Shown here in pieces: positions 1 through 42,915 of a stretch of DNA of 42,915 bases. Each line of letters begins with the position of its first letter. The stretch's first letter is position 1. The notes beneath the pieces are model-generated. The model had not been told where the DNA came from. It did not search any database and saw only the letters and a list, made by a program, of their open reading frames with translations. The DNA is from an uncultured Alphaproteobacteria bacterium. GTDB taxonomy: Bacteria > Pseudomonadota > Alphaproteobacteria > RF32 > CAG-239. Made by a program: the position numbers and the translations under genes. The DNA lies in contig CASFQO010000006.1 in the NCBI GenBank assembly GCA_949297145.1, positions 1 through 42,915 of the forward strand. Reading direction: 5' to 3'.

Positions 1-100
1 ATATTTGGTTACCCACACTATATGGTAACTTAAACTGTATACGCTATGTGAACTCTCTACAAATTGCATATCTTTATTATATCGCCGACTTTTTATTCAT

Positions 101-124
101 CCACCACTAAAGTGGTGGTTTTCT
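101..124. repeat. Perfect short inverted repeat at the left edge
   Basis: CCACCACT is followed after two A residues by its reverse complement AGTGGTGG, then TTTTCT. Sterically the hairpin is a 6-bp stem with a CTAAAG loop. It could be a weak terminator of a + strand gene lying left of the window, or a terminal hairpin of an IS200/IS605-type element. No transposase is visible, so neither can be chosen. Positions 1-100 otherwise show no supportable gene; one + frame is open from 3 to a TAA at 108, but its composition is not convincing. Confidence 0.5.
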
Positions 125-141
125 ACAAGGCATTAATAAAA

Positions 142-176
142 CGGAACAAGGAGTATTCTTGTTCCGCTTTTTTATT
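142..176. terminator. Bidirectional intrinsic terminator downstream of tkt
   Basis: A 9-bp perfect stem (CGGAACAAG at 142-150 with CTTGTTCCG at 158-166) encloses a 7-nt loop. It is followed by a T run on the + strand (168-173) and by TTTTATTAA on the - strand. It sits 24 bases beyond the tkt stop codon, so it most likely ends the minus-strand methyltransferase-tkt transcript and may also stop a converging + transcript. Confidence 0.8.
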
Positions 177-189
177 TTCCTATTCCTTT

Positions 190-2154
190 CTATTTCTTTT
201 GAAGTAATAGTTTGACTTCTTCTGCCAAATTGCTTGCGGTTAGACCGTAGTGTTCATATAGCTCATTGGCAGGACCGGATGCCCCAAATGTATCTATTCC
301 GATGGTTCTTTGGGCAAAGCGGTTCCAACCAAACGTTGCAGCCGCCTCTATGCTGATCACCGGCTTTGTGCCTAAGATTTCCATTTGATAATGCAAACTC
401 TGCTCTTCAAACAGCTCCATACATGGCATTGATACCACGGCAACATCTATGTGTTCTTCTCTTAATTTCTTTTGCGCTTCAACGGCAATAGAAACTTCTG
501 AACCGGTGGCAATTATTGTGGCTTCTCGTTCGTTTTGTGCCGGTGAAATAATATATGCCCCTTTTAACGTTAAGTTATTCTCTGCTGATTGACGCAACAA
601 AGGCAATCCCTGACGCGACAAAGCCAAAATGCTCGGACGGTGCTCTTCTGTCAGAGCAATTTCCCAAGCTTCTGCCGTTTCTACAACGTCACAAGGGCGG
701 AATGTTAAAATATTCGGCATGGCACGATAAGAAGCCAAATGTTCTATCGGCTGGTGCGTCGGACCATCTTCACCTACTCCGATAGAATCGTGGGTTAACA
801 CATAGATAACTCTAATTCCCATTAATGCGGCCAAACGCATGGACGGACGCATATAATCCGAAAAGACAAAGAATGTTCCACCATAAGGAATAACGCCGCC
901 GTGCAAAGCCATACCGTTCATAATAGCGCCCATAGCATGTTCCCTAATGCCGTACATTATATTGTTTCCATGATAATCGTCTTTGGTAACGGTTTTCAAA
1001 CCTTCTACAAAGGTCAGATTTGATGCTGCTAAATCTGCTGACCCGCCGACGATTTCCGGAATATGCGGAACAATGGCCTTTAAACACATTTCTGATGCTT
1101 TTCTTGTCGCGACTTTTGTTTTATCTTTAATCGCCTGTTGTTTTAGATTTTTCAATTCCTCATTCCAGCCTTTGGGGAGTTTATCGGCGATGAAATTATG
1201 AAACTCTGTGCCGGCTTCTGCTGCCACTTTTACCCATTGCGCATAATCTATTTTATTTCTATCTTGTGTCTGACGCCATAATTTTAAACTATCTTCCGGT
1301 ACTTCAAACGGCCCATAAGACCAGTTTAATTTTTGGCGCATTAAGGCTGTTTCTTCTTCACCAAGCGGAGAACCGTGACATTTTGATGTTCCGCCTTTAT
1401 TCGGCGCACCGTAACCGATGGTGGTTTTACAAGCAATCAATGTCGGTTTATCGGACTTTTGTGCCTTTTCTATTGCTTGTCTGATTTCTTGGTAATTATG
1501 GCCGTTGATGCTGATGGTATTCCAGCCCATGGCTTCAAATCTCATCAGTTGATTGGTGGAGCTTGCCTTATCAACCGTACCGTCTATCGTAATATTATTA
1601 TTGTCCCAGAAAACTATTAATTTATTTAGCTGCAAATGTCCGGCTAAGGAGGCAGATTCTTCTGATATTCCTTCCATCAAACATCCATCTCCGGCGATAA
1701 CATAAGTATAGTGATTGCACAATTTATCTCCGTATCTGGCATTTATCATCCTTTCGGCCAAGGCCATGCCGACTGCAGAGGAAATTCCTTGCCCCAACGG
1801 TCCTGTGGTCATATCTATCCCTTCAAGATGTCCATATTCCGGATGTCCTGCCGTTTTGGAGCCAAATTGTCGGAAATTTTTGATATCTTCTAAACTTATA
1901 TCTTTATATCCGGTTAAATACAAGAGCGAATACAACAACATGGAGCCGTGTCCTGCTGACAGAACAAACCTATCTCTATCAAACCACTTGGGGGCTTCAG
2001 GATTCAATTTTATATATTCGGCAAACAGTACTGTGGCCACATCTGCCATTCCAAGAGGCATTCCCGGGTGCCCGGAGTTAGATTTGTTTATGGCGTCTAC
2101 CGTCAAAAAACGAATCGTGTTGGCCATTTTTTGAAGATTGTTGGTTTCTATCAT
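190..2154 (-). CDS. tkt: Transketolase
   Basis: Transketolase (654 aa, normal length) moves two-carbon ketol units between sugar phosphates in the non-oxidative pentose phosphate pathway, using thiamine diphosphate and a divalent metal in the cytosol. The sequence shows the N-terminal SGHPG motif (residues 27-31), the ThDP/metal motif starting GDG at 155-157 and ending in Asn residues near 185-187, the catalytic glutamate in GIREHAMGA (E405), and the pyrimidine-domain motif GEDGPTHQPIEHLA (461-474). The ATG is preceded by AAGGAG about seven bases upstream. It lies 15 bases after the stop of the RNA methyltransferase gene and is probably cotranscribed with it. No key residue is missing. The identification is secure. 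Confidence 0.97.
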   Translation of the reverse strand: MIETNNLQKMANTIRFLTVDAINKSNSGHPGMPLGMADVATVLFAEYIKLNPEAPKWFDRDRFVLSAGHGSMLLYSLLYLTGYKDISLEDIKNFRQFGSKTAGHPEYGHLEGIDMTTGPLGQGISSAVGMALAERMINARYGDKLCNHYTYVIAGDGCLMEGISEESASLAGHLQLNKLIVFWDNNNITIDGTVDKASSTNQLMRFEAMGWNTISINGHNYQEIRQAIEKAQKSDKPTLIACKTTIGYGAPNKGGTSKCHGSPLGEEETALMRQKLNWSYGPFEVPEDSLKLWRQTQDRNKIDYAQWVKVAAEAGTEFHNFIADKLPKGWNEELKNLKQQAIKDKTKVATRKASEMCLKAIVPHIPEIVGGSADLAASNLTFVEGLKTVTKDDYHGNNIMYGIREHAMGAIMNGMALHGGVIPYGGTFFVFSDYMRPSMRLAALMGIRVIYVLTHDSIGVGEDGPTHQPIEHLASYRAMPNILTFRPCDVVETAEAWEIALTEEHRPSILALSRQGLPLLRQSAENNLTLKGAYIISPAQNEREATIIATGSEVSIAVEAQKKLREEHIDVAVVSMPCMELFEEQSLHYQMEILGTKPVISIEAAATFGWNRFAQRTIGIDTFGASGPANELYEHYGLTASNLAEEVKLLLQKK

Positions 2155-2169
2155 TGTTTAGCTCCTTAA

Positions 2170-3321
2170 TTATTTGTCGCTTTTCTTAAACAAAGCTATC
2201 AGCTCTTGATGAGGTGAATATACGAATTGGTCTACCATCACCACTTTTTCAAACTCATAGCCATTTTCTGCCAATAATGTTGCATCATATACAAACGTCT
2301 GAGGATTGCATGATACAAATACAATTTTTTCGGGACGATCTTCTTGTGGCATTGCCACTATTTTTCGGCATTGCTCATGCGCCCCTGCCCGCGGCGGATC
2401 TATGACAATTGCTCTCACACCTTTGAGCTCGTTTTCATCCAATGGGTCTTTAAACAGATTGCGCGTCTTTATTTCTACATTTTGTATTTGATTTCGGTTA
2501 AGCGCCTTTTGCAAACCCTGTAACGATGCTGGAGAAGAATCTACTGAAAGAATATCATTTTTCTTATTCTTGGCTAAGGGATACGTAAATGTTCCCAACC
2601 CACAAAACAAATCGGCAATTTTACCAGTGGTATCTCCCATGTATTCCATAACTTTAGCTATCATCGCTGTTTCTGATGCTTTTGACGCTTGTAAAAAGAC
2701 ACCTTGCGGAATCGTAATGGCGTATCCCGCAATATATAATTCCGGTGCAACTTTTTCTACAATGGTTTCTGCCGGTGTATTTCCGATGCTCCATGACAGA
2801 CGTATGATATTCGGTATTTTATTAACAAATTCTCCCACCAGCAGACGATGCTCCAAAATAGGTTCTTCAGTTAGTTTTAAGAGGATATCCATTCCGTTAT
2901 CGGCGTATAGCATTTGGATAGAACCGGCCTTGATAGAGGAACTTATTTTAGTTTGTTTTTTCTTTTTTGATGGAACAGATGTGGGCGTTATTGAGCAAAA
3001 CTCGTGCAAAAATTCTTTAATTTTAGGCAATAAGTTATTGATTTCCGGAAGCAACATCGGGCAATTTTCTATATCTACCAAATTATGCGATTTGCTTTCA
3101 TTGAAGCCTAAACATAACTTGCCTTTCGTCATCTTAAAATCCATCTCCGCACGGCGGCGGTTTCCATCACCGATAAAGATGGTCTTTTCTATTTGCGGAT
3201 GAGCAGCCTTTATGGTTCCTATAGTCCTTTCAAATTCCTTTTGCTTTTGTTGGCGGTAGTCTTGTTCTTCCATTTCTCGCAAGGGGCAGCCACCGCAAAT
3301 TTGACAAATCTCGTTTATCAT
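2170..3321 (-). CDS. TrmA/RlmD-family RNA (uracil-5-)-methyltransferase
   Basis: SAM-dependent 5-methyluridine methyltransferase of the TrmA/RlmC/RlmD family (383 aa). The N-terminal iron-sulfur ligands are visible as C6, C9 and C12, with a fourth Cys at C87 in ENCPML, matching the RlmD arrangement. The SAM site is LFCGLGTFTYPLA, followed by the family motif DPPRAGAH and the catalytic Cys in VSCNPQTF. The C-terminal DQFVYSPHQELIALF is the usual family end. A full N-terminal TRAM domain appears absent, because the Fe-S cysteines start at residue 6. The target is probably a 23S rRNA uridine (U1939 or U747 type), but the exact site cannot be told from sequence. The ATG has AGAGAGG upstream. It is the first gene of a two-gene unit with tkt. 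Confidence 0.9.
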   Translation of the reverse strand: MINEICQICGGCPLREMEEQDYRQQKQKEFERTIGTIKAAHPQIEKTIFIGDGNRRRAEMDFKMTKGKLCLGFNESKSHNLVDIENCPMLLPEINNLLPKIKEFLHEFCSITPTSVPSKKKKQTKISSSIKAGSIQMLYADNGMDILLKLTEEPILEHRLLVGEFVNKIPNIIRLSWSIGNTPAETIVEKVAPELYIAGYAITIPQGVFLQASKASETAMIAKVMEYMGDTTGKIADLFCGLGTFTYPLAKNKKNDILSVDSSPASLQGLQKALNRNQIQNVEIKTRNLFKDPLDENELKGVRAIVIDPPRAGAHEQCRKIVAMPQEDRPEKIVFVSCNPQTFVYDATLLAENGYEFEKVVMVDQFVYSPHQELIALFKKSDK

Positions 3322-3376
3322 TATTCCTCTCTTTTTTCTTCTTATTACAAAAAAAATATCAGAAAGACAAGCAAAG

Positions 3377-3407
3377 TTTTAAACATTTCTGCGGCCAATG
3401 TTTAAAA
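3377..3407. repeat. 11-bp inverted repeat in a divergent promoter region
   Basis: TTTTAAACATT (3377-3387) and its exact reverse complement AATGTTTAAAA (3397-3407) flank a 9-nt GC-richer spacer. It lies between two divergently transcribed genes, so it is unlikely to be a terminator of either. It may be an operator or a cruciform-forming site. Confidence 0.6.
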
Positions 3408-3434
3408 AAGAGATGAATATTTTTTTTAATGGTA

Positions 3435-3440
3435 TATAAT
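3435..3440 (+). promoter_or_regulatory. Candidate -10 element for the membrane protein gene
   Basis: A perfect TATAAT stands 31 bases before the start codon, with GGGAG at 3461-3465 as ribosome-binding site. No good -35 is visible 16-18 bases upstream; the inverted repeat at 3377-3407 lies just beyond that position. Confidence 0.5.
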
Positions 3441-3471
3441 ATAGTTGTAATTCATTTTTAGGGAGCTCTTT

Positions 3472-4620
3472 ATGTTAGTTCATATTCCTGACCATTTTAG
3501 TTCTAAGCTTAGTTTTAACCTTAAAAAGACCCCCGTTTCAATTACGGATCGTTCTTCTTTGCGTTTGGTTATTCTCGGGTGGTTCTTTGGGGCGCTGCTT
3601 TTGTGTTTGGGCGTCTTTGAAATGTTTAGCTTTATTACGGCTGAAAAGGTTGAAGGACAATCTTTTATTGTAGTTGAGATTTTTTCTTTTATTGTTATTC
3701 TCATCGCTATCGGGTTAATTGTGGCTTCCTTCTTTTCTTTTATCAGATATAAGAAATTCTTTTTTGACGGAAAGAATTTTACAATCATCTATCGTCCGGC
3801 TCTTGGGATTAAACATCAACTGACCGAATCTATTGATAACTATATGGGAGTTCGTTTAAGAGTTCTTTTTGTGCAATCCGGACTCTTTAACAGAAGTCGG
3901 TATATTATAGACCTTTACCACAAAGACTCTAATAAAATTGTACCTCTTTATATTTCTATGAAAAATAAAAATATTCGTAAAATTTGGGAAGGTTATGCCA
4001 AAATGTTTAATCTTCCAGCATTAAGCGTTAGCGACAGAGGACTTATTCAGCGTGATTGTGCTGACCTTGATAAATCTTTAAGCGAGCTTGCCAAGGAAGA
4101 TAAACTTCCCTTTATTGCCAGCGGCAAATTCCCTGCTCCGGCTTCTGTTTTGGTTGAAGAACAGCCCAAAGCGACACTCATTGAACCGAAAGGAATCTAT
4201 TGGGATATCTTTAGCGCACTTTTTCTGCTTGTTGCCATTATTTCTGTTTTATTGCTCACGGCTGGCGGGGTATATTTAACGATTATCGGCACAACAATTC
4301 CGCTGAAATATTGGGCGTTTGGTGCATTTTTGCTGTTAGCCGTTATTTATTTTTCGATGAAACTATTTAACTCTTATCAGCTTGTTATTGATGATCATAC
4401 CGTTCGTGTTATCACTACCTTGTTAGGTTCTCCGATTTCTGAACAAAGCCTTGATACTAAAAAAATTGAAAATGTGGAATTAGCCTACAACCCGACGATT
4501 GACCGCTATAATCTCTCTATTATCAGTGATGATAAAATTATTAACTTTGGCAGTCGATTGCCGGTTAATGATTTGATTTGGGTCAGAGATTTTGTTATTC
4601 GCAAATTAATTGGTAATTAA
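3472..4620 (+). CDS. Unknown membrane protein with duplicated 2-TM plus soluble-domain architecture
   Basis: I do not recognise a named family for this 382-aa protein. It has four predicted membrane segments in two pairs (about residues 31-55 and 66-90, then 243-270 and 277-298). Each pair is followed by a soluble beta-rich stretch that starts similarly (FFFDGKNFTI in the first copy, QLVIDDHTVRV in the second) and ends in a helix containing aromatic and Arg/Lys residues. This looks like an internal duplication of a membrane-anchored, bacterial PH-like module. The PH assignment is inference. A Lys/Asp-rich linker (about 185-235) separates the halves. The ATG has GGGAG seven bases upstream and a -10 at 3435. 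It precedes the YfgM-like gene by 78 bases; no terminator was seen between them. Confidence 0.8.
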   Translation: MLVHIPDHFSSKLSFNLKKTPVSITDRSSLRLVILGWFFGALLLCLGVFEMFSFITAEKVEGQSFIVVEIFSFIVILIAIGLIVASFFSFIRYKKFFFDGKNFTIIYRPALGIKHQLTESIDNYMGVRLRVLFVQSGLFNRSRYIIDLYHKDSNKIVPLYISMKNKNIRKIWEGYAKMFNLPALSVSDRGLIQRDCADLDKSLSELAKEDKLPFIASGKFPAPASVLVEEQPKATLIEPKGIYWDIFSALFLLVAIISVLLLTAGGVYLTIIGTTIPLKYWAFGAFLLLAVIYFSMKLFNSYQLVIDDHTVRVITTLLGSPISEQSLDTKKIENVELAYNPTIDRYNLSIISDDKIINFGSRLPVNDLIWVRDFVIRKLIGN

Positions 4621-4698
4621 TATTACTTTTTCGTTGCGCTCTAAACTGCTCTTTGGTATTTTTTAATAAAGTGTATATTTTAACTGAGGGATAAAATT

Positions 4699-5424
4699 AT
4701 GGCAAAAGACATTAAACGTAATATTGAAAAAAGCAAAAATGCAGCTCAGGGAAGTAATCCTTATTTTAACTTAGATGCTGAAAAGGCTTTTTTTGAAGAA
4801 GTTGATGAAGAAGTCAGAAATGAAAAATTTAAAGAGCTTATCAATAGATATGGCGGCTATATTCTAACTTTCGTTATTTTGGTTTTGGCTTTTGCCGTTG
4901 GTTATGAAAAAATCGGCGAGTGGCGCATTAGCAAAGCTGAACAAACTAACGCTCGTTATGTTCAGGCAGTTTCCGCATCTTCTGATTATGAAAATAATAT
5001 TGCCGAATTAGAAAGTATTGTTCAAACAGAGACAGGCCTCTATAAAGATATTGCTCGTCTGCAAATTGCTAATATCTTATTGGATAACAATCAAACAGAA
5101 AAGGCTTTGACGGTTTTAGCACAAATCAATGACGATGCTTCTGCCAGTGAAAAAATTAGAGAAATTGCCGCTGTTAAATTAGCTACATATAAGATTGATT
5201 CTTCTTCTTATAGCGATATTGAAAAAATCTTAAATCCTATTGTGCAAAAAGGCGGAGCATGGGCGCCGATGGCTAAAGAATTGTTAGCAATGTCCGCTAT
5301 TCAAAATAAAGATATGGCGAAGGCTAAAGCTATTTATGAAGAATTACTTGCTAACGGAAATGTTTCTGAAGAATTTAAGGCCAGAATTAATGATATGCTG
5401 GCATCTATTAACGAAGCTCAATAA
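4699..5424 (+). CDS. YfgM-like membrane-anchored tetratricopeptide protein
   Basis: A 241-aa protein of the YfgM/DUF2133-type tetratricopeptide family. The N-terminal 45 residues are charged and cytosolic, followed by one transmembrane helix at about residues 51-68 (YILTFVILVLAFAVGYEKIG) and a helical TPR-like periplasmic domain to the C terminus. In E. coli the homologue is an ancillary SecYEG subunit that contacts periplasmic chaperones. Its place directly before bamB and der is the conserved gene order of many proteobacteria, which supports the call more than any single motif. GAGGG at 4686-4690 is the ribosome-binding site. The stop codon lies inside a strong terminator hairpin, so the gene seems to end its own transcript. 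Confidence 0.82.
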   Translation: MAKDIKRNIEKSKNAAQGSNPYFNLDAEKAFFEEVDEEVRNEKFKELINRYGGYILTFVILVLAFAVGYEKIGEWRISKAEQTNARYVQAVSASSDYENNIAELESIVQTETGLYKDIARLQIANILLDNNQTEKALTVLAQINDDASASEKIREIAAVKLATYKIDSSSYSDIEKILNPIVQKGGAWAPMAKELLAMSAIQNKDMAKAKAIYEELLANGNVSEEFKARINDMLASINEAQ

Positions 5425-5446
5425 ATTTATTGAGCTTCCTTCTTTT
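5413..5446 (+). terminator. Intrinsic terminator overlapping the yfgM-like stop codon
   Basis: A perfect 26-base palindrome (13-base arms, 5413-5425 and 5426-5438; arm GAAGCTCAATAAA) is followed by CTTCTTTTTT. The last codons and the TAA stop of the YfgM-like gene (5422-5424) lie within the stem, so coding sequence and terminator share bases. Confidence 0.85.
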
Positions 5447-5483
5447 TTCCATAGATAATAATATTATATCTTATGGGAGAGGT

Positions 5484-5512
5484 TTGTTTGGGAAGTTTTG
5501 CGACGTTATAAT
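5484..5512 (+). promoter_or_regulatory. Promoter of bamB-thyX
   Basis: TTGTTT (5484-5489), a 17-base spacer and a perfect TATAAT (5507-5512) lie downstream of the terminator that ends the previous gene and 31 bases before the bamB start. The presence of a terminator followed by a promoter indicates that bamB is transcribed independently of the YfgM-like gene. Confidence 0.65.
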
Positions 5513-5543
5513 GTTTATTTCAACGTTACTTTAGGAGTTCTCT

Positions 5544-6863
5544 ATGCATTGGTTAAATAAAGGTTTTTGTGTTTGCGGGATTGCTTTATGCTTAGCGGCA
5601 TGCGCTCAAGATAAAAAACTACCGGAGGGGGTTAGAGTTTCAGTTTTAGATGATGTTTCTCCGGAATTGTCTTTAGATAATCAGAAAATAAAGTCTTTTT
5701 TGCCAAATCCTTATATCAATTCTGCTTGGAGTCAAACAGGTGTTAACCCTCAGCATATTATCGGTAACTTGAAGGCTGGTTTTACTCTTAAAGAACAGTG
5801 GGCACAAAACTTTGGTAAAGGTATCAATAAACGCGACATCTTGCTCGCAGCTCCGGTGGTTGGAAATGACACAATTTTTGTTATGGATACAAAGGGTAAG
5901 GTTTCTGCCTTTAATTTGCAAAATGGGAAGATGCTTTGGGAAAATACATTATCAGCCAATATCGGCGGTTTTAAGGAAACAAAAAGCCGTGCTTCCGGTT
6001 TAGCATATGACAATAATACGCTTTTTGCCACGACCGGTTTTGGCGGTGTGTTTGCAATGAATGCTCAGACAGGGGCTCCTAAATGGCGTAAAATTATGGA
6101 ATCACCTATCCGTATTGCCCCAACTGTTACTCCTAATATGATTCTGGTGCAAACCGTTGATAATCGCCTTTATGCTTTAGATAAAAATAACGGACAGGAA
6201 ATATGGCGTTTTGGAGTTGCTCATGAAGATACTGTTTTTGCTGGGGGCGCTTCGCCGGCTTATGATGCAGAAGATAATGTTGTCGTAGCGGGATTTTCTA
6301 ACGGTGAAATTGTTGTACTTAATGCAACTCTTGGCACCCCGCTTTGGTCACAGATGCTTGTATCTAACAAACAAGCACGCTCAACAACGGAAATAAACAC
6401 CATCGGCGCTTATCCGATTGTTGAAGAAGGAGTTATTTATGCCATCAGCAACAGCGATGTCATGGCGTCTTTTGATATGCGAACCGGCGATAAACTATGG
6501 GAAAAAGAAATTGGCTCTATGCAGAATATGCTGCTTGCCGGAGATTATTTGTTTGTCGTTTCTAACAAGAACATATTATATGCCGTTGAGAAATATTCCG
6601 GTAACGTCGTTTGGTCGTTGGATGTGCGCGATTATTTGAGCGATGAAGATACTAAAGCAGCCATCTACACCGCTCCTCCGTTGATGCTTAATGGTCATAT
6701 TTTATTAGCTTTTTCTAACGGAAAGATTTTAAAAGTTGATGCTGTTAACGGTCTTGTTGTAGCTAAAACTGAATTGGAACTTGATATCAGCAACGGCTTA
6801 ATTGCCGCAGGGCAAAAAGTAATTGCGGTTTCTGATGATGCTGATGTTATTGTTTTTGAATAA
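5544..6863 (+). CDS. bamB: Outer membrane assembly lipoprotein BamB
   Basis: BamB is the beta-propeller lipoprotein of the BAM complex, which inserts beta-barrel proteins into the outer membrane from the periplasmic side. The 439-aa product begins with a short signal peptide and a lipobox L-A-A-C with the lipidated Cys at residue 20. PQQ-like propeller repeats follow; several blades end in the typical G-x-x-x-W pattern (for example NGKMLWE, TGAPKWRK, NGQEIWRFG, TGDKLWEK, SGNVVWSL). The length is slightly above the E. coli protein. AGGAG at 5533-5537 sets the ATG. thyX follows 17 bases after the stop and is likely cotranscribed. The autotransporter in this window is a plausible client of the machinery. 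Confidence 0.93.
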   Translation: MHWLNKGFCVCGIALCLAACAQDKKLPEGVRVSVLDDVSPELSLDNQKIKSFLPNPYINSAWSQTGVNPQHIIGNLKAGFTLKEQWAQNFGKGINKRDILLAAPVVGNDTIFVMDTKGKVSAFNLQNGKMLWENTLSANIGGFKETKSRASGLAYDNNTLFATTGFGGVFAMNAQTGAPKWRKIMESPIRIAPTVTPNMILVQTVDNRLYALDKNNGQEIWRFGVAHEDTVFAGGASPAYDAEDNVVVAGFSNGEIVVLNATLGTPLWSQMLVSNKQARSTTEINTIGAYPIVEEGVIYAISNSDVMASFDMRTGDKLWEKEIGSMQNMLLAGDYLFVVSNKNILYAVEKYSGNVVWSLDVRDYLSDEDTKAAIYTAPPLMLNGHILLAFSNGKILKVDAVNGLVVAKTELELDISNGLIAAGQKVIAVSDDADVIVFE

Positions 6864-6880
6864 ATTGGACGGAGCTTATT

Positions 6881-7816
6881 ATGGTTAAAATTGTTGATGC
6901 CTCTACCGAAATATATCCTTTGAATAATTTGGCGGATGTTTGTACGCATATAGAAAAATGTGGTAGAACTTGCTACAAATCTGAAAATTTGATTACAAAT
7001 GAAACAGCTATCCCTTTTATCAGTGGGATTTTGAAGAGCGGGCACGAATCGGTTATTGAGCACGCAAATGTTATTTTTTCCATGCCGAATATTGAGAAAA
7101 ATAAGCCTATTCTCACGATGAAGGATGTTCGCGGGTTGAATATATCGGTGGAAAAGGATCCACTTATTCAAAAAGAGGTTATTGTTGTTTCCGGTAACAT
7201 TCGTGCGTTTCGAGATATTGCCAGACAATATGGCGTGCATGACTTTTTAACCGTTATCGGTAATCCGCTGTTTTATATCAAAGCTGATGCGAAACCTTTA
7301 TTTGAGGGTATTAAACTTGAAAGTGTGCAAAGTTCCAGATTCTCTGCAATGCACAACTATCTTACAACCCACTCCGTTTGTGATTTGGGTGCTTACAAGG
7401 ATATTACGCGGCATCGTTTAGCCTCTTTTTCTATTGAATCTACCAGATATTGCAATTATTCAAAAGGTAAGTTTGGTAGTGAACTGACGGTTATAAATCC
7501 TTGTAACATTGAAAAAAATACGCCGATGTATGATGAGTGGTTCAAATGCATGGAAATGATTGAACAAGCCTATATGAAGATGGCGGAAATGGGTGGCAAA
7601 GGAGACCAACTCAGAATGTTACTGCCTCATTCTATTAAGGCGGATATGATTATGTCGGCTAATATTGTAGAGTGGCGACACGTTTTTTCATTACGGTGTC
7701 ATTCTGCGGCTCATCCGTCGGTTCGCTTGGTTATGAAAATGATGCTTGAAAAATTTTATCAGATTTTTCCGGACTTTTTTGCGGATCAATATGAAACTTT
7801 TATCAAGAACCAATAA
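6881..7816 (+). CDS. thyX: FAD-dependent thymidylate synthase ThyX
   Basis: ThyX methylates dUMP to dTMP using methylenetetrahydrofolate, FAD and NADPH. The signature is at residues 177-190, RHRLASFSIESTRY, against the usual RHRxxSxNExSxRY: the Asn-Glu pair is replaced by Ser-Ile while the RHR, Ser and SxRY positions are kept. Such divergent motifs occur in a longer ThyX subgroup, and the 311-aa length (about 220-250 is common) fits this. The C-terminal LLPHSIKADMIMSANIVEW and HPSVR region supplies the conserved Arg/His residues. GGAG precedes the ATG. It lies 17 bases behind bamB, inside the otherwise conserved yfgM-bamB-der order. A terminator follows. No thyA is seen here, but this window cannot show whether the genome has one. 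Confidence 0.92.
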   Translation: MVKIVDASTEIYPLNNLADVCTHIEKCGRTCYKSENLITNETAIPFISGILKSGHESVIEHANVIFSMPNIEKNKPILTMKDVRGLNISVEKDPLIQKEVIVVSGNIRAFRDIARQYGVHDFLTVIGNPLFYIKADAKPLFEGIKLESVQSSRFSAMHNYLTTHSVCDLGAYKDITRHRLASFSIESTRYCNYSKGKFGSELTVINPCNIEKNTPMYDEWFKCMEMIEQAYMKMAEMGGKGDQLRMLLPHSIKADMIMSANIVEWRHVFSLRCHSAAHPSVRLVMKMMLEKFYQIFPDFFADQYETFIKNQ

Positions 7817-7850
7817 GCTTTGATTATTAAGTTGCTTTTTCATCTGTATT

Positions 7851-7871
7851 AGGCCGGTCATCGGCCTTTTT
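7851..7871 (+). terminator. Intrinsic terminator after thyX
   Basis: AGGCCG (7851-7856) and CGGCCT (7862-7867) form a GC-rich 6-bp stem with loop GTCAT, followed by a T run (TTTTT, 7867-7871). It lies 35 bases after the thyX stop. Confidence 0.85.
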
Positions 7872-7880
7872 ATTTAGCGC

Positions 7881-7909
7881 TTGAAAAATTTGTGCTGTTA
7901 TGTTATATA
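7881..7909 (+). promoter_or_regulatory. Promoter of der
   Basis: TTGAAA (7881-7886), 17-base spacer, TATATA (7904-7909), with TG one base upstream of the hexamer (extended -10). It sits directly after the thyX terminator and 41 bases before the der start codon. Confidence 0.7.
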
Positions 7910-7950
7910 CTTGGGCTAGTGTTTATTTTGTTTAGCTAAAAGGATAAAAA

Positions 7951-9375
7951 ATGGCGCTTAAAGTTGCAATCGTCGGAAGACCAAATGTTGGCAAATCTAC
8001 CTTATTTAACCGTTTGGTCGGCAAAAAATTGGCTCTTGTGCATGACTTACCTGGGGTAACTCGTGACAGAAAAGAAGCTATGGCTAAATTGAAAGATTTA
8101 GAATTAGCCGTTATTGATACGGCCGGTTATGAAGATGCAACCGAAGGAAAGATGGAGCAACGGATGTGGCTTCAAACCAAACGCGCTATTGATGAGGCTG
8201 ATGTGGTCTTATTTTTGTTTGATGCACGGACCGGTATGCAAGCTTATGATGAGCATTTTGCGGATTTGGTGCGTAAGAGCAAGAAGCCTGTTTTGCTCTT
8301 GGCTAATAAATGCGAAGGCAGAACGCAAGAACAAGGTATTTATGAAGCCTATAAACTTGGGCTGGGCGATCCGATTATTTTTTCGGCTGAGCATAATATC
8401 GGTTTTGATGAATTATATCTTCAACTTAAAAATTTTGATGAGCAGCTACATCCTTCCGACAACGAGAAAGATGATAGCGAACCTTTAATTGATAAAGACA
8501 TTGCCATTGGTGATGAAATTTCTGAAGAAGATGAAAAAAGTTATCTTGAGAATTTGAAAAAGAGACCTATCCAAATTGCAGTTGTGGGAAGGCCTAATGT
8601 CGGGAAATCTACTCTTGTCAATGCTCTGCTTGGTGATGAGCGGATGTTGACGGGGCCTGAAGCCGGTTTGACGCGCGATGCGATTACGACGCGTTGGGAG
8701 TGGAAAGGTTGGACAATTAACCTTGTAGATACGGCGGGTCTTCGTAAACAAGCTAAAGTTTCCGGCGCTATTGAAAAAATGTCGGTTGAAAGTACACTTT
8801 ATGCGGCTAATATGGCTCAGGTTGTTATTTTGGTTTTGGATGCTGACGGTGTGCTGGATAAACAAGATTTAACCATTGCGCGTAAAGTTTTAGATGAAGG
8901 GCGCGCTCTTGTTATTGCTGTCAATAAATGGGATATTGCCGATAAAAAAGAAGCCTTGCAAAAATTAAATGACAAGCTTCAAACATCGCTTACGCAAGCA
9001 GAAGGTGTGCCGACTGTTACCATTTCCGCCTTGAAGAAAAAAGGATTAGATAAATTATTAAGCGCGGTTATTAAAGTTTATGAGCGTTGGAATATTCGTA
9101 TTCCTACAGCGCCGCTTAATAAATGGTTTAAGGATGTTCAAGAGCAAAACCCTGCTCCGCTTGGCAAGAATAAGCGTCGTATTAAACTTCGCTATATCAC
9201 CCAAGCCAAAACACGTCCGCCGTCATTTTTTATTTTTTCAAGCAATCCGGAGGGTTTGCCTGATTCTTATTTAAGATATTTGATCAATCAGCTTCGCGAA
9301 ACATTTAATCTGCGTGGGGTTCCGATTAGAATTACGGTTAGAAAATCTGAAAATCCTTATGCCGATAAAGATTAG
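7951..9375 (+). CDS. der: Ribosome-assembly GTPase Der (EngA)
   Basis: Der is the double-GTPase needed for 50S subunit maturation. The 474-aa protein has a first G domain with GRPNVGKST at 9-17, DTAG at 56-59 and NKCE near 119-122, then a strongly acidic linker (about 163-200), a second G domain with GRPNVGKST at 213-221, a second DTAG and NKWD, and a C-terminal KH-like domain rich in basic residues. This is the usual domain order and length for alphaproteobacterial Der. AAAGGA at 7938-7944 is the ribosome-binding site, and a promoter and terminator bracket the gene, so it appears monocistronic. The assignment is secure. Confidence 0.97.
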   Translation: MALKVAIVGRPNVGKSTLFNRLVGKKLALVHDLPGVTRDRKEAMAKLKDLELAVIDTAGYEDATEGKMEQRMWLQTKRAIDEADVVLFLFDARTGMQAYDEHFADLVRKSKKPVLLLANKCEGRTQEQGIYEAYKLGLGDPIIFSAEHNIGFDELYLQLKNFDEQLHPSDNEKDDSEPLIDKDIAIGDEISEEDEKSYLENLKKRPIQIAVVGRPNVGKSTLVNALLGDERMLTGPEAGLTRDAITTRWEWKGWTINLVDTAGLRKQAKVSGAIEKMSVESTLYAANMAQVVILVLDADGVLDKQDLTIARKVLDEGRALVIAVNKWDIADKKEALQKLNDKLQTSLTQAEGVPTVTISALKKKGLDKLLSAVIKVYERWNIRIPTAPLNKWFKDVQEQNPAPLGKNKRRIKLRYITQAKTRPPSFFIFSSNPEGLPDSYLRYLINQLRETFNLRGVPIRITVRKSENPYADKD

Positions 9376-9386
9376 ATTATCAAAGT

Positions 9387-9420
9387 AAAAGAGCAACAAA
9401 GTAGTGCTCTTTTATTTTTT
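9387..9420 (+). terminator. Intrinsic terminator after der
   Basis: AAAAGAGCA (9387-9395) pairs with TGCTCTTTT (9405-9413) around a 9-nt loop, followed by ATTTTTT. It lies 11 bases after the der stop. Confidence 0.75.
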
Positions 9421-9440
9421 CAATTCACGATATTTCTTCA

Positions 9441-9470
9441 TATAAAAAAGAGGTGCCGGCAGACACCTCT
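9441..9470 (-). terminator. Intrinsic terminator after the prepilin gene
   Basis: Read on the minus strand, AGAGGTG and CACCTCT (7-bp stem, 9470-9464 and 9455-9449) are followed by TTTTTATA. It lies 24 bases beyond the prepilin stop codon and faces the der terminator, giving a back-to-back pair between convergent genes. Confidence 0.8.
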
Positions 9471-9493
9471 CTTTTGTCTCATTAAGCAGTGGC

Positions 9494-10144
9494 TTAGAAG
9501 TATTTCCAAACAACACCGTTTAAGCTGTGAGCGCAAGATGCGTTTGCATCAATAATGCTATAAGGCAAACCGAAGTCTGTATCTCCAGGAATGTGGAGCT
9601 GTTGACCAGCTGTAAGACCTGCTGTATTTCCGCTCAAATTTGAGCCAATTGTTTCAGCTGCATCTGCTTCACCTTCGCCAATCCACATAGCGGCTAAACC
9701 ACCACCAGCGTCTCCACCCCAGTCTGTTGTAGCGATTGATACGCATGCATTTTGCGGAATTTGGTCTACAGCAATTGTAAAGGCCATATTATCACCGTCT
9801 GTTCCTTGGCTAGCAACATCGATGAATGTTTTACCACCGAATGCATTGGTAATAGTGTAACTTGATGAGTATGATCCGCCAGAACTAACTGCTTCAAACA
9901 TTTCACCAGGGATCAAGCCTGCTTTCAAAGCCATACCGTTGCTTAATCCTTCATATGTTCTTTGTGAAGAGAACAATGTTCTGATGTTTGTAGAGATCAT
10001 TTGAATTTGATCACCAATTTTGTTTGTCTTAAACTTGTTCATTGCTTTTGAATATCCGGCGATACCACCAACTGACAAAACGCCAACGATAGCCAACACG
10101 CCGAGCATTTCAATCATTGAACGACCTTGTTCATTAACTCTCAT
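9494..10144 (-). CDS. Type IV pilin-like (type II secretion pseudopilin-like) protein
   Basis: A 216-aa prepilin-like protein. A short basic leader ends at G7, and the mature protein would begin RSMIE, so the conserved glutamate is at +5 as in type IV pilins and pseudopilins. However, +1 is Arg instead of the usual Phe/Met. The hydrophobic helix (about residues 11-31, LGVLAIVGVLSVGG) follows. The rest is Gly/Ser/Ala-rich with Cys residues near 133 and 203 that could form a C-terminal disulfide loop. The start is fixed by AGGAG about eight bases upstream. It stands alone: no prepilin peptidase, assembly ATPase or secretin gene is nearby, and it has its own terminator. Whether it builds a pilus, a secretion pseudopilus or something else cannot be decided. 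Confidence 0.88.
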   Translation of the reverse strand: MRVNEQGRSMIEMLGVLAIVGVLSVGGIAGYSKAMNKFKTNKIGDQIQMISTNIRTLFSSQRTYEGLSNGMALKAGLIPGEMFEAVSSGGSYSSSYTITNAFGGKTFIDVASQGTDGDNMAFTIAVDQIPQNACVSIATTDWGGDAGGGLAAMWIGEGEADAAETIGSNLSGNTAGLTAGQQLHIPGDTDFGLPYSIIDANASCAHSLNGVVWKYF

Positions 10145-10360
10145 ATTATATCTCCTAAAAATATAAGTACCTTAAACACTGTTTACTTTACACCAGAAAA
10201 TATTTTTTTACAATTATGTAAATAGTCATACTCTCTAACTAAAGTAATAGGTAAGGTTGTTACCTCTAAGTTTATTCCCACAAGCAGTCCTAAACTTACT
10301 AATGAGATTAGATGATAAAACTTAATATTTTCCTAACAGAGCAGATATTTTCTTATTCTT
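10145..10360. other. Intergenic leader region of the prepilin gene
   Basis: These 216 bases hold no supportable gene. They contain the prepilin ribosome-binding site (AGGAG on the minus strand, about 10150-10155) and a 6-bp perfect hairpin with a 5-nt loop at 10249-10265 (AGGTAA / TTACCT). No promoter with both hexamers could be assigned confidently. Confidence 0.5.
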
Positions 10361-10702
10361 TTAGCCAAATGTGCGCCCGTTACTCGCAACTTGTGAAGCG
10401 GGAGCATTATTTAAGGATATATTTATGTTGTTGGTATCTGTGATATTAAGCTCTGCTTCCAGAAAATTTGTCAGAGCCTCTACTACCATGTCTTTATCCC
10501 TGAAACCAATAGATAACAATTCAACCAACGCACCTTTGTTTGTATTTTTACCCCCAAAGGACATATTCGGATTATATACGACGTTGGTCACAACAAAAGA
10601 TATCGGTTTTCCTAGAATATCTGCGGTTAATTCTGCAGCTTTTTCAGACAGTTTTGTGCCGTCTTTTATTTCCGCATTGGTGTATACTGTTAAAAATGGC
10701 AT
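10361..10702 (-). CDS. MIF-like tautomerase
   Basis: A 113-aa protein of the macrophage migration inhibitory factor (MIF/D-DT) branch of the tautomerase superfamily. The catalytic proline follows the initiator Met (MPFLTVYTN), the active-site Lys is seen in GKPISFV, the NPNMSFGG segment matches the MIF signature, and the chain ends GRTFG like the MIF C terminus. The CxxC pair of animal MIF is replaced (GALV), so thiol oxidoreductase activity is not expected, whereas keto-enol tautomerase activity is plausible. AAAGGAG precedes the ATG. The gene starts 18 bases after the MsbA-like gene, suggesting cotranscription. There is no signal peptide, so export would need another route. Bacterial MIF homologues are known, but their roles are poorly defined. 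Confidence 0.88.
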   Translation of the reverse strand: MPFLTVYTNAEIKDGTKLSEKAAELTADILGKPISFVVTNVVYNPNMSFGGKNTNKGALVELLSIGFRDKDMVVEALTNFLEAELNITDTNNINISLNNAPASQVASNGRTFG

Positions 10703-10720
10703 TATTTTCTCCTTTAACGA

Positions 10721-12490
10721 TTAGCGAAGTTGAGTACGATACAGAGATGCATAAATTCCATCCGGCTTATTTATTAATTCATCATGCGTACCGATTTCTG
10801 CAATTTTACCATAGTTTACAACGACGATTTTATCGGCATTTCTAACAGTTGATAGACGGTGCGCAATAATAAATACTGTTCTATCGGCCATCAGGTTTTC
10901 TATGGCTTGCTGAACTATCGCTTCTGATTTGTTATCCAAAGCAGATGTCGCCTCATCCAATATTACAATCGGAGCATTTTTTATGAATGCACGAGCAATA
11001 GCTATACGTTGCTTTTGGCCACCAGACAGCAAAACACCTCTTTCTCCAATTTCTGTATCTAAACCTTTATCCAAAGTTGATATAAATTCATCCAAACAAG
11101 CGCATTTGACAGCTTTTGCTATTTCTTCTTCCGTGGCATCTTCTTTGCCTAAAATGATGTTATCGCGAATCGTTCCGCAAAACAGGAAATTATCTTGGAA
11201 CACTATCGCTATTTTTGCTCTTAGAGAATCTATATCTAATTCGCGTATATCTACACCGTCTATCATAATTTTACCGCCGGTAACATCATAAAAACGCGGC
11301 AACAAGTTTACTAATGTTGTTTTTCCACCACCAGAATTCCCGACAAATGCAATTGTTTCGCCGATTTTAATTTTCAAATTTATGTGATCCAAAACCTGTT
11401 TGCCTTTGACATACGAAAAGCAGACATCTTTATATTCTATACAATCTTTCGGTGTCGGCAACTTCTTCGGATTTGCACAATTTACAATATCCGGTGTTCT
11501 TTCTAATACGCTAAATACACGTTCCATTGCCATCAAAGCCATCTGAACACTATTGAAATTATTACCAATGCTTTTTATCGGATTATATAACATAATTAAT
11601 GCGGCGATAAATGACACAAAACTTCCGGCGGTAATCTGATGGGTTACAATCAAATATGAACCAAGCCAGATAACTGCGGCAACACCAAATGACACGATAA
11701 AATGCATTAGAGGTGATAACATTCCGGTTCTTTGAATCATCTTCATACCAATTTTGAACACGCTGTCCAAAGTATTGCAAAAACGCGCATTTTGATAATC
11801 ATATAAATTATATGACGCGATGATGCGATTACCGCTATAGGTTTCGTTAAAATGCGTCATCACGGCAGAGCCTGAGAAAACTGATTTATCCATTAACGAC
11901 TTTATTCTTTTGCGGACTCTGGTTAATGGGAACAATGCACCCAGCAATACAATTGTGGCCACGATTGCTAATTGCCATGAATTGTAAAACAAGACACCTA
12001 TCAACGAAATTGATGAAAACAAGCGTGTGGTAAATAGCTTCATATTATTCAGCAAACCACTGCATGCGGCATCTACATCATTATTAAAGCGGAAGATAAT
12101 ATCACCGGAAGTGTTTTTATCAAAAAAGGCTGCGTTATAGTGCATTAATTTGCCAAACAATTTCTTCTTAACATCCATGGCTATTCTTTGTCCAACCCAT
12201 GTATTTAAATATGTTGCACTGTATGTCAGCAAACTTTGGCACAAACTAAATACGACAATCAACAACGGAATTAAAAAAGTTGTGGTCCCTAATGTGCTTT
12301 TTTCAACCATTACCACATCCATATACGGCTTTAAGGCCCATGCAATCACCGCATCCATACCACCTATCGGGATGGTTATTAACACAGCAATCAATGCTTT
12401 CCATTTATATGGCATCACATAGGGGAGAATTTTACGATAGTTTACAACAAGATTCAGACTTAAAAACTTTTCTTTTATTTTCCGAAACAT
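10721..12490 (-). CDS. msbA: MsbA-like ABC exporter (permease-ATPase fusion)
   Basis: A 589-aa half-transporter with an N-terminal six-helix ABC exporter domain (about residues 20-320) and a C-terminal ATPase. The ATPase shows Walker A GNSGGGKT (384-391), signature LLSGGQKQR, Walker B IVILDEATSALD and the H-loop AHRLSTV. Length and arrangement fit the MsbA/lipid A exporter group, which flips lipid A-core across the inner membrane as a homodimer. Substrate cannot be proven from sequence, since many heterologous multidrug exporters look alike. The start has a modest AGGAAAA ribosome-binding site. The MIF-like gene follows at 18 bases. No lipid A genes are adjacent. Confidence 0.85.
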   Translation of the reverse strand: MFRKIKEKFLSLNLVVNYRKILPYVMPYKWKALIAVLITIPIGGMDAVIAWALKPYMDVVMVEKSTLGTTTFLIPLLIVVFSLCQSLLTYSATYLNTWVGQRIAMDVKKKLFGKLMHYNAAFFDKNTSGDIIFRFNNDVDAACSGLLNNMKLFTTRLFSSISLIGVLFYNSWQLAIVATIVLLGALFPLTRVRKRIKSLMDKSVFSGSAVMTHFNETYSGNRIIASYNLYDYQNARFCNTLDSVFKIGMKMIQRTGMLSPLMHFIVSFGVAAVIWLGSYLIVTHQITAGSFVSFIAALIMLYNPIKSIGNNFNSVQMALMAMERVFSVLERTPDIVNCANPKKLPTPKDCIEYKDVCFSYVKGKQVLDHINLKIKIGETIAFVGNSGGGKTTLVNLLPRFYDVTGGKIMIDGVDIRELDIDSLRAKIAIVFQDNFLFCGTIRDNIILGKEDATEEEIAKAVKCACLDEFISTLDKGLDTEIGERGVLLSGGQKQRIAIARAFIKNAPIVILDEATSALDNKSEAIVQQAIENLMADRTVFIIAHRLSTVRNADKIVVVNYGKIAEIGTHDELINKPDGIYASLYRTQLR

Positions 12491-12631
12491 AGGTTTTCCT
12501 AATACATATTACACACACTTAAAAAATCCGCTCTTTTTGCAGATTTTTATTTTTGTAACAGTTTTTTTATCAGATGTAAACACTAAACCGTATTTTATGC
12601 CTATGTTCCTCATATCTTATTTACTTGCAAA

Positions 12632-12660
12632 ATAAAAAAGCCATCCTATCAGATGACTTT
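12632..12660 (-). terminator. Intrinsic terminator after the cold-shock gene
   Basis: On the minus strand AGTCATC (12658-12652) pairs with GATGGCT (12645-12639), with one G-U pair, around a 6-nt loop, followed by TTTTTTATT. It lies 26 bases after the cold-shock stop codon. Confidence 0.8.
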
Positions 12661-12684
12661 TTCTTTATAACAACTTATGAACGA

Positions 12685-12888
12685 TTACAATATTTCTATT
12701 GAACCGGCGGCGGTACGACCACGGTCATCATAAATTTCATAGCTTACACGTTGACCTTCATATAACTTTCTTAATCCCTTTTCCTCCAACTTTGTAATGT
12801 GTACAAATACATCTTTGCCGCCATTTTCCGGTTGAATAAAGCCATATCCTTTGCGTGAATTAAACCACTTAACAGTTCCTGTTGTCAT
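12685..12888 (-). CDS. Cold-shock domain protein (CspA family)
   Basis: A 67-aa single cold-shock domain protein that binds single-stranded RNA and DNA and can melt mRNA structure. The two RNA-binding motifs are clear: RNP1 KGYGFI at residues 13-18 and RNP2 VFVHI at 27-31, with the aromatic W8 and F9 before them. The length is typical. AGGAG six bases upstream sets the ATG. The gene has its own promoter (12947-12974), a leader of only about 50 bases that begins with a hairpin (12922-12939), and its own terminator. Cold induction is not shown by the sequence; the long structured leader of E. coli cspA is absent. Confidence 0.96.
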   Translation of the reverse strand: MTTGTVKWFNSRKGYGFIQPENGGKDVFVHITKLEEKGLRKLYEGQRVSYEIYDDRGRTAAGSIEIL

Positions 12889-12921
12889 TTTATCTCCTAT
12901 CTTTAATAGTTACACCTACTC

Positions 12922-12939
12922 CGTTAGGTTGCCCTAACG
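12922..12939 (-). promoter_or_regulatory. 5'-terminal mRNA hairpin with GCAA tetraloop, cold-shock gene leader
   Basis: The minus strand reads CGTTAGG-GCAA-CCTAACG: a perfect 7-bp stem closed by a GNRA tetraloop. From the promoter at 12947-12974, transcription should start near 12940, so the hairpin would occupy the extreme 5' end of the mRNA. This is a likely RNA-stabilising or regulatory element. Confidence 0.6.
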
Positions 12940-12946
12940 AATATAT

Positions 12947-12974
12947 GTTATAATACTATTTATTTTAGAGTCAA
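12947..12974 (-). promoter_or_regulatory. Promoter of the cold-shock gene
   Basis: On the minus strand: TTGACT (12974-12969), 16-base spacer, TATAAC (12952-12947). The -35 lies just beyond the end of the preceding small gene (stop at 12988). Confidence 0.6.
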
Positions 12975-12987
12975 TAAAAAAAAACTT

Positions 12988-13359
12988 CTATAGGTTGTTT
13001 TTTGATAAAATATTTTGGAGATGTGCTCTGATATATTCCTTAAACTCCGGATTTATCCCCTTTTCTTTACTCTTCTTTTCAAGCAAGTCCACAATATCCT
13101 GTTGGTACTTGGGCTTATTCATCGCTATTTTAGATAAATACCAAACTGTTCCTTCGAAGACTTGCTTTTCTTCACTTTCTAACCCTTTTAACATACTTTC
13201 ATATGTGGGGGAAAAACGCTTTTTTATTTCCGTATTATTGAGTACATATGAGGCCTTTTGAATTTTGTGCGCTTCGGCCGGTGTAATATCTCCAACCTTC
13301 CGACCAATTAAGAAATCTTTTATCTTCTTAAACATAGATGCGCTTACGCCTTCGGTCAT
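12988..13359 (-). CDS. Small helical protein of unknown function
   Basis: Not recognised. The product is 123 aa, starting at the ATG at 13359. A longer reading from 13425 adds 22 residues, but only the internal ATG has a strong ribosome-binding site (GGGAGAG, 13371-13365), so the shorter form is preferred. The protein is rich in Lys, Glu and Ile, has no signal peptide or membrane segment, and looks all-helical: MTEGVSASMFKKIKDF, a Lys-Val-Gly-Asp-Ile segment, then amphipathic helices up to the C terminus. It has no cysteine. It lies upstream of the cold-shock gene on the same strand, but that gene has its own promoter. The upstream region runs toward tRNA-Gln on the other strand. Confidence 0.7.
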   Translation of the reverse strand: MTEGVSASMFKKIKDFLIGRKVGDITPAEAHKIQKASYVLNNTEIKKRFSPTYESMLKGLESEEKQVFEGTVWYLSKIAMNKPKYQQDIVDLLEKKSKEKGINPEFKEYIRAHLQNILSKNNL

Positions 13360-13451
13360 ATTTTCTCTCCCTTGATTGTATTTTTCTAAGTTAAAATAAG
13401 CGGAGTTTTTTCTTTTTGCAACCATTTTTCTGTTGAAGATGTGAAAAATGA

Positions 13452-13480
13452 TTGACTCTTATTTTTATTTATACTATCTA
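13452..13480 (+). promoter_or_regulatory. Candidate promoter of tRNA-Gln
   Basis: TTGACT (13452-13457), 17-base spacer and TATCTA (13475-13480) precede the tRNA by 15 bases. The -10 matches only half of the consensus. Confidence 0.45.
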
Positions 13481-13495
13481 ATGCTTTCGTTAGAT

Positions 13496-13569
13496 TGCTT
13501 CATCGTCTAATGGTAGGACAGCGGACTCTGACTCCGTTAATCTTGGTTCGAATCCAGGTGAAGCAGCCA
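13496..13569 (+). tRNA. tRNA-Gln (anticodon CTG)
   Basis: A full cloverleaf of 74 bases with encoded CCA. The acceptor stem TGCTTCA pairs with TGAAGCA, the discriminator is G, the D arm is GTC/GAC, the anticodon stem GCGGA/TCCGT encloses the loop CTCTGAC with anticodon CTG, and the T arm carries the loop TTCGAAT. A run of five T follows the CCA directly. Confidence 0.95.
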
Positions 13570-13819
13570 TTTTTGTAGCGGTTTGATTTTATTGTTTAGC
13601 CTGTTTATGTATTTTCCGCGATTTATCTGATATGTTTTTAAAGCTAGCCTTTTTACTATCTGTAAACACACAAAGAATTTAGTTCATTGTTTTCATTATT
13701 GGGGGGAAACTTATAAAGGGAGACTCGATTTGAACTTTTATTTATTGCAATAAAAATACTTAACTTTTATAATAATTTAATCTTGATTTGACGATAGTAG
13801 TAAAAAATGGAGACTTGCC
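13570..13819. other. AT-rich spacer after tRNA-Gln with a tRNA-like fragment
   Basis: No gene is supported here. A segment at 13718-13735 (GGGAGACTCGATTTGAAC) resembles the T-arm and 3' acceptor part of a tRNA on the minus strand, but its T stem does not pair, so at best it is a decayed fragment. The 3' part holds the promoter of the next gene. Confidence 0.4.
13745..13773 (+). promoter_or_regulatory. Promoter of the AT-rich orphan gene
   Basis: TTGCAA (13745-13750), 17-base spacer, perfect TATAAT (13768-13773), 46 bases before the start codon. Confidence 0.65.
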
Positions 13820-14464
13820 ATGAAATTGCTTCAAAATATTATATTTGTCACATATCTCAAAAATAAAGGAATAAGAAGGCTTTGCTTTATTATTGGTGTA
13901 TTATTGGCGATTATACCAATTTATATTTGGTATGAAGGACTAAGTAAAAACTTTTATAATGAAACATACGAAAATATACTTGAATTTACTGAGAAAAATA
14001 TGTTTGACACAACAAGACAAAAGGATGTCTTTCATAAATATCCTGTGAATATTATTTTCTCCAGTTATAACTTAGGCGATTTTAATCAATGGCAAGATTT
14101 TTTCACTAACAGATTTGCATATACTAATAAAAATGATGAAAAATTCATTATATTTACTATTTGTGCTATAATAAATCAAAATATTATTAAAAGTAATGAA
14201 CCATGGCCAAAATACATAACAAAATTTAGAGAAATATTCCCTCAATATAATGATTTATCAAATGATAATTTAATAGAAAAATTAGATGTTAAATATAACG
14301 AACAATGCAAACAATTAAAGCAATATATGATGCAAAAAATCAATATATCAAAATCAAATTATCTCTATCTCTTACAACTTCTTTGGTCACTATTTTGGTT
14401 TTATATTCCCTTTTTATTATCTTGCATGGTTAAATGGGTATATATGGGTTTTAAAGAAAAATAA
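13820..14464 (+). CDS. AT-rich orphan membrane protein of unknown function
   Basis: Not recognised. The 214-aa product has a hydrophobic segment near the N terminus (about residues 21-38, LCFIIGVLLAIIPIYIWY) and a second near the C terminus (about 186-207), with a charged, Asn/Lys/Tyr-rich region of about 145 residues between them that would lie outside the membrane. GGAG about nine bases upstream supports the ATG, and the gene has a good promoter and its own terminator, so it is probably real and expressed. Its codon use is visibly more AT-rich than that of its neighbours (AAA, AAT, ATA and TAT dominate), and it sits just after a tRNA gene. Both points suggest recent acquisition. No integrase or phage gene is adjacent. 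Confidence 0.78.
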   Translation: MKLLQNIIFVTYLKNKGIRRLCFIIGVLLAIIPIYIWYEGLSKNFYNETYENILEFTEKNMFDTTRQKDVFHKYPVNIIFSSYNLGDFNQWQDFFTNRFAYTNKNDEKFIIFTICAIINQNIIKSNEPWPKYITKFREIFPQYNDLSNDNLIEKLDVKYNEQCKQLKQYMMQKINISKSNYLYLLQLLWSLFWFYIPFLLSCMVKWVYMGFKEK

Positions 14465-14514
14465 TTTGATATAAATTAATTTATAATTCGTGTATTGTGT
14501 AATGATTTTTTATT

Positions 14515-14538
14515 GGTCGCTTTTATGCGGCCTTTTTT
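14515..14538 (+). terminator. Intrinsic terminator after the AT-rich orphan gene
   Basis: GGTCGC (14515-14520) and GCGGCC (14527-14532) form a 6-bp stem with one T-G pair and a TTTTAT loop, followed by TTTTTT. Confidence 0.8.
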
Positions 14539-14613
14539 GTTGACTTTTTACCTCTAAAGACATAACCTTTCTTCAACTTTTTATTATTATTCACTCTTTA
14601 ATTCTTTTATATT

Positions 14614-15345
14614 ATGAGGTTATCTAAAATCACTGTTTCGGGAGCAAACGAATTTACGGATGCTCAGAATTTACTGTCTCTTTGTGAAAAGTATCCCTTT
14701 TCTGAAATTGGTATTCAAGTTTCCGGTGATAAGGCTTATTTCGGCTCTGCCAGATATTGGTGGATTTGGGCGCTTTGCTCTCTTGCATCGCGGCAAGCTC
14801 AGATTGCTCTCCACCTTAATAAAGATTGGGCGGAAAAATTTTGTGATGGGAAAATTCCCTCTGAGGTGCAAAATCTCCTTCATAACTTTCCTATCATTAA
14901 GACCATTCAGCTCAATTTTAAAATCGGACGAGAAAAAACACCTGACTTGGATACTTTGCTTGATACTATGAAAAGATGTTATTCTAGACATTTTATTCTC
15001 TCTTATAACGAGAGTAATAAGGATTTCATTCATCAGCTATATCAGACGGGTTTTAAATTCGATTGTTTGTTTGATGATTCTTTTGGCGAAGGTATTGCTC
15101 CGGCAAAACGTTTAGCGCCGATTTTTCCTGATATTTATCAGGGATATGCCGGCGGACTTTCTCCTGACAATATCGTTGAAGAATTAAATAAAATCAGGCA
15201 GGTTATTCCGAGTGATGGTGAGTTTTTTATTGATGCGGAAGGCAAACTTAAAGGTGAAGATGGGCATCTCTCTTTAGAAAAATGTAAACAATTCTTAGAA
15301 AGAGCTACTGAATGGGCTTATCGTGATTCCGTTTTCAATCCATAA
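14614..15345 (+). CDS. TrpF-like TIM-barrel protein
   Basis: A 243-aa protein resembling phosphoribosylanthranilate isomerase (TrpF) in its second half: GYAGGLSPDNIVEEL matches the TrpF phosphate-binding turn, and IDAEGKLKGEDGHLSLEKCKQFLERA resembles the closing barrel segment (D-x-x-S-G-V-E ... G-x-K-D). The first half is divergent, and the N-terminal catalytic Cys of TrpF (K-I-C-G) is not found, since the chain starts MRLSKITVSGANEF. It is therefore probably a diverged paralogue with another substrate, not a working tryptophan enzyme. No trp gene is adjacent. An in-frame TAA lies 13 bases before the ATG, and no Shine-Dalgarno sequence is visible, which is unusual for this window. A terminator follows. 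Confidence 0.75.
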   Translation: MRLSKITVSGANEFTDAQNLLSLCEKYPFSEIGIQVSGDKAYFGSARYWWIWALCSLASRQAQIALHLNKDWAEKFCDGKIPSEVQNLLHNFPIIKTIQLNFKIGREKTPDLDTLLDTMKRCYSRHFILSYNESNKDFIHQLYQTGFKFDCLFDDSFGEGIAPAKRLAPIFPDIYQGYAGGLSPDNIVEELNKIRQVIPSDGEFFIDAEGKLKGEDGHLSLEKCKQFLERATEWAYRDSVFNP

Positions 15346-15351
15346 ACTTTT

Positions 15352-15387
15352 CCCCTGTTCATCTTTAATGATGGCAGGGGATTTTTT
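15352..15387 (+). terminator. Intrinsic terminator after the TrpF-like gene
   Basis: CCCCTG (15352-15357) pairs with CAGGGG (15375-15380) and CATC (15360-15363) with GATG (15370-15373) around loop TTTAAT, followed by ATTTTTT. The T run points rightward only. The last bases overlap the stop codon region of the convergent mutY. Confidence 0.8.
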
Positions 15388-16396
15388 ATGCTTTATCTAT
15401 CACCTTTTTCATCAAGGTTGACAGCGGATATTTTGATAATTCCTCTTTTGACACAAAAAAGCTATCCGGCACAAGCGGCGCGTTACTTCTCATTTTATAA
15501 ATCTCCAATGTTAGTTTTATATGGGTGAAAACATGGGTTACGCTTTTTTGGGTATCTTCTGCTTTATCCCAGATTGTTCCCTCATCTTTCCATGGAAATT
15601 CATAAAGGCCACTTAATAGTCCCTTTTCCGTTCTTTTACGGAGCAGGTAGGCGCCTTGTTCATTTTGGATCAGATACACGCTCCCTTTTTTCTCTTTTTT
15701 AGATAATTTCGTACGAATCGGAATTTGCTCCAAATCTTTCTTATCCTTAGACTGGCAAAAATCTTTTAGAGGGCACAGAAGGCATTGCGGATTTTTTGGC
15801 GTGCATATCATGGCGCCCAAATCCATAATTGCCGATGCATAATCGGCGGCGTGATTTATATCCGTTAAAGCCTCCGCTTTTGCTCGGATTTCTTCTTTAA
15901 TATTATCTAACGGTTCGGTTAAATGGTACAAACGGCAAATTATGCGCATCACATTACCGTCTATTACTGTTTCCGGCTGATTGTAAGCTAAAGCCAAAAA
16001 ACTTGCGACCGTATATGATCCGATGCCTTTTAATTTTAATACTTCTTCTCTTGTTTTTGGGAAATTGCCCCCATATTCTTTCACGATAATCTTTGCTGTT
16101 GTATGCAGTGAGCGCGCTCTTGTATAATATCCCAATCCTTGCCACATAGCATAGACTTCCTCTTCAGAGGCTTTGGCTAGCTCCTCTACTGTCGGAAATC
16201 TATCCATAAAACGTTTAAAATATGGAATCACCGTTTTGACGGTCGTTTGTTGTAACATAAATTCTGATACCAAAATAACATAAGGGTTAGGATGAGCCCC
16301 TCCTTTTACTCTCCACGGCAGCTCTCTTCCATATTCTTGATACCAGGCTAAAAGTTTTTGGGAAATTTTATGTTTATCAACCATGCGCTTTCTCAT
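15386..16396 (-). CDS. mutY: Adenine DNA glycosylase MutY
   Basis: MutY removes adenine mispaired with 8-oxoguanine. From the ATG at 16396 the protein has 336 aa. The helix-hairpin-helix/GPD fold shows SEFMLQQT with the catalytic Glu (E45), LKGIGSYTVASF, the catalytic Asp in VIDGNV (D146), and the iron-sulfur ligands C198, C205, C208 and C214 in the exact C-x6-C-x2-C-x5-C pattern. The C-terminal part is NUDIX-like, as in MutY. The open frame runs further upstream into tRNA-Leu and cannot all be translated. ATG 16396 has GGAGG nine bases before it; a second ATG is at 16384. The GGAGG is one arm of the tRNA-Leu terminator hairpin, an unusual arrangement. Confidence 0.93.
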   Translation of the reverse strand: MRKRMVDKHKISQKLLAWYQEYGRELPWRVKGGAHPNPYVILVSEFMLQQTTVKTVIPYFKRFMDRFPTVEELAKASEEEVYAMWQGLGYYTRARSLHTTAKIIVKEYGGNFPKTREEVLKLKGIGSYTVASFLALAYNQPETVIDGNVMRIICRLYHLTEPLDNIKEEIRAKAEALTDINHAADYASAIMDLGAMICTPKNPQCLLCPLKDFCQSKDKKDLEQIPIRTKLSKKEKKGSVYLIQNEQGAYLLRKRTEKGLLSGLYEFPWKDEGTIWDKAEDTQKSVTHVFTHIKLTLEIYKMRSNAPLVPDSFFVSKEELSKYPLSTLMKKVIDKA

Positions 16397-16397
16397 A

Positions 16398-16420
16398 CAA
16401 AAAAGCCTCCTTGCGGAGGT
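16398..16420 (-). terminator. Terminator of tRNA-Leu that also carries the mutY ribosome-binding site
   Basis: On the minus strand CCTCC (16419-16415), tetraloop GCAA (16414-16411) and GGAGG (16410-16406) form a stem followed by CTTTTTTG. It lies seven bases after the tRNA-Leu CCA. The GGAGG arm stands nine bases before the mutY ATG at 16396, so folding would hide the ribosome-binding site. Confidence 0.8.
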
Positions 16421-16426
16421 TTTTAA

Positions 16427-16512
16427 TGGTGCTCTGGAGAAGACTTGAACTTCCACTGCCTGAGGCAACATGCACCTGAAGCATGCGCGTCTACCAATTT
16501 CGCCACCAGAGC
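16427..16512 (-). tRNA. tRNA-Leu (anticodon CAG)
   Basis: An 86-base class II tRNA with encoded CCA. The acceptor stem GCTCTGG pairs with CCAGAGC, the discriminator is A, the D arm contains AATTGGTAGA, the anticodon stem CATGC/GCATG encloses TTCAGGT (anticodon CAG), a long variable arm follows (TTGCCTCAGGCA region), and the T loop is TTCAAGT. Confidence 0.95.
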
Positions 16513-16522
16513 AACGTCTTTT

Positions 16523-16551
16523 TTATTACTTGCTTTTTTTATATTAGTCAA
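16523..16551 (-). promoter_or_regulatory. Promoter of tRNA-Leu
   Basis: On the minus strand: TTGACT (16551-16546), 17-base spacer, TAATAA (16528-16523). The predicted start of transcription is a few bases before the tRNA 5' end at 16512. Confidence 0.5.
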
Positions 16552-16579
16552 TACTTTTTATCTTTTTTATAGCGCTTTC

Positions 16580-17389
16580 TTATATGACGTTGTACGCATC
16601 AAGTAATAGGCAAATTCCAAGGATGATACGATAGATAACAAACGGCAGATAGGTTGCGTGGCGCAGCCATTGCATCATCAAAAATATAGCTGAAAGTGAA
16701 AAGATAAACGATAGACCTATTGCCTGATATGCCATTGTTAATTGGCTTAATTCTCCACCTTGGTAAATCTCATACATAGCTAATATTCCTGCCGCCAATA
16801 TGGCCGGCACTGACAGTAACATCGAAAATTTTGCCACTTCACTACGATTGTAACCTAAAAAACGACCAACCGTGATAGTTACCCCCGAACGACTTGTCCC
16901 CGGCAGAAAAGCCAAGCACTGCGCAAAACCGATAAATATAGCGTCCTTAAGCCTCATTTCTTTTAGTGTCTTAGATGTGCTAAACTTTGTGTCTGCATAC
17001 CACAAAATGATGGAATAGATTATCAACAGCCATCCTATCAACTTGGTGCTTCTGGTCCAATCCATTCCTATATACTTCAGAGCGCCGCCGATGACGATAG
17101 CTGGAATCGTTGCGCAAATGATGTAATATGCCAGTCTTACCCCTTCTACTTGGAAATTCGGCAAAAATTTTTCTTTGAATAAATCCACCAGCATCTGTTG
17201 TATGGTCTTCCCAAAATAGAGTACTACGGCTATCAAAGACCCTATGTGCAAAGCAATATCAATCACCTGGCCTTGATCTGCAAATGATGTATATTTGGAA
17301 AACAATATTAGATGCCCGGAAGAACTTACCGGTAAAAACTCTGTCAGTCCTTGAATAAGAGCTAACCAAAATACTTGCATATCTATCAT
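16580..17389 (-). CDS. uppP: Undecaprenyl-diphosphatase UppP (BacA)
   Basis: An integral membrane enzyme of 269 aa that dephosphorylates undecaprenyl diphosphate to recycle the lipid carrier for peptidoglycan and other envelope polymers. Both family signatures are present: LTEFLPVSSSGHL (residues 15-27) and PGTSRSGVTITVGRFLGYNR (starting near 164), which bring the catalytic Glu, Ser and Arg residues together. About eight hydrophobic helices cover the chain, the normal layout. The ribosome-binding site is AGAGAGG. The gene begins 41 bases after xseA and is likely in the same transcript. Downstream stands tRNA-Leu with its own promoter. Confidence 0.96.
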   Translation of the reverse strand: MIDMQVFWLALIQGLTEFLPVSSSGHLILFSKYTSFADQGQVIDIALHIGSLIAVVLYFGKTIQQMLVDLFKEKFLPNFQVEGVRLAYYIICATIPAIVIGGALKYIGMDWTRSTKLIGWLLIIYSIILWYADTKFSTSKTLKEMRLKDAIFIGFAQCLAFLPGTSRSGVTITVGRFLGYNRSEVAKFSMLLSVPAILAAGILAMYEIYQGGELSQLTMAYQAIGLSFIFSLSAIFLMMQWLRHATYLPFVIYRIILGICLLLDAYNVI

Positions 17390-17430
17390 TTTATCCTCTC
17401 TTTGTTTTTATGGAGTATAGGGGGGATTTC

Positions 17431-18852
17431 TTAAAAATCAAATAAACTTTCTTGTTTATTCTCGTCTTGCGAATTTTTAGATTTTTTAGTTTTCGGTTTT
17501 ATATTGCTTTTTATTTCTGCATCGCTTGTTTGCGTTGTCTCGCTAAGATAACTTTTAATTTCGCCATCGGCAAAGCGTATGGTTAATTCTTTTTCTTGTT
17601 CGGCCGAATGCTTACCATATATGGTTTTGCCTTGACTATCTTTGACCCAAGCAAATCCACGTTTTAAAACAGATTCCACCGAGACGCCTTCCAACCGATG
17701 GGTCAGGCCTTGCAATCTCTCTGTATATTTTTCAACCATCGTGTTAATATAAACCGGCTTTATTTCTGCCAATGCCAGTGCATTTTTCTTCTGCATAACA
17801 ACATTTTTAACCGCATTTAGCAATCTTTCCCAGCGATAATCTAATTTTTGTATATTTTCGTTTAAAATTTGCTGCAAATTTGGAATGCCTCGGCCTAAGC
17901 CTTCTATTTTATTCTTATATTCTTCAAGGCTCCTCCTCATGGCGTTTTTCATTCTGTTATCTAAAATATTGACATTCACAACCAATTCGCTTTTAACCGG
18001 TACGGCAAACTCTGCCGCACCCGTTGGGGTTGGCGCTCTTTTATCGGATACATAGTCTATCAGCATTGTATCGGTTTCATGCCCCACGGCTGAAATTATC
18101 GGTATTTCCGAATCGTAGACCGCTCTTATCACTATTTCTTCATTAAATGGCCATAAATCTTCCAAACTGCCTCCTCCTCGGGCGACAATAATAACATCCG
18201 GACGTCTGATTTTTCCACCTTTGGGTAAATCATTAAACCCTCTAATAGCCGCAGCCACTTTTTCTGCAGCACCTTCCCCTTGTACCGGTGTTGGCCAGAG
18301 CAATATATAACTTGGAAATCTATCTCGGATACGGTGAATAATATCTCTTATCACTGCCCCCGATGCACTGGAAACAACACCGATTGTTTCAGGCAGAAAC
18401 GGTATAGGCTTTTTATGAGAAGCATCAAAAAGTCCTTCTTTGATAAATTGTTGTTTGCGTTCTTCCAACAATTTCAGCAAAGCGCCTTGTCCAGCTGGCT
18501 CCAGACTTTCTATAACCAATTGATACGATGATTTTCCGGAAAAGGTGGTGATTTTTCCGGTTGCTATGACTTCTAATCCATCTTCTATTTTGACTTTTAA
18601 TGAAGAGGCAACACCACGCCAACATACCGCTGATAAGACGGCATTTTCATCTTTAAGTGACAAATACCAATGCCCCGAATCTGCTCGTTTTGCCCCAAAA
18701 ATTTCACCTCTGACCAAAACATGACTGAAGTTGCCTTCTACGTATCTTTTTATTTCATTCGATAGCTCGGTAACCGTTTTGGCTTGTGGTTGTGGTGATG
18801 TTAGCTCTGTTGAGGGCGTTCTTTCTTCAAAATCAAAACTCAAATCCATCAT
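17431..18852 (-). CDS. xseA: Exodeoxyribonuclease VII large subunit
   Basis: XseA (473 aa) is the catalytic subunit of exonuclease VII, which degrades single-stranded DNA. The N-terminal OB-fold DNA-binding domain covers about residues 27-125 (TVTELSNEIKRYVEGNF... with LVRGEI). The nuclease domain shows VVSSASGAVIRDIIHRIRDR, the IVARGGGSLEDLWPFNEE motif and ISAVGHETDTMLIDYVSDKRAPTPTGAAE. A coiled-coil arm and a Lys/Ser-rich C-terminal tail follow. Its ATG overlaps the ftsY stop (ATGA), which suggests translational coupling. The small subunit gene xseB is not in the window. Confidence 0.96.
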   Translation of the reverse strand: MMDLSFDFEERTPSTELTSPQPQAKTVTELSNEIKRYVEGNFSHVLVRGEIFGAKRADSGHWYLSLKDENAVLSAVCWRGVASSLKVKIEDGLEVIATGKITTFSGKSSYQLVIESLEPAGQGALLKLLEERKQQFIKEGLFDASHKKPIPFLPETIGVVSSASGAVIRDIIHRIRDRFPSYILLWPTPVQGEGAAEKVAAAIRGFNDLPKGGKIRRPDVIIVARGGGSLEDLWPFNEEIVIRAVYDSEIPIISAVGHETDTMLIDYVSDKRAPTPTGAAEFAVPVKSELVVNVNILDNRMKNAMRRSLEEYKNKIEGLGRGIPNLQQILNENIQKLDYRWERLLNAVKNVVMQKKNALALAEIKPVYINTMVEKYTERLQGLTHRLEGVSVESVLKRGFAWVKDSQGKTIYGKHSAEQEKELTIRFADGEIKSYLSETTQTSDAEIKSNIKPKTKKSKNSQDENKQESLFDF

Positions 18853-19763
18853 AAATCTAATAATCCTTTTGCAAAATCTTCTGCCTTAAACGTATCCATA
18901 TCGTCTGCTTGTTCACCCACGCCTACATAATACACAGGGATGGCTGTTTCGGCGGCTATGGCTATCAATATTCCCCCGCGGGAAGACCCATCTAATTTGG
19001 TCACGATAATGCCGTTTACATCTACTAAATCTTTGAACGTTTTGACTTGATCTAAGCCGTTTTGTCCGGTTGTTGCATCTATGGTTATCAGGGTTTTATG
19101 CGGCGCATCCGGTACAACTTTTTTTATGACGCGAACAATCTTTTGCAGCTCTTCCATTAAGCCCTTTTTATTTTGCAACCGGCCGGCCGTATCAATAAAC
19201 ACTATATCGTCCCCTTTTTTTATGGCTTTTACCAAACCATCATAACATAGTCCGGCACTATCACATCCCGGTTCTCCCGAATATACGCGGATACTGTTGC
19301 GGGCTCCCCATATTTCTAACTGTTCTACCGCGGCTGCTCTAAACGTGTCTCCAGCAATAAATGAAACTTGATGGCCCTCTTTGGCAAATTTTTTACCTAA
19401 TTTACCAATCGTTGTGGTTTTGCCGGCGCCGTTTACGCCAACCATTAAAATCACATAGGGCTTTTTGCTGGTGTCTATAATAAATTCTTGTTCTGATTTT
19501 TTGAGAATCTCGCTGATATCTTTACAGAGTTCTTGTTTGATTGCTGTAATATCACTCCCCTTTTCAAATTTCTTGGAGGTAAAATTTCCGACAATCTCTG
19601 ATGAGGCTTTTACTCCCACATCTGCACTGTAAAGCAATTCTTCCAAATCCGTTATCACATCTTCAGACAGGCTTTCTTTGGTGAAAATATCGCTGATGCC
19701 TTGACTTAAATTTTGGGAGGTTTTCTTTAATCCTAAACCTAGTTTTTGAAAAAAATTACTCAT
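18849..19763 (-). CDS. ftsY: Signal recognition particle receptor FtsY
   Basis: FtsY (304 aa) is the SRP receptor GTPase that hands ribosome-nascent chain complexes to the Sec translocon. The N domain occupies the first ~95 residues. The G domain has GVNGAGKTT (109-117), the DTAGRLQNKKGLMEEL segment, the insertion-box residues around DTFRAAAVEQLEIW, and TKLDGSSRGG. The long acidic A domain of E. coli FtsY is absent, as in most alphaproteobacteria. Both neighbours overlap by four bases (mtaB stop at 19760 and xseA start at 18852), so the three genes form a tight translationally coupled unit. Confidence 0.97.
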   Translation of the reverse strand: MSNFFQKLGLGLKKTSQNLSQGISDIFTKESLSEDVITDLEELLYSADVGVKASSEIVGNFTSKKFEKGSDITAIKQELCKDISEILKKSEQEFIIDTSKKPYVILMVGVNGAGKTTTIGKLGKKFAKEGHQVSFIAGDTFRAAAVEQLEIWGARNSIRVYSGEPGCDSAGLCYDGLVKAIKKGDDIVFIDTAGRLQNKKGLMEELQKIVRVIKKVVPDAPHKTLITIDATTGQNGLDQVKTFKDLVDVNGIIVTKLDGSSRGGILIAIAAETAIPVYYVGVGEQADDMDTFKAEDFAKGLLDL

Positions 19764-20794
19764 TTTTCCTCCTTTCTTAGATTTCTTAATCTTTCTGCGC
19801 GCTCACGTCTTATATTAACCGGAACTTGAGGCATTCTTGCTGCCGGTGTTCCCGGACGTTCTGAATATGGAAAGACGTGTAGTTTATCTATACCGGCTTC
19901 TTCCACCAGTTTCAACGTATTGGCAAAATTTTCTTCGGTCTCTGTCGGAAATCCGCAAATAAAATCAGCTCCGAATACACTTTCAGGACGAATATCTCTT
20001 AACTTTTTACATAAATTTATCACATCCTCTCTACTATGACGGCGCCCCATTCTTTTTAATATCAGATTATCGCCAGACTGTATGGAAAAATGAAAATGAG
20101 GCTGTATGTTCGGATACATTTTAACAAGCTCTATAAATTTATCATCAATTGCCGCCGGATCAAGCGAGCCGAATTGTAAAGATGGAAGCTCCGGAAATTC
20201 TTTTAATATATCTTCTACCAACTCGCTAAAGCTCGGTTCGTATGAACAAGCATCTATACCGGTTAAACAAATTTCCTTAAATCCTCTTTCCAACAATATC
20301 CGTATTTGTTCGATGATTTTTTCTTTTTTTACCGAACGGTTGGCTCCCCTTGCATACGGCACGATGCAATATGTGCAACGGTGATTGCATCCTTGTTGAA
20401 TCTCAACAAAGGCACGTTCTCTGCCTTCAAACCCCGTAATCATATATGCATCATATCCTGAAAAAGAAAATATATCTCCAACAACTTTTTTCTCGTCGGA
20501 AACCAAATATTTTTCTATTTCTGTTTTTTCTTTATTACCCAAAACCAAATCAACTTCCGGCATAGAGGCGAATCTTTCAGCACTGACCTGCGCTGCGCAT
20601 CCGGTCACAATGATTTTTGCTTCAGGATTTTCTTTTTTCATCTTGCGGATTGTCTGACGGCACTGTCTTTCTGCCTCGGCTGTTACGGCACATGTGTTTA
20701 CGACAATTATATTATCGTAGTTTTTTAGTTTTTCTTTAAATATTTCACTTTCGTAGCTATTTATGCGGCATCCGAATGTTATTACTTTTACCAT
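19760..20794 (-). CDS. mtaB: tRNA threonylcarbamoyladenosine methylthiotransferase MtaB
   Basis: MtaB is a radical-SAM enzyme that adds a methylthio group to t6A37 of tRNAs reading ANN codons. The 344-aa chain has the N-terminal cluster ligands C9, C35 and C66 and the radical-SAM motif C136-x3-C140-x2-C143 (GCNHRCTYC). The PYARGANRS and FPYSERPGTPAARMPQVP segments are typical of the family. It ends after RAERLRNLRKEEK, so a C-terminal TRAM domain (about 60 residues) seems to be missing. No frameshift is needed, because the ATGA overlap with ftsY fits a genuine end. The related MiaB differs in its N-terminal sequence, but substrate choice is inferred, not proven. Confidence 0.88.
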   Translation of the reverse strand: MVKVITFGCRINSYESEIFKEKLKNYDNIIVVNTCAVTAEAERQCRQTIRKMKKENPEAKIIVTGCAAQVSAERFASMPEVDLVLGNKEKTEIEKYLVSDEKKVVGDIFSFSGYDAYMITGFEGRERAFVEIQQGCNHRCTYCIVPYARGANRSVKKEKIIEQIRILLERGFKEICLTGIDACSYEPSFSELVEDILKEFPELPSLQFGSLDPAAIDDKFIELVKMYPNIQPHFHFSIQSGDNLILKRMGRRHSREDVINLCKKLRDIRPESVFGADFICGFPTETEENFANTLKLVEEAGIDKLHVFPYSERPGTPAARMPQVPVNIRRERAERLRNLRKEEK

Positions 20795-20856
20795 ATGTTT
20801 TTCCTTTTTTATATTATTCGGATGATATTCGCTATTTCTGATTTGTGCAAGCTAAA

Positions 20857-21786
20857 TTAAAGCATTTGCCGATATTTTATCGGTATTCCTTTCGTATAAC
20901 TATACCACAATGGTTTGAGATATGAATGTATAAACCACGGCGTCCACGGTTTGTGACCGGCAAAATGCAAAATTATGGCTCTATCATATACTTCTCTTGA
21001 TGTTTGCGGAACGCTTTCTTGAAAGAAATTACTTAGAAATTGCGCATCTTTTTCTTCAAAAAATACACTATTGCAATTGTATTTATATGAAAGTGGTTTT
21101 ACGGCTTTTCCACACACAACGTTTAGCACATCTTGGTCGCCAAATACTTCATTATGCGTGTTAAAATATATGACGGCACTGCGAATAATATCATCCCTAC
21201 GAATTTTATCTAAATTCAGTAACATTACCCCGCTATTAAAATAAAAATCTTTATTGCTCAAATTTACTTCCTTAATGTGTTCGGGAAATTGATACATAAG
21301 CCCATCTTTGACGGCAGCAACATATTGCTCGGAAATATCTGTTGCATACAATTCACTCAAATCATCTTGAATAAGCGTGTCCGCATCTAAATATAAAACT
21401 TTATCTAAATATGGTAAATAATCGGCTATAAAAATTTTTTGTAATGACACCTTAAACGACTCGAAACGACCCAATCGGTTATAATCAAGCGCTTGTTCAT
21501 GGCTTGGGTAAATATCTATTTTGACATTTTCTTTAGACATAGATTGCAGATGGCGAATATCCTCTGCATCTAAATCTTGACTGATGACGTGAATATGGTA
21601 TTGGCTGGCCGGATGTTTATTTTTGATAGCAGAATTTAAGGATACCATCATATATGGTAAATATTTTGTGTCTGTCATATAGGCAATATTCACTACTTTG
21701 GGTCTTAGGCAAAATATAGCCATTACCAAAGCCATTAAAGCAATTATTATTCCGCAAAACAAATACTTAAATTTTGGTGACATCAT
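20857..21786 (-). CDS. Membrane-anchored GT8 glycosyltransferase, copy 2
   Basis: A 309-aa family 8 glycosyltransferase (LgtC-like fold), which transfers a sugar from a nucleotide donor with retention. It begins with a transmembrane segment (about residues 8-27), then the GT-A domain: IAYMTDTKYLPYMMVSLNSA at the N-terminal nucleotide site, the metal-binding D-x-D in YLDADTL (134-136), YFNSGVMLLNLDKIR, GDQDVLNVVCG, and the C-terminal HFAGHKPW. It overlaps the stop of its paralogue by four bases (ATGA). The pair probably arose by tandem duplication. The anchor is unusual, because most LgtC-type enzymes are soluble or peripheral. The acceptor (LPS, capsule or protein) is unknown. Confidence 0.87.
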   Translation of the reverse strand: MMSPKFKYLFCGIIIALMALVMAIFCLRPKVVNIAYMTDTKYLPYMMVSLNSAIKNKHPASQYHIHVISQDLDAEDIRHLQSMSKENVKIDIYPSHEQALDYNRLGRFESFKVSLQKIFIADYLPYLDKVLYLDADTLIQDDLSELYATDISEQYVAAVKDGLMYQFPEHIKEVNLSNKDFYFNSGVMLLNLDKIRRDDIIRSAVIYFNTHNEVFGDQDVLNVVCGKAVKPLSYKYNCNSVFFEEKDAQFLSNFFQESVPQTSREVYDRAIILHFAGHKPWTPWFIHSYLKPLWYSYTKGIPIKYRQML

Positions 21787-22805
21787 ATCCTCAGCATTTC
21801 ATTATAAAACCTAAACCATAACTCTTTTAAGTATTCCGGATGATAATTTTCTTGCCACGGTTTATCGCCGGCGTAATGAAGTATGGTTGCATTTTCGTAA
21901 ATGTTAAATGTATTTTTGGGTAGATCCTCTCCAAAATATTGGCTTAAAAAATTAAGATCATCTTCTTCAAAAAACGTACTTATACAATTATACCGATATG
22001 ACATTAATTTTAATTTATCCCCGAAAACAGCATTCAAAACGTCTTGATCGCCATAGAAATCTTCATGTGTTTTTATATACTCTTCCAGTTTTTCTACTAT
22101 ATTGTCTTCGCGTTGTTTTTTTAGGTTATACAGCATCACCCCGCTGTTAAAATAATACCCTCTTTTATCCAACCCCATTTCTGCCATTTCTTTGGGAAAA
22201 CGATAGAATATTCCATCTTTTGCCACAGCTGCATAAACATCTGATATATCTATATCATAAAGCTTACGCAAATCTTTTAGCACAAGCGTATCCCCATCCA
22301 TATAAATGACTTTATCTATCTCTTTTAAGATTTGCGGCAAATAGATTTTATGCATACCGACTTTGTACTGTAAAAAACGTTGCATATTTTCAAACGGTAT
22401 CTCCGGCTCTTGTTGCGGAATTATTTTTATTTGAACCGTATCAGGGGCTAAACTTTGGAGTTTATATAAAGAATCTTCATCCTGTTTGGTAATGTTTTCG
22501 GCTACGATATAAAAATTATATGAGGTTGTGGGGCACTTGGTTTTGATAGCTGAATACATAGAGACGCCTGTCGGCGGCGTATAACGAGAATCGGTTATCA
22601 ATACAATATTCACTTCTTCTTTGTTTGACGGGCAATCGTTTGGCTGAAGTTGGATAGTCGGACGTATTTGTGTTTCAGTCTGAATTTTTACTTGCTGATT
22701 TTTGATGTTTTTTTCTTGTTTATCCATTGATAATATAAGATAGGCAACAAAGCAAATAGCGCTTAGCAATACGAACGCAACTATGTAGAAAAACTTTTTG
22801 GACAT
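21783..22805 (-). CDS. Membrane-anchored GT8 glycosyltransferase, copy 1
   Basis: A 340-aa paralogue of the next gene, also family GT8. It has a Lys-containing N terminus, a transmembrane segment (about residues 6-26) and a spacer of about 40 residues rich in Gln and Lys. The catalytic domain follows with NIVLITDSRYTPPTGVSMYSA, D-x-D in YMDGDTL (170-172), YFNSGVMLYNL, GDQDVLNAVFG and HYAGDKPW. AAGGAG upstream of the ATG supports the start. With a Lys-rich N terminus and a polar spacer after the helix, the sequence suggests an N-in orientation with the catalytic domain outside. That would be odd, since nucleotide-sugar donors are cytosolic. The two genes overlap by four bases and form one unit. 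Confidence 0.87.
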   Translation of the reverse strand: MSKKFFYIVAFVLLSAICFVAYLILSMDKQEKNIKNQQVKIQTETQIRPTIQLQPNDCPSNKEEVNIVLITDSRYTPPTGVSMYSAIKTKCPTTSYNFYIVAENITKQDEDSLYKLQSLAPDTVQIKIIPQQEPEIPFENMQRFLQYKVGMHKIYLPQILKEIDKVIYMDGDTLVLKDLRKLYDIDISDVYAAVAKDGIFYRFPKEMAEMGLDKRGYYFNSGVMLYNLKKQREDNIVEKLEEYIKTHEDFYGDQDVLNAVFGDKLKLMSYRYNCISTFFEEDDLNFLSQYFGEDLPKNTFNIYENATILHYAGDKPWQENYHPEYLKELWFRFYNEMLRI

Positions 22806-22892
22806 ATTTTATCTCCTTGCTTTGTATGTACCATAAAATCGTTAATTATTCGTGGATAATTTTTTTTCTTTCTATAAATTCCTTAAATACCT

Positions 22893-22921
22893 TTGTACAC
22901 TGCTTTTGATATATCTATTTT
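22893..22921 (+). promoter_or_regulatory. Candidate promoter of pgpA
   Basis: TTGTAC (22893-22898), 17-base spacer, TATTTT (22916-22921). The hexamers are acceptable but not strong; the start codon lies 21 bases downstream. Confidence 0.45.
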
Positions 22922-22941
22922 ATTTCACAGAGGTTGTCATC

Positions 22942-23436
22942 ATGAATAAAAAATTGGCTTATGTTATCGCAACTTATTTTGGATTGGGGTTATCTAAATT
23001 TGCTCCGGGAACGATGGGGTCTCTCGGTACGCTTCCTCTTGCCTACGCCTTGATTTATTTTGGTGGATTTTATGCCTTAATTGCGGCAGCCTTTATTATT
23101 TTTGTTGTGGGTGTTTTTGCAACAGATGCCGTTATTAAAGATTGTGGTGATGATGATCCTTCTAAGGTGGTTATTGATGAAACTGTCGGGCAATTAATTA
23201 CTTTTTCTTTTGTTGCCTATATGGCGCCTGAATATCTGTCCGGCTGGATTTCTTCTCTTTACTATATCTCCGGCTTTATCTTTTTTAGATTTTTCGACAT
23301 CCTTAAAATGGGACCGGTTAAATATGCCGACTCTAAAATTAAAAATGCTTATGGTGTTATGTTAGATGATGTTTTTGCCGGAATTTTTGCTTCTATCGCT
23401 TTATTAGGCGTGCTCTGCTATATGGTTAACCTTTAG
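22942..23436 (+). CDS. pgpA: Phosphatidylglycerophosphatase A
   Basis: PgpA (164 aa) dephosphorylates phosphatidylglycerophosphate to phosphatidylglycerol at the inner membrane. The sequence shows GLSKFAPGTMGSLGTLP near the N terminus, the acidic motif VVIDETVGQLI that carries the metal-binding residues, and FRFFDILK, with hydrophobic helices between. The open frame extends upstream to 22852, but those 30 residues are unlike PgpA. The ATG at 22942 has AGAGG nine bases before it and follows a candidate promoter, so it is preferred. The gene stands alone on this strand, between minus-strand genes. A weak hairpin at 23475-23496 may terminate it. Confidence 0.93.
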   Translation: MNKKLAYVIATYFGLGLSKFAPGTMGSLGTLPLAYALIYFGGFYALIAAAFIIFVVGVFATDAVIKDCGDDDPSKVVIDETVGQLITFSFVAYMAPEYLSGWISSLYYISGFIFFRFFDILKMGPVKYADSKIKNAYGVMLDDVFAGIFASIALLGVLCYMVNL

Positions 23437-23498
23437 GTGTTAAGCAACTATGCTCGGTTTTTGTTAAATTTATTGCTAAATCTGTATTAGTTTAGCGG

Positions 23499-23702
23499 TT
23501 ATTTATTTTTTGCTTTCGGCTTTTTGAAAACACAATTTCTTTCAAAGTCAAACAGCCCTTTTCTGACCAAGTCTTTGCTTGCTTGAGTGTGGGGATATTT
23601 ACTTAAATTGTATAATAAATCTAAAAATAAACGGTTTGTGTATTTTATATCAGACAATTCAGAACTGAGCTTTGCCTGAGGAATATTTTCTTTTTTTATC
23701 AT
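23499..23702 (-). CDS. Small basic protein of unknown function
   Basis: Not recognised. The 67-aa product has no membrane segment or signal peptide. Its middle (about residues 20-36, KYTNRLFLDLLYNLSKY) looks like an amphipathic helix and the C terminus is Lys-rich (FKKPKAKNK). AAAGGA about seven bases before the ATG supports translation. It is located 63 bases after the Uup-type gene on the same strand and could be its downstream partner, but no operon evidence beyond orientation is available. The call is tentative because short open frames can occur by chance. Confidence 0.55.
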   Translation of the reverse strand: MIKKENIPQAKLSSELSDIKYTNRLFLDLLYNLSKYPHTQASKDLVRKGLFDFERNCVFKKPKAKNK

Positions 23703-23765
23703 TTTCTTTTCCTTTAGCTGAGAGCACAGTTGCTTAACTCTTTGATGCGTTTTATTCTTTAGAAA

Positions 23766-25586
23766 CTATTCTGTTTTTTGCATTTCTAATTCCAACCACT
23801 TATTTTCTTTGGCTTCCCGTTCTTGTTGCAGACTTTCCAGTTTCTGACTTAACTCGTAGTATTTTTTTTCATCTTTTATATAAAGAGACGTATCCGAAAG
23901 CTCTGTTTCTATTGATTTTATCTCTTGTTCTATTTTGGCTATTTCATCCGGTAAGACTTCATACAAGCGCTGATCTTTATAGCTTAAGCGTGTTTTTTTC
24001 GTTTCTGTCTTTGGCTTTGAAACCACATCATTATTCTTCTTTGCTGTTTCTTCACTATCCTTTTTCTTTTCTGTTTTTTGATATGGTTCTATATATTTTT
24101 TGTACAGTTCCTCATAGTTACCGACATGCTCGATAATACTCCCGTCCCCGCGCATATACAGCATTGATGTGGTAATTTTATTCAAAAAATCTCGGTCGTG
24201 GCTGACGAGCAGAATCGTACCTTGATATTCATCCAATACTTCTTGCAACAAATCTAATGTATCCATATCCAAATCATTTGTAGGCTCATCCAATACCAAA
24301 AAATTTGATTCTTTTGCTAAAGATAAGGCCAACATCAAACGATTTTTCTCCCCACCTGATAAACATGATACCGGACTTTGTGCCTGTTCCGGCGTAAACA
24401 AGAAATCTTTTAAATATGCTATTACATGCCGCCAGTGGCCGCGAACATAGATGTGATCACCCTCTCCGCACAATGTCTTCCATAATGTTTTATTGGGGTC
24501 CAGCATTGTTCTGTTTTGATCAAAATACGCCATTTCCAAATTTTTTCCGATACGGACAAAACCACTATCCGGCTCCAGATGTTTGGTTAGCAATTTAATC
24601 AATGTTGTCTTGCCGGAACCATTGGGGCCAACCACCCCTATTCTGTTGCCTTTTAATACACGTAACGAAAAATCTTTGACAATTTCTCGGTCACCAAAGC
24701 TCTTGGATATATGTTTGGCTTCTATGACTAATTTAGACTGTATGGCTGATTCTTTGATTTCCAAATCAATATTTCCTGTCTTTTTAATCTGTTCGCGACG
24801 TTCTTGGCGTAATTGCTGGAGCCTTCTTAACCTTCCTTGATTGCGACGTCTTCTTGCTGTTACACCTTTGTGCAGCCATTCTGTTTCTTCTTCTATCTTT
24901 TTATTGAGATTTTTTTCTTTGATGATTTCTTGATTGATAATTTCATCTTGCCACTCTTCAAACGATGCAAAGCCTTTATCATTTGAATAAACAACACCTC
25001 TATCTAACCACAAAGTTTTGTTTGAAACATGGGTTAAAAACGAACGGTCGTGACTGATGACAACCACCGCACCTTGGAAGTCTTTAACAATTTCTTCCAA
25101 TTTTTCTATGGTCGTAATGTCCAAATGGTTTGTCGGTTCATCTAGCAGTAATATGTCCGGCTCTGAAATTAAAGCTCTGGCTAATGCGGCCTTTTTGAGC
25201 TCTCCACCAGACGCTGTTTGCGGCGATACCTGCTTTTTGATATCAAAGCGCTCGATTAAAATATCTGCTTTATATTTGAGACTTGTCCGTTCTTCTTCTG
25301 CTAACCCTGATAAGACCACATCTTCAAGCGTTGCATACGATGAAAAATCTCCGGCTTGTTCCATGTAGCTGATTTTTATTCCGGGTTGAACGAACACTTC
25401 GCCATTATCCGGTTGTTGCACACCGGAGATAACTTTTAGCAATGTTGACTTGCCGCTGCCGTTTCGACCAACTAAGCAGATTTTATCCCCTCGTCCGATA
25501 TTGAGACTCACGGATGTAAACAGCGGACGAACGCCAAAAGTTAAACTTATTTCTCTTAATGTATATATCGGTGCTTCTTTTACCAT
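23766..25586 (-). CDS. uup: ABC-F ATPase, Uup type
   Basis: A 606-aa soluble protein with two ABC ATPase domains and no membrane segment. Domain 1 has GRNGSGKST (40-48), the signature SGGELKKAALARAL and Walker B LLLDEPTNHLD. The linker includes WLHKGVTARRRRNQGRLRRLQQLR, which is the Uup hallmark. Domain 2 has GPNGSGKTT, the signature SGGEKNRLMLAL and LVLDEPTNDLD. The C-terminal ~70 residues form a Lys/Glu-rich coiled coil (DEIAKIEQEIKSIETEL), as in Uup. ABC-F proteins act on ribosomes; E. coli Uup is linked to ribosome stalling and to transposon excision. An antibiotic-resistance ABC-F role is less likely because of the C-terminal domain. Confidence 0.9.
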   Translation of the reverse strand: MVKEAPIYTLREISLTFGVRPLFTSVSLNIGRGDKICLVGRNGSGKSTLLKVISGVQQPDNGEVFVQPGIKISYMEQAGDFSSYATLEDVVLSGLAEEERTSLKYKADILIERFDIKKQVSPQTASGGELKKAALARALISEPDILLLDEPTNHLDITTIEKLEEIVKDFQGAVVVISHDRSFLTHVSNKTLWLDRGVVYSNDKGFASFEEWQDEIINQEIIKEKNLNKKIEEETEWLHKGVTARRRRNQGRLRRLQQLRQERREQIKKTGNIDLEIKESAIQSKLVIEAKHISKSFGDREIVKDFSLRVLKGNRIGVVGPNGSGKTTLIKLLTKHLEPDSGFVRIGKNLEMAYFDQNRTMLDPNKTLWKTLCGEGDHIYVRGHWRHVIAYLKDFLFTPEQAQSPVSCLSGGEKNRLMLALSLAKESNFLVLDEPTNDLDMDTLDLLQEVLDEYQGTILLVSHDRDFLNKITTSMLYMRGDGSIIEHVGNYEELYKKYIEPYQKTEKKKDSEETAKKNNDVVSKPKTETKKTRLSYKDQRLYEVLPDEIAKIEQEIKSIETELSDTSLYIKDEKKYYELSQKLESLQQEREAKENKWLELEMQKTE

Positions 25587-25714
25587 TTTTTTAACAGGAT
25601 ATCTTTTGTTTTAGAATTTACAATCTGTTCTTTATACTTTATTTTCTGTTGAAAGCAATATTTTTTTGCTTTATCTTTTCTTTTGGTTGATATTTGTTTG
25701 AGGGATGGAATTAG

Positions 25715-26833
25715 ATGAAAAATTTTCGCCTTATGTTGAGTTGTCTTTGTTTTTGCTCTGCTTTTAATGTTTATGCGCAGACAGATTCTTCAATTATTCA
25801 GGGGTCTTCTCAAGTTCCTCTTGAACAAGTTTCATCATCTCTTCAGACGACAAAAACAACAACAAGTAAAATTACGTCTACATCCGGTGAGACGCTTGAT
25901 ATGTTAGAAAAAGAGACTAATTCTAAAGCAAAGAAAGTTCTAACTCTTGATGAGCTCAGAGAAAATGCCGATAACGGAGATACTGAAGCGCAACTGGATT
26001 TAGGGTATATGTATTTGTATGGCGTTAATGGTGTTAAAGTTGATTATGCTCAGGCTCTTCACTTTTATCAGATGGCGGCAGAGAAAAAGAGCGCTGTTGC
26101 CCTTAATAATCTGGGAAGTTTATATTTTAACGGTTTGGGCACCAAAGTTGACTATAAAAAAGCTATGAATTATTTTGAAGAAGCGGCAAGGTTGGGAAGT
26201 AATGATGCTGCGGTTAATTTGGCTATTATTTATCTTGGAGCTGATTCAAAAAATAAAACTAAGCAAGATTTTGATAAAGTCTTTTATTTGCTTAATCAGG
26301 CGCAAAGCACGAACAATTCTGCAAAATTTTTGTTAGGATATGCTTATTACACAGGATTTTTTGTTGAACGGGATTATAATAAAGCTTTCCAATTTATTAA
26401 AGCTGCTGCAGATGCTCAATATGATGAAGCGCAACTAATTATTGCTGATTTTTATATTGATGGATTAGGCACACCAAAAAACTACAGTCGCGCTGTTCAA
26501 TATCTTGATTCAGCCTCAAAACAAGGAAATTCGGAAGCGCTAATGCGATTGGCTGATATTTATATGGATGGAAAGCTTTATACAAAAGATATCAAAAAAG
26601 CTTATGTTCTTTATAATATCGCTTCTGTTTTGGGGATTGATGAAGCTGCAGAAAAGCGCGATGCTCTGGAAAAAAATCTTAATATCAATGATGTATTGCA
26701 AGTTCAAGCTGAAGCTGAAAATTATAATTTTCAACCGTCTGATTTGACGGCTTTTATTCGAAAAACTTTTGGTAATAGCTTGCGTGTATATATTGACTCT
26801 AACCAAACTTTTGATGTTGTCAAAAATAAATAA
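25715..26833 (+). CDS. Exported Sel1-repeat protein
   Basis: A 372-aa protein with a signal peptide (residues 1-21, ending VYA before QTDSS), a Ser/Thr-rich spacer up to about residue 75, and about six Sel1-like (TPR-related) repeats spanning about 87-315. Each repeat carries the A-x-x-x-L-G-x-x-Y-x-x-G pattern (for example LDLGYMYLYG, NNLGSLYFNG, LLGYAYYTG, IIADFYIDG). Sel1 proteins are usually protein-protein scaffolds, and some secreted ones act in host interaction. The C-terminal ~45 residues are not repeats. GAGGG precedes the ATG by about nine bases. The next gene begins 20 bases after the stop and is probably cotranscribed. Confidence 0.87.
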   Translation: MKNFRLMLSCLCFCSAFNVYAQTDSSIIQGSSQVPLEQVSSSLQTTKTTTSKITSTSGETLDMLEKETNSKAKKVLTLDELRENADNGDTEAQLDLGYMYLYGVNGVKVDYAQALHFYQMAAEKKSAVALNNLGSLYFNGLGTKVDYKKAMNYFEEAARLGSNDAAVNLAIIYLGADSKNKTKQDFDKVFYLLNQAQSTNNSAKFLLGYAYYTGFFVERDYNKAFQFIKAAADAQYDEAQLIIADFYIDGLGTPKNYSRAVQYLDSASKQGNSEALMRLADIYMDGKLYTKDIKKAYVLYNIASVLGIDEAAEKRDALEKNLNINDVLQVQAEAENYNFQPSDLTAFIRKTFGNSLRVYIDSNQTFDVVKNK

Positions 26834-26853
26834 TTTATTAGGGGAATGTAAAA

Positions 26854-27810
26854 TTGAATATTTCGGCAATTCTTAATAAGCTTGTTTCTTGGCTCGGTTT
26901 GTTCTTCTTTGCCCTTGCGGCCTATATGATTTACCGGCAGTTATCAAAGTATTCTCTAGACGAACTTAAGACTGCTCTATTAAGTATTCCTTTTGACAAT
27001 TTACTTTATGCTCTCACGGCTTCCTTTATCGGTTATGTTGCCCTTTCTACCTATGACTATTTGGCCTTAAAATATATTAAGAAAAAATTGGCTGCTTGGA
27101 AGTGGATTTTAACCGGATTTGTCGGTTTCTCTATTAGTAATAATGCCGGGCACGCTATCGTTTCGGGTGGAACAGTTAGATACCGCTTTTATTCACGTTG
27201 GGGAATTTGTCCCGGCGATATCGTTAAAATGGTCACTTTTTCCGGTTTTACATATTTAGTGGCTTGTTTTTTCCTTATCATCATCGGATATGTTTTAACA
27301 CCTGATCATGCTTTCGGTGGTAATGATTCTACAAAAATGTCTACTTTTATTACGATGATTTTATCTGTTGTGGGACTGGCTATTTATCTGTGGGCGAGTG
27401 TTTATTATAAAAAAGATTTGGTCATTAAAGGAATTGATTTTAAAATGCCTAATCTCAAATTGGCCCTTGAGCAAGTTTTTATCGGAAGTATTGATATTCT
27501 AATGGCTTCATTGGTGCTTTATTCCGTTTTAATCTGTTTTGTTGAGATTAATTTTGTTACCTTTTTAGGGGCTTTTATCATTGCTCAAGTCTTAGGGGTA
27601 TATAGCCAAGTGCCCGGCGGTTTGGGCGTTTTTGAACTGGTCTTTTCTAATATTCTTCCCGGACAAGATAATCAGGCTATTTTATTTGGGGCACTGATTG
27701 CTTATCGTATTATTTATTATTTATTGCCTCTTGTTTTATCGGGTATTATTTTAGTTATTTATGAGTTTTTCCGTAAAGATATTGATATAGATGACGTCCC
27801 CCAGAAGTAG
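26854..27810 (+). CDS. YbhN/LPG-synthase-type multi-pass membrane protein (TTG start)
   Basis: A 318-aa polytopic protein of the lysylphosphatidylglycerol synthase transmembrane (UPF0104/YbhN) family, similar to the flippase part of MprF. It has about eight hydrophobic helices and the family signature QVPGGLGVFELVFSNILPG near residues 250-268, and an earlier polar motif SGGTVRYRFYSRWG. The start is a TTG at 26854, chosen because AGGGGA lies about eight bases upstream, while the nearby ATG at 26846 meets a stop at once. There is no C-terminal aminoacyltransferase domain, so it is a transporter-like or lipid-flipping unit only. The substrate is unknown. It follows the Sel1 gene by 20 bases. Confidence 0.86.
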   Translation: MNISAILNKLVSWLGLFFFALAAYMIYRQLSKYSLDELKTALLSIPFDNLLYALTASFIGYVALSTYDYLALKYIKKKLAAWKWILTGFVGFSISNNAGHAIVSGGTVRYRFYSRWGICPGDIVKMVTFSGFTYLVACFFLIIIGYVLTPDHAFGGNDSTKMSTFITMILSVVGLAIYLWASVYYKKDLVIKGIDFKMPNLKLALEQVFIGSIDILMASLVLYSVLICFVEINFVTFLGAFIIAQVLGVYSQVPGGLGVFELVFSNILPGQDNQAILFGALIAYRIIYYLLPLVLSGIILVIYEFFRKDIDIDDVPQK

Positions 27811-27817
27811 TTTTTTA

Positions 27818-27846
27818 TTTACATATACCTCTTTTTATGCTATATT
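27818..27846 (+). promoter_or_regulatory. Promoter of the exported HExxH gene
   Basis: TTTACA (27818-27823), 17-base spacer, TATATT (27841-27846) with TGC just before the hexamer (extended -10). This is one of the better promoters in the window and suggests that the gene is transcribed separately from the membrane protein gene. Confidence 0.7.
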
Positions 27847-27872
27847 ATTTCTAATGTAGTGAGGGGAGTATT

Positions 27873-29420
27873 ATGGCTTCTTTGGATGAACTTAAGCGCA
27901 AAGCGAAAACTGCGGCAATGATTGTTGCTCTTAGTGGTGCGTCTGTAGCTCAGGCACAAGAAAATTCCGCTTTGCTTTCTGATACAGAAGCAACTCGTAT
28001 AGAAATGAGCTCTGATGCCAAGCGAGCAGATGTTATTCGTGAAGATCCTGAAACTTATCTTGAAGTCAAACATGATAATGAGCAGAAATTAACCCAACAA
28101 TTTCACGCTCCGGTTACTGAAGAAAATAAACAACTTCCTCTTGACCAAACAGCTGTAGGACCATTTCCAGGTTTTGCAGCCATGGAAGAGATGGACACGG
28201 CTTTTAGGAAATATCATTCTAACTTCAAATCTCCTAAAAGCATTATTTCTCATGATATGCGGGAAATAAATACTAAAGAGGATTTAATGCAATATGATGA
28301 TATGGCTTATTTTGATCCTAATGACCGGAAAATACATCAACCTAAATGGATTATTTCTGACGACCTCAAGGCTAAAATACAAAAACTTGATCCTTCATGG
28401 ACTTCTAAGTTACTTTTGGGAGATACGCCTGCTAATATTGCTACTTTTTACCATGAAAAAGCCCATTTTTTTCATGATAAACGCGGACAAACTGATAATA
28501 TGAAAAGACAGTTTCAAACTGCTGATATGTATGTTGAAAAAAATTATGTTACTGAAAAAGTTGCTTATACTGTTCAATGCCTTTCTTTAGCTAATATTTG
28601 GAAACAATGTCATGATGCGGGAATTCAGACTTTTGAATCTGCCGGAAAACAGATTCCATTGTCTGATATATTAAATCAAATTCCAGAATTAAAAGATGAA
28701 ATTGAGAAAAATGGCTTTGATTCTAATTCGCAGGAATCTCTTAGCCGTGTTATTAACATTGCTGCTAAAAGTTGGGATAAAGATTATTCAGCTTCTTACG
28801 CCAAAGGACAATTTGCCACCGAAGCTCAAAATGGAGCTTCGGCAAATATTATGAATCAAATTATTTCGGCCCGTGAACATAAACAACTTCTTGTTGATAT
28901 GACAAAGAATTTAGATATTGGGTATGGAACAAAAATTGATATACCTGATCATTGCACCAGCCTAATGATGCCTCCTCAAAACTTTGCACAAGAGCTAACT
29001 TCAAGGAATACAGCCTTTTCCCCTTCAACAGATGGTTTACTGGCTATTGATAAGTATCTTGATGGCTTGGGGCTCAAAAATGATAAAGATAAAGATAAAT
29101 ATATTCGTGAGCAATATGAAAATATTGTTAATCGTTCCCCCGATGCAGATCTTAAACTAAAAGACTTGATGCTTGACTGTTGTAACCAAAATAACAATAT
29201 GATTTATTATACCGATAATATACAAGAGCGTAATATCGCTGGACACACGACTATATCTCCTGATTTAGGTAAAACAATTTATACTTTAAGCCGAATGGAT
29301 GAGCGTCGTGATTTAGATAACACTCACTCTAATGCTCTTGAAAATACAGAAAATCGCTCTCCTACAAAAGTTTTGACTGCTGCAGAAATCTCTAAGGCAT
29401 ATCAAGCCCAAGGCAGATAA
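27873..29420 (+). CDS. Exported protein with HExxH zinc-metallopeptidase-like motif
   Basis: I do not recognise a named family. The 515-aa product begins with a signal peptide (residues 1-29, long basic n-region, hydrophobic core IVALSGASV, ending AQA before QENS). Residues 194-198 read HEKAH, the HExxH zinc-binding pattern, in the helix-like context NIATFYHEKAHFFHD. E228 in VTEKVAYTV, 30 residues later, is a plausible third ligand as in gluzincins. Upstream is a conserved-looking YFDPNDRKIHQPKW segment. The chain then becomes polar, with several Cys-containing stretches (QCLSLANIWKQC; LMLDCCNQNN), and has no membrane segment. GAGGGGAG about six bases before the ATG supports the start. Proteolysis is inferred from the motif alone. 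It has its own promoter. Confidence 0.8.
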   Translation: MASLDELKRKAKTAAMIVALSGASVAQAQENSALLSDTEATRIEMSSDAKRADVIREDPETYLEVKHDNEQKLTQQFHAPVTEENKQLPLDQTAVGPFPGFAAMEEMDTAFRKYHSNFKSPKSIISHDMREINTKEDLMQYDDMAYFDPNDRKIHQPKWIISDDLKAKIQKLDPSWTSKLLLGDTPANIATFYHEKAHFFHDKRGQTDNMKRQFQTADMYVEKNYVTEKVAYTVQCLSLANIWKQCHDAGIQTFESAGKQIPLSDILNQIPELKDEIEKNGFDSNSQESLSRVINIAAKSWDKDYSASYAKGQFATEAQNGASANIMNQIISAREHKQLLVDMTKNLDIGYGTKIDIPDHCTSLMMPPQNFAQELTSRNTAFSPSTDGLLAIDKYLDGLGLKNDKDKDKYIREQYENIVNRSPDADLKLKDLMLDCCNQNNNMIYYTDNIQERNIAGHTTISPDLGKTIYTLSRMDERRDLDNTHSNALENTENRSPTKVLTAAEISKAYQAQGR

Positions 29421-29429
29421 TAGCTTATT

Positions 29430-29855
29430 CTATTTTAATCCTGAGGTGCAATGAGGACAGCGACTTGCCTTGGCAGGTATTTCTGTGCAGCAATAAGGGC
29501 AAGTCTTTGTTTTAGGTTCTGCTGCATTTTCTTCCTTTATCATCTTTTCTTGCAATTTGTTAATGGCTTTGATGAGAATAAACACCGCAAATGCAACTAT
29601 CAGAAAACTAATTAAGGCATTGATAAAAAGTCCATAATTTATGGTGACAGGTTCTGCTCCTGATGTTAAATTTATTTTTAAATCAGAAAAATCGACTTTT
29701 CCTAAAATCAACCCTATCGGCGGCATTAAAATATCTTTTACAAGAGAATCTACAATTTTTCCAAACGAAGCTCCGATTATGATACCTACCGCCATATCTA
29801 TAACGTTACCGCGCATTGCAAATTTTTTAAATTCTGCTATAAAGCCCTTCATCAT
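29430..29855 (-). CDS. mscL: Large-conductance mechanosensitive channel with zinc ribbon
   Basis: MscL (141 aa) opens under membrane tension to release solutes in hypo-osmotic shock. The N-terminal helix [48 protein letters not shown] and the second membrane helix (about residues 76-98, [20 protein letters not shown]) are typical. Unusually, the C terminus carries a zinc-ribbon-like pair, C119-x2-C122 and C133-x2-C136 (CPYC ... CPHC), after the helical bundle. Such tails occur in some MscL proteins but not in E. coli. AAGGAG precedes the ATG. Its stop lies nine bases from the stop of the convergent HExxH gene. It is separated from rbfA by a hairpin. Confidence 0.93.
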
Positions 29856-29876
29856 TTTAGTCTCCTTTTATATGAA

Positions 29877-29903
29877 AATCCCCATTAAAATTTGATGGGG
29901 ATT
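29877..29903 (-). terminator. Hairpin after rbfA, probable terminator of the rimP operon
   Basis: On the minus strand AATCCCCAT (29903-29895) pairs with ATGGGGATT (29885-29877) around a 9-nt loop. The following T run is short (TTC ATA), so termination may be incomplete and read into mscL. It lies just after the rbfA stop. Confidence 0.5.
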
Positions 29904-29908
29904 CTTAT

Positions 29909-30307
29909 TTATGCATTGTCGGTTGATTTCAAATCTTTTGCTACTTTGGGATCTCTCAATAGTTGTTCAATCTTATCAACTTCTTCAAAAGAGGTATCAA
30001 TGCGGAAATTTAAATCCGGCGTATAGCGAAGTTTTAGTTTTGATGCTATTAACTTTTTCATTCCCCATGTTTCGGCATTTAAATCATCTTCTATCTGCCC
30101 GAGATTTTTCCCATTCAACGTCATAAAATATATGGTGCAATACTTCAAATCCGGAGAGATATCAACATCTGTTATTGTTACCAGATGATCTAATATAAGA
30201 GGATTTCTAACCATGCCTTTTTCTAAGGCGCCGGCGATAATCTTCTTTATCTCTTGGGCGATACGAAGCTGACGTTGCGACGGCTCCTTACTGTTTTTTA
30301 TCACCAT
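29909..30307 (-). CDS. rbfA: Ribosome-binding factor A
   Basis: RbfA (132 aa) binds the 30S subunit and assists late 16S rRNA processing and cold adaptation. The sequence starts with SQRQLRIAQEIKKIIAGALEKG, followed by LVTITDVDISPDLKYCTIYFMT and the KH-like core LKLRYTPDLNFRIDTSFEEVDKIEQLLRD, all normal for the family. It follows infB after 14 bases and is the last gene of the rimP-nusA-ylxR-infB-rbfA block. A hairpin follows directly. No truB or rpsO is seen next, unlike the E. coli arrangement. Confidence 0.95.
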   Translation of the reverse strand: MVIKNSKEPSQRQLRIAQEIKKIIAGALEKGMVRNPLILDHLVTITDVDISPDLKYCTIYFMTLNGKNLGQIEDDLNAETWGMKKLIASKLKLRYTPDLNFRIDTSFEEVDKIEQLLRDPKVAKDLKSTDNA

Positions 30308-30321
30308 GACAGCATCTCCTT

Positions 30322-32829
30322 TTAGAGTTTTGCGGCAATTGTTTCAAGTTCATAACATTCAATATAGTCGCCTACCTGAATATCATTATAGTTCTCAAAA
30401 CTCATACCACATTCATAACCTTCTTTTACTTCTTTGACATCATCTTTGAAGCGTTTTAATTGAGCTAAGTTTCCATCATGAATAACGACGTTATCTCTTA
30501 GCAATCTTACTTTTGCACCACGTTTTACAAGGCCTTCTGTTACCATGCATCCACCGACTTTGCCAACGCCTGTAATATTAAATACGTTACGGATTTCAGC
30601 ATAGCCTAAGAATTTCTCTCTAATCTCCGGTGACAGCAACCCTTCAAGACCTTTCTTCACATCGTCTGCAACGTCATAAATAATTGAGTAGTATCTAATA
30701 TCTACACCATCGCGACGAGCTAAATCTCTAGCTTGTGGAATTGCTCGTACATTAAATCCAATGATAAATGCGTTGGAAGCCTTAGCCAAGGTTACATCTG
30801 ATTCAGAAATCGGGCCAACAGCAGAGTGCAGAATATGTACCGATACTTCATCTGTAGATAACTTCTTAATTGTACCTTCAATAGCCTCAATAGATCCTTG
30901 TACGTCCGCTTTAATAATAACAGACAATTGCTTGGACTCTCCTGATTTAATCTTATCCAGCATTTGCTCCATGGCTGATTTGGCACTCTTTACCAATTTT
31001 GCATCACGCTCTTTGCGAATACGATAGTTTGTTACTTCACGTGCTTGGTTTTCATCTTTGACAACGATAAAGTCATCACCTGCCGATGGCGTGCCCTGTA
31101 AACCTAAGACCTCTACCGGCATTGCTGGTGTTACTTCAAAGACTTTTTTGCCGTTTTCGTTAAACATCGCACGAACGTGTCCCCACTCCTTGCCGGCTAT
31201 GCAAACATCGCCAACCTTTAAGGTTCCGTTTTGGACAAGTACCGTTACAACGTTTCCGCGACCTTTTTCCATTTTGGCTTCAATAACGGCCCCTTCTGCC
31301 GCGCGGTTTGGATTTGCTTTTAAGTCCAGAATTTCTGCTTGCAGCAAAATAGCTTCAACCAACTTATCTATATTGATGCGTTTTTTTGCGGAAACTTCTG
31401 CGCATAAACTTTCGCCGCCCATTTCTTCAACTGCAATACCATGTTGCAACAATTCTGTTTTGACCTTCATCGGATCCGCACCCGGTAAATCAATCTTATT
31501 AATTGCTACAACGATTGGAACATTCGCTGCTTGCGCATGGCGTATCGCCTCAATGGTTTGCGGCTTAATGCCATCATTGGCAGCCACAACCAAGACAACA
31601 ATATCGGTTACCTTTGCACCTCTGGCTCGCATTTCTGAAAAGGCTTCGTGCCCAGGAGTATCAATAAAGGTAATTTTTTGGCCATTGTGTAATGTAATTT
31701 GATAAGCACCAATGTGTTGTGTAATTCCACCGGCTTCTTTTGCGGCTACGTTTGTTTCTCTTAACGCATCTAGTAAAGATGTTTTACCATGGTCAACGTG
31801 CCCCATTACCGTTACAACCGGCGGACGCGGCAACAAATCAGCTTCCGTATCTTTTGGACCTGTCAGACCTTCTTCAACATCACTTTCAGCAACACGCTTA
31901 AATTTATGTCCCATTTCCTCAACGACAATTTGTGCCGTATCTGCGTCAATGGCTTGGTTGATAGTAGCCATTACACCTAAAGACATTAATTTCTTTATCA
32001 CGTCTGAGCTCTTTTCCGCCATACGGTTTGCAAGGTCTTGTACCGTGATAATTTCAGGAATAATAACCTCTTTAACTATTTTTTCTTGGGGTGCTTGAGG
32101 TTGAGCCTGAGGTTTAGGCGCTTTTTTCTTATAACGACGACGTGGTGCTCCGTACCCATAGTCATCATCATCTTCATCCCCAAACATATATGAATTTACA
32201 TTTATCTTGGTATTTCTTTTCGGTGTTTCAAAGCTGCGTTTTTGGATTTTTTTTCTTTCTTGTTCAAACGCTTCTTCTTTGCTTATTGACTTTCCTTGCT
32301 CTGATGATTTCTTGCCTTTTTTATTGTAATATTCATCATCATCGTCGTCATCATCATCATAATCTTCTTTTTTGTGCTTGTAATTATGATTCTTTTCCTC
32401 ATTTTCAGGATACTCGCTTACTTTTTCAGCTTTTTCTCTGCGTTCTGCCTGTTCTTTTTCTTTTGCAGCTTTTTCGGCTTGTCTTTTTTCTTCAGCGGCT
32501 TTTTCCGCAGCAATTTTTTCTGCTTCAGCTTTTTCAGCGGCAGCTTTTTCTTCTTCTTGTTTTTGTCTCAATAATTCTTTTTCTGCTGCCTCTTGTTTTC
32601 TTTTGGCATCATGTTCCTTGCCCTTGTTGATGAGCTCAATCTTTTGAGCCAAAGTCTCATCTATCTCAACTTTGGGCTGAACCGGCGCTTGAGTGTTTAC
32701 AAATCTCTTCTTTCTTACTTCTACCTGTACAATCTTTCCACCCTCTTGCTTCAACGGTGTATTGGTCTTTTTTAATGTGAGGGTTGATTTTCCTGATAAT
32801 GTTAATTTTTTGCCATTATCTTCTGTCAT
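30322..32829 (-). CDS. infB: Translation initiation factor IF-2
   Basis: IF-2 (835 aa) places fMet-tRNA on the 30S subunit and promotes subunit joining. The N-terminal third is low-complexity: Lys/Glu/Ala-rich helix (about 70-140), a run of eight Asp (158-165), then more charged and Pro/Gln-rich sequence to about 250. IF2-N follows (about 260-315), then the G domain with GHVDHGKT (343-350), DTPGHEAF and NKIDLPGA, and domains III and IV at the C terminus ([32 protein letters not shown]). The start overlaps the ylxR stop by four bases. It is the largest member of the operon. Confidence 0.97.
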
Positions 32830-33410
32830 TCGTTGTCTTCTCCGTTATATAAAAAATTTTGATACTTCTTTAAACTGTTATAAACGCTACGTGACATATC
32901 ACTTTTTAGAACGGCCACATGCACTGTATTTTCTTTATTTAAAGCTCTATCTAATTCATCTATACTAAATAAATTAAATTTTTCAAGATTTTTAGCAAGA
33001 AATGCCATTTTTTCTTTTCCATCTTGTCCAGCATCTCGTGCTTCTATTATAAAATCGACTTTGTTTTTTTGGATAACCTCTTTAACTTTTTCAAAACCAG
33101 TAACAAGAACTCCTGCTTTTCGTCCCAGATTCAAACTTGCTAACGCTTTATCTTTAATCAAATTTTCTACAATGTCTATAAAATTTTCTGCAATTTTTAA
33201 ATTATGACGACTTACTTTATGAAAAATCTTTTTTTCTAGCGCTTTTATCACAGAGAGCCGATTGCAACTCACATACATCCCTTTACCTGGTAATTTTTTA
33301 TTAAAATCAGGCAAAAGCTCATTATTCAGTTCTACAAAGCGCAGCAATTCAGTTGTCGGTTTGCAGATACCTTCTACAATGCATTTTCGCTCAATCGGCT
33401 CTCTTGACAT
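32826..33410 (-). CDS. YlxR (DUF448) protein with L7Ae-like domain
   Basis: A 194-aa RNA-binding protein. The first ~80 residues are the YlxR/DUF448 domain ([34 protein letters not shown]). The second half (about 85-175: [53 protein letters not shown]) resembles the ribosomal L7Ae/L30e fold that binds kink-turn RNA. The two-domain form is common in Alphaproteobacteria and supports that placement. It lies between nusA (11 bases) and infB (4-base overlap), the standard position. Its exact role is unsettled in the literature; it is thought to act in transcription or ribosome function. Confidence 0.9.
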
Positions 33411-33421
33411 TTTAACCTCGC

Positions 33422-34939
33422 TTATTTTTTATCCTCATCGGTAAACCAATGTTCACGGGCTGCCATGATGATACGATTTGCTTCAACCTCGGTGATTACG
33501 CCTTCTCCTAAGATTTCCATCAATTCATCTGCGGCTAAATCGGCTAAATCATCCAAAGTCTTCACACCGTGTTCAGCAAGACTGATTATCATGTCTTGAT
33601 CCAAGCCTGAAATTGTTTTTAAGCTGTCGTCAACACCTAATGTCTTGCTCTTTTCAGCAAATTCTTCATTACGCTTCTTTACAAATTCTTTGGCTCTGTT
33701 TTGTAATTCTGTTGCCAAATCCTCGTCAAAGCCATCAATTGATGCCAATTCGGAAACATCTACCATTGCAATTTCATCAACTGTTGAGAAACCTTCTGAA
33801 ATCAAAACATGTGCAATCATTTCATCTACGTCAAGGGCTGAAACAAAGCGTTCTGACTTCACTTTATTCTCGTTGGCACGTCTTTCTCTTTCTTGTTCCT
33901 CGGTTAATATATCAATATCAGCACCGACTAGTTGTGAGGCTAATTTAACATTTTGACCACGGCGTCCGATTGCAATTGAGTATTGGTCTTCGGTAACAAC
34001 AACTTCTATTCTGTTGTTTTCTTCGTCCAATACTACTTTGCTTACTTCAGCAGGAGCCAAGGCACTAACGATGAATTGGGCTTTGTCTGCAGAATATGGT
34101 ACAATATCAATTTTTTCACCTTGCAATTCTGTTACGACAGCCTGAACACGGATACCTCTTAAGCCTACGCAAGCTCCAACAGGATCTATTGAGGAATCTT
34201 TGGCACGAACAGCGATTTTGGCTTTTGACCCAGGATCTCTTGCAACACCCATAATTTCTACCAAACCATCATAAATTTCCGGAACTTCTGAGGTGAATAA
34301 TTTTGCCATAAATTCAGGGCATGTACGAGATAAGAAAATTTGTGGCCCTCTGGTTTCACGGCGGACATCCAATACATAGGCTCTTACTCGATCGCCATTC
34401 TTGAAATTTTCTCTCGGAATCAACTCATCTCTGCGCAAAATTGCTTCTGTTTTGCCCATATCTACAATAACGTTACCAAACTCAAGTCTTTTAACGGTAC
34501 CGTTAATAATCGTGCCGATTTTTCCTTTATATTCTTCATACTGCTTATTACGCTCTGCTTCACGAACTTTCTGCATGATTACTTGTTTTGCTGTTTGTGC
34601 TGCAATACGTCCAAAATCAATCGGCGGAAGAGGATCTATTATATATTCGCCAACTTTCACATCAGGGTTAATTCTTCTTGCTTCTTCCAAAGTTAACTCT
34701 GTTGTTTCATTTTCGATTTGATCAACAACAGCTCTGTAACGAGCTAAAGTTATAGCTCCGGTTTTGCGGTTAATGTTGACACGAATATCATGTTCAAAGC
34801 CATATTTAGAACGTCCGGCTTTTTGTATCGCTTCTTCCATCGCTTTGAATACATCTTCACGGTCAATATTTTTTTCTCTGGCTACAGTATCTGCTACCAT
34901 GAGAATTTCCGGTCTGGGCATGTTTACAATATTTTCCAT
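33422..34939 (-). CDS. nusA: Transcription termination/antitermination factor NusA
   Basis: NusA (505 aa) associates with RNA polymerase, stimulates pausing and intrinsic termination and takes part in antitermination. The N-terminal domain (about 1-130) is followed by S1, KH1 and KH2 domains (for example LRGIRVQAVVTELQGEKIDIV and AIGRRGQNVKLASQLVGADI), then two C-terminal acidic repeats with helix-hairpin-helix character (LASIDGFDEDLATELQNRA; ISGLDQDMIISLAEHGVKTLDDLADLAADELMEILGEG). The tail is short. It lies 31 bases after rimP. A terminator-like hairpin in the leader of this operon is a possible target of NusA feedback. Confidence 0.97.
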   Translation of the reverse strand: MENIVNMPRPEILMVADTVAREKNIDREDVFKAMEEAIQKAGRSKYGFEHDIRVNINRKTGAITLARYRAVVDQIENETTELTLEEARRINPDVKVGEYIIDPLPPIDFGRIAAQTAKQVIMQKVREAERNKQYEEYKGKIGTIINGTVKRLEFGNVIVDMGKTEAILRRDELIPRENFKNGDRVRAYVLDVRRETRGPQIFLSRTCPEFMAKLFTSEVPEIYDGLVEIMGVARDPGSKAKIAVRAKDSSIDPVGACVGLRGIRVQAVVTELQGEKIDIVPYSADKAQFIVSALAPAEVSKVVLDEENNRIEVVVTEDQYSIAIGRRGQNVKLASQLVGADIDILTEEQERERRANENKVKSERFVSALDVDEMIAHVLISEGFSTVDEIAMVDVSELASIDGFDEDLATELQNRAKEFVKKRNEEFAEKSKTLGVDDSLKTISGLDQDMIISLAEHGVKTLDDLADLAADELMEILGEGVITEVEANRIIMAAREHWFTDEDKK

Positions 34940-34970
34940 AGTGTCCTCTTTCGTTGGGTTTATAAAAAAT

Positions 34971-35474
34971 TTAGGCTTCTGATGATTTGTGGGATTTTAA
35001 GTATTTTTCCCATAATTCATCGGTTAATACGATTTTTGCTTTTGTTATAGCTGAGAAAGGTACTTTATATGTATTTTCTCCGTCTTCTATAATTATTTCT
35101 TCTTCCGGTGTAACCTCTTTTATGACACCTTTGAAACGCTTTCTCTTTTCTATCAAATCTGAGGTTTCAACTTTGGCGGTATCACCGACAAATCTTTTGA
35201 AATGTTCTAATTTTGTAAGCGGTCTGTCTAACCCCGGGGAGCTTACTTCTAGCGTATATTTATTTTCTATCGGGTCTTTTTCATCCAACACAGCAGAAAT
35301 TGCACGACTAACTGTTGCACAATCATCCACCGTCAATTCTTTTTCAGGATCTTTTTGTTCAATCATCACCTGCAGTGTCGGGTTGGTTTCACCAATGGTG
35401 GTGATGCGAACCGTTTCGTATCCTAAATCTTCAACTATCGGTTCAATCAGATCCGCTAAATAATGCCTCTGCAT
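34971..35474 (-). CDS. rimP: Ribosome maturation factor RimP
   Basis: RimP (167 aa) is required for 30S maturation, acting with S12. The first domain shows LADLIEPIVEDLGYETVRI and the hallmark segment DCATVSRAISAVLDEKDPIENKYTLEVSSPGLDRPL; the second, smaller beta domain follows. The open frame could start at TTG 35477, but the ATG at 35474 has GGAG six bases away and is preferred. It is the first gene of the translation block. Only 24 bases separate its start from the terminator-like hairpin at 35499-35526, so the promoter must lie upstream of that hairpin. Confidence 0.94.
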   Translation of the reverse strand: MQRHYLADLIEPIVEDLGYETVRITTIGETNPTLQVMIEQKDPEKELTVDDCATVSRAISAVLDEKDPIENKYTLEVSSPGLDRPLTKLEHFKRFVGDTAKVETSDLIEKRKRFKGVIKEVTPEEEIIIEDGENTYKVPFSAITKAKIVLTDELWEKYLKSHKSSEA

Positions 35475-35498
35475 CAATTTCTCCTTATCCAGATTAAC

Positions 35499-35526
35499 AA
35501 AAAAGCGGGGTTTTTGACCCCACTTT
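35499..35526 (-). terminator. Terminator-like hairpin in the rimP leader
   Basis: On the minus strand AAAGTGGGG (35526-35518) pairs with CCCCGCTTT (35510-35502), with one T-G pair, around a 7-nt loop, followed by TTTTTT. It may end the autotransporter transcript (stop at 35643, 117 bases upstream), or act as an attenuator if the rimP promoter is on its 5' side. Confidence 0.75.
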
Positions 35527-35553
35527 CAAGTTTTTATGAAAGATTATGTGTTT

Positions 35554-35562
35554 TATATACCA
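35554..35562 (-). promoter_or_regulatory. Candidate extended -10 for rimP
   Basis: On the minus strand TG-G-TATATA (35562-35554). No matching -35 is visible. If used, the leader would be about 73 bases and would contain the hairpin at 35499-35526. Confidence 0.35.
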
Positions 35563-35642
35563 CAAAAAAATTTAAAATAAAGCTTTTTTTATCCATTATC
35601 TCCATTTTTCTTGTTATCCTTTTGTTAACACTATGTTTTTAT

Positions 35643-38600
35643 TTAAAATTTGTACTTCAATCCAACATCTACTTTTATCGGATATTCTTTTTCAAGGTAC
35701 TGCATCAGCTCGCCATAAATGGATATATCTTTGTAATCATAGTTTATTCTTGCTGAAATAACCCCTCTATCGCGAGAATCTGTGTTCTCTATATCTCGTA
35801 ATTTATAGGAACCCAGTGTATCATTGATATGAGCATCCAATCCTCTATACGGATCTGCAAACTCGTGATAGTAACCAATGCCTAGCATTACATTCATCTT
35901 GTTATCCGGGGCAAACTCTATATCCTTATCCAAATATAATCCTAAGGCACTTTCTAGTGAGAATATGTGCGATGAAGCTATTTGCAGAGCAAGACTTTCA
36001 TCTCCCTCATCTATAGAATCTTGGTACCAGCCTATTGCATTTAATCCAACAAACGGTGTTAAATTTACAGCTCCCAAATCCATTTTATAACGTAATTCAT
36101 TCAACCAACCATAAGTTATCTCGGTTGTATCTGCCTCAAACGTATGTTGATAGCCTCTTCTTCTATAATCTCCATCTGCGAATCCGAGACGTGCCATCGA
36201 AACGGCAGTTAATCCGTTGTTGCTGTACGTTAACGGAACATAACCTTGTACCATAAAGCTCTTACGGCTTGAATCATTGTTATAGTCGGTATTTGTATGC
36301 GTGAAACTCATACCTAAACCTAGACGATATTTGTTGTTCATTTTCTTATCATACAACGCATACATGCTTTGTGAAGTGATGTCATAGCCGCTTAATGTGC
36401 CTCTATCATCACGACCAATATACATAGCATCACCGCCTACCATCTTTCTGACATCTCCACCTTCTTTAAAGAGTTCTGTCATCATGGTTTTATCGAGACT
36501 TCTCTGAACTTTCAGGTTTTCTTGTGCCATATTCGGCAGTGTTGAGGTGCCTAATATGTCTGCTTCCCGCTGTTTATACTCTTTAGCGCTTCCGGCACCT
36601 TTTAAGGCGTTGTATAAATCGCTGTTTTGTTCGTACATATAGTTCTTTTCAAGGTATGCGGCTTTATCTTCATCTGTCACTTCATTGAAATCTTTCATTT
36701 CCATCACAACGTCATATTTGCCATCTTCATTTTTGACCATATCGGTGTTGTACAAATATGATTTTGAACTTAAGTTTACGCCGCTAACATCTTCTGCCGA
36801 CAAAGCATCTTCTATCATCGATGTTGTTTCAAAGGTGTTTGTGACAACGTTTGTGGATACTTTTAAGTCGCCGCTGATGCTGTCTTCAGCTTCAAACTTA
36901 CCACCTTGACTTATAACGACATTGCCTCCCCAATCATCAAAATTCATACTGCCAACACTGCTCATTGTACCACTATTGTCGTATGTGGCACCATTTTCAA
37001 GCTTGATTGCCGCGCCATTATTACAATTTCCACCGCTGCAGCTTTCACCATTAATGTTGATGGTTCCTGTATTATTTACGGTTGCTGTTGCTCCGGCAGC
37101 ATATATGCCGACATTTGCGCCTTTACCGCTTAAGTTTATTATACCATTATTGATGACGGTGGCTCGACCTGATTCGGTGCCGTCTGATATTGCATATATA
37201 CCATAGTTACTCCCATCACCGGTTACATTGATAATTCCTTTTGCATCATTGATGGCGGCTCCTTTATTAAGATATATACCATATCCGTCAGAACCTCTTG
37301 TTGTGTCTACCGTTATTTCTGCATTGTTTGTTATATATGAGCTATCGCCTTTCATGCCGTATGCAGCGGCTTTCCCTCTTGATTTGACGTGTATGGATGA
37401 GCCTAAACCGGAGTTGTTTAGGGTTGCGTTACTGCCATACATACCTGCTGCTATACCGCCATTTGCTCCACCATAAACATCTACATTGATGGTTCCGACA
37501 ACCGAAGCATTTGAATTGGAGCTGTATGAATTGTATGCACTACCGTCTTGTACATAAATGCCATAGTATTCGGCATCTGATGTTGCAGCCACATTTGTTG
37601 CTGTTACGTCGATAATTCCGCTGACAGCCCCTTCTGAAATATCGCTGCTATTTTCATAATACGCGTTATATACGGTTTTGGGTTGGGCATTTTCTGCACT
37701 TTCGTCCGTACTATAACTTGTTGCATATATTCCATACATCTTATTTGGTGCTCTGGCCCCGGTTGCTGTTACATTAATCGTCCCTTTGGCTGAATTTTTA
37801 TCATTTACAACGGCGGCATTATATATTTTACTACCTTGTGGGTTGATGGAATCGCTATATATTCCGGCTGCTGTCGAGATGCCGCTTTTCATTTCGTTAG
37901 CTTGAACCGTTATCTTCCCCGTTACGACGGTTGCTGTGTTTTTGTTTGAGCCCATGCTGTAGGCATTGGCTATAGTTGCACCATTACTCTGCATACCTCT
38001 TAAGTTTACACTTCCGGAGGTACTGTTATCTGTTACGGTTATATTACCAACTGTAGCAAGGCCCACATCGGAACCCGAATTTGCATATGAGTTGAATGCA
38101 TTACCTTCTGCCCACATACCTACCACTTGTGTCGTTAAGGAGCTGTATCCGTTAATTATAACATTTATATTACCGGTAGCCAATCCATTGCCATAAATTG
38201 CGGACGAACGAAAGGCGTTATATGTGTTGTTATAATAAACTTCGCTTTCACCCTCTTCGTTTTGTCCTGTATAAGTTTGTCTTCCGGAATATATTCCAAC
38301 GGCACTGCCTCCGGCCGTGTTGATGACGTTGATATTTCCGGTACTATTATACCCTTTTGCATTATATACACTGGTTTGTGTGCTTGGAGCACCTTTGGCA
38401 TATATTCCATATGCAACGCCGGTTTCATTATTTGTGGTTGCATTGATTGTTCCGGTGGAGCTGAAGTTCTGTATTATATTATAGTTTTTCTCAAATTGAG
38501 TTTCACTATTGGTTATTGTTCCATTGCCGGACATACCATAGACATAACTATTACCGCTGACGGTTATATTCCCCTCTGCTACTGCATTTGATACAGCTGA

Positions 38601-41135
38601 ATTCAAGTATGCAAATGAATTATATATTCTTCCTGCGCTATTGACACCGTTTATTCCCGTTACGTCGCCACCTCCTTTATGGGTCAAATTTATATTGCCG
38701 ACTGTATGCACATTCGCATTGATACCATTGTCCGTAAAGGCATAACTGTTGTACAAGTTTTTCCCGCCTTGCATACCTGTTATTGTGCCTCGACTTGTTT
38801 CTGACTTCGTTATTTCTATGTTTCCCTCAGCATTGTTTTGACTTCCTTCTACAACCGTTCCACTGCCATATGAAAAACTGTTATAAATATTATTTGCAGA
38901 GTTATTATATAACCCATAAATGGTTGATGAGGTGTTATCATCATTTATATTAATCGTTGCGGTTGCTATATTGTTGCAGCCACCTTCGCATTTGCCATTA
39001 TTTATTACTGCACCGTTATATATATCAGATTGTGAGTAGATTCCGTATACAAAGTTACCTCCTGTATTTATATTGTTTATTTCGATAGTTGCACTTTCTG
39101 TACCAGATGAGGCAAGCGCATTATATACATTGTCAAAGTAAGTTATATTTCCCTCTTCATCTTCGCTCTGTATCGGTTTCATTCCATAAACGTCACGCAA
39201 TATGCCATCATTACTTACGGTTATTGTACTATTGTTTATGTTGGATGTATAGGCTCCAATTAAGTCTGCTTCAACTTTTTCACAAACTCCTGCAGCACTC
39301 ATACGCCATCCATTATCTGTATCGCAACGGCATACCCCTGTTTCCGGATCTTTAATATATCCTTCTACTCCGGTTGTGCACTCTGTTGTGATACAAGTAT
39401 TATCAGTTTGGCTAAATTCATAACCCTCTGCACACTGATCACACATCGGGTTTACATTTATCGGAGCACGATTGTCGGCGCATTCTAAGCCACAATGTCT
39501 TCCTTCTGCATCTACAGTTATTTTATATTGTTTTGGGCAAATATCACATTCCGATCCCGTCCATTCTTCCTCACATATATATTTGGTCAGATAACATATA
39601 TCTGCCCCTTTATCATACTCGTATCCTTCTTTACATGGCTCACAACCACCATTTGTTTGATCAAACCCATCTTTACATACACAATGATCACCTTGTTGTA
39701 TATAGTGTAGAGGACAGGAAATTTGCTCAATGCAGGTCATCTTTTCATTTTCGTAATATTCAATATATCCGTTTTCTATATCGCAAACGCACCTATCATT
39801 TTGTTGTACAAGATGATTACCTTTTGATTCACACTGTAGATCAGCAAAACACATTCCATCAAATTCCAGATAATTTGCACTACAGCTAGAGCAATCTGTT
39901 CCTGTATAACCTTTGTAACAAAGACATATTTTGCTTTCTACGTCATACTTACCATGCGAATTACAATATAATTCATTGTAATTATTCCATTCTTCAATTT
40001 GTTCTTCGCCTTCTTGATACTCTCCATCATCGGCTGTTTGTGAGCATCCTGAGGTATATGGATCTCCTGTGTATCCTCTTTTAGTATCACAAATACAAGT
40101 CGCTCCATAATTTGTTGGTACTGAATTTGGATATGCTTTACATATATTTGTATCGTAACACATATTCATATTAGGATCACCCCAAGTATCATACGGAGGT
40201 ATACATTCTTTACATATATTTTGTACTTGGTTTAAACAATGTTCTATGCTCGGATAACATTGGGTTTCATCTCCATATGTTCCGTAGCCAGCGTTACATT
40301 CTTGACATATATCCATATATTGGGTCTTGCAATTTGGAATATCTAAATAACATTTACTACCGTCACCGCCATGAATGCCATAGCCGCTTTCGCATTGAGT
40401 ACATTTGCTTCCATTTTGTAATATACAATGATCTATTTGGCGATAACAAATATTTCCTTCTAAGAAATATCCATCTTTACATTTTTCGCAAGTTCCAGCT
40501 TTTTGAACACTACAGTTTGCAACGGTTGCATAACATTTTGAAACATCACCATAGTTACCGTAACCACTGTCGCATATACATATTCCATCATATTCGTGGC
40601 TATTGGGCGGGCAGTTTGTTCCCGGTTTATCCGGATTGTCCGGATCATTTGGATTATCAGGATTACTTGAGCCCCCACCACTGCTGCTTCCATCGGTATC
40701 ACCTCTAAAAATATATGCGGCGGCAACAGCTCCGGCAGCAACAGCAGCCGTACCGATTAAATATGGCGAATCAGGGACATAACTTTTTACAGCTGTTTGT
40801 TTTGGGGATATTCCAAAAAAACGGCGGTAAGCACTATCCGGAATTTTTTTCAGACATTGGGGATTTTCATTTGCTCCGTATGAAGCCAACACCTTATAAG
40901 CCTGATGATTTTGTCTTATGACAGATAAGCAGACTGCATTATAGCCACGCTCATCCACACTTTCAAGTGAATAGCCTTTTTGTATTAAATTTTCTATTTT
41001 CTGGGTATTATTTTGTCTGGCCAGTTCATAAAATGCACGTGCGACACTTATCTTTCCTCCTGCGGCTTGAGCAAACAGAGGTAGTCCACACACTAATACG
41101 CCGATAAACGTATATATTTTTTCATTTATTTTCAT
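35643..41135 (-). CDS. Giant autotransporter with ankyrin, EGF-like and repetitive beta-helix regions
   Basis: A 1830-aa type Va-like secreted surface protein, not matched to a named adhesin. Order (counted from ATG 41135): signal peptide (1-24, ending FAQA); two ankyrin-like repeats (about 31-92); a hydrophobic Ala-rich segment (about 123-142); a Pro/Asp/Asn linker (about 155-172); a Cys-rich stretch to about 635 with EGF-like units of about 40 residues, several ending GYGxYGDxSKCY; a long Gly/Asn/Ser/Thr-rich passenger with repeated G-x-I-N-V and Y-G-I-Y patterns, likely a beta-helix; and a C-terminal autotransporter beta-barrel (about the last 270 residues) ending LKYKF, the terminal-Phe barrel signature. 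ATG 41135 is chosen over GTG 41147. The ribosome-binding site is weak at both. Likely secreted via Sec and inserted with BAM help. Confidence 0.9.
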   Translation of the reverse strand: MKINEKIYTFIGVLVCGLPLFAQAAGGKISVARAFYELARQNNTQKIENLIQKGYSLESVDERGYNAVCLSVIRQNHQAYKVLASYGANENPQCLKKIPDSAYRRFFGISPKQTAVKSYVPDSPYLIGTAAVAAGAVAAAYIFRGDTDGSSSGGGSSNPDNPNDPDNPDKPGTNCPPNSHEYDGICICDSGYGNYGDVSKCYATVANCSVQKAGTCEKCKDGYFLEGNICYRQIDHCILQNGSKCTQCESGYGIHGGDGSKCYLDIPNCKTQYMDICQECNAGYGTYGDETQCYPSIEHCLNQVQNICKECIPPYDTWGDPNMNMCYDTNICKAYPNSVPTNYGATCICDTKRGYTGDPYTSGCSQTADDGEYQEGEEQIEEWNNYNELYCNSHGKYDVESKICLCYKGYTGTDCSSCSANYLEFDGMCFADLQCESKGNHLVQQNDRCVCDIENGYIEYYENEKMTCIEQISCPLHYIQQGDHCVCKDGFDQTNGGCEPCKEGYEYDKGADICYLTKYICEEEWTGSECDICPKQYKITVDAEGRHCGLECADNRAPINVNPMCDQCAEGYEFSQTDNTCITTECTTGVEGYIKDPETGVCRCDTDNGWRMSAAGVCEKVEADLIGAYTSNINNSTITVSNDGILRDVYGMKPIQSEDEEGNITYFDNVYNALASSGTESATIEINNINTGGNFVYGIYSQSDIYNGAVINNGKCEGGCNNIATATININDDNTSSTIYGLYNNSANNIYNSFSYGSGTVVEGSQNNAEGNIEITKSETSRGTITGMQGGKNLYNSYAFTDNGINANVHTVGNINLTHKGGGDVTGINGVNSAGRIYNSFAYLNSAVSNAVAEGNITVSGNSYVYGMSGNGTITNSETQFEKNYNIIQNFSSTGTINATTNNETGVAYGIYAKGAPSTQTSVYNAKGYNSTGNINVINTAGGSAVGIYSGRQTYTGQNEEGESEVYYNNTYNAFRSSAIYGNGLATGNINVIINGYSSLTTQVVGMWAEGNAFNSYANSGSDVGLATVGNITVTDNSTSGSVNLRGMQSNGATIANAYSMGSNKNTATVVTGKITVQANEMKSGISTAAGIYSDSINPQGSKIYNAAVVNDKNSAKGTINVTATGARAPNKMYGIYATSYSTDESAENAQPKTVYNAYYENSSDISEGAVSGIIDVTATNVAATSDAEYYGIYVQDGSAYNSYSSNSNASVVGTINVDVYGGANGGIAAGMYGSNATLNNSGLGSSIHVKSRGKAAAYGMKGDSSYITNNAEITVDTTRGSDGYGIYLNKGAAINDAKGIINVTGDGSNYGIYAISDGTESGRATVINNGIINLSGKGANVGIYAAGATATVNNTGTININGESCSGGNCNNGAAIKLENGATYDNSGTMSSVGSMNFDDWGGNVVISQGGKFEAEDSISGDLKVSTNVVTNTFETTSMIEDALSAEDVSGVNLSSKSYLYNTDMVKNEDGKYDVVMEMKDFNEVTDEDKAAYLEKNYMYEQNSDLYNALKGAGSAKEYKQREADILGTSTLPNMAQENLKVQRSLDKTMMTELFKEGGDVRKMVGGDAMYIGRDDRGTLSGYDITSQSMYALYDKKMNNKYRLGLGMSFTHTNTDYNNDSSRKSFMVQGYVPLTYSNNGLTAVSMARLGFADGDYRRRGYQHTFEADTTEITYGWLNELRYKMDLGAVNLTPFVGLNAIGWYQDSIDEGDESLALQIASSHIFSLESALGLYLDKDIEFAPDNKMNVMLGIGYYHEFADPYRGLDAHINDTLGSYKLRDIENTDSRDRGVISARINYDYKDISIYGELMQYLEKEYPIKVDVGLKYKF

Positions 41136-41139
41136 ATAT

Positions 41140-41148
41140 TTATCCACA
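41140..41148 (+). promoter_or_regulatory. DnaA box (perfect TTATCCACA)
   Basis: An exact nine-base match to the DnaA consensus, on the + strand, just upstream of the ATG of the autotransporter. It overlaps the alternative GTG start region. Confidence 0.6.
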
Positions 41149-41250
41149 AAGCAAGCTTATATCCATGGTTATACGTACTTTCTTTGAGGTTATTTTACCC
41201 GAAAATGTTTAAAAATTCAGTTAAGATTCATTGCCTTTTTTAAATTTGGC

Positions 41251-41279
41251 TTGATTTTGTATGTTTTTGTGGATAAAGT
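41251..41279 (+). promoter_or_regulatory. Candidate promoter of ileS
   Basis: TTGATT (41251-41256), 17-base spacer, TAAAGT (41274-41279). The -10 overlaps the DnaA box at 41268-41276. Confidence 0.45.
41268..41276 (-). promoter_or_regulatory. DnaA box (perfect, inverted)
   Basis: TGTGGATAA on the + strand, that is TTATCCACA on the minus strand. It is the second exact DnaA box within the 167-base divergent intergenic region 41148-41314. Apart from the two boxes and the promoter, that region shows no gene. Confidence 0.6.
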
Positions 41280-41314
41280 ATGCGAAGTTTGTATTTTTGA
41301 GGATTTTTTTGGAA

Positions 41315-42915
41315 ATGACTGAGAAGAAAAAATATTACCCCGAATTAAATGCTAAAATCAATTTTCCGGAAATGGAAAAGAATATTTTGAACTTCTGGGA
41401 AGAAGATAAAACTTTTGAAAAATCTGTGCATAACCGTGACGGTGCTGCCGAATTTGTCTTCTATGACGGTCCTCCGTTTGCAAACGGTACACCTCACTAT
41501 GGTCATATGATGGTTTCATATGTTAAAGATGCGGTTGCTCGTTTCCAAACAATGAGCGGTAAAAAAGTTGAGCGCCGTTTAGGTTGGGACTGCCATGGTT
41601 TGCCGGCTGAAATGTCTGCCGAAAAACAACTTGGTGTTTCCGGCCGTAAACAGATTGAAGCTTATGGTGTCGAGAAATTTAATGATTTCTGCCGTAAAGA
41701 TGTTTTGAAATATTCCAATATTTGGGTTGATATGTTTAAACGTATCGGTCGTTGGGTGGACTTTAATCATGATTATAAGACTATGAACCTTCCTTTTATG
41801 GAAAGTGTTATCCATAACTTTAAGGAACTTTATGATAAGGGGTTGGTTTATGAAGATTATCGCGTCCTTCCTTATTCTTGGGCTGCAGAAACACCGCTTT
41901 CCAACTTTGAAGTAAACCTTGGATATCGCGATAAAACCGATAATGCCATTACGGTTATGTTTACATTGGAAAATGGGCAGAAAATTTTGGTTTGGACGAC
42001 AACGCCTTGGACGCTTCCTTCTAACTTGATGTTAGCCGTCGGAAAAGACATTGATTATGTTGTAATGAACGAAAACGGTCAAGATTATATTTTGGCGGAA
42101 GCTAGACTTGGAAGCTATAAAAAACAACTTGAAAATGCTTCATTAGTGAAAAAAATTAAGGGTTCTGATTTGGTTGGTTTGAGCTATACGCCGATGTTCC
42201 CTTATTTTTCTCACTTAAAAGATAAAGGTGCTTTTAAGGTTTTGAGCGGTGAATTTGTTTCTACCGAAGATGGTACCGGTGTTGTTCATATTGCACCGGG
42301 CTTTGGTCAAGACGACTTTGATGTTTGCCGTGCTTATGATGAGAATTTTCCGGTTGTTTGCCCGGTAGATGAAGCCGGTAAATTTACGGCAGAAGTTCCT
42401 GATTATGAGGGAAAGCAAGTTTTTGAAACAAATGAACCGATTATGCAATGGCTTAAAGCTAATGGTCTTTTGGTAAAAAAAGAACAGTACACTCACACTT
42501 ATCCGTATTGCTGGAGAACTGATACACCTTTAATTTATAAGGCGATGTCTTCTTGGTTTGTTAAAGTTACGGATTTTCGTGATGATATGGTTAAAAACAA
42601 TCAGCAGATTAACTGGTTGCCGGCGCATATTAAAGATGGTCGTTTTGGTAAATGGCTGGAAGGAGCTCGTGACTGGTCTATTTCTCGTAACCGTTTTTGG
42701 GGTACGCCAATTCCTGTTTGGAAATCTGATAATCCAAAGTTCCCGAGAGTTGATGTGATGGGCTCTATCGAGGAAATTAAAGAGAAGACTGGATTTGTGG
42801 TTGATAATCTGCACAAACCTTATATTGACGATGTGGTTTATCCAAACCCTGATGACCCGTCCGGAAAAACTATGATGCGCCGTGTATCCGATGTTTTTGA
42901 CTGTTGGTTTGAAAG
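41315..42915 (+). CDS. ileS: Isoleucyl-tRNA synthetase, type 2 (eukaryote-like), 5' part
   Basis: The first 533 codons of IleRS; the gene runs off the right edge. It charges tRNA-Ile and edits mischarged valine. The HIGH motif appears as PHYGH in FYDGPPFANGTPHYGHMM, followed by GWDCHGLPAE, the editing-domain start WTTTPWTLPSN and the DCWFE motif at the window end. The KMSKS loop lies beyond it. The form FANGTPHYGH with GKKVERRLGWDCHGLPAE and DCWFES matches the eukaryote-like type 2 IleRS of Rickettsia, chlamydiae and some others, not the E. coli type; this type is known for low sensitivity to mupirocin. ATG 41315 was chosen with GAGGA 11 bases upstream; a TTG at 41309 is an alternative start. 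Confidence 0.93.
   Translation, partial: MTEKKKYYPELNAKINFPEMEKNILNFWEEDKTFEKSVHNRDGAAEFVFYDGPPFANGTPHYGHMMVSYVKDAVARFQTMSGKKVERRLGWDCHGLPAEMSAEKQLGVSGRKQIEAYGVEKFNDFCRKDVLKYSNIWVDMFKRIGRWVDFNHDYKTMNLPFMESVIHNFKELYDKGLVYEDYRVLPYSWAAETPLSNFEVNLGYRDKTDNAITVMFTLENGQKILVWTTTPWTLPSNLMLAVGKDIDYVVMNENGQDYILAEARLGSYKKQLENASLVKKIKGSDLVGLSYTPMFPYFSHLKDKGAFKVLSGEFVSTEDGTGVVHIAPGFGQDDFDVCRAYDENFPVVCPVDEAGKFTAEVPDYEGKQVFETNEPIMQWLKANGLLVKKEQYTHTYPYCWRTDTPLIYKAMSSWFVKVTDFRDDMVKNNQQINWLPAHIKDGRFGKWLEGARDWSISRNRFWGTPIPVWKSDNPKFPRVDVMGSIEEIKEKTGFVVDNLHKPYIDDVVYPNPDDPSGKTMMRRVSDVFDCWFE

Follow-up and report, generated by a model that had tools for sequence, protein, structure and literature searches.

The first approximately 170 residues of a giant autotransporter encoded in the window (the whole 42,915-nucleotide stretch of DNA analyzed here) were, as judged from sequence, a reusable N-terminal header composed of a signal peptide, a two-repeat ankyrin domain with a cysteine pair, a hydrophobic segment, and a flexible linker. 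This header may be a hitherto undescribed part by which exported proteins are anchored or assembled. An earlier note on the window had presented these parts as an unusual combination in one chain; by the comparisons below the finding is wider, the N-terminal module being apparently new and the secretion class known, and the module was also recognized on chains without a recognized barrel.

The gene (35643..41135, minus strand) was supported by its open frame and by orthologues, and displayed an uninterrupted frame of 1830 amino acids with ATG at 41135 and the stop codon at 35643-35645; an alternative in-frame GTG start was possible at 41147, and the Met matching the ATG was used by all 12 aligned orthologues, which aligned there. 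Its parts were arranged on the minus strand as follows: (i) a signal peptide with an AxA-type end at approximately residues 1-25 (41061..41135; sequence and hydropathy); (ii) a two-repeat ankyrin domain with Cys69 and Cys94 at residues 28-96 (40848..41054; profile comparison with PDB ankyrins, hhalign, and Cys conservation); (iii) a hydrophobic segment at residues 125-143 (40707..40763), taken as a helix from its length and composition; (iv) a Gly/Ser/Asn/Asp/Pro linker at residues 144-174 (40614..40706; sequence), with similar linkers across the header family; (v) a Cys-rich region at residues 175-622 (39270..40613; sequence spacing, Pfam, and PDB profile), with tandem C-x(1-2)-C..Y..CY units and one EGF-like unit; (vi) a repetitive beta-helix-like passenger at residues 625-1405 (36921..39263; strand motif against shuffles and profile match to PDB entry 9qe7); (vii) a BigA_beta-like stretch at residues 1407-1481 (36693..36917; 22.2 bits, below the cut-off of 24.3); and (viii) an autotransporter beta-barrel with C-terminal Phe at residues 1575-1830 (35646..36413), matched by PF03797 over residues 1575-1809 (93.8 bits against the cut-off of 26; E 1.9e-26). 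Only two strong hydrophobic segments were found in Kyte-Doolittle scans, the signal (1.81, in the window starting at residue 7) and residues 125-143 (1.81), and the next window reached 1.18. By its sequence the protein is a type Va autotransporter with predicted surface exposure of the passenger; all the parts listed in the earlier note were present in the order given there and in one unbroken frame, which bore out its autotransporter assignment. An NCBIfam scan of the window protein assigned no family.

The gene was placed between a divergent class I tRNA synthetase gene, presumably ileS, and rimP-nusA-infB. The tRNA synthetase gene (41315..42915, plus strand; PF00133, 6.2e-93) ran off the window, and rimP (34971..35462, minus strand) was recognized by Pfam RimP_N plus the RimP C-terminal domain; their motifs were present in 15 and 14 of the 17 loci (window included), respectively, the exceptions being a paralogue with neither neighbor (L113), a fragment with rimP only (L110), and two loci with ileS only (L104 and L105). 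Same-order homologues did exist: relative to the window genome (a 1.4-Mb assembly, 87% complete), orthologues were found in 17 of the 18 other same-genus genomes, that of G002 being split over two contigs, and the fragmented MAG G016 gave weaker paralogue-like matches only. A one-off ankyrin fusion or an assembly join was ruled out by these orthologues and their shared neighbors. The gene or its relatives occurred in records of uncultured Alphaproteobacteria, several of which bear titles pointing to the gut of deer, buffalo, sheep, or yak, and the window itself probably comes from an uncultured gut alphaproteobacterium. Conservation among 12 orthologues was 70% in the ankyrin domain, 74% in the segment, and 76% in the barrel, against 62% in the Cys-rich region and 63% in the passenger.

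In searches with the window protein, many other long frames matched its first ~200 residues. The 22 aligned N-termini shared one plan of signal, two ankyrin repeats, and then mostly a hydrophobic segment plus a Gly/Ser/Pro/Asp-rich linker; a signal-like start was seen in 21 of them (the row of L044 was cut at its first Met), and M1, Y36, A39, C69, G87, A88, and C94 were invariant, with the divergent rows being 21-28% identical to that of the window. Pfam gave sub-threshold Ank matches only on the headers, and Ank_2 reached 16.1 bits on the window sequence alone, below the cut-off of 27.3. The header-family profile matched 359 PDB sequences at E ≤ 0.001, the best 60 of these 359 being mostly ankyrins or designed ankyrins; the best whole-sequence E of 2.8e-46 summed over many repeats of PDB ankyrins, and the best single stretches in two of these alignments gave 2.5e-4 and 3.8e-4. 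Comparison of the header profile with an ordinary ankyrin of the window genome by hhalign gave 1.2e-8.

The first cysteine (Cys69) aligned to the His of TPLH in the ankyrin consensus, and the second (Cys94) lay at about position 1 of the repeat that follows. The pair was surveyed in 101 headers from frames of at least 120 aa, those identical over the first 80 header residues being counted once; their loci came mostly from the best-ranked matches (L051-L089 and L099-L135 left out), and 18 headers scored below 100 bits (lowest 52.3). The pair was found in 101/101, with a spacing of 25 in 98 and 24 in three, a constancy partly built in because the headers were chosen by a profile with both cysteines invariant and 17 of them were orthologues of the window gene. 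In 25 headers two or more pairs with a spacing of 23-28 could be drawn, and the first was used. Gly stood five residues ahead of the first Cys in 99 headers, and the header core contained exactly two Cys in 91, three in seven, and four in three. Two ordinary signal-bearing ankyrin proteins of the window genome had no Cys in their repeats. An ordinary ankyrin fusion lacking a signature of its own was ruled out by the pair in all 101 headers. The location of the ankyrin part between signal and hydrophobic segment had been called strange for a normally cytosolic domain; for this lineage that judgment did not hold, since the ankyrin belongs to a conserved header on many proteins, and signal-bearing periplasmic ankyrins are known, namely RARP-1 of Rickettsia parkeri and AnkB of Pseudomonas (PMC9553169, excerpt). 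These two would share with the header a signal-bearing ankyrin in the periplasm, but they are not described as outer-membrane protein fusions in that excerpt. A tandem of two header ankyrins, both of them with a Cys pair, preceded a single hydrophobic segment in L227:250-4071(+) and in L228:645-4547(-).

The Cys-rich region of the window protein (448 residues) contained 52 Cys at recurring gaps. Its first five tandem units had the form C-x(1-2)-C..[GP]Y..CY rather than that of six-cysteine EGF, and one unit matched EGF_Teneurin (25.1 bits in a 420-aa piece against 22.7 in the full chain; cut-off 24.3); the EGF-like label applied earlier to the whole region fitted only part of it, this one unit, and that marginally. 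The best PDB match of the region was a weak one to the EphA2 Cys-rich region (6.5e-5). The unit number was variable: among the 17 loci, the unit pattern matched three to seven times in the 15 with a long orthologous frame, and not at all in the fragment L110 and the paralogue L113. Such a Cys-rich passenger had been regarded as unusual, in agreement with the excerpted text of PMC8151025, in which type 5 proteins are generally Cys-poor. Residues 625-1400 carried 12 G-[NTKI]-[IL]-[NTKED]-[VIA] strands against a mean of 0.34 and a maximum of three in 2000 shuffles, this motif having been picked post hoc after inspection of the passenger. A profile of residues 1150-1830 with homologues matched the repeats of the solved giant autotransporter 9qe7 (whole-sequence E 8.9e-74; best single stretch 1.8e-11), and the passenger is accordingly predicted to be beta-helix-like and repetitive. 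DsbA homologues, proposed earlier as a check, were found as DsbA-family proteins in 19/19 same-genus genomes, and among these 19 genomes DsbB and VKOR were each found in none.

The header profile matched 126 of the 153 genomes of the window's family, in 16/16 genera, at 1e-3 (a threshold that also lets in ordinary ankyrins), and 107 of the 154 genomes of its order, in 15/17 genera, at 1e-9. At the latter threshold, 21 of 385 genomes matched in the class draw: (i) G177, G206, G294, and G345 by the ankyrin part only, and (ii) the remaining 17, of which 13 lay outside the window's family and were spread over seven families. In the phylum draw, six of 398 genomes matched at 1e-9, those matching along the header being the window's genome and G220 (same class) only, and four genomes of family f189 matched the ankyrin positions only. 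The window genome itself contained four headers at E ≤ 1.4e-45. Besides the window gene, they belonged to L037, an autotransporter of 1129 aa containing 12 Cys; L036, a 1814-aa chain whose PF03797 barrel was found when the C-terminus was scanned alone, was absent from the whole-chain scan, and to which an NCBIfam scan gave no family; and L136, an S8 subtilase (4.7e-35) in which motifs of the Asp, His, and Ser sites were recognized. One contig of this genome breaks off at a barrel end, which hints at another gene. A protein with a signal-like start and YENGxxKExxxY repeats adjoined a header autotransporter in each of two genomes [L037:3436-4977(-) and L049:6302-7828(+)].

The chains joined to the header were compared in sets from which near-identical orthologues and partial duplicates had been left out. 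At E ≤ 0.01, the 81 post-header regions matched Peptidase_S8 (22), EGF_Teneurin (9), and EGF_laminin (3), and the 62 C-termini matched Autotransporter (40) and OMP_b-brl (7), with at least 15 matching neither. Of 10 further C-termini of header proteins, seven matched PF03797, and those of L165, L148, and L196 gave no match. S8 members numbered 16 by a strict motif, 20 by a relaxed motif, and 22 of 81 by Pfam. None of 10 S8 C-termini scanned alone rose above any Pfam cut-off, the S8 C-terminal profile gave no hhalign match to autotransporter barrels (probability 0.8%), and nothing was matched in PDB at 0.1; no barrel was thus recognized in the S8 members tested. The S8 C-termini [L136:433-1332(-) plus 13 related ones] had a conserved region of ~300 residues ending in Phe, Phe-Asn, or Tyr in 14/14 rows, which may be an unrecognized barrel.

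Shorter forms of header protein were also found: (i) L098:1456-2559(+), in which the header was joined directly to a small OMP_b-brl/Surface_Ag_2/Opacity-type barrel with no segment, linker, or passenger, a single case with no like fusion among the relatives listed; and (ii) the stand-alone headers L093, L095, and L225, which ended right after the segment without a passenger and could be remnants. L225:251-751(-), with a lipobox-like start and a C-terminal hydrophobic segment, looks like a lipoprotein-like stand-alone header. On the header tree (a quick tree with several long branches), the S8 class took nine changes (eight without cut rows) and the Cys-rich class seven, against 18.2 in shuffles, so both classes clustered; well-supported branches forced at least three changes for S8 and at least four for the Cys-rich class, which indicates that header and chain classes recombined more than once.

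The segment was the most hydrophobic window after the signal in 92 of the 95 proteins ranked among the 101. In the 98 passenger-bearing proteins (L098, L093, and L095 left out), its Kyte-Doolittle mean was 1.75 on average and at least 1.6 in 72, and Lys plus Arg per 15 aa amounted to 1.71 before the segment against 0.71 after it, with 54 having none after it. The insertion score of these segments had an unfavorable median of +1.9 and was favorable in eight of 98, and the stand-alone segments of L095, L225, and L093 scored -3.76, -1.97, and +0.75, respectively, all on a crude scale that failed to set polytopic controls apart and gave signal regions +3.2. We infer that the segment passes the translocon in the long proteins.

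The reading preferred here, tentatively and with somewhat less than an even chance of being right, is that the header is a disulfide-clamped periplasmic ankyrin by which the N-terminus is retained. The whole chain would be exported by Sec; the ankyrin would fold early in the periplasm and be clamped by a disulfide between Cys69, at the TPLH-His position, and Cys94, where the following repeat begins; the C-terminal barrel would let the Cys-rich and beta-helix parts cross the outer membrane and exclude the clamped ankyrin. The ankyrin would then remain periplasmic; the linker would lie inside the pore or close to it, and the hydrophobic segment would pack against a membrane or a partner. The passenger would act on the surface as an adhesin that is fastened by its two ends, or is at the least held while it assembles. 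A working signal would put the ankyrin out of the cytoplasm; the stand-alone, lipoprotein-like, and small-barrel forms indicate a periplasmic role, and the occurrence of the header ahead of unrelated chains argues for a general anchoring or assembly role.

Retention is favored by the Cys pair, kept in every surveyed header despite low identity and absent from the repeats of the two ordinary ankyrins, by the three headers that stop after the segment together with the one joined to a small barrel, and by the conservation of ankyrin and segment, nearer to that of the barrel than to those of the Cys-rich and passenger parts. The DsbA-family proteins in all same-genus genomes also favor it, as does a precedent from some TpsA proteins, in which a disulfide domain stays periplasmic and is needed for anchoring (PMC8151025, excerpt). 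Against retention, the bridging of Cys69 and Cys94 rests on alignment to the ankyrin consensus, the pore-based model may not extend to the S8 members without a recognized barrel, DsbB and VKOR were lacking from the hits, the conservation gap is modest, and the direct barrel fusion is single. A looped passenger would put two strands in one pore, and small disulfide loops can cross barrels, which likewise counts against retention. A further claim is more doubtful, namely that these proteins make up a two-ended autotransporter class in which the N-terminus is locked by the clamped ankyrin and the passenger is a loop fixed at both ends, a device used in several bacterial families and perhaps by the header-bearing subtilases too.

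With about the same doubtful standing as that class, the whole N-terminal part including the header might instead be exported last and displayed at the distal tip, where the ankyrin would bind host or neighbor proteins and the segment would touch the host membrane. A classical autotransporter by default ends up with all that precedes the barrel outside, Alphaproteobacteria commonly use ankyrins as modules for interaction with hosts, and the few insertion-favorable segments would leave most segments able to cross translocon and barrel. Set against this tip location are the sharing of one header by proteases and adhesin-like chains, its somewhat higher conservation than that of the presumed exposed regions, and the existence of stand-alone headers that end in a hydrophobic segment or start with a lipobox-like signal.

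It is unlikely that the header is a transient assembly device, working as an intramolecular chaperone or as a docking part that keeps the chain close to the inner membrane or Bam while the rest is exported and is itself cleaved or exported afterwards. Such a device would suit Cys-rich passengers, which need oxidation control before export, and would be compatible with the several kinds of chain, with the S8 class having joined more than once on the header tree, and with independence from a recognized autotransporter barrel; however, inspection of the linkers by eye revealed no conserved cleavage motif, and in the stand-alone forms there is no passenger on which a chaperone could act in cis. 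That the segment is a true stop-transfer anchor, the long proteins being chimeras in which an ankyrin protein of the inner membrane is fused to an exported chain and the passenger stays unsecreted, is very improbable: the high hydropathy of most segments and the stand-alone forms ending at the segment are in its favor, but the full order and a conserved barrel are kept in orthologues and the Lys/Arg-poor flank after the segment is unlike a cytoplasmic one, while the unfavorable median insertion score, on so crude a scale, says little.

The textbook autotransporter plan consists of signal peptide, passenger, and barrel. The header adds a conserved module with a near-fixed Cys signature, placed after the signal and ahead of the passenger in chains of several kinds, and it could reveal how very Cys-rich chains are handled during export. 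If the N-terminus stays periplasmic, as in the retention proposal preferred above, the usual type Va end state would need a second form. The combination of signal, C-x24-C in ankyrin, hydrophobic segment, and Gly linker offers a sequence handle for gut and symbiont genomes. No description of an ankyrin header on autotransporters, or of such an N-terminal anchoring device, was found in the open-access literature searched, where absence is no proof; in the excerpts of two papers, the word ankyrin was absent (PMC3419190) or ankyrin and autotransporter were mentioned apart only (PMC9992710).

The window protein shared signal peptide, beta-helix-like passenger, and C-terminal barrel with terminal Phe with type Va autotransporters (PF03797), but differed in its ankyrin header, hydrophobic segment, and Cys-dense passenger. 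LapA-type retention modules of RTX adhesins have an N-terminal folded module followed by a flexible linker and use type 1 secretion; the module-plus-linker order was shared, and the proposed retention would resemble theirs in principle, whereas type 1 secretion and the lack of a same-chain barrel set them apart. NalP is a lipidated autotransporter subtilase. Among the autotransporter subtilases EprS and fusolisin of NCBIfam, the EprS model was matched by the S8 header members over the protease part, but at 58-103 bits against a cut-off of 1700 and without a recognized barrel. The two-partner passengers with a periplasmic disulfide domain are assumed here to be of HMW1 type. A disulfide-bonded terminal domain kept in the periplasm, as given in the excerpt of PMC8151025, would be the feature shared with them under our proposal, but their domain is C-terminal and their barrel separate, and the likeness of a putatively retained header would be one of principle, not of homology. 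Chlamydial Pmps, singled out in the same excerpt as autotransporters with unusually many Cys, have up to 18 Cys, against 56 after the segment in the window protein. A same-genus paralogue, L047:2104-11811(-), displayed a 3235-residue open frame with the header, a PF03797 barrel, and 247 Cys after the first Met, 244 of them after the segment.
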